DNA of 64,000 nucleotides from Mycolicibacterium fallax (GTDB lineage Bacteria > Actinomycetota > Actinomycetes > Mycobacteriales > Mycobacteriaceae). The stretch is from the NCBI RefSeq assembly GCF_010726955.1, contig NZ_AP022603.1, forward strand, positions 1 to 64,000, written 5' to 3'. The notes under the pieces were generated by a model, which searched no databases, was not told where the DNA came from, and saw only the letters and a list, made by a program, of their open reading frames with translations. A program made the translations under genes and the position numbers. Of this stretch, positions 1 through 64,000 are shown in pieces. Within the stretch, counting starts at the first letter, position 1; the number at the start of each line of letters is the position of its first letter.

Positions 1-738
1 TCCGAGCCGAACGTGCCGATGTAGAGCAGTGAGACGATCCAGGTGTGCCGGTGCCGCAGCGCGGCCCGCATCGCGGTCATGTCGACGGTCGGGACCCGCA
101 GGTTGTCCATGAACAGCGCCGCGCCGATCCCGGCCACGGCCAGCAGCACCAGATAGACCGCGCAGACCCAGTGAGGCTGCCGGTTACCCGCGGTGGCGAT
201 AACCAGCAGCCCCACCAGCTGAACGACGGGAACGCCGATGTTCCCGCCGCCGGCATTGAGGCCCAGCGCCCAGCCCTTGAGCCGCTGGGGGAAAAACGCA
301 TTGATGTTGGTCATCGACGACGCGAAGTTCCCGCCGCCGAAGCCGGTCAGTGCCGCGCAGGCCAGGTACACCCAGAGCGGCTGGCCCGGGTTGGCCAGGA
401 TCACGATGGTCGCCAGCACCGGCACCGCCAGCACGAAGCCGAGAAGATCGTTCATTCCGGCCACCGAACCGGGCGGTGGCCAGGGTGTAGGGCAGCCGCA
501 GGCAGGCACCGACCAGCGTGGCGGTCGCCGCGATGAGGAACTTGTCGGCGGCGGAGATGCCGTAGACCGACTCGGGCATGAACAGCACCATCACCGACCA
601 CAGTGACCACACCGAAAACCCGACGTGTTCGGCGACGACGGACCACAGCAGGTTTCGTTTGGCGATCCGTTCGCCGCCGCCGGCCCACTGCACCCGGTCT
701 TCCGGATCCCAGTCGGTGATCGTGTGCGATCGCGTCAT
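1..738 (-). CDS. narK: NarK-type nitrate/nitrite transporter, partial and frameshifted
   Basis: This is a major facilitator superfamily transporter of the nitrate/nitrite (NarK) group in the inner membrane. The N-terminus, from an ATG at 738, reads MTRSHTITDWDPEDRVQW and then EHVGFSVWSLWSVMVLFMP, the typical start of mycobacterial NarK proteins with the first membrane helix. The reading frame breaks near 450-470, just after the RFGGRN motif. The following helices (LAVPVLATIV, ALTGFGGGNFASS, NINAFFPQ) continue in another frame, so at least two bases seem to be missing. The C-terminal part lies beyond the left edge of the window. It is divergent from the MarR-like gene. Indels here match those in neighbouring genes, so the break is probably a sequence error. 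Confidence 0.8.
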
Positions 739-891
739 CGCGGTGTGCCCGTCCCGACGGGTGTCCGTCGCTGCGGCCAAGTTAGGAAGGCCGTGTTGCG
801 GTGCCGGGCGCCGCGCGTATCGCCGCGGTGAACTCGGGCTCACCGGGTGTGGCCGCCGGGGTGAGGCCGGGCTTCGAGGGATACTCACCCG

Positions 892-1431
892 GTGGGAAGT
901 GACGGCGTCACCGGGCCCTCGGCCGACGAGTTGCGGGCGTTCGAGGCCGCTACCCGCGATCTGGTCGGCCTGGCGCTGCGCAGCGTCGAGCGCTCGGAGC
1001 TGTCGCTGCCCCAGTTCCGGCTGCTGCTGGTGCTGTACGAGTTGGGCACCGTGAGCTCGACGCAATGCGCCCGGGCGCTTGGCCGGCTCCTCGGTCACCC
1101 GGCTGGCCGACCGGTTGCACAAGTCGGGTCTGCTGCAGCGCGGTGCCGATCCGCACAATCGCAGCGTGGTGACCTTGCGCTGACGCCCGCCGGGCGACGG
1201 GCGGTGCGGCAGGTGACCGATCGGCGCCGGCGTGAGCTGACCAAGGCGCTGGGACAACTGGACCCGCAGCGGCGCCGGGAGTGCGCGGCCACCCTGGACC
1301 GGTTGCACGAATTGCTCGATCCGGGCGCCCGGCCGACGGCGCGCATCGCCTGCTGCTCTGAACGTGGTGCCCCGCGCGCTGCGGACCTGGGCAAACCGCT
1401 TACCAAATGTCTTGCTCTATGCAACACTTGA
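892..1431 (+). CDS. MarR family transcriptional regulator, frameshifted
   Basis: This is a winged helix-turn-helix DNA-binding protein of the MarR family, divergent from narK. The first frame gives LSLPQFRLLLVLYELGTVSS, the usual start of the MarR DNA-binding domain. Around 1080 the frame shifts; the recognition helix GSSVTRLADRLHKSGLL and the wing (GADPHNRSVVTL) are read in the next frame. Near 1180 it shifts back into LTPAGRRAVRQVTDRRR and the C-terminal dimerisation helix, LDRLHELLD. The tail after about 1350 (ARIACCSERG onward) does not look like a MarR end, and another frame has a stop near 1357, so the true end is probably earlier. It may control narK or the downstream gene; this is inference from position only. 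Confidence 0.7.
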   Translation: MGSDGVTGPSADELRAFEAATRDLVGLALRSVERSELSLPQFRLLLVLYELGTVSSTQCARALGRLLGHPAGRPVAQVGSAAARCRSAQSQRGDLALTPAGRRAVRQVTDRRRRELTKALGQLDPQRRRECAATLDRLHELLDPGARPTARIACCSERGAPRAADLGKPLTKCLALCNT

Positions 1432-1497
1432 GGTGCCGAACCAGCCTTGGGGGCCGGGTCTGGTCATCGGGTTCGGCCCGACGAGTGGAGCAGTCAA

Positions 1498-2124
1498 TGA
1501 GCACATCGATCAGTGAGCCGACCATCGACATCGCCGATATCCGGGGACCGCAGAAGCTCGGTCCGTTGACCCCGCTGGTCGGCGACTGGGAGGGCGACGT
1601 CGGAATCGACCTGTCCTACCACAACGACGACGACGTCACCGGCCCCACGTCCTACTTCGAAAAGGCCACCTTCACGCCGATTCCGGTGCAGGAGAACGCC
1701 AGCAGGTGCTGTGGGGCCTGAACTACAAGATGACCGCCTGGCGCCACGGCGAGGAGGCGATGGACCCGTTCCACGACGAGATCGGATTCCTGTTGTGGGA
1801 CAAGGCCAACGGCCAGATCATCCGGAACGTGGTCTCGGCCGCGGCATCGCGATCCTGGCGGGCAGCAGCGCCCAGCCCCGGAGACCGGGTGCTGCATTTC
1901 GACGCCACCCCGGCGACCCGTCGTACGGCGTCCTGCAGAACCGCTACCTGATGCAGCGCGCCGAGATCCGGGCGTTCACCAGCACCTTCACCATCATCGA
2001 CGACGAAACCTTCAGCTACACCTCGGATCTGCTGTTGCGGCTGGCCGCCATCGGGCAGGACATGCACACCGACCAGAACACGCTGCGCCGAGTGCGGCGG
2101 TTCCACCCGGGCCTGGGGAACTGA
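1498..2124 (+). CDS. Nitrobindin-like heme-binding beta-barrel protein, frameshifted
   Basis: After correcting frames, this encodes about 208 residues of a FABP/THAP4-like (nitrobindin-type) beta-barrel. The start is MSTSISEPTIDIADIRGPQK; then come LGPLTPLVGDWEGDVGID, the Gly-x-Trp-x-Gly signature of this family, YFEKATFTPIPVQEN, and the strands MDPFHDEIGFLLWDKANGQI and DDETFSYTSDLLLRLAAIGQ. Relatives bind heme and have been linked to nitric oxide or peroxynitrite chemistry; that role here is inferred from the family. The frame breaks near 1698 (a missing G in the QENGQQ region), near 1835, near 1870 and near 1915. It is unlikely that four independent lesions accumulated without loss of the flanking similarity, so sequence errors are favoured. 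Confidence 0.7.
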
Positions 2125-2135
2125 CCGGGCGCTGG

Positions 2136-2562
2136 TCACGCCGCGGCGCACACCCAGCCGTCGGGCATGGCGGCCTCGGTCAGCAGCTCGGTGAGATCGG
2201 CGGCGCAGTCGAGTCTGGTGGCCTGCGGATAGACGATCGGCTCTTCCTTGTCGTTGTGCACGGCGAGCATCCGAGCAGTTCGCGGCAGGCCGGGTCGGGA
2301 TCGCCGGCCTCGATGGCGTCCATCGCGCGCCACAGTTCGCCGTGTTCGCGGATCATCACCATGATCGGCATCATCAGCCCGCGATGCGCGGCGGGAACAT
2401 GAACTTCTCCTCCAGGTAGATGTGCCTGCGCAGGGTGTCCAGGGCGGTCCGCAGCGCGGCCCCGTCGTCGGGGGCGTCCAGGAAGCGTTCGATCTCGGCG
2501 TCGATGGCGCGGTGCTCGGCGGTGTAGGCGACGGCGGGATCGGTGGCGTCGGGCGCGGACAT
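2136..2562 (-). CDS. Hemerythrin-like HHE domain protein, frameshifted
   Basis: This is a small cytoplasmic protein with a hemerythrin-type four-helix fold. From the ATG at 2562 it reads YTAEHRAIDAEIERFL, then LRRHIYLEEKFMFPP (the H-x3-E iron-ligand motif), then in a second frame IREHGELWRAMDAIE (second HxxxE-type helix), and in a third frame LAVHNDKEEPIVYPQ (fourth helix with H-x3-E). All expected His/Glu ligands are present once frames are joined. Breaks lie near 2385 and 2275. Such proteins bind a di-iron centre and sense or handle oxygen, NO or iron; the exact job is unknown. It is convergent with the nitrobindin-like gene, which suggests a heme/NO/iron theme for this small cluster. Confidence 0.75.
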
Positions 2563-2761
2563 GGCGGGCTCCGTTCATCGGCAGCTGCGGGCCCGGCGAG
2601 GTGCCGGGCACGCCGTCCACGCTAATTTCGGCGGCCGCACCGGGTAGGGGCCGAACGTCCCCGTTCCGCAGGCGCGGGGGCGCGCCGGTGTTGCCGGCAT
2701 CACAGCCCAGATCGGGTCAGCGGATGTTTGGCTTCCCCGGGAATTGGCCATCCTGGCTGGC

Positions 2762-2935
2762 ATGAGTGCAACAGACAAGATCAAGAACGCCATTGACGAT
2801 GCCGCCGGCAAGGCCAAGGAGGCCGCGGGCAACCTGACCGACGACGACCAAAAGAAGAACGAGGGCAAGGCCGATCAGGCCAAGGCGGACCTCAAGGACG
2901 CCGGCGAGAAGGTGAAGGACGCCTTCAAGCACTGA
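2762..2935 (+). CDS. CsbD family stress protein
   Basis: This encodes a 57-residue, highly charged protein: MSATDKIKNAIDDAAGKAKE followed by a Lys/Asp/Glu/Ala-rich helix ending VKDAFKH. This matches the CsbD family of small hydrophilic stress proteins, which in many bacteria are under general stress sigma factors; the biochemical role is unknown. The ATG at 2762 is preferred to the in-frame TTG at 2744 because the family starts with this sequence. The frame is intact, unlike its larger neighbours. It stands alone between the divergent hemerythrin-like gene and the tRNA gene. Confidence 0.85.
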   Translation: MSATDKIKNAIDDAAGKAKEAAGNLTDDDQKKNEGKADQAKADLKDAGEKVKDAFKH

Positions 2936-3097
2936 GCCCGGCTGCGGCCCGCCCAGCCCAGCGCGGACTCGAAGGCCCGGTGGCGGCGTCGTCGAACAAC
3001 ACGAAGCGCACCTCGGCGACCGGGGTTGGCTGAGCGCACCGTCGCCACGGCGATCCAAGAAAGAAACAACCTCCACGCTGGTCGAGGGTGTTTCTGG

Positions 3098-3171
3098 TGG
3101 TGCCCCGGCAGGATTCGAACCTGCGGCCTTCTGCTCCGGAGGCAGACGCTCTATCCCCTGAGCTACGGGGC
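3098..3171 (-). tRNA. tRNA-Arg (anticodon CCG)
   Basis: Read on the minus strand this is a cloverleaf with D arm (TAGCTCAGGGGATAGAGC), anticodon stem TCTGC/GCAGA around the loop CTCCGGA, variable region, T arm GCAGG-TTCGAAT-CCTGC, and an encoded CCA end (3098-3100). The anticodon is CCG, so it reads CGG arginine codons. The acceptor stem shows only six clean pairs, because the 5' side has four Cs and the 3' side four Gs where the M. tuberculosis equivalent, as recalled, has five of each. It lies just upstream of argS, as in M. tuberculosis. Confidence 0.93.
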
Positions 3172-3306
3172 GCGGTCGATGCCCGCGCCAGTTGGGCCGG
3201 GATAGCGTAACCCATCGGCGCCGGTGATGGTGGCGGGGGCTGCCGGCACCCCCGCGGCGGGAGCGGATTCCGGGGGTGCGCACCCCAGACCATAGGATGA
3301 ACCCTC

Positions 3307-4952
3307 GTGACCCCCGCCGATCTCGCCGAGTTGTTGAAGTCCACCGCCGCGGCGGTGCTCGCCGAGCATGATCTCGACGTCAGCGCGCTGCCCGAGACGG
3401 TGACCGTGGAGCGTCCGCGCAACCCCGAGCACGGCGATTACGCCACCAACCTCGCCCTTCAGCTGGGCAAGAAGGTCGGCGTCAACCCGCGCGAGCTGGC
3501 CGGCTGGCTGGTCGAGGCGCTGCGCGCCGCCCCGGGCATCGCCGACGCGGAGCTGGCCGGCCCGGGCTTTGTGAACCTGCGCATCGACGCCGCCGCCCAG
3601 GGCGTCATCGTCACCGACATCCCTGCCGCGGGCGCGGCTATGGCGTCGGCGACGAACTGGCCGGGCAGGCCATCAACCTGGAGTTCGTCTCGGCCAACCC
3701 CACCGGACCGATCCATCGGCGGCACCCGCTGGGCGGCCGTCGGGGATGCGCTGGGCCGGCTGCTGACCGCCCAGGGCGCCCAGGTGTGCCGGGAGTACTA
3801 CTTCAACGACCACGGCGCCCAGATCGACCGGTTCGCCCGCTCGCTGGTGGCCGCCGCCAAGGGCGAACCCGCCCCGGAGGACGGCTACGCCGGCGCCTAC
3901 ATCTCCGACATCGCCGCGAAGGTGATCGAGCTGGCCCCCGACGTGCTGAGCCAGCCCGCGGCCGAGCAGCAGGAGACGTTCCGCTCCATCGGCGTGGACC
4001 TGATGTTCACCCACATCAAGGACTCGCTGCACGAGTTCGGCACCGACTTCGACGTCTTCACCCACGAGGACTCGATGCACACCTCCGGCATGGTCGATCA
4101 GGCCATCGCCCGGCTGCGCGCAAACGGAGCCATCTACGAGAAGGACGGCGCCACCTGGCTGCGCACCACCGACTACGGCGACGACAAGGACCGCGTCGTC
4201 ATCAAGAGCGACGGTGAACCCGCCTACATCGCTGGCGACCTGGCCTACTACCTGGACAAGCGCGAACGCGGCTTCGGGCTGTGCATCTACATGCTCGGCG
4301 CCGACCACCACGGCTACATCGCCCGGCCTGGCCGCCGCCCAGGCCTTCGGCTACAGCCCGGACACCGTCGAGGTGATGATCGGGCAGCTGGTGAACCTGG
4401 TGCGCGACGGGCGCCGGTCCGGATGAGCAAACGCGCCGGCACCGTCATCACCCTCGACGACCTGGTCGACGCGCTTGGCGTGGACGCCGCCCGCTACGCC
4501 CTGCTGCGGTCCTCGGTGGACACCCCGATCGACATCGACCTGCAGCTGTGGTCCTCGGCGTCCAGTGAGAACCCGGTGTACTACGTGCAATATGCGCACG
4601 CCCGGCTCAGCGCGCTGGCCCGCAACGCCGCCGAGCTGGGGCTGAGCCCGGACACCGCGCAACTGGGCCTGCTCACCCACGAGAAGGAGGGTGCGCTGAT
4701 CCGCAACCTCGGTGAGTTCCCCCGGGTGGTCAAGACCGCCGCGCTGCTGCGCGAGCCGCACCGGGTGTGCCGCTACCTGAGGACCTGGCCGGTGACTACC
4801 ACCGGTTCTACGACTCGTGCCGGGTGCTGCCGCAGGGTGACGAGCCGGCCGGCGACCTCAACAACGCCCGGCTGGCGCTGTGCGCGGCCACCCGCCGGGT
4901 GATCGCCAACGGACTGGAAATGCTCGGCGTCGGCGCCCCGGAGCGGATGTGA
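3307..4952 (+). CDS. argS: Arginyl-tRNA synthetase, frameshifted
   Basis: This class I aminoacyl-tRNA synthetase attaches arginine to tRNA-Arg in the cytoplasm. The GTG at 3307 starts [20 protein letters not shown], the N-terminal ArgRS additional domain. The catalytic core holds a HIGH-type motif (GPIHLGG after repair near 3715), a Rossmann fold region [35 protein letters not shown], and the KMSKS-type motif [17 protein letters not shown]. The anticodon-binding helical domain ends [14 protein letters not shown]. Frames break at about 3630-3720, 4325-4425 and 4765. With these joined the protein is about 548 residues, the normal length. As this gene is essential, the breaks are almost certainly sequence errors. 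Its stop overlaps the lysA start by four bases. Confidence 0.93.
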
Positions 4953-6363
4953 ACGCACACCCCGCCGGCCCCCGGCACGCCGAGGAGATCCACCAGCCCG
5001 GCGCGCCGGCGCGCCCGGCCGGCGCCGACGAGGCCCGGCTGGCCCCGAACGTGTGGCCGCTGAACGCGGTTCGCGGCGACGACGGCGAGGTGACGCTGGC
5101 CGGGTGCCCTGCTCGGCGCTGGCCGCCGAGTACGGCACCCCACTGTTCGTCATCGACGAAAGCGACTTCCGCACCCGGTGCCGGCGGATCGCCGCGGCCT
5201 TCGGCGGCGGTGAGCGGGTGCATTACGCGGCCAAGGCGTTCCTGTGCACGGAGATCGCCCGCTGGGTCGAGCAGGAGGGCCTGTCGCTGGACGTCGCGAC
5301 CGGCGGCGAACTCGCCGTCGCGCTGGCGGCCGGCTTCCCGCCGGAGCGGATCACCCTGCACGGCAACAACAAATCGGTCGACGAGCTGGCGGCTGCGGTG
5401 CGCGCCGGGGTCGGGCACGTGGTGATCGACTCGATGATCGAGATCGACCGGCTGGAGCGGATCGCCGCGGAGGCCGGTGCGGTCGTCGACGTGCTGATCC
5501 GGGTCACCGTCGGGGTCGAGGCGCACACCCACGAATTCATCTCCACCGCGCACGAGGACCAGAAGTTCGGGCTGTCGCTGGCCACCGGCGCGGCGATGGC
5601 CGCGGTGCGCCGGGTCTTCGAAACCCAGCACCTGCGGCTGGTCGGCCTGCACAGCCACATCGGCTCGCAGATCTTCGAGGTCGACGGCTTTGAGGTGGCC
5701 GCCCATCGGGTGATCGGGCTGCTGCGTGAGGTGGTCTCGGAGTTCGGTGTGGACAAGACCGCCCAGATGAACATCGTCGATCTCGGTGGCGGACTGGGCA
5801 TCTCCTACCTGGCCGGCGACGACCCGCCGCCGATCGAGGACCTCGCCGCCAAGCTGGCCGCGATCGTGCGCAGCGAATCGGCGGCCGTCGGACTGCCCGA
5901 GCCGACCCTGGTGGTCGAGCCCGGCCGCGCCATCGCCGGGCCCGGCACCGTCACGCTGTACCGGGTCGGCACCGTCAAGGACGTCGCCGTCAGCGCCACC
6001 GCTGCGCGCCGCTATGTCAGCGTCGACGGCGGGATGAGCGACAACATCCGGCCCTCGCTCTACGGCGCCGAGTATGACGTCCGGTTGGTCTCGCGCAGCA
6101 GTACCGCCGACCCGGTGCTCTGCCGGATCGTCGGAAAGCACTGCGAAAGCGGCGATATCGTCGTTCGAGACGCCTGGCTGCCCGGCGACGTCGAACCCGA
6201 TGACCTGATCGCGGTGGCCGCCACCGGCGCCTACTGCTATTCGATGTCGAGCCGGTACAACCTGCTCGGGCGGCCCGCCGTGGTGGCGGTGCAAGACGGC
6301 AAGTCCCGGCTGGTGCTGCGCCGGGAGACGTTGGACGACCTGTTGAGTCTGGAGGTGAGGTGA
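4949..6363 (+). CDS. lysA: Diaminopimelate decarboxylase, frameshifted near the 5' end
   Basis: This PLP enzyme removes the carboxyl group from meso-diaminopimelate to give L-lysine, the last step of the pathway. The GTG at 4949 overlaps the argS stop and begins [18 protein letters not shown], matching mycobacterial LysA. One base is missing around 5100-5112; after it the frame runs to 6363 without interruption. Visible motifs: [18 protein letters not shown] with the PLP lysine, HGNNKS, the barrel segment [24 protein letters not shown], the active-site loop CESGDIVV and [12 protein letters not shown]. Corrected length is about 471 residues, normal for the family. It is followed with a four-base overlap by hom, so the aspartate-family genes are translationally coupled. 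Confidence 0.95.
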
Positions 6364-7681
6364 CCGTGGCTGAGACGGAAAAGCCGGTGGGTGTGGCGGT
6401 GCTGGGATTGGGCAACGTCGGCACCGAGGTGGTGCGCATCATGGAGGACAGTGCCGAGGACCTCGCCGCGCGCATCGGTGCGCCGCTGCAGCTGCGCGGC
6501 ATCGGTGGTGGCGGGTCGCGGCCGACCGCGGCGTGCCCGTCGAGTTGCTCACCGAGGACGTCGAGGCGCTGGTCGCCCGCGACGACGTCGACATCGTCGT
6601 CGAGCTGATGGGGCCGGTGGAACCGGCCCGCCGGGCAATTCTCGCCGCGCTCGAACACGGCAAGTCCGTGGTCACCGCGAACAAGGCGCTGCTGGCCCAA
6701 TCCACCGGCAAGCTCGCCACCGCCGCGGAAAAGGCCCGGGTGGACCTGTATTTCGAGGCCGCGGTGGCCGGCGCGATCCCGGTGATCCGGCCGCTGACCC
6801 AGTCGCTGGCCGGTGACCGGGTGCTGCGGGTGGCCGGCATCGTCAACGGCACCACCAACTACATCCTGTCGGCGATGTCGGAGACCGGCGCCTCCTACGA
6901 CGACGCGCTGGCCGAGGCCGGTGCGCTGGCTACGCCGAGGCCGACCCGACCGCCGACGTCGAGGGCTATGACGCCGCGGCCAAGGCCGCGATCCTGGCGT
7001 CCATCGCGTTTCACACCGGTGCAGGCCGACGACGTCTACCGCGAGGGTATCACCGCCGTCAGCGCCGAGGACTTCGCCTCCGCCAAGGCCCTCGGCTGCA
7101 CCATCAAGCTGCTGTCGATCTGTGAGCGGATCACCAATGCCGATGGCAGCGAACAGGTTTCGGCGCGGGTGTACCCGGCGCTGGTGCCGCTGACGCACCC
7201 GCTGGCGTCGGTCAACGGGGCCTTCAACGCGGTGTTCGTCGAGGCCGCCGCGGCCGGTCAGCTGATGTTCTACGGGCAGGGCGCCGGCGGCGCGCCGACC
7301 GCCTCGGCGGTGCTGGGCGACGTGGTGATGGCCGCCCGCAACCGGGTGCAGGGCGGCCGGGGGCCGCGCGAATCCAAGTACGCCCGACTGCCGATCGCGC
7401 CGATCGGCGTGGTCCCGACCCGGTACTACCTGAGTCTGTACGTGCACGACAAGCCCGGCGTGCTGTCCAAGGTGGCCTCCGAATTCGCCAACCGCGGGGT
7501 CAGCATCGCCGAGGTCCGCCAGGAGGGTCTGGTCGACGAGGACGGTCAGCCGATCGGCGCCCGGATCGTGGTGCTCACCCACCGCGCGACCGATGCCGCG
7601 CTGTCGGAAACGGTGACGGCGCTGAAGGAACTTGATGTGGTGTCGAGCGTGGCCAGCGTGCTGCATGGAAGGAACCGAGTG

Positions 7682-7682
<1 letters not shown>
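6360..7682 (+). CDS. hom: Homoserine dehydrogenase, frameshifted
   Basis: This enzyme reduces aspartate semialdehyde to homoserine with NAD(P)H, the branch step to threonine and methionine. The GTG at 6360 overlaps the lysA stop. The Rossmann start [16 protein letters not shown] is clear, then after a frame break near 6510 come [39 protein letters not shown] and, in yet another frame around 6925-7010, the expected [18 protein letters not shown] segment. The C-terminal ACT domain ([20 protein letters not shown]) binds a regulatory amino acid, in this family usually threonine. The end should read VLRMEGTE with stop at 7680-7682, but about two bases are missing near 7665, so the raw frame runs on into thrC. 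Confidence 0.93.
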
Positions 7683-9833
<2,151 letters not shown>

Positions 9834-9846
<13 letters not shown>

Positions 9847-9871
9847 GTTGACGATTCACACGTGAGTGGAC
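9834..9871 (+). repeat. Two tandem 19-bp palindromic repeats in the rho leader
   Basis: Two adjacent copies of a 19-bp unit, GATTCACCCGTGAGTTGAC (9834-9852) and GATTCACACGTGAGTGGAC (9853-9871), differ at two positions. Each holds an inverted core, TCAC-two bases-GTGA. They lie in the rho leader downstream of the candidate promoter and could form RNA hairpins or protein-binding sites. Confidence 0.6.
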
Positions 9872-10008
9872 CGTACGCCTTACGCCGCGAATCCGGCTGT
9901 CGCCGTCGCAGAGCCGACGGTGGCACTTCGCGCGCAGCGTCTTCGCTGAGCGCACCGAACCCCCCGACTGAGAAAGCTTCCGGCGGGGGAAAGAAAGGAA
10001 ATCCGTGA
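9862..10008 (+). CDS. Possible 48-codon upstream ORF in the rho leader
   Basis: A GTG at 9862 opens a 48-codon frame (VSGPYALRRESGCRRRRADG at the start, ending ASGGGKKGNP) whose TGA stop at 10006-10008 overlaps the GTG start of rho. It is Arg/Ser/Pro rich and resembles nothing I recognise. Its end is placed exactly for translational coupling, and uORFs are known in mycobacterial leaders subject to Rho-dependent control. However, open frames of this length occur by chance in such GC-rich DNA, and there is no clear ribosome-binding site at its start. It is a candidate only. Confidence 0.25.
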   Translation: MSGPYALRRESGCRRRRADGGTSRAASSLSAPNPPTEKASGGGKKGNP

Positions 10009-11842
10009 CCGATACGGACCTCATCCCGGCCAATGACGCCCCGGCCCCGGCCTCGTCGGGCAAGCTGAGCAGTGCGCTGTCCTCGATGCTGCTGCCCGAG
10101 TTGCGCACGCTGGCCGGCCAGGTCGGCGTCAAGGGCGCCTCGGGGATGCGCAAGGGCGATCTGATCGCCGCGATCCGGGAGCACCAGGCCGGTGGTTCCG
10201 GCAATGGCGGCGGGGCGGCCAAGGCGGGTTCGGTCAAGTCCGAGGCGCCGGCCCCAAGCGCCGCGCCCAAGGAGGAGGGCCCGAAGGTGGAACCGGCTCA
10301 GGCTGAAGCGCCCAAGAGCGAGGCGCCCAAGAGTGAGGCGCCCAGGCAGGACGCCAAGTCCGGTGACCAGGGCGACGGCGGCGGCCAGTCCGGCGAGCCG
10401 CGCCGGCGCGAGCGCCGCGGGGCGTCCCGCGATGCCGGCTCGCCGACCGGCCAGGGCGGTGGTCAGGAATCCCGCGGTGACCAGGACCAGAAGTCCGACC
10501 GCGGTGACGGTGGCCAGCAGCGCGCCAACCCGGCGGCGGCAACACCGGCGGCGGCAATTCCGGCGGCGGCAACGCCGACGACGACGACGCCCGCGGCGGC
10601 CGGCGCGGCCGTCGCTTCCGGGACCGTCGGCGTCGCGAGCGCGGCGGCGGCGAGGGCGGCGACACCGAACTGCGCGAGGACGACGTCGTGCAGCCGGTTG
10701 CCGGCATCCTCGACGTGCTGGACAACTACGCGTTCGTCCGCACCTCGGGCTACCTGGCCGGGCCCAACGACGTCTACGTCTCGATGAACATGGTCCGCAA
10801 GAACGGCCTGCGCCGCGGTGATGCCGTCACCGGCGCGGTCCGGGTGCCCCGCGAGGGCGAGGGCGGCGGAGGCGACAAGAATCAGCGGCAGAAGTTCAAC
10901 CCGCTGGTCCGGCTCGACTCGGTCAACGGCGGTCCGGTCGAGGCGGCCCGCAATCGTCCGGAGTTCGGCAAGCTGACGCCGCTGTATCCGAACCAGCGGC
11001 TGCGCCTGGAGACCACCCCGGACAAGATCAGCACCCGGGTCATCGACCTGATCATGCCGATCGGCAAGGGCCAGCGCGCCCTGATCGTGTCGCCGCCCAA
11101 GGCCGGTAAGACCACGATCATCCAGGACATCGCCAACGCGATCACCCGCAACAACCCCGAGTGCCACCTGATGGTCGTGCTGGTCGACGAGCGACCCGAA
11201 GAGGTCACCGACATGCAGCGTTCGGTCAAGGGTGAGGTCATCGCCTCGACCTTCGACCGGCCGCCGTCAGACCACACCCAGGCCGCCGAGCTGGCCATCG
11301 AGCGGGCCAAGCGCCTGGTCGAGCAGGGCAAGGACGTGGTGGTGCTGCTGGACTCCATCACCCGGCTGGGCCGCGCCTACAACAACGCCTCCCCGGCGTC
11401 GGGCCGCATCCTGTCCGGTGGTGTGGATTCCACCGCGCTGTACCCGCCCAAGCGGTTCCTCGGCGCGGCCCGCAACATCGAGGACGGCGGCTCGCTGACC
11501 ATCATCGCCACCGCGATGGTCGAGACCGGCTCCACCGGTGACACCGTGATCTTCGAGGAGTTCAAGGGCACCGGCAACGCCGAGCTCAAGCTGGACCGCA
11601 AGATCGCCGAGCGTCGGGTGTTCCCGGCCGTGGACGTCAACCCGTCGGGCACCCGCAAGGACGAGCTGCTGCTCGGCCCCGACGAGTTCGCCATTGTGCA
11701 CAAGCTGCGCCGGGTGCTGTCCGGGCTGGATTCGCATCAGGCCATCGACCTGCTGATGAGCCAGCTGCGCAAGACCAAGACCAACTACGAGTTCCTGGTC
11801 CAGGTGTCCAAGACCGCCCCCGGCGGCGCCGACGCCGACTGA
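10005..11842 (+). CDS. rho: Transcription termination factor Rho, one frameshift
   Basis: Rho is the hexameric RNA-dependent ATPase that ends transcription of untranslated RNA. The GTG at 10005 has an upstream AAAGGAAA ribosome-binding site. Residues 20-60 form the Rho N-terminal helix domain (LPELRTLAGQVGVKGASGMR). Then follows a long low-complexity insert rich in Gly, Asn, Arg, Asp, Ala and Pro, typical of actinobacterial Rho. One base is missing near 10535; past it the Gly/Asn-rich and Arg-rich segment continues in the next frame to the RNA-binding domain VVQPVAGILDVLDNYAFVR. The ATPase core has Walker A SPPKAGKTTIIQD, Walker B VVVLLDSITRLGRAYN and the loop region GTGNAELKLDRKIAERRVFP. Corrected length is about 612 residues. 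Confidence 0.96.
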
Positions 11843-11848
11843 CCCCGG

Positions 11849-12737
11849 TCAGGGCACCAGGACCACCCGGGAACCGGCCGGCTCACCGCGGTCCCAGGCG
11901 TCGGCGACCTCGCTCAGCGGGCGGGCCCGGGCGCTGCCCTCCGGTGGCACGCTGCCCAGCCCGGTGCCGATGAGCTCGATGCCCGCGCCCGCAGGATCTC
12001 CGCGGGCAGGGTGATGTTCGGCCCGGCCATCGAACCGATCTGTACGAAACGCGTGCGGTGATAGCTGGCGGTCAGACCGCTGTTGCCCAGCACGCCCAGG
12101 ACCTGCTCGGCCGGCGGGCCCACAGGTAGTCCAGGACGGCGTCGATGCGGCGTTCGGCATGCAGCGCGGCGAGTCGGTCGGCGGCCTGCCCGTCCAGGAC
12201 GATCGTCTCGTCGGCGCCCGCGGTGCGCAGCCAGTCCGGCCGCTCCGCGTTGCGTCCAAGCGCCACCACGTGCCCCGCACCGAACTGCGACTTGGCCAGT
12301 TGCACCGCCGTCGCTCCCGTGACGCCGGTCGCGCCGAGGATCACCACGGTCTGACCGGGCTGGATCGCCGCGGCGTACCCAGCGCGAACCAGGACGACAG
12401 ACCGGCGTTCGGGATGGCTGCCGCCAGCACCGGATCCAGACCCGCGGGCAGCACGGTTGCGGCCGCCGGGTCGACGAGCGTGCGTTCGGCCATCAGCCCG
12501 TAGGGCTGCGTGGCGGTGGTGTAGGCCAGCCGCCCGTCGGCGAGCTGGACGACGCCGTCGATGCCGGCGGTGTCAGCGCGGCGCTGCCGTAGTGCGAGCC
12601 CGACACCAGCAGCCGGTCGAGGTTCTTGCCGCCGCGGCCAGCACGGTCGCGACCTCGGTGTGCTCGGTGGGTGCCGGCTCGGCGACGTCGCCGTAGCGCG
12701 GCGAGGTGCCGAAGGTGTCGACGACGGCGGCCCTCAT
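11849..12737 (-). CDS. Quinone oxidoreductase-like (MDR family) dehydrogenase, frameshifted
   Basis: This belongs to the medium-chain dehydrogenase/reductase superfamily, quinone oxidoreductase branch, lacking obvious zinc ligands. From the ATG at 12737 it reads MRAAVVDTFGTSPRYGDVAE, and the NAD(P)-binding fold is seen as TVVILGATGVTGATAVQLAK. The end reads ELIGTGLGSVPPEG and AWDRGEPAGSRVVLVP. Several frame breaks are needed (near 12640, 12570, 12450, 12370, 12120 and 11990). The substrate cannot be told from the sequence. It starts two bases after the tetR stop and is transcribed with it. The gene looks functional in all segments, so the breaks fit the general error pattern of this part of the window. 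Confidence 0.75.
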
Positions 12738-12739
12738 GA

Positions 12740-13354
12740 TCACTCCTTCGTTGATGCCGTGGTCCCGGAGCGCAGGGCCGGGACGAGATAGCGCTGCAAC
12801 TGGCTCACCAGCGCGGGCCGGTCGTCGGGGTCGAGCCGCTCCGAGGCGACCGTCGTCACGCTCAGCACCACCCGGGCCACCCACTCGCTGGCCTCATCGA
12901 GGTCGTCCACCTCGACCTCGCCGCGCTCGGCCGCCGCGGCCAGGTAGGGCCGCCAGAACGCGGCCAAGTCGGGCACCAGGCCCGCGACCCCGGCTCCGGC
13001 GCACGCGGCGAACTCCTCGGGTTCCTCCTGACGCAGCCGCATCAACAGCGAGCCGGGGGAGCCGTAGGCCGAGCGACCCAGCTGGATGCCCGAGGCGATC
13101 TGCTCGACGATCCCGTCGACGGCCCCCAGCATGGAGTGCGACTCGCCCCAGTAGACGTCGTTGAGCCGGACCAGCGCGGCGCCCAGCAGTGCGACCTTGT
13201 CCGGGTAGTGCCGATAGAGCCAACCGCGCGAGACACCGGCCAGCTCGGCCACCTCGGACACCGTGGTGGCCCGAATGCCCTTGTCCCGCAGGCAGGCCTC
13301 GGCGGCATCCATCAGCCGCTCACGCACGGTCTTGGTCGGTGTGGCGGTTTCCAC
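12740..13354 (-). CDS. TetR family transcriptional regulator
   Basis: This intact 204-residue regulator has an N-terminal helix-turn-helix: RERLMDAAEACLRDKGIRAT, then TVSEVAELAGVSRGWLYRHY with the usual TetR recognition helix, followed by an all-helical ligand-binding and dimerisation domain. The GTG start at 13354 has a GGAGG ribosome-binding site about seven bases upstream. The gene is divergent from the fadD17-like ligase across about 120 bp and is the first gene of a two-gene unit with the oxidoreductase. It probably represses itself and the divergent ligase in response to a lipid or acyl-CoA; this is inference from layout. It is one of few genes before 13.7 kb without a frame break. Confidence 0.88.
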   Translation of the reverse strand: METATPTKTVRERLMDAAEACLRDKGIRATTVSEVAELAGVSRGWLYRHYPDKVALLGAALVRLNDVYWGESHSMLGAVDGIVEQIASGIQLGRSAYGSPGSLLMRLRQEEPEEFAACAGAGVAGLVPDLAAFWRPYLAAAAERGEVEVDDLDEASEWVARVVLSVTTVASERLDPDDRPALVSQLQRYLVPALRSGTTASTKE

Positions 13355-13477
13355 CGGACGCCTCCTTGCAGCCGGGCAGGCAGATGATCGACGATTCTGT
13401 CAGGGACCCGAGGCTACCCGGTGGCCCGACACATGGTAGACACTTTTGCAAATCTGTTCACGATCTGGGGAGTTCCG

Positions 13478-15077
13478 ATGGCCGAAACGCTGCAGCAGCT
13501 GCTTCGCGAACGTGCCGGACAGGACTCCGTCGCCATCAAACACGGTGATCGCAGTCAAACCTGGGCCGAGCACGTCGCCGAGGCGTCCGCGCAGGCCGCG
13601 GCGCTGATCGAGCTCGCCGAACCGGGCCGGTCGCTGCACGTCGGCACCCTGCTGGGCAACACCCCCCGAGATGCTGACCGCGATGGCCGCCGCCGCCCTC
13701 GGCGGCTACGTGCTGTGCGGCATCAATGACACCCGACGCGGTGCGGCGCTGGCCAGCGACATCGCCAAGGTGGAATGCCAGATCCTGCTGGTCGACGACG
13801 CGCACCGGGACCTGCTCGCCGATTTGGAGCTGCCCGGCGTCACCGTCATCGACGTCGGGGACGCCTCCTGGCCGCACCGCGAGCTGACGCCGCAGCGTGA
13901 GGTCGGGCCCGACGACACCTTCATGATGATCTTCACCTCGGGCACCAGCGGCGCCCCCAAGGCCGTCCGGGTTCCGCACGCCATCGTGCTGTTCTCCGCC
14001 GGCGCGCTGGTCACTCGCTACGACCTCACCGCCGAGGACACCTGCTACCTGGCGATGCCGCTGTTTCACTCCAACGCCGTCTACGCCGGGTGGGGAGTGG
14101 CGCTGGCCGCCGGCGCCGCCATGGCACCGGCGGCCTTCTCGGCGTCGGGATTCCTGCCCGACATCCGCCGCTACGGCGCCACCTACATGAACTACGTCGG
14201 CAAACCGCTGGCCTACATCCTGGCCACCCCCGAATCGACCGACGACCGCGACAACCCGCTGCGGGTGGCGTTCGGCAACGAGGCCGCCGACCGCGACATC
14301 GAGGAGTTCAGCCGCCGCTTCGACTGCCGCGTCTGGGACGGCTTCGGCTCCACCGAGCTGGCGATCATCATCACCCGCTCCGAGGACACCCCACCGGGCA
14401 GCGTCGGACGCGGGTTCCCCGGCGTCGCGATCTACGACCCGGTCACCCGCACCGAATGCGAGGTTGCCCGGTTCGACGCCGACGGCGCGCTGCTCAACGC
14501 CGAGGCCGCCACCGGCGAACTGGTCAACACCGGCGGCAGCGGGATGTTCCGCGGCTACCACAACGACCCCGACGCCACCGACGAGCGGCTGCGCGACGGC
14601 ATTTACTGGTCCGGGGACTTGGCCTACCGCGACGCCGACGGCTGGATCTACCTGGCCGGACGCACCGCGGACTGGATGCGGGTCGACGGCGAGAACATCA
14701 CCGCGGCGCCCATCGAACGGATCCTGCTGCGGCTGCCGGCGATCAGCCGGGTCGCGGTCTACCCGGTGCCCGACGAGTTCGTCGGCGACGCGGTGATGGC
14801 CGCGATCGTGCTGCGTGACGGCACCGAACTGACCCCGGAGGACTTCGCCGCCTTCCTGGCCGCCCAGCCCGACCTGTCCCCGAAGGCCTGGCCGCGGCAC
14901 GTCTGGCTGGCCGCGGACCTGCCCAGCACCGCCACCAACAAGATCCTCAAACGGGAGCTGGTCGCCCGCGGCACCGACGTCGACGAGGGCGTGCTGTGGC
15001 GCCGCGACGGCAAGGCGTACCGGCGCGCCGAACAGGGCCGGAATAGCGGCGAGCCGGCCGGCGTTTTGGGTGCATGA
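13478..15077 (+). CDS. Fatty-acyl-AMP/CoA ligase, FadD17-like, one frameshift
   Basis: This member of the adenylate-forming enzyme family activates a carboxylic acid, probably a fatty or sterol-derived acid, with ATP. The ATG at 13478 has a GGGGAG site upstream and starts [20 protein letters not shown]. The frame breaks at 13661-13666: a run of six Cs stands where five would keep the reading [10 protein letters not shown]. From there it is open to 15077. Visible motifs are the P-loop [18 protein letters not shown], the substrate-pocket region GFGSTE, and the hinge [20 protein letters not shown], with the C-terminal lysine motif TNKILKREL. Corrected length is about 533 residues. I recall M. 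tuberculosis FadD17 as its closest relative; the substrate is not established here. Confidence 0.88.
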
Positions 15078-15095
15078 CGGATGGCCTGGCATAAT
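15066..15095 (+). promoter_or_regulatory. Candidate promoter of rpmE
   Basis: TTGGGT at 15066-15071 and CATAAT at 15090-15095 are separated by 18 bases and lie about 90 bases upstream of the rpmE ATG, partly inside the end of the ligase gene. The -10 box is close to the TATAAT consensus. This would give the rpmE-prfA group its own transcription despite the genes inserted upstream. Confidence 0.5.
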
Positions 15096-15183
15096 CGACC
15101 GTCGACCATCTCCGGTTCCGGTTCACGCCCATAAACCCAGGTCTGTTCGGGCGACCCGGCGGCCAACGATTGCAGAGGACACC

Positions 15184-15423
15184 ATGAAAAGCGGTATTCA
15201 CCCCGAGTACAAAGAGACCACCGTGGTCTGTGGTTGCGGGAACAGCTTCACCACCCGCAGCACCAAGGACAGCGGTCACATCGTGGTGGAGGTCTGCTCG
15301 CAGTGCCACCCGTTCTACACCGGCAAGCAGAAGATCCTGGACAGCGGCGGCCGCGTCGCCCGCTTCGAGAAGCGCTACGGAAGGCGCAACGTCGGCAAGG
15401 CGAACGCCGAAGCCGACAGCTAG
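15184..15423 (+). CDS. rpmE: Large-subunit ribosomal protein bL31, zinc-binding form
   Basis: This encodes 79 residues, [20 protein letters not shown] at the start. It is the zinc-binding (C+) form of bL31, with cysteines C16, C18, C38 and C41 forming the zinc site. bL31 sits at the bridge between large and small ribosomal subunits. Paralogues without the cysteines replace it in zinc-poor cells in many actinobacteria; none is in this window. It lies upstream of prfA, as in M. tuberculosis, but is separated from rho by about 3.2 kb of inserted genes. Confidence 0.97.
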
Positions 15424-15522
15424 CCGTGTCCCCGGCGCCCGTTGCCGTCGCCTCGCGCGACCGGCCGGGCGCCGGTGTCATTTCCGGCAGCCCCACCGCA
15501 TCACATCCCCCAGGAGGCGGCG

Positions 15523-16596
15523 ATGACCCAGAGCGCACCGGCGATCGACGCGCTGCTGGCCGAGCACGCCGAACTGGAGAGCCGGTTGGCCGACCCCGCG
15601 CTGCACGCCGACCCGGCCGCGGCCCGCAAGGCCGGCCGCCGATTCGCGCAGTTGGCGCCCATCGCGGCCACCCACCGCAAGCTGGTGGCCGCCCGCGGCG
15701 ACCTGGAGGCCGCCCGCGAGCTGGCCGACGAGGATGAGTCCTTCGCCGACGAGATTCCCGCGCTGGAGCAGACCGTCGCGGAGCTGGACACCGCGCTGAC
15801 CGACATGCTGGCCCCGCGTGACCCGCACGACGCCGACGACATCGTGCTGGAGGTCAAGTCCGGTGAGGGCGGCGAGGAGTCCGCGCTGTTCGCCGCCGAC
15901 CTGGCCCGGATGTACATCCGATTCGCCGAGCGGCAGGGCTGGACTGTCACCATTCTCGACGAGACCACCTCCGACCTCGGCGGCTACAAGGACGCGACGC
16001 TGGCGATCGCCAGCAAGGGCGACTCCGCCGACGGCGTCTGGTCGCGGCTGAAGTTCGAGGGCGGCGTGCACCGGGTGCAGCGGGTGCCGGTCACCGAATC
16101 CCAGGGCCGGGTGCACACCTCGGCCGCCGGGGTGCTGGTCTACCCGGAGCCCGAGGAGGTCGAGGCGGTCCAGATCGACGAGTCCGATCTGCGCATCGAC
16201 GTCTACCGGTCCTCCGGCAAGGGCGGCCAGGGCGTGAACACCACCGACTCCGCCGTGCGGATCACCCACCTGCCCACCGGCATCGTCGTGACCTGCCAGA
16301 ATGAACGCTCGCAGCTGCAGAACAAGGCCCGCGCGCTGCAGGTGCTGGCGGCCCGGCTGCAGGCGGTGGCCGAGGAACAGGCCTCCGCCGATGCCTCCGC
16401 CGACCGGGCCAGCCAGATCCGCACGGTGGATCGCAGCGAGCGCATCCGGACCTACAACTTCCCGGAGAACCGGATCGCCGACCACCGGATCAACTTCAAG
16501 GCGCACAACCTCGATCAGGTCCTCGACGGCGAGCTCGGCGCCCTGCTGGAGGCGCTGGCCGCGGCCGACAAGCAGGCCCGGCTGCAGCAGGCCTGA
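15523..16596 (+). CDS. prfA: Peptide chain release factor 1
   Basis: RF1 recognises UAA and UAG stop codons and triggers peptide release. The ATG at 15523 has a strong AGGAGG site at 15512-15517. The 357-residue product has the helical N-terminal domain, the codon-recognition loop [14 protein letters not shown] (a Pro-Val-Thr tripeptide), and the catalytic GGQ motif at residues 234-236 in [15 protein letters not shown]. The C-terminal RF1 region [20 protein letters not shown] is intact. The stop overlaps the ATG of prmC by one base, so the factor is made together with the enzyme that methylates its GGQ glutamine. Confidence 0.98.
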
Positions 16597-17498
16597 TGCC
16601 GTCCGGACAGGCCGGCACGCTGCGGGAAGTGATCCGGGCGGCCACCGCGACGCTGACGCAGGCCGGCGTCGCCTCCCCGCGCGCCGACGCCGAACTGCTG
16701 GCCGCGCACGCCGCCGGCGTCGACCGCAGCCGGCTGGCGGTGCTGGAACTGTCCGGTCATCGACTGCCCGACGCCGACGCCGCCCGCTACCACGAGCTGA
16801 TCGCCGCCCGGGCCCGCCGCGTCCCGCTGCAGCACCTGACCGGGACCGCGGCGTTCGGGCCGGTCACGCTGCAGGTCGGCCCCGGGGTGTTCGTGCCGCG
16901 GCCGGAGACCGAGGCGCTGCTGGAGTGGGCCTACGGCGTGCTCGAGCACGCCGGCCCCAGCCCGGTCGTCGTCGACCTGTGCACCGGCAGCGGAGCGCTG
17001 GCGCTGGCGCTGGCGGAGCGGCACCCGGGGGCGGCCGTCGTCGCCGTGGACGACTCGGCCGAGGCCCTGGAGTACACCCGGTGCAATGCCGCCGGCACCG
17101 GAATCCGGATCCACCGGGCGGACGTCACCGCGGCGGGCCTGTTGCCCGAGCTTGACGGCCGGGTGGATCTGCTGGTGTGCAACCCGCCGTACATCCCGGA
17201 GGGCGCCTGCCTGGAGCCCGAGGTGGCCGACCACGACCCGCACCACGCGCTGTTCGGCGGTCCCGACGGGATGTCGGTGATCCCCGCGGTGGCGGCGCTG
17301 GCCGGGCGCTGGCTGGTCCCCGGCGGGGCCGTCGGCATCGAGCACGACGACACCACCGCCGACGCGACGGTGGCGGTGTTGCGCCGCGCCGGGGTTTTCG
17401 GTGACATCGTGGCAAGAACCGACCTGACCGGTCGGCCGCGGTTCGTGACGGCGGTGCGGTCAGGTCCGGACAATTCCCGACGGGAGGACGACGCGTGA
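16596..17498 (+). CDS. prmC: Release factor glutamine methyltransferase
   Basis: PrmC (HemK) N5-methylates the GGQ glutamine of RF1 and RF2 with S-adenosylmethionine. The 300-residue protein has an N-terminal helical domain, the AdoMet-binding motif VVVDLCTGSGALALALA, the acidic loop VVAVDDSAEAL and the catalytic NPPY motif in LLVCNPPYIPEGA. The start codon overlaps the prfA stop and its stop overlaps the GTG of the next gene by four bases, so three genes are coupled. Confidence 0.96.
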   Translation: MPSGQAGTLREVIRAATATLTQAGVASPRADAELLAAHAAGVDRSRLAVLELSGHRLPDADAARYHELIAARARRVPLQHLTGTAAFGPVTLQVGPGVFVPRPETEALLEWAYGVLEHAGPSPVVVDLCTGSGALALALAERHPGAAVVAVDDSAEALEYTRCNAAGTGIRIHRADVTAAGLLPELDGRVDLLVCNPPYIPEGACLEPEVADHDPHHALFGGPDGMSVIPAVAALAGRWLVPGGAVGIEHDDTTADATVAVLRRAGVFGDIVARTDLTGRPRFVTAVRSGPDNSRREDDA

Positions 17499-18148
17499 CG
17501 CAGATGTTCGACTGCGGTGATCCCGAGCAGCGCCGCCAGGGCATCGCCGCGGCGGTCAGCGCCGCCAAGGGCGGTGGACTGGTCGTGCTGCCCACCGACA
17601 CCGTGTACGGAATCGGGGCCGACGCCTTCGACGCCGAGGCGGTGGCCGCGCTGCTGGCCGCCAAGGGTCGCGGCCGGGACATGCCGGTGCCGGTGCTGGT
17701 GGGGTCCTGGCAGACCATCGACGGCCTGGTGTTCCCGGTGCCCTCGGCCGCCCGCGACCTGATCGAGGCGTTCTGGCCGGGCGCGCTGAGCCTGGTGGTG
17801 CGCCAGGTGCCCTCGCTGCAGTGGGACCTCGGTGACTCCGACGGCACCGTCATGCTGCGGATGCCGCTGCACCCGGTGGCCATCGAGCTGCTGCGTGAGG
17901 TCGGCCCGATGGCGGTCTCGAGCGCCAACATCTCCGGGCAACCGCCCGCGGTGGAGGTCGCCGAGGCGCAGCGCCAGCTCGGCGAGCAGGTCGCGGTCTA
18001 CCTCGACGGCGGCCCGGCCGCCCGCCGGGCGGCCTCGACCATCGTCGACCTCAGCGGCCCGGCGCCGCGGATCCTGCGGGTCGGTCCGATCAGCGCCGCC
18101 GCGATCGCCGCCGTGCTCGGCACCGACCCCGAGGCGCTGCTGGGCTGA
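17495..18148 (+). CDS. L-threonylcarbamoyladenylate synthase (Sua5/YciO/YrdC family)
   Basis: This 217-residue protein makes threonylcarbamoyl-AMP from threonine, bicarbonate and ATP, the precursor of the t6A modification at position 37 of ANN-reading tRNAs. The YrdC fold is seen in GGGLVVLPTDTVYGIGADAF, the KGRGRDMPVPVLV segment with basic residues lining the cavity, PGALSLVVR, and the conserved MAVSSANISGQPP. It starts with GTG at 17495, overlapping the prmC stop. It lacks the additional Sua5 C-terminal domain, so it is the TsaC-like short form. It corresponds to Rv1301. Confidence 0.92.
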   Translation: MTQMFDCGDPEQRRQGIAAAVSAAKGGGLVVLPTDTVYGIGADAFDAEAVAALLAAKGRGRDMPVPVLVGSWQTIDGLVFPVPSAARDLIEAFWPGALSLVVRQVPSLQWDLGDSDGTVMLRMPLHPVAIELLREVGPMAVSSANISGQPPAVEVAEAQRQLGEQVAVYLDGGPAARRAASTIVDLSGPAPRILRVGPISAAAIAAVLGTDPEALLG

Positions 18149-18194
18149 GTCCGCTCCGGACCGAAACCCGGTGCGGTGCAGTACGGTGCAATCG

Positions 18195-19418
18195 ATGTTC
18201 AGCGGAGGCGGTGCGGACGGCACGACGGCGATGCAGCTGTTGGCGCTGGCCGACCGCGGCGCCGGTGTGCCGCTGCGCGAGCTCGCCCTGGTCGGCCTGG
18301 CCGCCGCCGTGATCACCTACTTCGCCACCGGTCCGGTGCGGGTGCTGGCGATCCGGATCGGTGCGGTCGCGATCCCGCGGGACCGCGACGTGCACGTCAC
18401 CCCGGTGCCCCGGATGGGCGGCCTGGCGATGTACCTGGGGGTGGTCGCCGGGGTGTTCCTGGCCTCCGAGCTGCCGGCGCTGACCCGCGGCTTCGTCTAC
18501 TCGACCGGGATGCCCGCGGTGCTGGTGGCCGGCGGGGTGATCATGCTGATCGGCCTGATCGACGACCGCTGGGGCCTGGACGCGCTGACCAAGTTCGCCG
18601 GCCAGATCACCGCCGCCAGCGTGCTGGTCACCATGGGGGTGGCCTGGAGCGTGCTCTACATCCCGATCGGCGGGGTCGGCACCCTGGTGCTGGATCAGAC
18701 CGCATCGATTCTGCTGACCCTGGCGCTGACCGTGTCGATCGTCAACGCGATGAACTTCGTCGACGGCCTGGACGGGTTGGCCGCCGGATTGGGCCTGATC
18801 ACCGCGTTGGCGATCTGCGCGTTCTCCGTCGGCCTGCTGCGCGATCACGGGGGAGACGTGCTGTTCTACCCGCCGGCGGTGATCTCGGTGGTGCTGGCCG
18901 GAGCCTGCCTGGGCTTCCTGCCGCACAACTTCCACCGCGCCAAGATCTTCATGGGCGACTCCGGGTCGATGCTGATCGGGCTGATGCTGGCCGCGGCCTC
19001 GACGACGGCGGCCGGCCCGATCTCGCAGAACGCCTACGGCGCCCGCGACGTGTTCGCGTTGCTGTCGCCGTTCCTGCTGGTGGTCGCGGTGATGGCGGTC
19101 CCGGCGCTGGACATGCTGCTGGCGATCGTGCGGCGTACCCGGGCCGGCCGCAGCCCGTTCAGTCCGGACAAGATGCACCTGCACCACCGACTGCTGCAGA
19201 TCGGCCATTCGCACCGCAAGGTGGTGCTGCTGATCTACCTGTGGGTCGGCATCATCGCGTTCGGCGCCGCGAGCACCATCTTCGTGCCGCCGCGCTACAC
19301 CGGCGCGGTGATGCTGGCGGCGATCGTGGTGGCCGTGGTGGTCACCCTGGTGCCGTTGCTGCGCCGTGGCGGGGACGACGACGAGCAGCCGTACGACTGG
19401 CGCACCCAGGGGTTGTGA
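18195..19418 (+). CDS. wecA: Decaprenyl-phosphate N-acetylglucosaminyl-1-phosphate transferase
   Basis: This integral membrane enzyme transfers GlcNAc-1-phosphate from UDP-GlcNAc to decaprenyl phosphate, starting the linker that joins arabinogalactan to peptidoglycan. It has about 11 hydrophobic helices, with catalytic motifs LIDDRWGLDALTKF, MNFVDGLDGLAAGL (aspartates near the membrane face), FHRAKIFMGDSGSMLIG and the His-rich loop FSPDKMHLHHRLLQIGHSH. The ATG at 18195 has no clear ribosome-binding site. A GTG at 18176 in another frame gives MQYGAIDV, like the M. tuberculosis start as I recall it, so the true start may lie there with one indel. With the 18195 start it has 407 residues. It precedes the ATP synthase operon, as in M. 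tuberculosis. Confidence 0.94.
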   Translation: MFSGGGADGTTAMQLLALADRGAGVPLRELALVGLAAAVITYFATGPVRVLAIRIGAVAIPRDRDVHVTPVPRMGGLAMYLGVVAGVFLASELPALTRGFVYSTGMPAVLVAGGVIMLIGLIDDRWGLDALTKFAGQITAASVLVTMGVAWSVLYIPIGGVGTLVLDQTASILLTLALTVSIVNAMNFVDGLDGLAAGLGLITALAICAFSVGLLRDHGGDVLFYPPAVISVVLAGACLGFLPHNFHRAKIFMGDSGSMLIGLMLAAASTTAAGPISQNAYGARDVFALLSPFLLVVAVMAVPALDMLLAIVRRTRAGRSPFSPDKMHLHHRLLQIGHSHRKVVLLIYLWVGIIAFGAASTIFVPPRYTGAVMLAAIVVAVVVTLVPLLRRGGDDDEQPYDWRTQGL

Positions 19419-19696
19419 AACCGGGGGCGGCGGACCCCGCCCCGTCGCTCTACGACGTTCGGTAGTACCAAGATTTTGGGCCTCCTACCATGTGGTACCG
19501 TTTTCGCCGGAACCCGAGCGAGACCCACGGGTTGCCGGCCCCCGGGCCGGGCGGCCAGCTGCCGCCCAGGCCGGAATGCGACCGACAAGGGCTCTACCCG
19601 CTGGGTGACCCCGACACGGTCGTTGCGCTCCGATACGCTCATCGGGCAGGGCCGCAGTTCGGTGGGTCCCGATGATCTCGACGATGAGGTGAAGCA

Positions 19697-20137
19697 GTGA
19701 CGACGCCAGCGCAAGATGCGCCCTTCGTGCTGCCGGCCGTTGCGTTCCGCCCCGCCCGCCTCGGGGTGATCTGCCTGGTCATCGCCGGTGTGGTCACCGC
19801 CGTCGCCACCTGGATGGGCACCCCGCTGTTCGGCGCGTTCTTCGCCCTCGGCCTGGCCCTCGGTCTGATCAACGCGCTGCTGGTGCGCCGGGCGGTCACC
19901 GCGATCACCAACGAGGCGCATCCGCTCAAGGCCAAGATGGCCGCGAACTCCGCGGGCCGACTGCTGGTGTTCGGCGCGATCGCGCTGCTCATCGCATGGA
20001 AATTCCAGCCGGCGGGGCTCGGCACCCCGTTCGGGCTGGCGCTGTTCGAGGCCCTGCTGGTGATCAGCACCTCCCTGCCGGTTCTCAAGAAGCTGCGCGC
20101 CCAGGCCAACGCCGACGCCGTATCCAACGACGGATGA
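19697..20137 (+). CDS. AtpI-like membrane protein of the ATP synthase operon
   Basis: This 146-residue protein has four likely membrane helices (for example [20 protein letters not shown] and [20 protein letters not shown]) and a charged C-terminus. By position and topology it is the actinobacterial counterpart of AtpI (Rv1303), thought to help assemble the c-ring, though this is family inference. The GTG start at 19697 follows a GAGGTGAAG site. The 278-base gap upstream (19419-19696) holds no gene that I can support; it presumably contains the operon promoter, with TACGCT at 19634-19639 as a weak candidate -10 box. The stop is 20 bases before atpB. Confidence 0.85.
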
Positions 20138-20156
20138 AGACAGGATTGATCCGCTG

Positions 20157-20936
20157 ATGACTGAGAGTCTCCTCGCCGAGGCCGCGATCCACGTCGGGCA
20201 CCACGCCCCGATCTGGCACTGGTTCGGCATGACCATCAACGGTGACACCGTGATCGCCTCGGCGGTCGCCGGCGTCATCGTCATCGCGCTGGCCTTCGTG
20301 CTGAAGTCGCAAGTGACCTCCACCGCGGTGCCCGGCAAGCTGCAGCTGTTCTGGGAGGCCATCACCATCCAGGCCCGCGACCAGGTCGAGGGCGCCATCG
20401 GCATGAAGATCGCCCCGTTCGTGCTGCCGCTGGCCATCGCGCTGTTCACCTACATCCTGACCGCCAACTGGTTGGGCGTGCTGCCGGTGCAGTACACCGA
20501 CTCCAGCGGCGCCACCAGCGAGCTGCTCAAGCCGCCGGCCGCCGACATCAACTTCGTGCTGGCCCTCGCGCTGTTCGTGTTCCTCTGCTACCACCTGGCC
20601 GGGTTCTGGCGGCGCGGCCTGATCGGCCACCCGATCAAGGTGCTCAAGGGCCACGTCGCGGTCCTGGCGCCGATCAACCTCGTGGAGGAGATCGCCAAGC
20701 CGATCTCGCTGTCCCTGCGTCTGTTCGGCAACCTGTTCGCCGGCGGCATCATGCTGAGCCTGATCGCACTGTTCCCGCCGTGGATCATGTGGGCGCCCAA
20801 CGCCATCTGGAAGACCTTCGACCTGTTCGTCGGGCTGATCCAGGCGTTCATCTTCGCCCTGCTGACCATCCTGTACTTCGGACAGGCAATGGAACTCGAC
20901 CACGACCACGAAGAGTCCGAGGCACACGCCTACTAG
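20157..20936 (+). CDS. atpB: ATP synthase subunit a
   Basis: Subunit a forms the proton half-channels beside the c-ring in the membrane. The 259-residue protein has five to six membrane helices and the essential arginine R188 in [16 protein letters not shown], plus the conserved helix [19 protein letters not shown]. The C-terminus is acidic and His-rich ([14 protein letters not shown]). It starts the standard order atpBEFHAGDC. All eight structural genes here are intact and in the same direction. Confidence 0.97.
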
Positions 20937-21269
<333 letters not shown>

Positions 21270-21278
21270 ACCAGCGAC

Positions 21279-21782
21279 ATGGGTGAATTGAGCGCAACCA
21301 TCCTCGCGGCGGAAGAGGGCGGGGGACAGTCGAACTTTCTGATCCCCAACGGCACCTTTTTCGTCGTGCTGCTGATCTTCCTGATCGTGCTCGGCGTGAT
21401 CGCGAAGTGGGTTGTGCCACCGGTCAGTGAGGCTCTCGCCGCGCGCGAGGCCATGCTGGCCAAGACCGCCGCCGACACCAAGCTGGCGGTCGAACAGGTG
21501 GCCGCCGCTGAGGCCGATTACGAAGACGCGTTGGGCGAGGCCCGCACCGAGGCGTCGGCCATTCGTGACGAGGCCCGGACCGCCGGCCGCAAGGCCGTCG
21601 ACGAGTCGCGTGCGGCTGCCGGCGCCGAAGTGAGCAACACGGTGGCCGCGGCCGGGGCGGAATTGTCGAAGAACGCGGAGGCCGCCTCCACCGAGCTCGA
21701 TGCTTCGGTGGACGGCCTGTCGCGCACATTGGCCGACCGCATCCTCGGGCTCGATGGTGCGGCCAAAGGCGGGAGTCGCTAG
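21279..21782 (+). CDS. atpF: ATP synthase subunit b
   Basis: This 167-residue peripheral-stalk subunit has one N-terminal membrane helix ([20 protein letters not shown]) and a long charged helix with Ala/Glu/Lys heptads ([18 protein letters not shown]) that forms a coiled coil with the b-delta protein. It starts nine bases after atpE and its stop touches the ATG of atpH. Confidence 0.96.
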
Positions 21783-23120
21783 ATGTCCACATTCATTGGT
21801 CAGCTGATCGGCTTCAGCATCTTGGCCTGGCTGGCGGTCAAGTATGTATTCCCGCTGGTCGGCGGCTTGATGACCAAGCAGCAGGACGCCATCCGGGAAG
21901 CGTTGGCCGAAAGCGCGGCCGCATCGGAGAAGCTCGCCAACTCCGACGAGACGCTGGCCAAGATGCTGGTGGACGCCAAGGCCGAGGGCGCGCGGATCAC
22001 CTCCGACGCCCAGGCCGATTCGGTTCGGATCGCCGAGCAGTTGGGCGAGCAGGCCGCCACCGATGCCGACCGGATCAAGGCCCAGGGCATGGCCCAGGTC
22101 GACGCGCTGCGTCAGCAGCAGATCCGGACTCTGCGGTCGGGTCTCGGTGCCGAATCGGTGCGCCGCGCCGAGGAGATCGTCCGGGCCCACGTGGCCGATC
22201 CGGCGGCCCAGGCGGCCACGGTGGACCGCTTCCTCGACGAGCTGGACTCGATGGCCCCGGCCGATGCGGCGCTGCCCGGTGCGGTGTCGCTGAAGCTGCG
22301 GGCGGCCAGCCGGCGCGCGGTGGCCGATCTGGTCACCAAGTTCGAGGCGGTCAGCAACACCGTCGGCACCGACGAGCTGGTCGGCCTGGCCGACGAATTG
22401 GCGGCGGTCAGCAAGGTGCTGCGCGAGCAGACCGAGCTGAGCCGGGTGCTGGTCACCCCGGCCGACAAGCCGGAGGCCAAGCGCGTCCTGGTCGACCGGG
22501 TGTTCGCCGGCCAGATCGGGGCCAAGACCCTGGAGCTGGTGCAGCTGGCCGCGGCGTCGCCGTGGTCCAGCGAGCACGATGTGGCTCCGGCGTTCGGCTA
22601 CCTGGCGCAGTTGGCCCTACTGGTGCGCGCCGAGCGTCTCGACGCCGGCGAGCAGGTGGAGGACCAGCTGTTCCAGTTCGGTCGGGTGCTCGACGGTTCC
22701 CCCGAGCTCACCACGCTGCTCAGCGACTACCCCCGCCCGCTCGACGGTCGGCTGTCGCTGCTCAATGATCTGCTGGATCGCGGTGGTTCGGTGCACCCGG
22801 TTACCCGGGAACTGCTCGCGCAGGCGCTGGATCTGCTGCACGGTGGTCGCATCGACCTCGTCGTCAACGACCTCGCCGAGGTCGCGGTGACGCGGCGCGG
22901 CGAGCTGGTGGCCCAGGTGGCCGCCGCTGCTTCGCTGTCGGAGACCCAGCGCACCCGCCTCACCACGATTCTGGCCCGCATCTACGGGCATCCGATCGCG
23001 CTGAAGCTGGATGTCGACCCCGAGTTGCTCGGCGGTCTGCACATCACGATCGCCGACGAGGTCATCGACGGCGCGATCGCGTCCCGGTTGACGGCGGCCC
23101 GCGTCGGGCTGCCGGACTGA
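21783..23120 (+). CDS. atpH: ATP synthase fused b'-delta subunit
   Basis: This 445-residue protein joins a second b-type subunit to subunit delta, an arrangement characteristic of mycobacteria. Residues 1-30 form a membrane helix (LIGFSILAWLAVKYVFPLVG), followed by a long coiled coil to about residue 165. The C-terminal part is the delta (OSCP) domain with the conserved end VDPELLGGLHITIADEVIDG. It links the membrane part to the top of F1. It directly abuts atpF. Confidence 0.97.
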   Translation: MSTFIGQLIGFSILAWLAVKYVFPLVGGLMTKQQDAIREALAESAAASEKLANSDETLAKMLVDAKAEGARITSDAQADSVRIAEQLGEQAATDADRIKAQGMAQVDALRQQQIRTLRSGLGAESVRRAEEIVRAHVADPAAQAATVDRFLDELDSMAPADAALPGAVSLKLRAASRRAVADLVTKFEAVSNTVGTDELVGLADELAAVSKVLREQTELSRVLVTPADKPEAKRVLVDRVFAGQIGAKTLELVQLAAASPWSSEHDVAPAFGYLAQLALLVRAERLDAGEQVEDQLFQFGRVLDGSPELTTLLSDYPRPLDGRLSLLNDLLDRGGSVHPVTRELLAQALDLLHGGRIDLVVNDLAEVAVTRRGELVAQVAAAASLSETQRTRLTTILARIYGHPIALKLDVDPELLGGLHITIADEVIDGAIASRLTAARVGLPD

Positions 23121-23174
23121 CCGGCATCAACCAGGCACCCATCTCAAAATACAAAGGCAGGAAGACGAAAAGCC

Positions 23175-24821
23175 ATGGCAGAGTTGACTATCTCGGCTGC
23201 TGACATCGAAGGCGCGATCGGGGACTACGTAGCCTCGTTCACCCCCGCCTCCGGTCGTGAGGAGGTCGGCACCGTGGTGGATGCCGGCGACGGCATCGCC
23301 CACGTCGAGGGTCTGCCCTCGGCGATGACCCAGGAGCTGCTGGAGTTCCCCGGCGGCGTCCTCGGCGTGGCACTGAACCTCGACGAGCACGTCGTCGGCG
23401 CGGTCATCCTCGGCGACTTCGACAAGCTCGAGGAGGGCCAGGAGGTCAAGCGGACCGGAGAGGTGCTCTCGGTTCCGGTCGGCGACGCCTTCCTGGGCCG
23501 CGTGGTCAACCCCCTCGGCGAGCCGATCGACGGCAAGGGCGAGATCGTGGCGGAGACCCGTCGCGCCCTGGAGCTGCAGGCCCCCTCGGTGGTGGAGCGC
23601 CAGTCGGTGTCCGAGCCGCTGCAGACCGGCATCAAGGCCATCGACTCGCAGACCCCGATCGGCCGTGGCCAGCGTCAGCTGATCATCGGCGACCGCAAGA
23701 CCGGCAAGACCGCGGTCTGCGTGGACACCATCCTCAACCAGCGTGAGGCCTGGGAGACCGGCGACCCGAAGCAGCAGGTCCGCTGCGTCTACGTCGCGAT
23801 CGGCCAGAAGGGCACCACCATCGCCAGCGTGAAGCGATCGCTGGAAGAGGGCGGCGCGATGGATTACACCACCATCGTCGCGGCACCCGCCTCGGACTCC
23901 GCCGGCTTCAAGTGGCTCGCCCCCTACACGGGTTCGACCATCGGCCAGCACTGGATGTACAACGGCAAGCACGTCCTGATCATCTTTGACGATCTGACCA
24001 AGCAGGCCGAGGCCTACCGCGCGATCTCGCTGCTGCTGCGTCGCCCGCCGGGCCGCGAGGCCTACCCGGGTGACGTCTTCTACCTGCACTCGCGGCTGCT
24101 GGAGCGTTGCGCCAAGCTGTCCGACGAGCTCGGTGGCGGTTCGATGACCGGCTTGCCGCTGATCGAGACCAAGGCCAACGACATCTCGGCCTACATCCCG
24201 ACCAACGTCATCTCGATCACCGACGGCCAGTGCTTCCTGGAGACCGACCTGTTCAACCAGGGTGTGCGCCCGGCCATCAACGTCGGCGTCTCGGTGTCCC
24301 GCGTCGGTGGCGCCGCCCAGATCAAGGCGATGAAGGAGGTGGCCGGCTCGCTGCGTCTGGATCTGTCGCAGTACCGCGAGCTGGAGGCCTTCGCCGCGTT
24401 CGCCTCGGACCTGGATGCCGCCTCGAAGGCTCAGCTGGAGCGTGGTGCTCGGCTGGTGGAGCTGCTCAAGCAGCCGCAGCATTCGCCGATGCCGGTGCAG
24501 GACCAGGTTGTCTCGATCTTCCTCGGCACCCAGGGCCACCTGGATTCCGTGCCGGTGGAGGATGTGGCCCGCTTCGAGGCCGAGATCCTGGAGCACATCA
24601 AGACCTCGCACAGCGAGATCCTGACCGAGATCCGCGACACCAAGAAGCTCTCCGAGGAGCTGGAGGCGAAGCTGGTGTCGGTGATCAACGACTTCAAGAA
24701 GGGCTTCCGGGCGACCGACGGTACCTCCGTGGTGCCGGTCGACCCCGAGGTCGACGCCCTCGACGAGGCGGAGGTCTCCACCGAAAAGGTGCAGGTTCGC
24801 AAGTCCGCCGCGAAGAAGTAG
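23175..24821 (+). CDS. atpA: ATP synthase subunit alpha
   Basis: This non-catalytic F1 subunit has 548 residues, with an N-terminal beta-barrel, the nucleotide-binding domain with Walker A GDRKTGKT at 172-179, the Walker B region [20 protein letters not shown], and the signature [17 protein letters not shown]. The C-terminus has an extra tail of about 35 residues ([20 protein letters not shown] onward, Lys-rich at the end). Such a tail is known in mycobacterial AtpA to hold back ATP hydrolysis by binding subunit gamma. Confidence 0.98.
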
Positions 24822-24842
24822 ACCGGAAGGTCTGGTAACCAC

Positions 24843-25751
24843 ATGGCAGCCACACTGCGCGAATTGCGTGGACGTATCCGCTCGGCCGGGGCGATCAAGA
24901 AGATCACCAAGGCTCAGGAGCTGATCGCCACCTCGCGAATCGTCAAGGCGCAGGCCCGGGTCGAGCAGGCCCGGCCGTACTCGTCCGAGATCACGCACAT
25001 GCTGACCCTGCTGGCCGGCCACAGTGCGCTCGATCATCCGCTGCTGGTCGAGCGGCCCGAGGCAACCCGGGCCGCCGTCCTGGTGGTGTCCTCCGACCGC
25101 GGCCTGTGCGGTGGCTACAACGCCAACGTGCTGCGCCACGCCGAGGAACTGCTGACGCTGCTGCGCGAGCAGGGCAAGGAAGCGGATCTGTATGTCGTCG
25201 GGCGCAAGGCGCTGGGCTTCTACAGCTTCCGCAACCGGGCGGTGATCCAGTCCTGGATCGGGTTCTCCGAACGGCCGACGTTCGCGCACGCCCAGGAGAT
25301 CGCCGAGACCCTGGTCGGCGCGTTCCTGGCCGGCGAAGAGGGCGAACACAGCGTCGACGAACTGCACATCGTCTTCACCGAGTTCAAGACGATGCTGACC
25401 CAGTCGGCCGAGGCCCGCCGGATTGCTCCGCTGGTCGTCGAGTACGTCGAGGATCAGACGCCGGTGGCCGAGGGGCCGACGACGCTGTTCACCTTCGAGC
25501 CCGACGCCACCACGCTGTTCGAGGAACTGCTGCCGCGTTACGTCGCCACCCGGGTGTACGCCGCGCTGCTGGAGGCGGCGGCATCGGAGTCGGCTTCACG
25601 CCGGCGGGCGATGAAGTCGGCCACCGACAACGCCGACGATCTGATCAAGCTGTTGACGCTGGAAGCCAACCGCGAGCGTCAGGCACAGATCACCCAGGAA
25701 ATCAGCGAGATCGTCGGCGGCGCGAACGCCCTGGCCGACGCAAAAGATTAG
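24843..25751 (+). CDS. atpG: ATP synthase subunit gamma
   Basis: Gamma is the central rotating shaft of F1. The 302-residue protein begins with the conserved coiled-coil helix [20 protein letters not shown] and ends with [19 protein letters not shown]. The Rossmann-like middle domain holds [21 protein letters not shown] short insert near EEGEHSVDE fits the mycobacterial gamma loop that limits ATP hydrolysis, though I judge this by position only. Confidence 0.97.
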
Positions 25752-25774
25752 TCCCCCGAGAAGCGACCACTTAA

Positions 25775-27232
<1,458 letters not shown>

Positions 27233-27266
27233 TCGTGGCCGACCGGACTGAGGGAGGTGGTGGCTG

Positions 27267-27635
27267 ATGGCGGCTGAAATGAACGTCGACATCGTCGCCG
27301 TGGAGCGCAAACTGTGGTCGGGTAAGGCGACGTTCGTCTTCACCCGGACCACCGCCGGTGACATCGGCATCATGCCCAGGCACATTCCGCTGGTGGGCCA
27401 GCTGGTCGAGGACGCCGTGGTGCGGGTCGAGCGTGAGGGCGAGGCCGACCTGCGGATCGCCGTCGACGGCGGCTTCCTGTCCGTCACCGAGGAGGGTGTC
27501 ATCATCCTGGTGGAGTGGGCGGCGTTCGAGTCCGAGGTTGACGTGGACGTCGCCAAGGTCGACGCTGAGTCCGAAGATCCACGGGTGGCCGCCCGCGGGC
27601 GGGCGCAACTGCGTGCCGTGGGGCAACTCGGCTGA
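27267..27635 (+). CDS. atpC: ATP synthase subunit epsilon
   Basis: This 122-residue subunit has the N-terminal beta-sandwich ([20 protein letters not shown], then [16 protein letters not shown]) and a short helical C-terminus ([20 protein letters not shown]). It binds gamma near the c-ring and couples proton flow to catalysis; the mycobacterial form has a short C-terminal part. A GGGAGGTGG site precedes the ATG. Confidence 0.96.
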
Positions 27636-27669
27636 TTGTTTGCCCCGACCGGGGCGAAGGGGGTTCGCG

Positions 27670-28113
27670 ATGAGCACGACCATGATCGTCATGGTCGTGC
27701 TCATCTGCGTCTTGGCACTGACCGCACTGGCGCAGAGCTACAAACTGTGGAGTCTGCGCCAGGGCGGCACCGCCGCCATCCTGCGCGACGTGCCCGCGGC
27801 CGGCGGGGCCGGCTGGCGGCACGGGGTGATTCGCTACCGCGGCGGGGAGGCGGTGTTCTACCGGCTGTCCAGCATTCGCTGGTGGCCCGACCGCCGGCTG
27901 AGCCGGCGCGGTCTGGACCTGCTCGATCGGCGTGGACCCCGCGGTGACGAGTACGACATCATGACCGACGAGATCGTCATCCTGGAGCTGCGCGACAACG
28001 GCGACGACCGGGGTCGCGGCTATGAGCTGGCCCTGGACCGCGGTGCACTGACCGCGTTTTTGTCCTGGCTGGAGTCTCGGCCGTCGCCGCGGGCCCGCCG
28101 GCGCAGCGCCTGA
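27670..28113 (+). CDS. DUF2550 membrane-anchored protein
   Basis: This 147-residue protein matches the DUF2550 family (Rv1312), always found just after atpC in mycobacteria. One N-terminal membrane helix (TTMIVMVVLICVLALTALAQ) is followed by a cytoplasmic beta-rich domain (GWRHGVIRYRGGEAVFYRLS, RWWPDRRLSRRGLDLLDRRG). The function is unknown; the fixed place in the operon suggests a link to ATP synthase or membrane energetics, which is only inference. Confidence 0.9.
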   Translation: MSTTMIVMVVLICVLALTALAQSYKLWSLRQGGTAAILRDVPAAGGAGWRHGVIRYRGGEAVFYRLSSIRWWPDRRLSRRGLDLLDRRGPRGDEYDIMTDEIVILELRDNGDDRGRGYELALDRGALTAFLSWLESRPSPRARRRSA

Positions 28114-28120
28114 GCGCTAG

Positions 28121-28277
28121 GCCTGCGCTACTCCTTCGTCGCAGCTTGGCCTTCTCCTCGGTGTTGATGGTCGGATTCGGCCTGCGCTACTCCTTCGTCG
28201 CAGCTTGGCCTTCTCCTCGGTGTTGATGGTCGGATTCGGCCTGCGCTACTCCTTCGTCGCAGCTTGGCCTTCTCCTC
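28121..28277 (+). repeat. 59-bp tandem repeat, 2.66 copies, at the adenosyltransferase 3' end
   Basis: Three successive copies begin with GCCTGCGCTACTCCTTCGTC at 28121, 28180 and 28239, so the period is 59 bp. Copies 1 and 2 appear identical over the full unit, and copy 3 breaks off at about 28277 where the coding sequence of the upstream gene takes over. Each copy holds, on the minus strand, the codons for the protein end GQAATKE and its TAG stop, so the gene end has been repeated into the downstream spacer. This is a typical variable-number locus in form. Confidence 0.95.
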
Positions 28278-28839
28278 CGCCGGGCCGCCAGAGGACGTCG
28301 CCGTCCGGGTTGGCGACCCGCGACAGGATGAACAGCAGATCCGAGAGTCGGTTGAGGTACTTCGCCGGCAGCACACTGACCGATTCGCCGTGCGCGGCGA
28401 TGGCCGCCCAGGCGGCGCGCTCGGCGCGGCGGGCCACCGTCCGCGCGGTGTGCAGCAGCGCCGAGAGTGCGGTGCCGCCGGGCAGGATGAACGAATCCAG
28501 CGTGGGCAGCGATTCGTTGAACTCGTCGCACCAGCCCTCCAGCCGGTCGATGTAGTCCTGAGTGATCCGCAGCGGTGGGTACTTCGGGTCGGCGACCACC
28601 GGAGTCGACAGATCCGCGCCCGCATCGAACAGGTCGTTCTGCAGCCAGCGGAGCACCTCGCTCATCGGCGGCGGGGGATTCCCGAGCGCGATCGCCGTCC
28701 CGATCGCCGCGTTCGTCTCGTCGCAGTCGGCGTAGGCGACCAGTCGCGGGTCGTTCTTGGCGACCCGGGAGAAATCGCTGAGTCCGGTGTTGCCGTCGTC
28801 GCCGGTCCGGGTGTAGATGCGGGTCAGGTGCACAGCCAT
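28246..28839 (-). CDS. PduO-type ATP:cob(I)alamin adenosyltransferase
   Basis: This 197-residue enzyme moves the adenosyl group of ATP to cob(I)alamin to make coenzyme B12. The PduO signature is clear: [19 protein letters not shown] at the N-terminus binding [23 protein letters not shown], and the active-site arginine-rich helix followed by [16 protein letters not shown]. It would serve adenosylcobalamin enzymes such as methylmalonyl-CoA mutase, fitting the epimerase gene at 40.7 kb. The last eight residues, EGQAATKE and stop, come from the 59-bp repeat and replace the usual end after WRPGG. It is divergent from murA. Confidence 0.93.
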
Positions 28840-28883
28840 GGTCCAACCGTACCGGCGGCAACGGTGCGATTTCGCCCCCTCAC

Positions 28884-28889
28884 TACACT
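28884..28889 (+). promoter_or_regulatory. -10 box of murA, leaderless start
   Basis: TACACT lies seven bases upstream of the GTG of murA at 28897. With this spacing transcription would begin at or next to the start codon, giving a leaderless mRNA, which is common in mycobacteria. No ribosome-binding site is visible between them. Confidence 0.5.
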
Positions 28890-28896
28890 TACCGGG

Positions 28897-30150
28897 GTGA
28901 GCGAGGTGTTCGTGGTGACGGGCGGCAGCAGGCTGTCGGGTGAGGTCGCCGTCGGGGGAGCCAAGAACAGCGTGTTGAAGCTGATGGCCGCGAGTCTGCT
29001 GGCCGAGGGCACCACGACGATCTCCAACTGCCCCGACATCCTCGACGTGCCGCTGATGGCCGAGGTGCTGCGCGGACTCGGCGCAACCGTCGAGCTCGAC
29101 GGCGACGTGGCGCGGATCACCTCCCCGGATGAGCCCAAGTACGAGGCCGACTTCGCCGCGGTGCGACAGTTCCGGGCGTCGGTCTGTGTGCTCGGGCCGC
29201 TGGTCGGCCGATGCAAGCGGGCCCGGGTGGCGTTGCCCGGCGGCGACGCCATCGGTTCCCGGCCGCTGGACATGCACCAGTCGGGGCTGCGGCAGCTCGG
29301 CGCCCGCTGCTGGATCGAACATGGCTGCGTGGTCGCCGAGGCCGACGCGCTGCACGGCGCCGAGATCCAACTGGAGTTCCCGTCGGTGGGAGCGACGGAG
29401 AACATCCTGATGGCCGCGGTGCTGGCCGAGGGGATCACCGTCATCCACAACGTGGCGCGCGAACCGGACGTCGTCGACCTGTGCGACATGTTGATCTCGA
29501 TGGGCGCGCACATCGAGGGTGCCGGCACCTCGACGTTGACGATCGAGGGCGTGCCGAAACTGCACCCGACCACGCACCGCTGTATCGGCGACCGGATCGT
29601 CGCGGCCACCTGGGGGATCGCCGCGGCGATGACCCTCGGCGATGTCACGATCACCGGAGTCGACCCATCGCACCTGCAACTGGTCCTGCACAAGCTGCAC
29701 GACGCCGGCGCCACCGTCACCCAGACCGAGGACTCCTTCCGGGTGGTGCAGTACGACCGGCCCAAAGCGGTCAACGTCGCGACCCTGCCGTTCCCGGGTT
29801 TCCCGACCGATCTGCAACCGATGGCCATCGCACTCGCGTCCATCGCCGACGGGACCTCGATGATCACCGAGAACGTCTTCGAGGCTCGGTTCCGCTTCGT
29901 CGAGGAGATGATCCGGCTGGGCGCCGACGCCCGCACCGATGGGCACCACGCGGTGGTGCGGGGTATCCGGCAACTGTCCAGCGCGCCGGTGTGGAGCTCG
30001 GACATCCGGGCCGGTGCCGGCCTGGTGCTGGCCGGCCTGGTGGCCGACGGTCAGACCGAGGTGCACGACGTCTACCACATCGATCGGGGCTACCCGTTGT
30101 TCGTGGAGAACCTGCGGAGTTTGGGTGCGGACATCGAGCGGGTAGTATAG
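28897..30150 (+). CDS. murA: UDP-N-acetylglucosamine 1-carboxyvinyltransferase
   Basis: MurA moves enolpyruvate from PEP to UDP-GlcNAc, the first committed step of peptidoglycan synthesis. The 417-residue protein starts [20 protein letters not shown] with the catalytic Lys-Asn pair. The active-site loop reads [13 protein letters not shown], so position 117 is Asp instead of the usual Cys; in M. tuberculosis this change is known to make the enzyme resistant to fosfomycin. Other conserved parts are [13 protein letters not shown] and [20 protein letters not shown]. It lies directly upstream of the rRNA operon, the usual rrnA location in mycobacteria. Confidence 0.98.
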
Positions 30151-30204
30151 AACGAGTCATCGATCGGTGTGGGCGCGATCACAAAAGATCCCCCAAATCC
30201 GAGC

Positions 30205-30234
30205 TTGACTTCCCGGACCGGATCGGCTTAAGCT
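30205..30234 (+). promoter_or_regulatory. Main visible promoter of the rRNA operon (PCL1-like)
   Basis: TTGACT at 30205-30210 and TAAGCT at 30229-30234 are 18 bases apart. The downstream GGGTTGCCCC is the same context as the mycobacterial rrnA PCL1 promoter, as I recall it. The start should be near 30241. Rapid growers often have further promoters upstream; I cannot point to another with confidence, though one could lie inside the murA end. Confidence 0.75.
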
Positions 30235-30240
30235 AGTCGG

Positions 30241-30484
30241 GTTGCCCCGGAGAGGGGGAACAAGACAAGAAAGTCTAGGTCCCGCAGAGTCGCAAGACTT
30301 TGAAACGGATCGACAGCCTGTTGTTTGAGAACTCAATAGTGTGTTTGGTGGTTTTTGTTTGTTGTTTTTTGCCACGTTTTGATACCCCCGTGTTGGGGCG
30401 TGGCTTTTTTTGATGCCAGTTTTTGGTGTCTTGCTTTGGTCAAATGTTTTTCTGATTGAAGATTGCCGGCTGTTTTGTCGGGGT
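30241..30484 (+). promoter_or_regulatory. rRNA leader with antitermination box and processing stem
   Basis: The leader contains the conserved actinobacterial antitermination block at about 30321-30349 (TTGTTTGAGAACTCAATAGT and following bases, box A type). A hairpin at 30371-30404 has outer arms GCCACG/CGTGGC and an inner CCCC/GGGG stem, with a T run at 30405-30411. It looks like an intrinsic terminator but occupies the place of the pre-16S structure known in other mycobacteria, so readthrough by an antitermination complex is expected. Confidence 0.65.
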
Positions 30485-35616
<5,132 letters not shown>

Positions 35617-35825
35617 CACCCCCACCCCAAAAAAGGGTGGCGGGAACAAAATGTAAGAGACCAAAAATTGCAAGACACACTCTTGCCTCGCAACCACACC
35701 ACAAACCACAACACCACACCCCCCACCAAAAACACCCCACACCCGGGACACCTAGGGGGCCGGCAGCAACCCACCAGGGTTCGCGCCACCCCCACCACGC
35801 GGGGTCACCGGAAAAGTGAATAGAG
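35617..35825 (+). other. 23S-5S spacer
   Basis: This 209-nt spacer is strikingly C/A-rich (runs such as CACACCACAAACCACAACAC near 35691-35720). It supplies the 3' strand of the pre-23S processing stem, including CTCGCAACCAC at 35687-35697, the exact complement of a segment in the 16S-23S spacer. There is no tRNA or gene. Confidence 0.85.
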
Positions 35826-35940
35826 TTACGGCGGCCACAGCGGCAGGGAAACGCCCGGTCCCATCCCGAACCCGGAAGCTAAGCCTGCCAGCGCCGATGA
35901 TACTGCCCAACAGGGTGGAAAAGTAGGACACCGCCGAACA
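35826..35940 (+). rRNA. rrf: 5S ribosomal RNA
   Basis: This 115-nt RNA begins TTACGGCGGCCACAGCGGCA and ends GACACCGCCGAACA; the two ends pair. The conserved CCCATCCCGAACCCGGAAG segment is present. It is the last gene of the operon. Confidence 0.97.
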
Positions 35941-35941
35941 C

Positions 35942-35973
35942 ACAAAACCCCCCGAGCAATCGGGGGGTTTTGT
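35942..35973 (+). terminator. Intrinsic terminator of the rRNA operon
   Basis: A perfect 14-bp inverted repeat, ACAAAACCCCCCGA and TCGGGGGGTTTTGT, flanks a GCAA tetraloop, two bases after the 5S rRNA. The A/T ends on both strands allow it to stop transcription from both sides, so it may also serve the convergent ogt transcript. Confidence 0.93.
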
Positions 35974-36024
35974 AATTCCCGGCCTGTTTCGCAATTGCCG
36001 ACGCCGGGCGGGTCTGTCGGTAAT

Positions 36025-36516
36025 TCAGTCGAACAGCGCCGGCTCGCGGGTTTCGCGTTCTAGGGCCAGCAGCGTCTTCTTGCGGTCCAGCCCGCCGCCG
36101 TAGCCGGTGAGGCTGCCGTTGGCCCCGATCACCCGATGGCAGGGCACGATGATGGAGATCGGATTGTGGCCATTGGCCAGCCCGACGGCCCGGGAGGCCT
36201 GCGGCGAGCCGATCTGCTCGGCGATCTGGCCGTAGGACCGGGTCTGGCCGTACGGGATCGTCGTCAGCGCGGCCCACACCCGGCGTTGGAAGTCGGTGCC
36301 GGCCAATTCCATCGGCAGGTCGAACTCCTGCAGCTCGCCGGCGAAATACGCCGCCAGCTGGGCGACGGCATCGGGGAAGGCGTCGTCGGCACGCACCCAC
36401 CCGGCCCGGTCGGGCTCGTAGGTCTGATCGTCCATCCGCAGATGGGTCAGGACCCCGTCGTCACCGGCCAGGGTGAGCGGCCCGATGGGGCTGTCGATGA
36501 TGCGGTAGACGGTCAT
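36025..36516 (-). CDS. ogt: Methylated-DNA-protein cysteine methyltransferase
   Basis: Ogt removes O6-alkyl groups from guanine by transfer to its own cysteine and is used once. The 163-residue protein has the active site [20 protein letters not shown] and the helix-turn-helix DNA-binding part [14 protein letters not shown] with the arginine finger region [12 protein letters not shown]. The ATG at 36516 overlaps the alkA stop, so the two repair genes are coupled. It corresponds to Rv1316c. Confidence 0.96.
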
Positions 36517-37997
36517 GGTGCCTCCTTTGGTGGCGGCCAGGTGTTCATCGGATGGTCCGCCCCGAGGGCGGCCCACAGGTATTGGGTGGCATAGGAGCGC
36601 CAGGGCCGCCAACGCTCGGCCCGCGCGGTGAGCCCAGCGGAGTCGTCGGGCAGACCGAGGCGGCCGGCGCCCCGGCGAACTCCGAGGTCCCCGCCGGGAA
36701 ACGCGTCCGGGTCCCCGAGTCCACGCATGGCGATCAGCTCGGTACTCCACGGCCCGATTCCCGGCAGTCGGCTCAGCTGCGCGCGGGCGGCGGCGCGATC
36801 GCAGCCCGGATCGAGCACGACGCTGCCGTCGACCAGCGCCCCGATCAGTCCGATCAGGTAACTGCGCCGGGCCGTGGGGAGTGCCAGTCGCTGCGGGTCC
36901 AGGCCGAGGAGATCACCGGCGGACGGAAACGTGTGCGTCAGCCCGCCGTCGGGATCGATGATCGGGCGGCCGTGGTCGCGGACCAGCCGGGCGGCGTGCG
37001 TGCCGGCTGCCCGGGTGGAGACCTGCTGGGCCAGCACCACGCGAATGGCCAGCTCGTGCTCGTCGACGGTGCGGGGGATCCGTCGTCCCGGCACCGCGCG
37101 CACCAGCGCATCGAGCGCGGGGTCGGCGGCCAGCGCGTCGTGCACGGGCAGTGGGTCGGCGTCGAGGTCCAGCAGCCGGCGGCACCGTGCGGTCGCGACG
37201 GTCACGTCGCGGAAGTCGTCCAGCCGCAGGGTGCAGCGCACCTGGTCGGGGAACGGGGTCAGGGTGACCACGCCGTTGCCGTGCGGCAGCCGCAGGGTGC
37301 GGCGGAACGAGCCGTCGCGGACCTCCTCGCAGCCCGGCGCCGATGTGGCGGCCAGGTGCGCGAACAGGCTGTGGTGGTCGAAGGGTTGCCGGACCGGCAG
37401 TCGCAGCGTCAGCGCACCGGGGACCGCGGCCGGGGTGCGGGTCAGCCGGCGCAGCCCGGAGGGCGGGCAGCCGAACACCGAGCGCACCGTGTCGTTGAAC
37501 TGGCGGACGCTGGAAAACCCGGCCGCAAAGGCGATGTCGCCGAGCGGCAGCGCACTGCTCTCGATCAACAGCCGGGCGGTCTGGGCGCGTTGGGCCCGGG
37601 CCAGCGCCAGCGGGCCGGCGCCGAGTTCGCTCTGCAGCACCCGCTCGATCTGGCGGGTGGTGTACCCGAGCCGGGCGGCCAGTCCGGGCACCCCGTCGCG
37701 GTCGACGGTGCCGTCGTCGATCAGCCGCATCGCCCGGGCGACGAGGTCGCCGCGGACGTTCCACTCCGGCGATCCCGGGGAGGCGTCGGGTCGGCAGCGT
37801 TTGCAGGCCCGGAAGCCGGCGCGCTGCGCGGCGGCCGCGCTCGGGTGGAACGCCACGTTGCCGGGCAGCGGGGTGCGGGCCGGGCAGCTCGGTCGGCAGT
37901 AGATTCCGGTGGTGTGCACGGCGACGACGAACCAGCCGTCGAACCGCGAATCCCGGGCGCCGATGGCCCGGTAGCAGCGGTCGAAGTCCTGGTACAC
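36513..37997 (-). CDS. alkA: Ada-AlkA fusion: methyl-sensing regulator and 3-methyladenine glycosylase
   Basis: This 494-residue protein joins three parts. Residues 1-75 form the Ada zinc domain with C34, C38, C65 and C68 ([19 protein letters not shown], then CKRC); C34 should accept methyl groups from DNA phosphotriesters. Residues 80-190 form an AraC-type DNA-binding domain ([31 protein letters not shown]). The rest is the AlkA glycosylase with its N-terminal fold and HhH-GPD core ([20 protein letters not shown], then the catalytic Asp in FPGGDLG). It both repairs alkylated bases and probably activates its own operon with ogt when methylated. Confidence 0.95.
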
Positions 37998-38075
37998 ACC
38001 TCCACACTGGCACGCCGACGGGGCGATGACTAGCGGAAAACCGACATTGCGGCGGGGGATTCAGCGCGGCGGGGA

Positions 38076-39680
38076 TCAGCGGGGCATGGCCAGCACGGTC
38101 GCGTTCCCGCGGCCGCGCAGCACCACGCTGTCGCCGAACGTCCAGTGCTGTTGCTCGGCTGCGGTGGCGCCGCGCACCGTCTCGGCCGAGGCCAGCACCC
38201 GGCCGGGCACCGTCTTGGACAACTCGCACAGCCGCGCGGCGGTGTTCACCGGGTCTCCGATGACGGTGTACTCGAACCGGTGGTGCGCGCCGACGTTTCC
38301 GGCGACCACGGTGCCCGCGGTCACCCCGATGCCGGCCTCGATGTGGGTGAGCTCCGCGCGCAGCCGCGCCGACAGGCTGCGGGCGGCCGCCAGCGCGGCG
38401 TCCTGCGGGTGCTCGAGCCGGTTCGGTGCCCCGAACACGGCCAGGCAGCCGTCACCCTCGAACTTGTTGATCAGGCCGCCGTACTGATCGATTTCGTCGA
38501 CGACGATGCCGAAGAACTGGTTGAGCAGCTCGAGCACCTCGGTGGCGGGGCGGCTGGTGGCCAGCGCGGTGGACCCGATGATGTCGATGAACATCGCGGC
38601 GGCGAAACGCTCCTCGCCGCCGAGCTCGATGCTCTGCGACTCCGCGGCCGCGGCGACCTCGCGGCCGACATGCCGGCCGAACAGATCGCGGATCCGCTCG
38701 CGCTCACGCAGCCCGCCCACCATCGCGTTGAACCCGCGCTGCAGCTCGCCGAGTTCGGTGCCGTCGAAGACCTGGACGGTGGGGGTCAGGTCGCCGGCCT
38801 CCACCCGGGCCAGCGCCTGCCGGACCACCCGGACCGGAGTGGAGGTCAGCCAGGCCGCGATCCACATCAGCAGGAACCCGAAACCCAGGGTGAACGTGCC
38901 GATGAACAGCACGGTGATCGCGAGCTGGGTGGTGGTGAGATGGCGCAGCAGGATCGCGAACATCGCGACGAACATGATCCCGGCCACCGGGATGCCGGTG
39001 GTGAACAGCCAGGTGCTCATGATCCGGCCGGTCACCCCGGAGGGCAACCGGCCGTCCGGACGTCCGGCGTCCAGCGCCAGCGCGGCGACCGGGCGCAGCG
39101 CAAACTCGGTGAACAGATAGCACGCCGCGCTGACCACGATGCCGCAGAACGCCAGCACGAAACTGATCTTCGGAATGAACTGCGGGTCCTGCAGGCCGTA
39201 GAGCAGGGTCAGCAGTGCGGTGCCGACCAGCCACAGCATCAGGTTCATCAGGGCCAGTCGCCATGGGGTGGCCAGCGCGCGCCGCTGGTCATCGCGGGTC
39301 GGCTCCCGGCCCTCGGTCGCCCACCGCAACGCCTTGACCGTGCGCATCGTCAGCCACGCCGTGCCGAACGCCAGGGCCGCGACGATGTATGCCGGCGTGA
39401 CGATCACCGAGATCCACCAGACGTCCGGGCCGAACACCGAGGGGTCCGGCAGCGCGACGGTGACCAGCACGATGGCCACCGTGATGCCGACCAGATTCGA
39501 GACGAGCAGGGCCGCGGTCAGCAGCAGCTGGATCCGGATGCGCCGGTGCCGGACGCGCTCGGTGGACCGGCCCAGCAGCCAGGAGCCGTACTCCGGGGTA
39601 TCGGCGAGGCGGCCGCTCTGTCGGGTGGCGCGCTCCAACAGCCGGTCGACCCGTTGGGTGAGGCTCGCCTTCTCGTCCAT
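38076..39680 (-). CDS. Membrane class III adenylate cyclase with HAMP domain
   Basis: This 534-residue protein makes cAMP from ATP. The N-terminal half has about six membrane helices, followed by a HAMP linker ([20 protein letters not shown]) and a class III catalytic domain. The metal-binding aspartates are in [13 protein letters not shown] and [13 protein letters not shown], the adenine-selecting lysine is in INKFEGDG, and the transition-state region is [16 protein letters not shown]. It corresponds to the Rv1318c-Rv1320c group, of which only one copy is present here. It is divergent from nucS. The signal it senses is unknown. Confidence 0.94.
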
Positions 39681-39744
39681 CGCTGCGCAGCCTATCCCGG
39701 CGCCGGTCCTCGACCACCAGGTCTCGGCACGCTGGGCGCTGCCC

Positions 39745-39750
39745 TAAGCT
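39745..39750 (+). promoter_or_regulatory. -10 box of nucS, leaderless start
   Basis: TAAGCT lies seven bases before the GTG of nucS at 39758, with no ribosome-binding site between. This spacing predicts a leaderless mRNA beginning at the start codon. Confidence 0.45.
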
Positions 39751-39757
39751 CGTTCGG

Positions 39758-40429
39758 GTGCGTCTCGTGATCGCCCAGTGCACCGTTGACTACGTCGGAC
39801 GGCTCACCGCCCATCTGCCCTCGGCACGGCGGCTGCTGCTGCTGAAGGCGGACGGGTCGGTCAGCGTGCATGCTGACGACCGGGCCTACAAGCCGTTGAA
39901 CTGGATGACCCCGCCGTGCTGGCTGACCGAGGAGTCCGGCGCGGATGCCACGGTGTGGGTGGTGGAGAACAAGGTCGGTGAGCAACTGCGGATCACCGTG
40001 GAGGCCATCGAGCACGACTCCAGCCATGAATTGGGCGTCGACCCGGGCCTGGTGAAGGACGGCGTGGAGGCACACCTGCAGGAGCTGCTGGCCGAACACG
40101 TCGAACTGCTCGGAGCCGGGTTCACCCTGGTCCGGCGCGAATACATGACCGCGATCGGGCCGGTGGATCTGCTGTGTCGTGACGAGCAGGGCCGCTCGGT
40201 GGCCGTCGAGATCAAACGGCGCGGTGAGATCGACGGCGTCGAGCAGCTGACCCGCTACCTGGAGCTGCTGAACCGGGATTCGTTGCTGGCGCCGGTCAGT
40301 GGCATCTTCGCGGCCCAGCAGATCAAACCGCAGGCCCGCACGCTGGCCGCCGACCGCGGGATTCGTTGCGTGACGTTGGACTACGACCAGATGCGCGGCA
40401 TGGACAACGATGAGTTCCGGCTGTTCTGA
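39758..40429 (+). CDS. nucS: Mismatch-specific endonuclease NucS (EndoMS)
   Basis: NucS cuts both strands at mismatched bases and provides mismatch correction in actinobacteria that lack MutS/MutL. The 223-residue protein has an N-terminal dimerisation and DNA-binding domain ([20 protein letters not shown]) and a C-terminal PD-(D/E)xK nuclease domain with catalytic residues in GPVDLLCRD and VAVEIKRRG. The C-terminus DNDEFRLF contains the sort of short motif used to bind the sliding clamp in this family. The full length and all catalytic residues suggest that it is active. Confidence 0.96.
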
Positions 40430-40448
40430 CCCGGTCGGGGGCGGCTAG

Positions 40449-40745
40449 ATGGCCCGGCGCAACCGTCGTCGCGACACCCCGGCGCCGCCGCCGCTGCCCG
40501 GCGGGTCGGAGCGGGTGGAGACCGGGCCCGACGGCCGGGACTTCCGAATCCGGCACATTCCGGCGGCGCGGGCGGTCAAGACCTACCGGTGTCCGGGCTG
40601 CGATCACGAGATCCGTTCGGGCACCGCGCATCTGGTGGCCTGGCCGGCCGACGGGGGAGAGACCGCCGCCGAGGACCGGCGGCACTGGCACAGCGCGTGC
40701 TGGGCGAACCGGGCCACCCGCGGGCCGACCCGGCGGTGGTCCTGA
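40449..40745 (+). CDS. Small zinc-finger-like protein (Rv1322 family)
   Basis: This 98-residue basic protein starts [20 protein letters not shown] and has a likely metal site formed by CPGC in [20 protein letters not shown] and a second His/Cys group, HWHSACW. In mycobacteria the family is often labelled ATP/GTP-binding, but I see no nucleotide-binding motif. It starts 19 bases after nucS and is probably co-transcribed. The function is unknown; the metal-site claim rests on the cysteine and histidine spacing. Confidence 0.8.
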
Positions 40746-40746
40746 A

Positions 40747-41223
40747 TCAGTGCGCGGGCTGCGCCGGCGGCTCGGTCAGCTCCATCAGCACCCCACCGGC
40801 GTCCTTGGGATGGATGAAGTTGATCCGGGCGCCCGCGGTGCCGCGCCGGGAGGTTTCGTAGAGCAGCCGGATTCCGGCCGCGCGCAACCGGTCCGACAGC
40901 GCGTCGACGTCGCTGGTGCGCACGCACAGCTGCTGCAGGCCCGGACCGCTGCGGCCGATGAACTTGGCGATGGTGGACGCCTCGTTGAGCGGGGCCAGCA
41001 ACTGGATCTGAGTGCTGCCCGCCGGGGTGCCGCGCACGCCGAGCATCGCCTCGATGACGCCCTGCTCCTCGTTGACCTCCTGGTGCAGCACCTCCATGCC
41101 GAGGTGGTCGCAGTAGAAGGTTTTGGCCGCTTCCAGGTCCGGCACGGCGATGCCGGCGTGATCGATGGCCGTCACCAGGTCGGGGGTCAGGGCCGAACGT
41201 GCATCAACCTGATCGGTGCTCAT
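40747..41223 (-). CDS. mce: Methylmalonyl-CoA epimerase
   Basis: This 158-residue enzyme interconverts the R and S forms of methylmalonyl-CoA, so that propionyl-CoA units can enter the mutase. It has two glyoxalase-type beta-alpha-beta modules: [20 protein letters not shown] with the first metal histidine, [30 protein letters not shown], and the last metal glutamate in [10 protein letters not shown]. It corresponds to Rv1322A. A TACCGT box six bases upstream of the ATG (plus-strand 41230-41235) suggests a leaderless transcript. Its partner, the B12-dependent mutase, needs the cofactor made by the 28.2-kb adenosyltransferase. Confidence 0.94.
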
Positions 41224-41229
41224 GGCCTA

Positions 41230-41235
41230 ACGGTA
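41230..41235 (-). promoter_or_regulatory. -10 box of mce, leaderless start
   Basis: On the minus strand TACCGT is followed by six bases and then the ATG of mce at 41223. No ribosome-binding site is present in the gap. Confidence 0.4.
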
Positions 41236-41313
41236 ACCTGGGAGTCGATATTGCGACGCGGGCCGGGTCGGATTCGGAGCGGCCCCGCACCCCTGGCTGT
41301 GGAGGAAAAGTCG

Positions 41314-42492
41314 ATGACGACGTCGGTGATCGTTGCTGGTGCCCGTACCCCGATCGGGAAGCTGTCCGGCTCGCTGAAGGATTTCTCGGGTTCGGACCTC
41401 GGCGCGATCGCGATCAAGGCCGCCCTGGAGAAGGCCGGGGTGTCCCCGTCGCTGGTGGACTACGTGATCATGGGCCAGGTGCTCGGCGCCGGCGCCGGGC
41501 AGATGCCGGCGCGGCAGGCCGCCGTCGCCGGCGGCGTCCCGTGGGACGTTCCCGCGCTGAGCATCAACAAGATGTGCTTGTCCGGCATCGACGCGATCGC
41601 GCTGGCCGACCAGCTGATCCGGGCCGGTGAGTTCGACGTCGTCGTCGCCGGCGGGCAGGAGTCCATGACCAAGGCGCCGCACCTGCTGCTGGACTCCCGT
41701 TCCGGCTACAAGTACGGCGACGTCGTGGTCAAGGACCACCTGGCCTTCGACGGTCTGCACGACGTGTTCACCGACCAGCCGATGGGCGCGCTGACCGAGC
41801 AGCGCAACGATCAGGACAAGTTCACCCGCGCCGAGCAGGACGAGTTCGCCGCCGAATCGCACCGCAGGGCCGCGGCGGCCTGGAAGAACGGCGTCTTCGA
41901 CGACGAGGTGGTGGCGGTCGAGGTCCCGCAGCGCAAGGGCGACCCGATCGTGTTCGCCCAGGACGAGGGCGTCCGGGCCGACACCACCGCCGAGTCGCTG
42001 GGCCGGCTGCGCCCGGCGTTCCGCCCCAACGGCACCATCACCGCCGGGTCCTCCTCGCAGATCTCCGACGGCGCGTGCGCGGTCGTGGTGATGAGCAAGG
42101 CCAAGGCCGAGGAGCTCGGGCTGGACTGGCTCTGCGAGATCGGTGCGCACGGCGTGGTCGCCGGACCGGACTCGACCCTGCAGTCCCAGCCGGCCAACGC
42201 GATCCGGCGGGCCGTGCAGCGTGAGGGCATCAGCCTCGATGAGCTCGACGTGCTGGAGATCAACGAGGCGTTCGCCGCGGTGTCGCTGGCCTCCACCAAG
42301 GAGCTCGGCGTGGACCCGGCCAAGGTCAACGTCAACGGCGGCGCGATCGCGATGGGGCACCCGATCGGGGTGTCCGGCGCCCGCATCGTGCTGCACGCCG
42401 CGCTGGAGCTCAAGCGCCAGGGCGGCAAGTACGCGGTGGCCGCGCTGTGCGGCGCCGGCGGCCAGGGCGATGCCCTGATCGTGCGTCGCTGA
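41314..42492 (+). CDS. fadA4: Acetyl-CoA acetyltransferase (thiolase)
   Basis: This 392-residue thiolase joins two acetyl-CoA to acetoacetyl-CoA or works in reverse. The nucleophile is C88 in [16 protein letters not shown]. The second active-site residues are in [12 protein letters not shown] and in the C-terminal [12 protein letters not shown], and NEAFA is present ([15 protein letters not shown]). The ATG at 41314 has a GGAGG site nine bases upstream. It corresponds to Rv1323 and is divergent from mce. Confidence 0.95.
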
Positions 42493-42543
42493 GGTGGGCG
42501 GCACGCTGAGGGTGCGGTTGCACGGCGTGACAGACTGGGACGC

Positions 42544-43452
42544 GTGACTCGACCGCGACCCTCCCGTCCCGCGATGGCCGCCTCGATGGCCGGCGCCGTC
42601 GACCTGTCGGCCCTCAAGCAGCGTGCCGTCGCACCGGCCGCCCCGCCCCCGGGTGGGGCGCCGCCGGCTGCCGTGCAGGTCACCGAGGCCAACTTCGAGA
42701 CCGAGGTGCTGGCGCGGTCCAATCAGGTGCCGGTGGTGGTGCTGCTGTGGTCCCCGCGCAGCGATGCCTGCGTGGAGCTGGCCGACGCGCTGGCCCAACT
42801 GGCCGCCGCCGACGCGGGCAGCTGGTCGTTGGCGCTGGTCAATGTCGATGCCAGCCCGCAGCTGGGGCAGATGTTCGGCATCGAGGGCGTGCCGACCGTC
42901 GTCGCGCTGGCCGGCGGTCGCCCGCTGGGCAGCTTCCAGGGCCGCCAGCCCGCCGATCAGCTGCGCGCCTGGGTGGACTCGTTGCTGGAGGCCACCGCGG
43001 GCAAGCTGTCCGGCGGTGCGCAGGGCGACGCGCCCGAGCAGGTGGATCCCGCGCTGGCGTCCGCGCGTGAGCTGCTGGACGCCGGTGATTTCGTCGCCGC
43101 CCGCACGGCGTACCGAGCCATCCTGGACGCCGACCCGGCGCACGTCGAGGCCAAGGGTGCGGTCCGCCAGATCGACTGGCTGGCCCGCGCCTCGGCCGCC
43201 GACCAGGACGCCGTCGCCAAGGCCGACGCCGCCCCCGACGACATCGACGCCGCGCTGGTGGCCGCCGACGTGGCGCTGCTCGGCCAGGACGCCGGCGACG
43301 CGTTCACCCGGCTGATCGGGCTGATCAAGCGCACCGCCGGTGACGATCGGGCGCGGGTGCGGACCCGGCTGCTGGAGCTCTTCGAGCTGTTCGACCCGGC
43401 CGACCCCGACCTGATCAAGGCCCGCCGGGACCTGGCCAGCGCGCTGTACTGA
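42544..43452 (+). CDS. Thioredoxin-fold protein without CxxC (CnoX/YbbN-like)
   Basis: This 302-residue protein has a thioredoxin domain (residues 45-150: VTEANFETEVLARSNQVPVV, VVVLLWSPRSDACVELADAL, GVPTVVALAGGRPLGSFQG) followed by a helical tetratricopeptide-like C-terminal domain (ELLDAGDFVAARTAYRAILD). The active-site CxxC is replaced by SPRSDAC, so a thiol-disulphide role is unlikely. The layout matches YbbN/CnoX-type holdases that work with chaperonins. The chaperone role is inferred from the family. It corresponds to Rv1324. Confidence 0.87.
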   Translation: MTRPRPSRPAMAASMAGAVDLSALKQRAVAPAAPPPGGAPPAAVQVTEANFETEVLARSNQVPVVVLLWSPRSDACVELADALAQLAAADAGSWSLALVNVDASPQLGQMFGIEGVPTVVALAGGRPLGSFQGRQPADQLRAWVDSLLEATAGKLSGGAQGDAPEQVDPALASARELLDAGDFVAARTAYRAILDADPAHVEAKGAVRQIDWLARASAADQDAVAKADAAPDDIDAALVAADVALLGQDAGDAFTRLIGLIKRTAGDDRARVRTRLLELFELFDPADPDLIKARRDLASALY

Positions 43453-43460
43453 GACCCGGC

Positions 43461-45662
43461 CTACCGCTCGGGAACCAACCAGAGCGCCGACAGCGGCGGC
43501 AGCACCAGCACCGCGGAGGCGGGGCGGCCGTGCCACGGCTCGTCGACGGCCTGCACGCCGCCCAGATTGCCCGCCCCGGCGCCGTGGTAGCCGGTGGCAT
43601 CGGAGTTGAGCACCTCGCGCCAGCGACCGGTGGCCGGCAGGCCCACCCGGTAGCGGGCGTGCTCGGAGCCGGAGAAGTTGAAGATGCAGGCCAGCGTCGA
43701 TCCGTCGGACCCGAACCTCAGGAAGCTCAGCACGTTGTTGCCCGAATCGTTGGCGTCGATCCAGGAATAGCCCTCGGGCCGGGTGTCCTGGGTCCACAGC
43801 GCCGGGTGCTCGCGGTAGAGCGCGTTGAGGTCGCGCACGAAGCGCTGGATGCCGCCGGAGAACCCGTTCTCCTCGAGCTGGAACCAGTCCAGGCCACGCT
43901 CCTCGGACCACTCGGCCCGCTGACCGAACTCCTGCCCCATGAACAGCAACTGCTTGCCGGGGTGCGCCCACTGATAGGCCAGCAGGCTGCGCAGGCCAGC
44001 GGCCTTTTCGTGGTCACCGCCGGGCATCCGGCCCCACAGCGTGCCCTTGCCGTGCACCACCTCGTCGTGGCTGATCGGCAACACGTAGTTCTCGCTGAAC
44101 GCGTAGAGCATCGAGAAGGTCATCTCGTGGTGATGGAAGTTGCGGTGCACCGGATCCCGGCCGATGTAGCCGAGGGTGTCGTTCATCCACCCCATGTTCC
44201 ACTTCATCGAGAACCCCAGGCCGCCAAGGCTGGTCGGCCGCGTCACGCCCGGCCAGGAGGTCGACTCCTCGGCCACCGTGACGATCCCCGGCGCGGTCTT
44301 GTGCACGGTGGCGTTCAGCTCCTGCAGGAACTGCACCGCCTCCAGGTTCTCCCGGCCGCCCTGAATGTTCGGCGTCCAGCCGCCGGCGGGCCGCGAATAG
44401 TCCAGGTACAGCATCGAAGCCACCGCGTCGACGCGCAGCCCGTCGATGTGGTACTCCTGCAGCCAGTACAGCGCGTTGGCCACCAGGAAGTTGCGCACCT
44501 CGGGCCGGCCGAAGTCGAAAACGTAGGTGCCCCAGTCGAGTTGCTCACCGCGACGCGGGTCGGCGTGCTCGTAGAGCGCGGTGCCGTCGAAGCGCCCGAG
44601 CGCCCAGGCGTCCTTGGGGAAATGCGCGGGCACCCAGTCCACGATGACGCCGATGCCGGCCTGGTGCAGGGCATCGACGAGGAACCGGAAATCGTCGGGC
44701 GTGCCGAACCGGGAGGTCGGCGCGTAGTAGGAGGTGACCTGATAGCCCCACGATCCGCCGAACGGATGCTCGGCCACCGGCAGCAGCTCCACGTGGGTGA
44801 AGCCCTGCGCGACAACGTATTCGGTCAGTTCGACGGCGAGCTGCCGATAGCTGCGCCCGGGGCGCCACGACCCCAGGTGCACCTCGTAGGTGCTCATCGG
44901 TTCGAACACCGGGTTGGTCTCGGCGCGCTTGGCCATCCACTGCCCGTCGCCCCAGCGGTAGTCGCTGGCGGTGACCCGGGAGGCCGTCTTCGGCGGCACC
45001 TCGGTGGCGAACGCCATCGGGTCGGCCCGCTCGGACACCGCACCGTCGGCGCCGTGGATCCGGTACTTGTACAGCCCGTCGGGCGGGAACCCGGGCCAGA
45101 ACAGCTCCCACACCCCGGTGCTGCCGAGCACCCGCATCGGTGCCTCGTTGCCGGTCCAGCCGTTGAACTCACCGATCAGGTTGACGCCCTTGGCGTTGGG
45201 CGCCCACACCGCGAACGACACGCCGTCGACCACCCCGTCGGCGGTCTCGAAGCTGCGCCGGTGCGCGCCGAGCACCTCCCACAGTCGCTCGTGCCGCCCC
45301 TCGGCGAACAGGTGCAGATCCATCTCGCCGAGGGTGGGCAGGAACCGGTAACCGTCGGCGACGGTGTAGACGTCCTGGCCGCCGTCGGCGGCCGGATAGC
45401 CGATCTCCAGGCGGTAGTCGATCAGATCGGTGAACGGCAGCGCGACCGCGAACACCCCGGCATCGATGTGCGACATGGGATATCGCTGGCCACCGACCAG
45501 CGCGACGACCGCGCCGGCGTGCGGGCGCAGCGTCCGGATCACGGTGTGGTCGTCGTACTCGTGGGCGCCCAGCACCGAATGCGGATCGTGGTGGGTGCCC
45601 GAGACCAGGCGGTCGATCTCGCCCGGGCCGGGGGCCAGGTGGGCGGACGGGCTGCGGGTCAT
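43461..45662 (-). CDS. glgB: 1,4-alpha-glucan branching enzyme
   Basis: GlgB cuts alpha-1,4 chains and rejoins them as alpha-1,6 branches. The 733-residue GH13 enzyme has an N-terminal N1 region, a CBM48 module ([20 protein letters not shown]), the TIM barrel with nucleophile Asp in [17 protein letters not shown], acid/base Glu in [13 protein letters not shown], and transition-state Asp in [13 protein letters not shown], and a C-terminal beta domain. It lies 12 bases downstream of glgE; together they build branched alpha-glucan from maltose-1-phosphate. It corresponds to Rv1326c. Confidence 0.97.
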
Positions 45663-45674
45663 CGGATACTCCTG

Positions 45675-47816
45675 TCAGTCTCGGCGCAGCAGCAGCGCCC
45701 GGGTGGCGGCCGGGATCTGCGGCATGTTCACGATGTGGGCCACCGCCCGGTCCGGGTCCAGGCGCACGAAGTTCGTTCGGCCCCAATGGTATTCCTCGCC
45801 GGTGATCTCGTCGCGGACCCAGAACCGGTCGTAGTCGTGCATCCCGAGGGCCGCCAGATCCAGCGTCAGGGTGCCCTGCTCGGGGCCGAACGAGTTGAGC
45901 GTCACCACCACCAGCACCGAGTCGCCGCTGACCGGATCGAACTTGCTGTAGGCCAGCAGCGCGTCGTTGTCCACGTCGTGGAAATGGATGTTGCGCATCT
46001 GGGCCAACGCCGGATGCAGCCGGCGGATCTCGTTGAGCCGGCCGAGGAACACCTCCAGTGACTGCCCGCGCGCCGCGGCGGCGGCGAAGTCCCTGGGCCG
46101 CAACTCGTACTTCTCGGAGTCCAGATACTCCTCGCTGCCCTCGCGGACCGGCTGCGATTCGTACAGCTCGAAACCCGAATACACGCCCCACAGCGGGCTC
46201 AGCGTCGCGGCCAGCGCGGCGCGGATCGCGAACATCGCCTGGCCGCCGTGCTGCAGGCTGGCGTGCAGGATGTCGGGGGTGTTGACGAACAGGTTGGGCC
46301 GGGCCTCGTGCGCGTGCGCGGCGATCTCCCGGCCGAACTCGATGATCTCCCACTTGTCCACCCGCCAGGTGAAATAGCTGTAGGACTGGGTGAAGCCGAG
46401 CCGGGCCAGGCCGTAGAGCCGGGGCGGCCGGGTGAACGCTTCGGCCAGGAACAGCACGTCGGGGTCGACGTTCTTGATCTCGGCGATCAGCCAGGCCCAG
46501 AAGTTCGGCGGCTTGGTGTGCGGGTTGTCGACCCGAAAGATCTTGACGCCGTGGGAAACCCAGTGCAGCGCGACGCGAAGCACCTCGCCGTACAAGCCGG
46601 CCGGGTCATTGTCGAAGTTCAGCGGGTAGATGTCCTGGTACTTCTTCGGCGGGTTCTCCGCGTAGGCGATGGTGCCGTCGGGCAACTCGGTGAACCACTG
46701 CCGATGCGCGGCGGCCCAGGGGTGATCCGGCGCGCACTGCAGGGCCAGGTCCAGGGCGACCTCCAGGCCCAGCCCGCGCGCGGTGGCCACGAAGTCGTCG
46801 AAGTCCTCGATGGTGCCGAGGTCGGGGTGCACGGCGTCGTGGCCGCCCTCGTCGCTGCCGATCGCCCACGGCGAGCCGACGTCACCGGGGGCGCAGGTCA
46901 CCGCGTTGTTGCGGCCCTTGCGGTGCACCTTCCCGATCGGGTGGATCGGCGGCAGATACACGACGTCAAAACCCATTTCGGCGACCCGGGGCAGTGCCGC
47001 CGCGGCGGTGAGGAAGGTGCCGTGCACCGGATCGCCGGATTCGTCGCGCCCGCCGGTGGACCGCGGAAAGAACTCATACCAGGAGGCGAACTCGGCCAGC
47101 GGCCGATCCACCCAGAGCCCGTACTGCCTGCCCCGGCTGACCAGCTCGCGCAGCGGATGCCGGCCCAGCAGCGCGCTCACCTCGTCCGACAGCGCCAGCC
47201 CGGCGCGGACCGTCGGGTCCCCGGGGGTGCGCAGTGCGGTGGCGGCGGCCAGCAGCGGATTGCGCTGCCCGCGCGGTACGCCGGTCGCGGCCCGCTCCAG
47301 CAGGGCCGCACCGACCAGCAGGTCGTTGTCGAGTTCACTCTCGCTCTGGCCGACCTCGAGCTTGGCCAGCACCGCCTTGCGCCAGCCGGCGACCGGGTCG
47401 CCCCAGCCGTCGACCCGGAAGGTCCACATGCCGACCGCATCGGGGCTGAACTGGCCGTGGAAGATGTCCGGATTGTCGGCCTCGTTGGCCATCGGCAGCG
47501 CCCACGGCTTGGTCCGGGAGCGTTCTGCCGGTTGGGCTTTCGCCGCCGGCATGACGGTGCCGGGCGGGGTGGCCACCAGCCGTGGATAGCCGGTGCCGTG
47601 ATAGCGCAGCACCAGGGTCGCCGCCACCGCCTCGTGGCCCTCGCGCCACACCGCGGCCCGAATCGGGATGACCTCGCCGACCACCGCCTTGGCTGGATAC
47701 TCCCCGCCGGACACCACCGGCGAAACGTCATCGATCTCGATGCGACCGGGCAACCCCTGGGCTCCGTTCTGATCTGAGCGTGCGCGGCGGGCTCGAATCA
47801 ACCCCTGGACTCCCAC
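45675..47816 (-). CDS. glgE: Alpha-1,4-glucan:maltose-1-phosphate maltosyltransferase
   Basis: GlgE adds maltose units from maltose-1-phosphate to alpha-glucan. It is a GH13 subfamily 3 enzyme and a studied drug target in M. tuberculosis. Visible parts are the beta domain ([20 protein letters not shown]), the barrel motif [20 protein letters not shown], nucleophile Asp in [17 protein letters not shown], and acid/base Glu in [13 protein letters not shown]. The GTG at 47816 gives 713 residues; a TTG at 47801 with GGGAG upstream is an alternative, as the family similarity starts at [13 protein letters not shown]. The region just upstream holds a 48-bp repeat. Confidence 0.96.
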
Positions 47817-47845
47817 CGTAGTCCGACCGCCCGGACCGCGCGGCG

Positions 47846-47938
47846 TTCCTCGCTGCGCTCGTCGAGTCAGCCGGTGCTGGTACGGCTGACCTCTTCCTCG
47901 CTGCGCTCGTCGAGTCAGCCGGCGTAGCGGCTGACGCA
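47846..47938 (+). repeat. 48-bp tandem repeat at the lipoprotein peptidase stop codon
   Basis: Two copies begin TTCCTCGCTGCGCTCGTCGA at 47846 and 47894, a period of 48 bp. The first 29 bases are identical and the rest of the second copy is degenerate. On the minus strand the second copy encodes the last residues and TGA stop of the peptidase gene, and the first copy repeats GTCAGCCG and the GGCTGA stop context downstream. The unit shares CTCGTCGAGTC, CCGGTGCTG and GACCTCTTCCTCG with the 57-bp repeat in murI and runs in the same direction on the plus strand. Confidence 0.85.
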
Positions 47939-49363
47939 GCGGTCCCAGTCACCCAGCACCCCGGCCTGGAACGCGGCGATCCGGGAAAACCCGGCCGGCA
48001 CGGTGTCGCCGTTGACATCGCTGGCCGCCAGCCCGTTGGTCAGCAGCCCGCTGACCGCCTCGTCGATGTCGCCGGCGGCCAGCTTGACCGAGTGCCCGCC
48101 CGGGGTTGCCACCCCCGGGGCGAGCTTGGTGGTCGCGACGCCGGTCAGGCACGCGGTGCGCAGCGCCGCCTCGGCGGTGTCCATCGGCAGCCCCTTGGCG
48201 TGCTGCAGGCTCAGCATGTACCGGGAGATCAGCACCGAGTAGGCGGTGTTGTCGCCGACCAGGGAGGTCGGGTCCAGCTCGATGTCGGGGGTGCCCATCG
48301 CGGTCAGCGCGGGCATGTCGAGGTAGATGGTGTTGGTCGCCGGACAGTACGACGCCGGCGGGCTCGGCCGGGCGTCCGCGCAACCGGCCGCGGCGTTGGC
48401 GTCCAGGCTCAGGGCCGGCGGCGGCGCCGGGGCGAACAGGATCTTCAGTGCCTCGTACACCGCGTGCACCGACTCGTCGGAGACCGGCCAGTCCCCGGTC
48501 TGATCGCGCTGCAGTTCCGTGGGCAGCGCGCCGCGACGGGCCTCGATCTCGGCGGCGTCGATGGCCAGGCAGGCCGACGGCCCGTCGGTGAAGCCGGCCT
48601 GGAACGCCGAGATCCGCTCGAAGGCCGTGCCGTGCTCGTCGCCGACGCCGTTGATCTCCACGTCGAGCTCGGTCAGCACCGGGTCGCGGATCGACAGCAG
48701 CGTGACCAGCAGATCGTTGAGTCCGTCGCCGGTGGACAGGGTGAACCGGGGTGAGCGGTCCTCGGCGACCCAGCGGGTGTAGGCGCCGGCCATGCAGTCG
48801 GACTGTTGCTCGCCGACCAGTACCGGGGTGGTGGAGCGCACCAACCGGGCCTGCTGCTGGATCGAATGCCCGTACTCGTGGGCGAGCACCATGGTGATCG
48901 CCATGTCCCCGTTGACCCGGCGCAGCGCCGGAAGCAGCACGCCGCGGTCCCAGCCGATGGTGTTGTTGACCCGGCAGAATCCCGCGTTGACCAGCCCGTG
49001 GGTCGGGCCGCCGCAGAAGCCGCCGGCGTAGTCGCGGGCGTCCCAGGAACTCAGCGCCTCGACCGGGCGGAACTCGCCGGGCAGGTTGTCCGGATAGGCG
49101 TAGGCCCAGTACTGCTCGATGTCGCTGATCGACTGGGCGCCGAGGTGGTCGATCTCGCCGCCGTCGGTGTCCTCGACGGTGCGGGTCGGGGCGATGGCGT
49201 CATCGCGCAGCCCGGTCGGCCCGTCGACCGCGGTCATCCCGCCGACCTTGAACGGGTCGGCGAACACCGAGACCGCACTGCCCTCGATGCGGTGGCTGCA
49301 CCCGACCAGCACCAGCGCGGCGGCGCCGACGGCGAGGGCGGCGCGCATCCTCGGTGACCGCAT
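47915..49363 (-). CDS. Putative lipoprotein with zinc metallopeptidase motif
   Basis: This 482-residue exported protein starts [20 protein letters not shown] followed directly by GCSH, a signal peptide ending in a lipobox, so it is anchored to the outside of the membrane. The zinc site HExxH is in [20 protein letters not shown]. Cysteine pairs ([15 protein letters not shown]) probably form disulphides. It resembles mycobacterial neutral zinc metallopeptidases of the LpqM type; the substrate is unknown. The ATG at 49363 is chosen because the signal peptide begins there; a longer open frame upstream has no such support. Its 3' end lies in the 48-bp repeat. In M. tuberculosis glgP stands here instead. 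Confidence 0.8.
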
Positions 49364-49440
49364 GGGGAAGACGCCTCTCTGCCGACCGCGCGCTGCCGCG
49401 GGTGCCCGCCAGGATAGTGGGCGCCGCCGCTCCGGGCGGC

Positions 49441-51453
49441 TCACTCGGGGCTCGGCGCCGATTCGGTGTCGGCGCCCCGCAACCGGCGAAGCGCGGCCCG
49501 CACCCGCGCACCGTCGGTGGTGGTCCAAAACGGTGGCAGCGACGAGCGCAGGTACCCGCCGTACCGGGCGGTCGCCATCCGGGAATCGAGCACCGCGACC
49601 ACGCCGCGGTCATCGGCCCGGCGCAGCAGCCGGCCGGCGCCCTGGGCGAGCAGCAGCGCGGCATGGTTGGCGGCCACCGCCATGAACCCGTTACCGCCGC
49701 GGGCGGCGACGGCCCGCTGCCGGGCGGTCAGCAGCGGATCGTCGGGCCGCGGGAACGGGATCCGGTCGATCAGCACCAGCGACAGCGACGGGCCCGGCAC
49801 GTCGACGCCCTGCCACAGCGACAGCGTCCCGAACAGCGAGGTCTGCGGGTCGGCGGCGAACTTCTCCACCAGCAGGGCGGTGGCGTCCTCGCCCTGGCAC
49901 AGCACCGGGGTGTCCAGCCGCTGGCGCATCTCGTCGGCCGCCGCCCGGGCCGCGCGCATCGACGAGAACAACCCCAGGGTGCGGCCGCCGGCGGCCTCGA
50001 TCAGCTCGGCGATCTCGCGGTGCTGGGCCTCCGAGGCGCTGCCGTCGCGCCCCGGCGGCGGCAGGTGCTTGGCGATGTAGAGGATGCCGGAGCGGGCGTG
50101 GTCGAACGGCGAGCCGACGTCCAGGCCGCGCCAGCGCACCGACTTCTCCGGATCGGGGCTGGTCAGGCCCCAGGCGCCGGCCATCCCGTCGAACGAGCCG
50201 CCGAGCGTGAGCGTCGCCGAGGTCAGCACCGTGGTGGTCTCGGCGAACAGGCGGTGCCGCAGCAGCCCGGCCACGCTCAGCGGCGCCACCCGCAGCACGA
50301 CCCGGGTGTTGCCGCGGATCTCCTCGCGGTCCAGCCACACCACGTCGAGCCGGTCGGGGATCGCCGGGCCGAACGAATCCAGCATCCGGGCGGCGGTGTC
50401 GGCGACCTCGTCGAGGGCGGCCACCGCCTCCGAACGCGCGGCCGCGGCCTTCGGATCCGTCGGCGCGGTGTCGATGGCGCTGCGGGCGGCGCCCGCGGCG
50501 TCGCGCAGCAGGGTCAGCGCGCGGCCGAGATCCTCGTCGAGGATGTCGATCCGGCCGGCGTCGCGTTCATGCAGGTCCGCCGAGAGCGTCGCGGCCGCGG
50601 CGTCCAGGCGCTCGGTCAGTTCGGCGTCGATCAGCCGCCCGCTGCGCCGCGACGCGGTGCCCATCGACGTCGCGGTCAGCTCCCCGGTCGCCACCCCGGT
50701 CACCCGGTCGACCAGGTCGTGGGCCTCGTCGACGACCAGCAGCGCGTGCTCGGGCAGCACCGCCGCGTCGGCGATCGCGTCGATGGCCAACAGCGCGTGG
50801 TTGGTGACGACGACGTCGGCCCGGCCGGCCTCGGCGCGCGCCCGCTCCGAGAAACACTCGGTGGCGTACGGGCAGCGCGAGGGCCCCAGGCATTCCCGGG
50901 CCGACACGCTGACCTGCCCCCAGGCCCGGTCGGTGACGCCGGGCCGCAGCTCGTCGCGGTCGCCGGTCTCGGTGTCCTGCGCCCATTCGTTGAGCCGCAC
51001 CACCTCCCGGCCCAGGGCGCTGGCGGTGGCCGGGTTGAACAGCTGCTCCTGGGGCAGCTCGGCCTCCTCGGCGCCGGTGCCGCCGGTGTGCAGCTTGTTC
51101 AGGCACAGGTAGTTCCCGCGGCCCTTGAGCAGCGCGAAGCTCGGGGTGCGCGGCAGCGTGCCGGTCAGCGCGGCGGTCAGCCGGGGCAGGTCGCGGTCGA
51201 CGAGTTGGCGCTGCAGCGCGATGGTGGCGGTCGACACCACCACCGGGCCGTTGCCGTCGGCGGCATGTTTGATCGCCGGCACCAGGTACGCCAGCGACTT
51301 GCCGGTGCCGGTGCCGGCCTGCACCGCCAGGTGCTCACCGGTGTGAAACGCCCGGTCCACGGCCTCGGCCATCGCCACCTGCCCGTCGCGGCGGGTGCCG
51401 CCGAGCGCGGTGACCGCGGCGGCCAGCAGTTCGGTTACCGATGTGTCGGCCAT
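49441..51453 (-). CDS. dinG: ATP-dependent DNA helicase, DinG family
   Basis: This 670-residue superfamily 2 helicase has Walker A in VQAGTGTGKSLAYLVPA, the DEAH box LLVVDEAHDLVDRVTG, iron-sulphur cluster cysteines (YLCLNK, then ECLGPSRCPYATECF) and C-terminal motifs LFGTLSLWQGVDVPG and GRLLRRADDRGVVAVLD. It unwinds DNA 5' to 3' and acts on structured or R-loop substrates in relatives. The ATG at 51453 overlaps the end of pncB by 19 bases. It corresponds to Rv1329c. Confidence 0.94.
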   Translation of the reverse strand: MADTSVTELLAAAVTALGGTRRDGQVAMAEAVDRAFHTGEHLAVQAGTGTGKSLAYLVPAIKHAADGNGPVVVSTATIALQRQLVDRDLPRLTAALTGTLPRTPSFALLKGRGNYLCLNKLHTGGTGAEEAELPQEQLFNPATASALGREVVRLNEWAQDTETGDRDELRPGVTDRAWGQVSVSARECLGPSRCPYATECFSERARAEAGRADVVVTNHALLAIDAIADAAVLPEHALLVVDEAHDLVDRVTGVATGELTATSMGTASRRSGRLIDAELTERLDAAAATLSADLHERDAGRIDILDEDLGRALTLLRDAAGAARSAIDTAPTDPKAAAARSEAVAALDEVADTAARMLDSFGPAIPDRLDVVWLDREEIRGNTRVVLRVAPLSVAGLLRHRLFAETTTVLTSATLTLGGSFDGMAGAWGLTSPDPEKSVRWRGLDVGSPFDHARSGILYIAKHLPPPGRDGSASEAQHREIAELIEAAGGRTLGLFSSMRAARAAADEMRQRLDTPVLCQGEDATALLVEKFAADPQTSLFGTLSLWQGVDVPGPSLSLVLIDRIPFPRPDDPLLTARQRAVAARGGNGFMAVAANHAALLLAQGAGRLLRRADDRGVVAVLDSRMATARYGGYLRSSLPPFWTTTDGARVRAALRRLRGADTESAPSPE

Positions 51454-52754
51454 GACTCCTCGTTGTGGCCCGGCGCAATGATCCGGGTCGCGATGGCGGG
51501 CTCCCCGTGCGACAGCTTGAGACCTTCCCACGGCAGGGTCAGCAGAGCGTCGGCGACCCGCCGCCGGGCCGCCGCCAGATCCGGGTCGGCCACCACGACG
51601 CCGTCGCGCACCAGCGGGGTCATCAGCTCGCGGGCCGGCCCGTCGACCCGCGGCGGCGCGCCGGCCGGGTAGAGGAGTTCCTCGGTGACGGTCCCGGACT
51701 CCCGCGCCAGCCGCACCGCCCGCTTGGCGCCGCCGTGGGACACCTTGTTGCTGCTGCGCTTGGTGACCGGCAGGCCGTCGACCTCGACAAGCTTGTAGAC
51801 CATGCCCGCGGCAGGCGACCCGGACCCGGTCACCACCGAGGTCCCGACCCCGTAGCCGTCGACCGGTTCGGCGCGCAGCGCGGCGATCGAGTATTCGTCG
51901 AGATCCCCGGACAGCACGATCCGGGTGCCGGTGGCGCCCAGCGCGTCGAGCTGCTCGCGGGCCTGCCGGGCCAGCACGCCCAGGTCACCGGAGTCGATCC
52001 GGATGGCACCCAGCCGCGGGCCGCCGGCGGCGACGGCGTTGGCGATGCCGGTGCTGACGTCGTAGGTGTCGACCAGCAGGGTGGTGTCGGTGCCCAGCGC
52101 GGCGACCTGCGCGGCGAACGCGGCCGGCTCGTTCGGGCCGTCCGGGCCGGCGTAGAGCATGGTGAACGCGTGCGCGCTGGTGCCGGTGGTCGGGACACCG
52201 AAACTCCGGCCGGCCTCCAGGTTGGAGGTGGCGGCAAACCCCGCCAGGTAGGCGGCCCGGGCGGCGGCGACGGCGGAACGCTCGTGGGTGCGCCGCGAAC
52301 CCATCTCGATCAGCGTCCGGCCCCCGGCGGCGCTGACCATCCGGGCCGCGGCCGAGGCGATCGCGGAGTCGTGGTTGTAGATCGACAGCGCCAGGGTCTC
52401 CAGCAGCACGCATTCGGCGAAGCTGCCGCGCACCGCCAGCACCGGCGAGTCCGGGAAATACAGTTCGCCCTCGGGGTAGCCGTCGATGTCGCCGGTGAAC
52501 CGGAAATCGCGCAGGAAATCGATCGTCGCCGGGTCGATGTCACCGCGCAGGGCCCGCAGATCGTCGTCGTCGAACCGGAACCGGGCCAGCGCGTCGAGCA
52601 GCCGGCCGGTGCCGGCGACCACGCCGTAGCGCCGACCCGCGGGCAGCCTGCGGGCGAACAGTTCGAACACGCAGCGCCGCGCCGCGGTGCCGTCGCGCAG
52701 CGCCGCCGAGAGCATGGTCAGCTCGTACTTGTCGGTCAGCAGGGACACCGTCAC
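51435..52754 (-). CDS. pncB: Nicotinate phosphoribosyltransferase
   Basis: PncB joins nicotinate to PRPP in the NAD salvage pathway. The 439-residue protein starts [20 protein letters not shown], with the conserved Lys-Tyr-Glu motif. The catalytic histidine region is [19 protein letters not shown]; phosphate-binding segments are [28 protein letters not shown] and [15 protein letters not shown]. It corresponds to Rv1330c (pncB1). It is divergent from clpS and overlaps dinG. Confidence 0.95.
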
Positions 52755-52780
52755 GGACTCACGCTAATGCCTGGCGGCGT

Positions 52781-52786
52781 TATCCT
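52781..52786 (+). promoter_or_regulatory. -10 box of clpS, leaderless start
   Basis: TATCCT lies six bases before the ATG of clpS at 52793, and there is no ribosome-binding site between. This predicts a leaderless mRNA for clpS and the genes after it. Confidence 0.45.
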
Positions 52787-52792
52787 GTCGAT

Positions 52793-53089
52793 ATGGCCGC
52801 CTCCGCACCGACCAAGCCGGCCGATCAGCGGCTGACCGATCCCGTCGACGCCGTCGACGCACCCTGGGTGACGATCGTCTGGGACGACCCGGTCAACCTG
52901 ATGAACTACGTGACCTACGTGTTCCAGACGCTGTTCGGCTACTCCGAGCCGCACGCCACCAAGCTGATGCTGCAGGTGCACAACGAGGGCAAGGCGGTGG
53001 TGACCGCGGGCAGCCGGGAATCGATGGAGATCGACGTCGCCAAGCTGCACGCGGCCGGGCTCTGGGCGAGCATGCAGCAGGACTCCTAG
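52793..53089 (+). CDS. clpS: ATP-dependent Clp protease adaptor ClpS
   Basis: ClpS hands N-degron proteins to the ClpC1-ClpP protease. The 98-residue protein has the N-degron pocket and Clp-binding motifs [20 protein letters not shown] and [17 protein letters not shown]. It is the first gene of a head-to-tail run (clpS, DUF2017, P1 peptidase, rhomboid, murI) with overlapping or near-overlapping starts and stops. Confidence 0.95.
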
Positions 53090-53093
53090 ACCG

Positions 53094-53687
53094 GTGCGCA
53101 AATGGAAGCGGGTCGACACCGCTGAGGGACCCCGGTTCCGCTCCGAGCTGGAATCGCACGAGGCCGCCCTGCTGCACAACATGATCGACTCGGTGCTGGA
53201 GATGCTCGACGGCCGCCAGGCGCAATCCCCGGCCGACGAACTGGAGGCCATCACCGGGATCCGCACCGGCCCGTCGGCCCCGCCGGCCGACGACACCCTG
53301 GCCCGGCTGCTGCCGGACTTCTATCGCGCCGACGCGACCGGGGCCACCGAGATGCCCGACGGGATCGGCCCCGCCGACTTCAACGGCGCGCTGCGCAGCG
53401 TGCACGAGCCCGCCATCATCGACGCCAAGCGCGAGGCGGCCACCCGGATGCGCGACACCTGCCCGCGCGACGGCGGACGCCTGGAGCTGACCGAGGCCGA
53501 CGCGCAGGCCTGGATCGCCGCCGTCAACGACATCCGGTTGGCGCTGGGCACCATCCTGGGCGTCGGCGCGGGCGGCCCGGACCTGCTGCCGGTGGACCAT
53601 CCGCTGGCCGGGCACCTCGACGTCTACCACTGGCTGACCGCGCTGCAGGAGTACCTGGTGCTGGGACTGATGGGCAAGCGGGCATGA
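53094..53687 (+). CDS. DUF2017 family protein
   Basis: This 197-residue acidic, mainly helical protein (Rv1332) has conserved ELESHEAALLHNMIDSVLEM near the start and LPVDHPLAGHLDVYHWLTALQEYLV at the end. Its gene always sits beside clpS in actinobacteria, which suggests a part in protein turnover; the function is unknown. The GTG at 53094 follows clpS by four bases. Its stop overlaps the next ATG. Confidence 0.88.
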   Translation: MRKWKRVDTAEGPRFRSELESHEAALLHNMIDSVLEMLDGRQAQSPADELEAITGIRTGPSAPPADDTLARLLPDFYRADATGATEMPDGIGPADFNGALRSVHEPAIIDAKREAATRMRDTCPRDGGRLELTEADAQAWIAAVNDIRLALGTILGVGAGGPDLLPVDHPLAGHLDVYHWLTALQEYLVLGLMGKRA

Positions 53688-54721
53688 ACCGGCACGGCTC
53701 GATCACCGACGTCGCCGGCATCCTGGTCGGCCAGCACCACTGGCTGGACGACGACGCCACCCTCGGCACCGGCTGGGCGTCGGGCACGACGGTGCTGCTC
53801 ACCCCGCCGAACACCGTCGGCGGCGTGGACTGCCGCGGTGGCGCGCCGGGCACCCGCGAGACCGAACTGCTGGACCCCGCCAACAGCGTGCAGTACGTCG
53901 ACGCGATCGCGCTGTGCGGCGGCAGCGCCTACGGGCTGGCCGCCGCCGACGGGATCATGAACTGGCTGGAGAGTCAGGGCCGCGGCGTCGCGATGTCCGG
54001 CGGGCTGGTGCCGATCGTGCCGGCCGCGGTGATCTTCGACCTGCCGGTCGGTGCCTGGTCGTCCCGGCCGACCGCCGACTTCGGCTACGCCGCGGCCCGC
54101 TCGGCCGGCACCGAGGTCGCGGTGGGCACCGCCGGTGCGGGCACCGGCGCCCGCTCCGGGGTGCTCAAGGGCGGTGTCGGCACCGCGTCGGTGCGGCTGG
54201 GCGGCCGCTACGACGGGGTCACCGTCGGCGCCCTGGCGATCGTCAACAGCGCGGGCAGCGTCATCGACCCGGACACCGGGCTGCCCTGGATGGCCGACGC
54301 GGTGCGCAGATTCGGGTTGCGGACCCCGCCGCCGGACCAGGTCGCGGCGTTTGCCGCCCGGGACGCCGAACACAACCCGCTGAACACCACCATCGCCGTC
54401 GTCGCGACCGACGCCGCACTGTCCCCGGCCGGCTGCCGGCGGATGGCGATCGCCGCGCACGACGGCCTGGCGCACGCCATCCGCCCGGCGCACACCCCGG
54501 TCGACGGCGACACCGTCTTCGCGCTGTCCACCGGCGCGGTGCGGGTGCCGCCGGACCCGCAGACCCCGCCGCAGATGTCTGCGGAGACCCCGCTGCTGGC
54601 CGCCGTCGGCGCGGCCGCCGCCGAGGCGCTGGCCACCGCCGTGCTCGTCGGGGTGTTCGCCGCAAGCACCGTCGCCGACATCCCGACCTACCGCGATCTG
54701 TTGCCGGGGGCGTTCGCATGA
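53684..54721 (+). CDS. P1 family (DmpA-like) self-cleaving aminopeptidase
   Basis: This 345-residue hydrolase (Rv1333 family) belongs to the S58/DmpA group of N-terminal nucleophile-type enzymes. Conserved parts are DVAGILVGQHHWLDDDATLG, VDCRGGAPGTRETELL, CGGSAYGLAAADGIMNWLE, and the likely self-cleavage site HNPLNTTIAVVATD, where the Thr after Asn would become the nucleophile. The natural substrate is unknown. The ATG overlaps the previous stop by four bases and its stop overlaps the rhomboid ATG. In M. tuberculosis mec, cysO and cysM lie between this gene and the rhomboid gene; here there is no space for them. Confidence 0.9.
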   Translation: MNRHGSITDVAGILVGQHHWLDDDATLGTGWASGTTVLLTPPNTVGGVDCRGGAPGTRETELLDPANSVQYVDAIALCGGSAYGLAAADGIMNWLESQGRGVAMSGGLVPIVPAAVIFDLPVGAWSSRPTADFGYAAARSAGTEVAVGTAGAGTGARSGVLKGGVGTASVRLGGRYDGVTVGALAIVNSAGSVIDPDTGLPWMADAVRRFGLRTPPPDQVAAFAARDAEHNPLNTTIAVVATDAALSPAGCRRMAIAAHDGLAHAIRPAHTPVDGDTVFALSTGAVRVPPDPQTPPQMSAETPLLAAVGAAAAEALATAVLVGVFAASTVADIPTYRDLLPGAFA

Positions 54722-55371
54722 CCATCCCGACCGGCCACCTGGGCACCGAACCGGCCAAACCGCGCCCGGCCTGGCAGGTCGGCGCCGCCACCATCGCCGG
54801 TTTCGTCGCGGTGCTCTACCTGATCGAACTCATCGACACCGTCGCCGGGCACCGGCTGGACTACCACGGCATCGCGCCGATGAGCGCCGACGGACTCTGG
54901 GGCATCGCCTTCGCCCCGCTGCTGCACGCCAACTGGGCGCACCTGATCGCCAACACGATCCCGCTGCTGGTGCTCGGCTTCCTGATGACGCTGTCGGGGA
55001 TGGCCAGATTCGTCTCGGCCACCGCCGTCATCTGGGTGCTCGGCGGATTCGGCACCTGGCTGATCGGTGACGTCGGCCCCTGCCCGGGCTCCTCCATCCA
55101 CATCGGCGCCTCCGGCCTGATCTTCGGCTGGCTGACCTTCCTGCTGGTGTTCGGCTGGTTCAGCCGGCGGCCCTGGGAGATCATCGTCAGCGTCATCGTG
55201 CTGGTCGGCTACGGCAGCGTGCTGTGGGGCGCGGTCCCGGTGCTCAACCGCTGCGGCGGCGTGTCGTGGCAGGCCCACCTGTGCGGCGCGATCGCCGGTG
55301 TGGTCGCCGCCTATCTGCTGTCCGGCCCGGAACGCAAGGCGCGGGCCGAGCGGCGGGCGGTGCGCGGATGA
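54718..55371 (+). CDS. Rhomboid family intramembrane serine protease
   Basis: This 217-residue membrane protein has about six helices. The catalytic serine is in [15 protein letters not shown] and the histidine in [19 protein letters not shown]. The conserved loop [20 protein letters not shown] contains the His-Asn pair of the oxyanion region. Rhomboids cut proteins inside the membrane; the substrate here is not known. It corresponds to Rv1337. The ATG at 54718 overlaps the stop of the P1 peptidase, and its stop overlaps the murI ATG. Confidence 0.93.
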
Positions 55372-56324
55372 CCTCGGGGAAAGAACGCCCCTCGTCGAGT
55401 CGCCCGGTGCTGTCGCGGGCGACCTCTTCCTCGGGGAAAGAACGCCCCTCGTCGAGTCGCCCGGTGGGGTCGCGGGCGACCTCTTCCTCGGGGAAAGAAC
55501 GCCCCTCGTCGAGTCGCCCGGTGGGCGTGTTCGATTCCGGGGTCGGCGGGCTCACCGTCGCCCGCGCGATCATCGACATGCTGCCCGACGAGGAGATGAT
55601 TTACGTCGGCGACACCGGCAACGGGCCGTACGGTCCACTGCCCATCGCCGATATCCGCGCGCATGCCCTGGCGATCATGGACGACCTGGTCGAACGCGGG
55701 GTCAAGGCGCTGGTCATCGCCTGCAACTCGGCGTCCTCGGCGTGCCTGCGCGACGCCAGGGAACGCTACGACGTGCCGGTGGTCGAGGTGATCCTGCCCG
55801 CGGTGCGACGGGCGGTCGCGACCACCCGCAGCGGCCGGATCGGGGTGATCGGGACCGAGGCGACCGTCGCCTCCGGGGCCTACCAGGACGCGTTCGGCGC
55901 CGCGGTGGGCACCGAGATCACCGCGGTGGCCTGCCCCCGGTTCGTCGACTTCGTCGAGCGCGGCATCACCAGCGGTCGGCAGGTGCTGAACCTGGCGGAG
56001 GGCTACCTGGAGCCGCTGCAGCGCGCCGACGTCGACACTCTGGTGCTGGGCTGCACGCACTATCCGCTGCTGTCCGGGCTGATCCAGCTGGTCGTCGGCG
56101 ACGGGGTGACCCTGGTGTCCAGCGCCGAGGAGACCGCCAAGGATTTGCTGCGGGTCCTCACCGAGCAAGATCTGCTGCGCCCGCACGACCTGCCACCGCC
56201 CGGTCGCCGGTTCGAGGCGACCGGCGACCCCGAGGCGTTCCTGGCGCTGGCCTCCCGATTCCTAGGGCCCGCCATCACCGGCGTGGAACCCGCCGCCGGG
56301 CACACCCGGCACGCCGACCGGTAG
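55368..56324 (+). CDS. murI: Glutamate racemase with repeat-extended N-terminus
   Basis: MurI makes D-glutamate for peptidoglycan. The core starts [20 protein letters not shown] (first catalytic region), with active-site cysteines in [18 protein letters not shown] and [14 protein letters not shown] and [17 protein letters not shown] between. The ATG at 55368 gives 318 residues, about 47 more than M. tuberculosis MurI, as recalled. The extra N-terminal part is a 19-residue unit ([19 protein letters not shown]) repeated almost three times by a 57-bp DNA repeat. GTG codons at the Val of each RPV, including 55521 just before GVFDSG, are alternative starts. The ATG overlaps the rhomboid stop. Confidence 0.95.
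55374..55530 (+). repeat. 57-bp in-frame tandem repeat at the start of murI
   Basis: Copies begin TCGGGGAAAGAACGCCCCTC at 55374, 55431 and 55488; the period is exactly 57 bp, that is 19 codons, so the frame of murI is kept. Copy 3 ends where the racemase core begins. Copies differ at only a few positions (CTGTCG against GGGTCG). The unit aligns with the 48-bp repeat at 47846 apart from a nine-base insertion after TTCCTCG. Confidence 0.95.
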
Positions 56325-56408
56325 GCCCGGCGGCTGTGATTGCCGCCACGCCGACGGGATGTGCCGATGTTCGGGTCGCGGCCACCGGCGGCATGGCAAG
56401 CTGGTGAG

Positions 56409-57185
56409 GTGCGCGTCACTGTGCTTGGTTGCTCCGGCAGCGTGGTCGGACCGGATTCTCCGGCGTCGGGCTACCTGTTGACCGCGCCGGGCACCGAGCC
56501 GCTGGCAATCGACTTCGGCGGGGGCGTGCTGGGCACGCTGCAACGGTTCGCCGACCCGGGCGAGGTCAACGTCTTCCTGTCCCATCTGCACGCCGATCAC
56601 TGCCTGGACCTGCCGGGACTGTTCGTCTGGCGGCGCTACCACCCGAATGCGCCGACCGGCAAGGCGCTGATGTACGGGCCGGCGGACACCTGGTCGCGGA
56701 TGGCGGCGGCCTCCTCGCCGCACGGCGCCGAACTCGACGACTTCACCGACATCTTCGACGTGCACTCCTGGTCGGACGGCCAGACCATCAGCTACGGCGC
56801 GCTCAACGTGCACGTGCGCGAGATGAAGCACCCCACCGCTTCGTTCGGGATGCGGTTCACCGACCCGAGCGGAGCGGTGCTGGTCTACAGCGCCGACACC
56901 GGCATCTGCGACGCCATCGTCGAGCTCGCCCAGGGCGCCGACGTGTTCCTGTGCGAGGCGTCCTGGACGCACAGCCCGAAAAATCCCGCCGACCTGCACC
57001 TGTCCGGGACCGAGGCCGGTCAGATCGCCACCGCGGCCGGGGTCGGGGAGTTGCTGCTGACCCACATTCCGCCGTGGACCTCCCGCGAGGACGTGATCGC
57101 CGAGGCCAAGGCCGCCTTCGACGGTCCGGTGCACGCCGTGGTTGCCGGCGAGGGTTTCGACGTCCGCTGCACCCGCTCGCGGTAG
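56409..57185 (+). CDS. MBL-fold cyclic nucleotide phosphodiesterase (Rv1339 family)
   Basis: This 258-residue metallo-beta-lactamase-fold protein has the metal motif HxHxDH in NVFLSHLHADHCLDLPGL, further ligands in VLVYSADTGICDA and a His near LLLTHIPPW. The M. tuberculosis counterpart Rv1339 has been reported to be a class II-like cAMP phosphodiesterase, which would oppose the cyclase at 38 kb; this assignment is by family. The GTG at 56409 gives VRVTVLGCSGSVVGPDSPAS. Confidence 0.88.
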   Translation: MRVTVLGCSGSVVGPDSPASGYLLTAPGTEPLAIDFGGGVLGTLQRFADPGEVNVFLSHLHADHCLDLPGLFVWRRYHPNAPTGKALMYGPADTWSRMAAASSPHGAELDDFTDIFDVHSWSDGQTISYGALNVHVREMKHPTASFGMRFTDPSGAVLVYSADTGICDAIVELAQGADVFLCEASWTHSPKNPADLHLSGTEAGQIATAAGVGELLLTHIPPWTSREDVIAEAKAAFDGPVHAVVAGEGFDVRCTRSR

Positions 57186-57193
57186 CAGCGGGC

Positions 57194-57199
57194 TAGGGT
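57194..57199 (+). promoter_or_regulatory. -10 box of rph, leaderless start
   Basis: TAGGGT is followed by six bases and then the GTG of rph at 57206, with no ribosome-binding site. This is a plausible leaderless promoter. Confidence 0.4.
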
Positions 57200-57205
57200 T
57201 GCCGG

Positions 57206-57985
57206 GTGACCAGTCGCGAAGACGGCCGCTCCGATGACGAGCTCCGGCCGGTAAAGATCACCCGCGGGTTCACCTCGCATCCGGCCGGATCGGTCCTGGT
57301 GGAGTTCGGCGATACCCGGGTGCTGTGCACGGCCAGCGTCGTCGAGGGCGTGCCGCGCTGGCGTAAGGGCTCCGGCCTGGGCTGGCTGACCGCCGAGTAC
57401 GCCATGCTCCCGGCCGCCACCCACACCCGCTCGGACCGCGAATCGGTCAAGGGCCGGGTCGGTGGTCGCACCCAGGAGATCAGCCGGCTGGTCGGTCGCT
57501 CGCTGCGCGCCTGCATCGACCTGCGTGCGCTGGGGGAGAACACCATCTCCATCGACTGTGACGTGCTGCAGGCCGACGGCGGCACCCGCACCGCGGCGAT
57601 CACCGGCGCCTACGTGGCGCTGGCCGACGCCGTCACCTACCTGGGCGCGGCGGGCCGGCTCTCTGACCCCCGGCCGCTGTCCTGCGCGATCGCCGCGGTC
57701 AGCGTCGGGGTGGTCGACGGCCGAGTGCGCGTCGACCTGCCGTACGAGGAGGATTCCCGCGCCGAGGTCGACATGAACATCGTCGCCACCGACACCGGCA
57801 CCTTCGTCGAGGTGCAGGGCACCGGCGAGGGCGCGACGTTCCCGCGCTCGACGCTGGACAAGATGCTGGACGCGGCGCTGGTCGGCTGCGAGCAGCTGTT
57901 CGAAATCCAGCGCGCCGCATTGGAACTGCCGTACCCCGGGGTGCTTCCGGAGGGCCCGGCACCGAAGAAGGCTTTCGGGAGCTGA
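57206..57985 (+). CDS. rph: Ribonuclease PH
   Basis: RNase PH trims the 3' ends of tRNA precursors with phosphate. The 259-residue protein has [20 protein letters not shown], the RNA-binding arginines in [20 protein letters not shown], and catalytic acidic residues in [20 protein letters not shown] and [15 protein letters not shown]. The stop overlaps the ATG of rdgB by one base. Confidence 0.97.
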
Positions 57986-58590
57986 TGCCTCGGCTGTTGA
58001 TGGCCACCCGCAACCGCAAGAAGCTGGCCGAGCTGCGCCGGGTTCTCGACTCCAGCGGGGTGGACCTGGTGCTGCTGTCGCTCGATGACGTTCCGGAATA
58101 CCCGGAGGCGCCCGAAACCGGCGCCGGCTTCGAGGACAACGCGCTGGCCAAGGCCCGTGACGGGTTCGCGGCCACCGGAATCCCGTGCCTGGCCGATGAT
58201 TCCGGCCTGGCCGTCGACGCCCTCAACGGGATGCCCGGGGTGCTCTCGGCGCGCTGGTCCGGCACTCACGGCGACGACGTCGGCAACTACCGGTTGCTGC
58301 TCGCGCAGCTCTGCGATGTGCCCGAGCAGCGTCGCGGCGCCGGATTCGTTTCGGTGTGCGCGCTGGTCTGGGGACCGGGCCCCGACGATCAGCGCACCGT
58401 CCGCGGCCAGTGGCGCGGGTCGATCGCCCGCGAGCCCCGCGGTCAGGGCGGTTTCGGCTACGACCCGGTGTTCCTGCCCGAGGGCGACGACCGTTCGGCG
58501 GCCGAGCTGAGCCCGGCGGAAAAGGACGCGGTCTCGCACCGCAGCCGGGCGCTGGAGTTGCTGGTGCCCGCGCTGCGCACACTGGCCTGA
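57985..58590 (+). CDS. rdgB: dITP/XTP pyrophosphatase
   Basis: This 201-residue enzyme of the Ham1 family removes inosine and xanthosine triphosphates from the nucleotide pool. Motifs are MATRNRKKLAELRRVL (substrate phosphate site), ETGAGFEDNALAKARDG, catalytic LADDSGLAVDALNGMPG, and RGQGGFGYDPVFLPEG. It corresponds to Rv1341. Its last 133 bases are overlapped from the other strand by the acyltransferase frame. Confidence 0.96.
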   Translation: MPRLLMATRNRKKLAELRRVLDSSGVDLVLLSLDDVPEYPEAPETGAGFEDNALAKARDGFAATGIPCLADDSGLAVDALNGMPGVLSARWSGTHGDDVGNYRLLLAQLCDVPEQRRGAGFVSVCALVWGPGPDDQRTVRGQWRGSIAREPRGQGGFGYDPVFLPEGDDRSAAELSPAEKDAVSHRSRALELLVPALRTLA

Positions 58591-59702
58591 TCGGCCGCCC
58601 GGGTCGAGCGCGGCGCGGTCACCCGGTGCAGCAGCCAGCCGAACGGGACGGTGATCGCCAGCGTCGCGGGCCACAGGATCGCCGGTGACCCGGTGAAGAT
58701 CGGCCAGCCCAGCAGCAGGTCCATGGTCAACGCCATCACCGCGACGTGCAGCAGGAAGATCTCGTAGGAGATTTCGCCGAGGAACACCACCGGCCGCAGG
58801 CTCAGCAACCGGTGCCACCAGCCGTGGTCGCCGAGCGCCAGCGGGGCCAGCGCGCAGGTCGCGGCCAGCCCGTAGAGCGCCGCGATGACGACCGGCTGCC
58901 ACCACCGCACCGGGCCGAGAAACTCGGCGGTGCCCAGCGGGCTGGCCGCCACCAGGTAGCCGGCCACCGCGATCGGCAGCAGCACCCGGGCCCGCGCCCG
59001 CACGCCCATCGCCGCCAGCACGGCCAGGGCCATGCCGCCGAGAAACGGCGTCAGATGCGCGGGCAGCCACATCCCGGCCGCGCGGGGCAGCCAGTGGGTG
59101 CTGCCCAACACCACCAGCCACACCGGCTCGATCAGCGCCGCGGCGGCCAGCGCGGCCAGTACCGCCCGCGGCCGCCAGCGCGGGCCCCGGCGATGGCGCA
59201 GCAGCAGCCACGCCGCGACGGGCAGCAGCGCGTAGAACGACACCTCGACGGCCAGGCTCCACATCTGCGGGAGTCCGACGTGCAGGTAGGTCGCCAGGAA
59301 GTCGTCGGTGTAGATGTGCGTGAGGGTGAGGTAGCGCAGCAGCCCCAGCCAGCTCTGACCCGGATTGGGGCCGACGTCGAACACCGTGTAGATGGCGAAC
59401 GTCACCAGCACGGCCACCAGGTAGGCCGGCACGATGCGGCGGATCCGCCGGCGCGCGTAGCGCGGCGTCGACGGCGCGTCGGCGCCGGATTTCGCGGCGC
59501 GGACCCACGGCCGGAACAGCAGGAACCCCGACAGCGCAAAGAAGATCGGCACGCCGATCTCCAGTCGCGCGAAGAGGTTGCCGACGTAACCGTGGCTGAG
59601 CATGCCGGTGGCGAATCCGGTGTGGGTGCCGATCACCAGCACCGCCGCCACCGCCCGCAATCCGGTCAGCGCACCGTCGCGGCCGGCCTGGCCGACGGTC
59701 AT
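58458..59702 (-). CDS. Acyltransferase 3 family membrane protein
   Basis: This is an integral membrane O-acyltransferase with about ten helices, starting TGLRAVAAVLVIGTHTGFA (catalytic His) and FFALSGFLLFRPWVRAAKSG, with RRIRRIVPAYLVAVLV, the usual Arg-rich signature. Such proteins add acyl groups to sugars or lipids at the membrane; the target is unknown. The ATG at 59702 is chosen over the GTG at 59708 because TAGACT on the minus strand stands seven bases upstream of it. The last helix ends near FGWLLHRVTAP at about 58620; the remaining 45-50 residues are Ser/Arg-rich, run into rdgB on the other strand, and may reflect a lost stop. Confidence 0.85.
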   Translation of the reverse strand: MTVGQAGRDGALTGLRAVAAVLVIGTHTGFATGMLSHGYVGNLFARLEIGVPIFFALSGFLLFRPWVRAAKSGADAPSTPRYARRRIRRIVPAYLVAVLVTFAIYTVFDVGPNPGQSWLGLLRYLTLTHIYTDDFLATYLHVGLPQMWSLAVEVSFYALLPVAAWLLLRHRRGPRWRPRAVLAALAAAALIEPVWLVVLGSTHWLPRAAGMWLPAHLTPFLGGMALAVLAAMGVRARARVLLPIAVAGYLVAASPLGTAEFLGPVRWWQPVVIAALYGLAATCALAPLALGDHGWWHRLLSLRPVVFLGEISYEIFLLHVAVMALTMDLLLGWPIFTGSPAILWPATLAITVPFGWLLHRVTAPRSTRAADQASVRSAGTSNSSARLRCETASFSAGLSSAAERSSPSGRNTGS

Positions 59703-59709
59703 GGTCACC

Positions 59710-59715
59710 AGTCTA
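59710..59715 (-). promoter_or_regulatory. -10 box of the acyltransferase gene
   Basis: On the minus strand TAGACT lies seven bases before the ATG at 59702, the spacing of a leaderless start. It shares a 65-base intergenic region with the divergent efflux gene and the palindrome at 59736. Confidence 0.45.
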
Positions 59716-59735
59716 GTGGCCGGACCCCCGGCGAT

Positions 59736-59752
59736 TTAGTAAGCATGGCTAA
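59736..59752 (+). promoter_or_regulatory. Candidate operator between divergent genes
   Basis: The 17-base imperfect palindrome TTAGTAAGCATGGCTAA has arms TTAG and CTAA with partial inner pairing. It lies between the -10 boxes of the acyltransferase and the efflux pump. TetR-type operators often look like this, but no regulator gene is next to it. The assignment is by form only. Confidence 0.35.
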
Positions 59753-59759
59753 ACACGGG

Positions 59760-59765
59760 TACGCT
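59760..59765 (+). promoter_or_regulatory. Candidate -10 box of the efflux gene
   Basis: TACGCT is followed by eight bases and the GTG of the efflux gene at 59774. This spacing fits a nearly leaderless transcript; there is no ribosome-binding site in between. Confidence 0.35.
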
Positions 59766-59773
59766 GCCCCCTC

Positions 59774-61192
59774 GTGGATCCTGCCCGCTTCAGCGTGCGC
59801 TCCCGGCATCCCTCGGTGCTGGTCGTGGTGCTCTCGGCCGCGGGCATCGCGGTGTCGCTGATGCAGACGCTGATCGTGCCGGTGATCCCGGAGCTGCCGC
59901 GGATGCTCAGCGTCGGCGCCGCCGACGCCTCCTGGGCGATCACCGCCACCCTGCTGACCGCAGCGGTCGCCACCCCGGTGTTCGGCCGGTTCGGCGACAT
60001 GTACGGACCGCGGCGGATGCTGATCGTCAGCGCGCTGGGATTGACGGCCGGGTCACTGGTCTGCGCGCTGAGCAGCACGCTGGTGCCGTTCGTCCTCGGG
60101 CGCGGCCTGCAGGGCCTGGGCATGGCCATCATCCCGCTGGGCATCGCGGTGCTGCGGGCCGCGATGCCGCCCGAACGGGTCGGATCGGCGACCGGGACGA
60201 TGAGTTCCTCGCTCGGCGTCGGTGGAGCGCTCGGGCTGCCGCTGTCGGCGATCATCGCCCAGCACTACCACTGGCACGCGCTGTTCTGGCTGGCCACCGG
60301 GCTCGGCGTGACGGCATTGGTGCTGTTTGTGACCCTGGTGCCCGCGGTGCCCCCGGTGTCGACGGGGCGTTTCGACCCGCTGGGCACGGTGCTGCTGGCG
60401 GCCGGGCTGGTGCTGCTGCTGCTGCCGATCTCCAAGGGCGCGGTCTGGGGCTGGACCGACCGGCTGACGCTGTCGCTGCTGGCCGCCTCGCTGGTCACCT
60501 TCGGGTTGTTCGCGGCGTGGCAGCTGGCGATCCCGTCGCCGATCGTGGATCTGCGCACCACGCTGCGTGCGCCGGTGCTGCTGACCAACCTGTCCTCAAT
60601 CTGCATGGGCTTCTCGCTGTTCGCGCTGAGCCTGATCGCCCCGCAGATCCTGGAGTTGCCCGCGGCGACCGGTTACGGGCTGGGGCAGTCGCTGACCAGC
60701 ACCGGACTGTGGTTGGCGCCCGGCGGCCTGGCGATGATGATGTGCGCGTCGGCCTCGGCGGTGCTGGCGGCGCGGCGCGGACCCAAGTTCACCCTGGTGC
60801 TCGGCAGCGCGATCATCGCGCTGGGCTATCTGGTCGGGCCGTGGCTGATCGGTTCGGCGGCGCTGATCGGGCTGCTCAACGTGATCCTCAGCATCGGGGT
60901 CGGCTTCGGCTTCGCGGCGCTGCCGACCCTGATCAACGCGGCGGTCCCGATCACCGAGACGGCCGCCGCCAACGGCATCAATGCGCTGGCCCGGTCGCTG
61001 GGGACCTCGCTGTCCAGCGCGGTGATGGGCGCGATCATGGCCGCCATGGTGGTCGTCGTCCCCGGAATCGACGGCGCGGTGCCGAGTCAGGCGGCCTTCC
61101 AGGTCGCCATGTACGTCGCCGGGACGGTGGCCCTGCTGGGCGCGCTGCTGGCGGCGCTGATGCCCGACCCGGTCGCCGCGCTCAGGGCCTGA
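59774..61192 (+). CDS. DHA2-type (14-helix) major facilitator drug efflux transporter
   Basis: This 472-residue inner membrane protein has about 14 hydrophobic helices. The MFS motif A is seen as GRFGDMYGPRRMLIV, and motif C-like glycines in SSSLGVGGALGLPLSAII mark it as a proton-driven antiporter of the DHA2 family. Substrates cannot be told from the sequence; relatives export drugs or lipids. It is divergent from the acyltransferase, sharing a palindrome-containing spacer, so the two may respond to the same signal. Confidence 0.88.
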   Translation: MDPARFSVRSRHPSVLVVVLSAAGIAVSLMQTLIVPVIPELPRMLSVGAADASWAITATLLTAAVATPVFGRFGDMYGPRRMLIVSALGLTAGSLVCALSSTLVPFVLGRGLQGLGMAIIPLGIAVLRAAMPPERVGSATGTMSSSLGVGGALGLPLSAIIAQHYHWHALFWLATGLGVTALVLFVTLVPAVPPVSTGRFDPLGTVLLAAGLVLLLLPISKGAVWGWTDRLTLSLLAASLVTFGLFAAWQLAIPSPIVDLRTTLRAPVLLTNLSSICMGFSLFALSLIAPQILELPAATGYGLGQSLTSTGLWLAPGGLAMMMCASASAVLAARRGPKFTLVLGSAIIALGYLVGPWLIGSAALIGLLNVILSIGVGFGFAALPTLINAAVPITETAAANGINALARSLGTSLSSAVMGAIMAAMVVVVPGIDGAVPSQAAFQVAMYVAGTVALLGALLAALMPDPVAALRA

Positions 61193-61198
61193 GCCGGC

Positions 61199-61549
61199 TC
61201 AGACCGCGAAGCGTTCCTTGATTTCCTGGGTCTGGAAATGCTCGACGACGATGCCGACCAGCGGGATGGTGCCGGCCAGCAGCACGCCGATGGTCTTGCC
61301 GATGGGCCAGCGGACCTTGACCGCCAGGCTGGCGGTGGCCAGCAGGTAGGCGAAGTACACCCAACCGTGCACGACGCCGATCCAGTTCGGCGGGTTGTCC
61401 ACGTGCATGATGTATTTGACGTACATCTCGTAGCAGAGCGCGATCAGCCAAACACCCGTCGTCCAGGCCAGCACCCGATACAGGTTCAGCGCCTGGCGGA
61501 TCTTTTCGACGGGCGCGGCGCCGGTGGGTTCGGTTTTCGGGGCACTCAT
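61199..61549 (-). CDS. DUF3817 membrane protein (Rv1342c family)
   Basis: This 116-residue protein has three likely membrane helices (VLAWTTGVWLIALCYEMYVK, VVHGWVYFAYLLATASLAVK, IGVLLAGTIPLVGIVVEHF) and a soluble N-terminus. It matches the DUF3817 family, of unknown function. The ATG at 61549 overlaps the stop of the upstream lprD-like gene, so the two are coupled. Confidence 0.88.
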   Translation of the reverse strand: MSAPKTEPTGAAPVEKIRQALNLYRVLAWTTGVWLIALCYEMYVKYIMHVDNPPNWIGVVHGWVYFAYLLATASLAVKVRWPIGKTIGVLLAGTIPLVGIVVEHFQTQEIKERFAV

Positions 61550-61962
61550 GCGGTGGTCCTGTCCTGCGGGGTGTCGGTGCCGGCATCGCCGGCGGCGGGG
61601 GCGTCGCCGTCTGCGGCGGCCAGGTCGGCAAGATAGCGGTTGTACTCGGCCAGCACCGGGTCGTCGTCCTCGGTGAGCGTCGCGAACCCCGGGCGCGGCG
61701 GCAGCAGTTCCTCGGGAATCTCGGTCGGGCGATCCGGGGCCGGCGGCGTCTCGGGGTTGGCCTCCAGGATGACGAACTTGCGGTAGGCGTAGATGCAGAA
61801 CACCGCGAACATCGGCCATTGCAGCGCGTAGCCGAGATTCTGGAAGGTGCCCGCGTTCGACTCGAAGCGCGTCCACTGCCACCAGCCCAGGGCCAGGCAG
61901 CCGGTCGCGGCCAGCAGCGCCAGCGCGATCAGCGCGGGCCGGCGGCGAGGGGGTGCGGACAC
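61546..61962 (-). CDS. lprD: LprD-like membrane or lipoprotein
   Basis: This 138-residue protein starts with a basic segment and the hydrophobic stretch LIALALLAATGCLALGWWQW. The Cys after Ala-Thr-Gly is a weak lipobox. The family (Rv1343c) is named a lipoprotein, but a second helix (LQWPMFAVFCIYAYRKFVIL) suggests a two-helix membrane protein. The acidic C-terminus ends TPQDRTTA. The function is unknown; it is paired with the DUF3817 gene in M. tuberculosis too. Confidence 0.85.
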   Translation of the reverse strand: MSAPPRRRPALIALALLAATGCLALGWWQWTRFESNAGTFQNLGYALQWPMFAVFCIYAYRKFVILEANPETPPAPDRPTEIPEELLPPRPGFATLTEDDDPVLAEYNRYLADLAAADGDAPAAGDAGTDTPQDRTTA

Positions 61963-62018
61963 CCTTCGACCGTACCGTCTGGGCCCCGCCGGGCAGGAAT
62001 CACCGCTCCCGCGCGGGC

Positions 62019-62858
62019 CTACCCGACGTCGCGGATGGCCTGTGCCAGCTGCTCCACCACCGCCGGGTTGTGCGGTGTCGGCAGGTAGACGATCGCCAGG
62101 TCCAGGCCCTCGGCGCCGAGCGCCAACGCGTCCTCGACGGCCTTCGCGCAGTCCAGATCCGCCTCCATGCGCACGTGCGCGCTGAGGGTGATCTCGGCGG
62201 GGTCCCGGCCGATGTCGGCGCAGCGGGCCGCCAGCACGTCGCGCTTGTGCGCGAACTCCGCCGGGGTGCCGCCGACGAAGTTCCAGTGGTCGGCGTAGCG
62301 CGCGGTCAGCGGCAGGGTGCGCTTCTCGCCGCTGCCGCCGATACAGATCGGGGGGTGCGGCTGCTGCGGGCCCTTCGGCTCATTGCGGGCGTCGGTGAGT
62401 TGGTAGTACCGGCCGTGGAAGGTAGTGGACTCCTGGCTGAGCAGCCCGGTGAGCACCTGGCAGGCCTCCTCGAAGCGGTCGAATCGCTCCCGGATGCTGC
62501 CGAGCTCGATGCCGTAGGCGCCGGACTCCTCCTCGTTCCAGCCCGCGCCGATGCCCAGCTCCAGTCGACCGCCGGAGATGATGTCCAGCGCCGAGGCCAT
62601 GTTCGCCAGCACCGCGGGATGGCGGTAGTGGACGCCGGTGACCATCACCCCGACGCGCAGCCGCCGGGTGGCCTGGGCGAGCGCGGTCAGCGTCACCCAG
62701 CCCTCCAGACACGGACCGGTCGGATCGGAGAAGATCGGATAGAAGTGGTCGAAGGTCCAGCCGGATTCGAAGACGTCGATCTCGTCGGCGGCCTGCCAGA
62801 CCGCCAGCATGTCGGCCCAGGTGGTGTTCTGCGGGGAGGTTTTGAAGGCGAATCGCAC
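62019..62858 (-). CDS. LLM class F420-dependent oxidoreductase
   Basis: This 279-residue TIM-barrel enzyme belongs to the luciferase-like monooxygenase superfamily, the branch that uses coenzyme F420 in mycobacteria. Signature parts are VRFAFKTSPQNTTWADMLAV at the start, FESGWTFDHFYPIFSDP, VGVMVTGVHYRHPAVLANMA and GGRLELGIGAGWNEEESGAY. The GTG at 62858 is chosen because the family begins at the first beta strand; an in-frame start at 62960 would add 34 residues of spacer. The substrate is unknown. Confidence 0.88.
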   Translation of the reverse strand: MRFAFKTSPQNTTWADMLAVWQAADEIDVFESGWTFDHFYPIFSDPTGPCLEGWVTLTALAQATRRLRVGVMVTGVHYRHPAVLANMASALDIISGGRLELGIGAGWNEEESGAYGIELGSIRERFDRFEEACQVLTGLLSQESTTFHGRYYQLTDARNEPKGPQQPHPPICIGGSGEKRTLPLTARYADHWNFVGGTPAEFAHKRDVLAARCADIGRDPAEITLSAHVRMEADLDCAKAVEDALALGAEGLDLAIVYLPTPHNPAVVEQLAQAIRDVG

Positions 62859-62907
62859 GTTCGCCGAGGGTAGTCCGCGCGGCCGTGGCGATGTGCGCCC
62901 TTCGCCG

Positions 62908-62921
62908 CATGCCGGGGCATG
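62908..62921 (+). promoter_or_regulatory. Inverted repeat in the divergent spacer
   Basis: CATGCC and GGCATG are exact inverted arms separated by GG. The element lies in the 101-base spacer between the divergent LLM oxidoreductase and the FAD dehydrogenase. It could be an operator for either; this is inferred from symmetry and place only. Confidence 0.3.
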
Positions 62922-62959
62922 ATCGAGGGGAGGCGTCGGCGAGGGCGGGAGGTTGCGCA

Positions 62960-64000
62960 ATGGTGCAGGCGATCGTGGTGGGCGCGGGGATGGTCGGGTT
63001 GGCCACCGCCTGGCATCTGCAGGAATACGGGGTGGATGTCACGGTCATCGACCGCGGCGGGGTTGCCGCCGGATCGTCGTGGGGCAATGCCGGTTGGCTG
63101 ACCCCCGGCAAGGCGATCCCGCTGGCCGATCCGAGCCTGTGGGCCTACGGACCTCGGGCGCTGCTGGATCCCGACGCCGCGTTGCACGTGCCGGTGCGGG
63201 TGGATTTCGGCTTGTGGGCATTTTTGGCCCGGTTCGCCGCGCACGGCACCCGTCGTTCCTGGGACACCGCGATGGCCGCGCTGACCCCGATCGACCGGAT
63301 CGCCCTGGCCTGTTTTGACGAGTTCGATGCCGGCGGTGTCCAATCCTGGACGCAACCGGGCCCATTCATCATCGCCTTCGAAAAACCCTCGGAGGCAACC
63401 GGTTTCTTGCGCGAGATCGACGGCGCCAATCGGCACGGCCAACAGGTGCCGCTGTCCCGACTGGCCGATCCCCAGGCGCACTGCCCGGTGCTGTCGAACC
63501 GGGTCGGTGCGGCCTATCGGCTGGACGGGCAACGGTTTCTGGAGCCCGGGCCGTACCTGGCGGCCCTCGGTGAGGCCGTGCTGGCCCGCGGCGCGCGACT
63601 GCTGACCGGCGGTGCCGTCGTCGCGGTGGACGCGGCCGCGCGCCCGGGCGTGCGGCTGGCCGACGGGCAGCAGTTGGCCGCCGACGCGGTGGTGATCGCC
63701 ACCGGTGCGTGGCTGCCGGAGCTGGCCCGCGGACTTGGGGTGCGCACCCGGGTGCAGGCCGGGCGCGGCTATTCCTTCACCGTCAAGACCGACCGGCCGG
63801 TCGAGCATCCGCTGTACCTGCCCAGGCAGCGCATCGCCTGCACGCCCTACCAGGGCCGCTTCCGGATCGCCGGCACGATGGAGTTTCGCCGGCCCGAGGA
63901 GCCGCTGCAGCCGCGGCGCATCCAGGCCATCGTCAATCAGGTCCGCCCGCTGCTGACGGGGGTGGACCTCGATGACCGGCACGACGAGTGGGTGGGTTCG
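62960..64000 (+). CDS. FAD-dependent D-amino acid dehydrogenase-like oxidoreductase, partial
   Basis: The frame is open from the ATG at 62960 to the end of the window (347 codons), so the C-terminus is missing. It begins with the FAD-binding dinucleotide fold AIVVGAGMVGLATAWHLQEY, followed by the acidic end of strand 2 (VTVIDRGG) and the SSWGNAGWLTPGKAIPLADP loop typical of DadA-like enzymes. A second FAD motif is DAVVIATGAWLPELARGLGV. Such enzymes oxidise D-amino acids or other amines in the DAO superfamily; the substrate is not clear. It is divergent from the LLM gene. Confidence 0.88.
   Translation, partial: MVQAIVVGAGMVGLATAWHLQEYGVDVTVIDRGGVAAGSSWGNAGWLTPGKAIPLADPSLWAYGPRALLDPDAALHVPVRVDFGLWAFLARFAAHGTRRSWDTAMAALTPIDRIALACFDEFDAGGVQSWTQPGPFIIAFEKPSEATGFLREIDGANRHGQQVPLSRLADPQAHCPVLSNRVGAAYRLDGQRFLEPGPYLAALGEAVLARGARLLTGGAVVAVDAAARPGVRLADGQQLAADAVVIATGAWLPELARGLGVRTRVQAGRGYSFTVKTDRPVEHPLYLPRQRIACTPYQGRFRIAGTMEFRRPEEPLQPRRIQAIVNQVRPLLTGVDLDDRHDEWVGS

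Follow-up and report, generated by a model that had tools for sequence, protein, structure and literature searches.

A dispersed palindromic repeat lies in frame at the start of murI and within other genes of Mycolicibacterium fallax

The tandem repeat at the start of murI in Mycolicibacterium fallax belongs to a dispersed family of short units, each composed of a conserved core and locus-specific complementary arms, which lie in frame inside several genes. From one database record to another, their copy number changes by whole units. We consider the family best explained, with a probability of roughly 0.78, as a small mobile palindromic element, tolerated where it inserts in frame and prone to tandem amplification, similar in part to the Rickettsia palindromic elements (RPEs) and in part to VNTR loci built of mycobacterial interspersed repetitive units (MIRUs).

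The window analyzed here is the stretch of 64,000 nucleotides at positions 1 to 64,000 of contig NZ_AP022603.1. Within it, a gene with a Rhomboid domain (54718..55371, plus strand; Pfam PF01694, E 2.2e-25) ends in a TGA stop codon at 55369-55371 that overlaps the ATG of murI at 55368 (ATGA, 55368-55371), exactly the coupling that the original prediction had described. From this ATG, murI (55368..56324, plus strand) encodes a glutamate racemase of 318 amino acid residues with the racemase part starting at approximately residue 49 (Pfam Asp_Glu_race, E 2.7e-21; TIGR00067, score above cut-off). The 57-bp tandem repeat predicted for the start region is real and in frame with MurI: Tandem Repeats Finder places an array at 55372-55525 with a period of 57, 2.7 copies, 97% matches and a score of 294, and its cores were located. 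Only one of the 24 rows reported for the window scores higher, a perfect 59-bp repeat of 2.7 copies at 28120-28277, which has no second copy in the M. fallax genome by BLAST and by that measure falls outside the murI repeat family. Rhomboid and racemase domains are also found in a single chain in two database proteins, P0050 (418 aa) and P0080 (474 aa), as if the neighboring genes had been fused.

Three units make up the murI array, all on the plus strand and all recognized by R1, a covariance model built from alignment A1 (35 units, out of 45 distinct ones gathered). Unit 1 lacks its 5' part and occupies 55373..55409, with a core piece at 55373-55398 and the right arm plus extension at 55399-55409 (R1 match 55361-55409, E 1.4e-4). 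The left arm and full core of unit 2 span 55416..55455 (left arm 55416-55423, core 55424-55455), followed by the right arm and extension, GTCGCCCG GTG, at 55456..55466 (R1 match 55412-55466, E 2.3e-13). In unit 3 the left arm and full core span 55473..55512 (left arm 55473-55480, core 55481-55512), and the right arm at 55513..55523 continues into native murI sequence according to the alignment with relatives (R1 match 55469-55523, E 2.3e-13). Each unit offers one in-frame GTG codon, as predicted, at 55407, 55464 and 55521, with a further one at 55527. The murI unit contains no stop codon in any of the six frames.

BLAST located further copies of the murI repeat elsewhere in the M. fallax genome, which is a single contig of 4,156,821 bases. 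The strict core pattern CTCTTCCTCG-N(2-28)-CTCGTCGA matched this genome 22 times and its reversed control never. As a genus-wide probe the same pattern proved unspecific, with matches in 45 of 297 genomes, mostly only one or two in each and many of them chance-like, and the covariance model was therefore used instead; units were gathered by exact pattern, so that the core conservation and invariant core ends of A1 are partly so by construction. In the M. fallax genome R1 gave 39 matches at E<1e-3, falling into 17 loci, of which 12 had supplied sequences to the model and five had not (near 715, 1180, 1725, 2919 and 3247 kb). The murI repeat unit is thus a member of a dispersed family with 16 other loci in this genome; copies lie inside unrelated genes, some running with the gene and some against it. 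Most units are 54-60 bp long, and tandem units are spaced 48-60 bp apart, with one pair at 68. A second member within the window (47837..47924, plus strand) consists of two units 48 bp apart, the first one weak (R1 E 2.7e-10 and 0.56 for the two matches in the whole-genome search). At this locus the arm beside the core holds the TGA stop of a minus-strand ORF.

Across the genus, with about 19 candidates scored per genome, R1 matched 13 of 297 genomes at E<1e-5, the M. fallax genome among them, and 62 of 297 at E<=0.01. Matches were most numerous in G187 (M. brumae; at least 21), G000 (at least 19) and G292 ([Mycobacterium] burgundiense; at least 19), and the next genome had seven. Among 298 genomes drawn from the order, nine had matches at E<=1e-4; five of the nine lie outside the genus, each with one weak match (E 1e-6 to 1e-4). 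A search of Rfam returned nothing near a gathering score at the repeat, and no record in the phage and plasmid collections matched the murI array, so that no vector was seen there.

Six of the 17 M. fallax loci lie inside open frames of recognized families (Pfam/NCBIfam), namely MurI, LspA, a NarK-type nitrate transporter, an acyl-CoA thioesterase, an acyltransferase and CobN. In LspA three units lie at the C-terminal end, adjoining what appears to be the ATG of the following ORF; the nitrate transporter carries five. Copies within ORFs of relatives were found in DapF, NuoF and GlfT2 of G292, in an alpha/beta hydrolase of M. mengxianglii (G180) and G068, in a peptide-synthetase-type protein of M. 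brumae (L186) and at the N-terminus of NuoD in G068. The nuoD start region is present twice in G068 (C1:264379 and C1:5411592; 97% identical over the 601-base query), both times with the unit. GlfT2 (galactofuranosyltransferase 2) has four in-frame units in G292 (L247, 1494-1713), and in G274 that site holds a single one (L242, 1495-1543; protein matched by its flanks). All four regular intragenic arrays of M. fallax have a period of 57, and one intragenic pair is spaced 68, while its eight intergenic arrays have periods of 48, 54, 55, 55, 55, 56, 56 and 60. Frame selection on the period of intragenic arrays is at most suggested by these values, because three of the eight intergenic periods are multiples of three as well and 57-bp periods also occur at intergenic arrays of G292.

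The other 11 loci are intergenic, and 10 of these lie at the 3' end of a gene, where gene contexts were taken from open frames and GC3 rather than from annotation; a further open frame spans the element at intergenic loci L089, L097, L106 and L234, and the context table leaves out L236, matched at E 0.01. At the seven loci that lie at ends of minus-strand genes, the stop codon falls in the arm beside the core six times and in the core once.

Units follow the order core, right arm, short spacer and left arm, with a core that is usually 31 bp long and 32 bp at murI. The arms are complementary and locus-specific: at murI they read GTCGCCCG, and other loci have, for instance, ATCAGACG, GTCAGCCG or ACCGGTCG. 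Changes on both sides were seen in eight of the 12 hairpin pairs, and the covariation score of 0.338, compared with 0.120 for shuffled alignments, was reached by none of 500 shuffles; sliding the partner by one to three columns lowered it to 0.060 at most. The number of further pair types did not go beyond shuffles (16 versus 14.5; 118 of 500 shuffles). When arms were swapped among 34 loci, the observed pairing was reached in 0 of 20,000 permutation trials. Counts over the seven outer of eight arm pairs (the innermost, unpaired in 23 of 35, was left out) gave 227 Watson-Crick pairs, two G-T pairs and 16 unpaired positions among 245 cells, and at 11 of 12 M. fallax loci these seven pairs were all formed. 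Folding energy of single units was not beyond that of shuffles, and the claim of a hairpin therefore rests on covariation.

Such a hairpin might act in RNA. Tuberculosis Rho-independent terminators (TRITs) are structured motifs at mycobacterial gene ends, and the unit could similarly be a transcription terminator or RNA processing signal selected at gene ends, its copies in ORFs being accidental. The position of 10 of the 11 intergenic loci, as judged by ORF heuristics, and the covariation of the arms agree with this idea, as does a looser scan, in which an arm-arm hairpin is followed by CTCTTCCT at seven of the 12 loci scanned, including murI. Nevertheless, we regard it as unlikely. Set against TRIT by description, the unit differs in residing also inside ORFs (six of 17 loci), with arms equally perfect there where tested, and in that a T-run was not found at murI; the scan of 54600-56400 gave no T-run terminator, although shuffles would lead one to expect only 0.4. 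Stronger hairpin-plus-T candidates already stand beside L093 and L099. The scarcity of G-T pairs (only two in 245 arm cells) together with the equally perfect arms inside ORFs leads us to infer templating at the DNA level rather than selection on RNA.

The original prediction held that copy-number change in multiples of 57 bp would keep the reading frame, and at all three proteins searched the lengths of database records differ by exact multiples of 19 residues. A MurI of 280 aa, with 99% identity across 87% of the query, falls exactly 38 residues (2 x 19) short of the 318-aa form; it has one unit where the latter has three, and it carries two substitutions. LspA occurs with 268 and 249 residues (three and two units, no substitutions). 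The nitrate transporter of 574 aa with five units has counterparts of 555, 517 and 479 aa with four, two and no units (two, two and six substitutions, respectively); the NarK of M. brumae (478 aa) is likewise without a unit. These records are 95-100% identical over the best alignment and come from drafts with longest contigs of 5.9-129 kb. Judging from such identity, their sources may be other strains of M. fallax or of a species very close to it, and as draft records they lend support to the VNTR idea at murI.

Collapsed or expanded repeats in assemblies could in principle produce such differences, and it is precisely from records with longest contigs of 5.9-129 kb that the shorter MurI, LspA and NarK forms come. 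An origin of this kind seems highly improbable to us, as the one-unit MurI and the empty NarK form carry substitutions elsewhere (two and six), the GlfT2 site has one unit in G274 and four in G292, both single-contig genomes, and the dispersion of the family would itself be unaffected. The best AlphaFold model of MurI (mean pLDDT 73.6, far above the 38.8-58.1 of the other four; 29 sequences) shows residues 1-45 with pLDDT below 50 and no secondary structure, and the repeat is thus predicted to add a disordered tail.

Insertion can be seen in DapF of G292, where an exact 57-bp in-frame insertion is absent from all 11 other genomes aligned; the insert starts with CCGGT, and CCGGT also follows directly after it. 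NuoD was considered as another insertion case and is weaker than DapF, because NuoD N-termini vary among the genomes aligned. Over 31 of 32 loci (L240 misfits the pattern), the longest matches between flanks summed to 215, while 2000 permutations averaged 153 and never exceeded 181; single direct repeats are 4-12 bases long, imperfect and not convincing at every site.

Comparison of the rhomboid/murI junction in relatives, which the original prediction had proposed, gave a divided answer. R1 detected the unit in none of the murI loci of 80 named relatives. Among 21 further murI-region loci from relatives, the only significant match was in M. brumae (E 4e-11), with three other rows at E 0.02-0.07. 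The MurI of M. brumae, the closest among named proteins (91%), carries a single, diverged unit in the same position. Between it and GVFDSG there is no in-frame ATG, GTG or TTG; translation in M. brumae must therefore include the unit, an argument against the view that translation always starts at 55521.

The length-variable, frame-preserving MurI tail that was originally predicted is supported by the 38-residue-shorter allele on draft contigs. Its interpretation as a murI-specific tuning device is not supported, because the same element is present at 17 loci of this genome, in unrelated genes and in both orientations. Under that interpretation, selection would keep a VNTR at murI in particular, and copy number or the extra GTG codons would set the level or activity of MurI. 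It can draw on the difference of two whole units between the murI alleles, on the in-frame GTG in each unit and on the overlap with the rhomboid stop; the murI unit, however, is also found at 16 other loci, M. brumae retains a single unit that is not followed by a start codon, and most relatives do without the unit altogether (0 of 80). We consider locus-specific tuning very improbable.

MIRUs are inserted at overlaps of stop and start codons. That the repeat could simply be a MIRU in another branch of the genus is nonetheless doubtful in our judgment, on a comparison by description. In the portion of PMC3914561 available, MIRUs are units of 46-101 bp at many loci, tandemly arranged and in some cases variable in copy number, and the unit size, the 17 loci and the tandem spacing of 48-60 bp (one of 68) fall within this description. 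An excerpt of PMC4213456 likewise places MIRUs in an operon junction, that of senX3-regX3. The same excerpt, however, states that the senX3-regX3 MIRUs are confined to M. leprae and the M. tuberculosis complex, whereas the hairpin units occur in other mycobacteria, and both in-frame copies within coding sequences and covarying arms are absent from those parts of the MIRU descriptions.

Other short repeats resemble the unit in part, and we return here to the reading of a small mobile palindromic element. REP sequences are short imperfect hairpins dispersed in one genome and moved by RAYT/Y1 transposases. The unit shares with them its short hairpins dispersed within one genome. A Y1/RAYT mobilizer is not supported here: the Y1 transposase domain (Y1_Tnp, PF01797) was matched once in G292 but never in G000 and G187, the other two genomes rich in units. 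Three of 20 genomes searched have it and 17 have none; G002, a 4.0-Mb genome of the genus, has nine matches. RPEs, according to the sections of PMC2229807 and PMC10969869 at hand, are small palindromic repeats that occur between genes and also fused in frame in conserved protein genes, where they are apparently tolerated. Set beside them by description, the mycobacterial unit agrees in its dispersed common sequence, palindromic nature, in-frame position in conserved genes and empty sites in relatives. It differs in size (mostly 54-60 bp, whereas those sections give 105-146 bp and terminal inverted repeats for RPEs), in locus-specific arms matching the host flank, and in tandem in-frame amplification. 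Correia/NEMIS repeats, with a 107-bp form in Neisseria that likewise occurs fused to ORFs according to the relevant part of PMC2229807, and other bacterial MITEs are, as described there, similarly non-autonomous hairpin repeats. The mycobacterial unit is approximately half their size, has no fixed terminal inverted repeat that we could see and has no recognized parent transposon.

A mobile palindromic element would account for the murI locus as follows. A non-autonomous element, carried by a putative mover and inserting with short, imperfect target duplications, may have entered the rhomboid/murI junction before M. fallax and M. brumae split, and the insertion would have been tolerated because the unit is free of stop codons and the frame was kept. 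Later expansion to about three copies, in steps of 19 codons, could have proceeded via slippage or unequal recombination. Translation would begin at the ATG at 55368, in coupling with the rhomboid stop, and turn the repeat into a disordered N-terminal tail, which probably affects the racemase very little. The match between arms and host flank would arise at the DNA level, with the flank serving as template for copying or correcting the hairpin. Quasi-palindrome template switching is a candidate route for such flank-templated arms.

It is possible, and we propose this only tentatively, that the family represents a new kind of mobile element. Wherever it lands, its arms would be converted into the complement of the adjacent sequence, giving a locus-specific palindrome at the DNA level; at gene ends it would take in the neighboring stop codon, and within enzymes such as MurI, GlfT2 and LspA it would provide a 19-codon cassette, open in all six frames, that gains and loses copies. 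Among the open-licence papers listed, judged by titles and the openings of abstracts, none describes this element.

Palindromic elements that keep the frame within conserved genes are known chiefly from Rickettsia, as far as the consulted part of PMC10969869 goes. Mycobacteria seem to have a shorter one, which also appears to make enzymes of the cell envelope and of respiration vary in length in the manner of a VNTR. Should long reads confirm the length alleles, these would provide strain markers and a natural experiment in which the tolerance of conserved enzymes for disordered insertions can be followed. The family would then also offer a tractable system for studying how arms adapt to flanking host sequence, in which DNA templating can be set against RNA selection.
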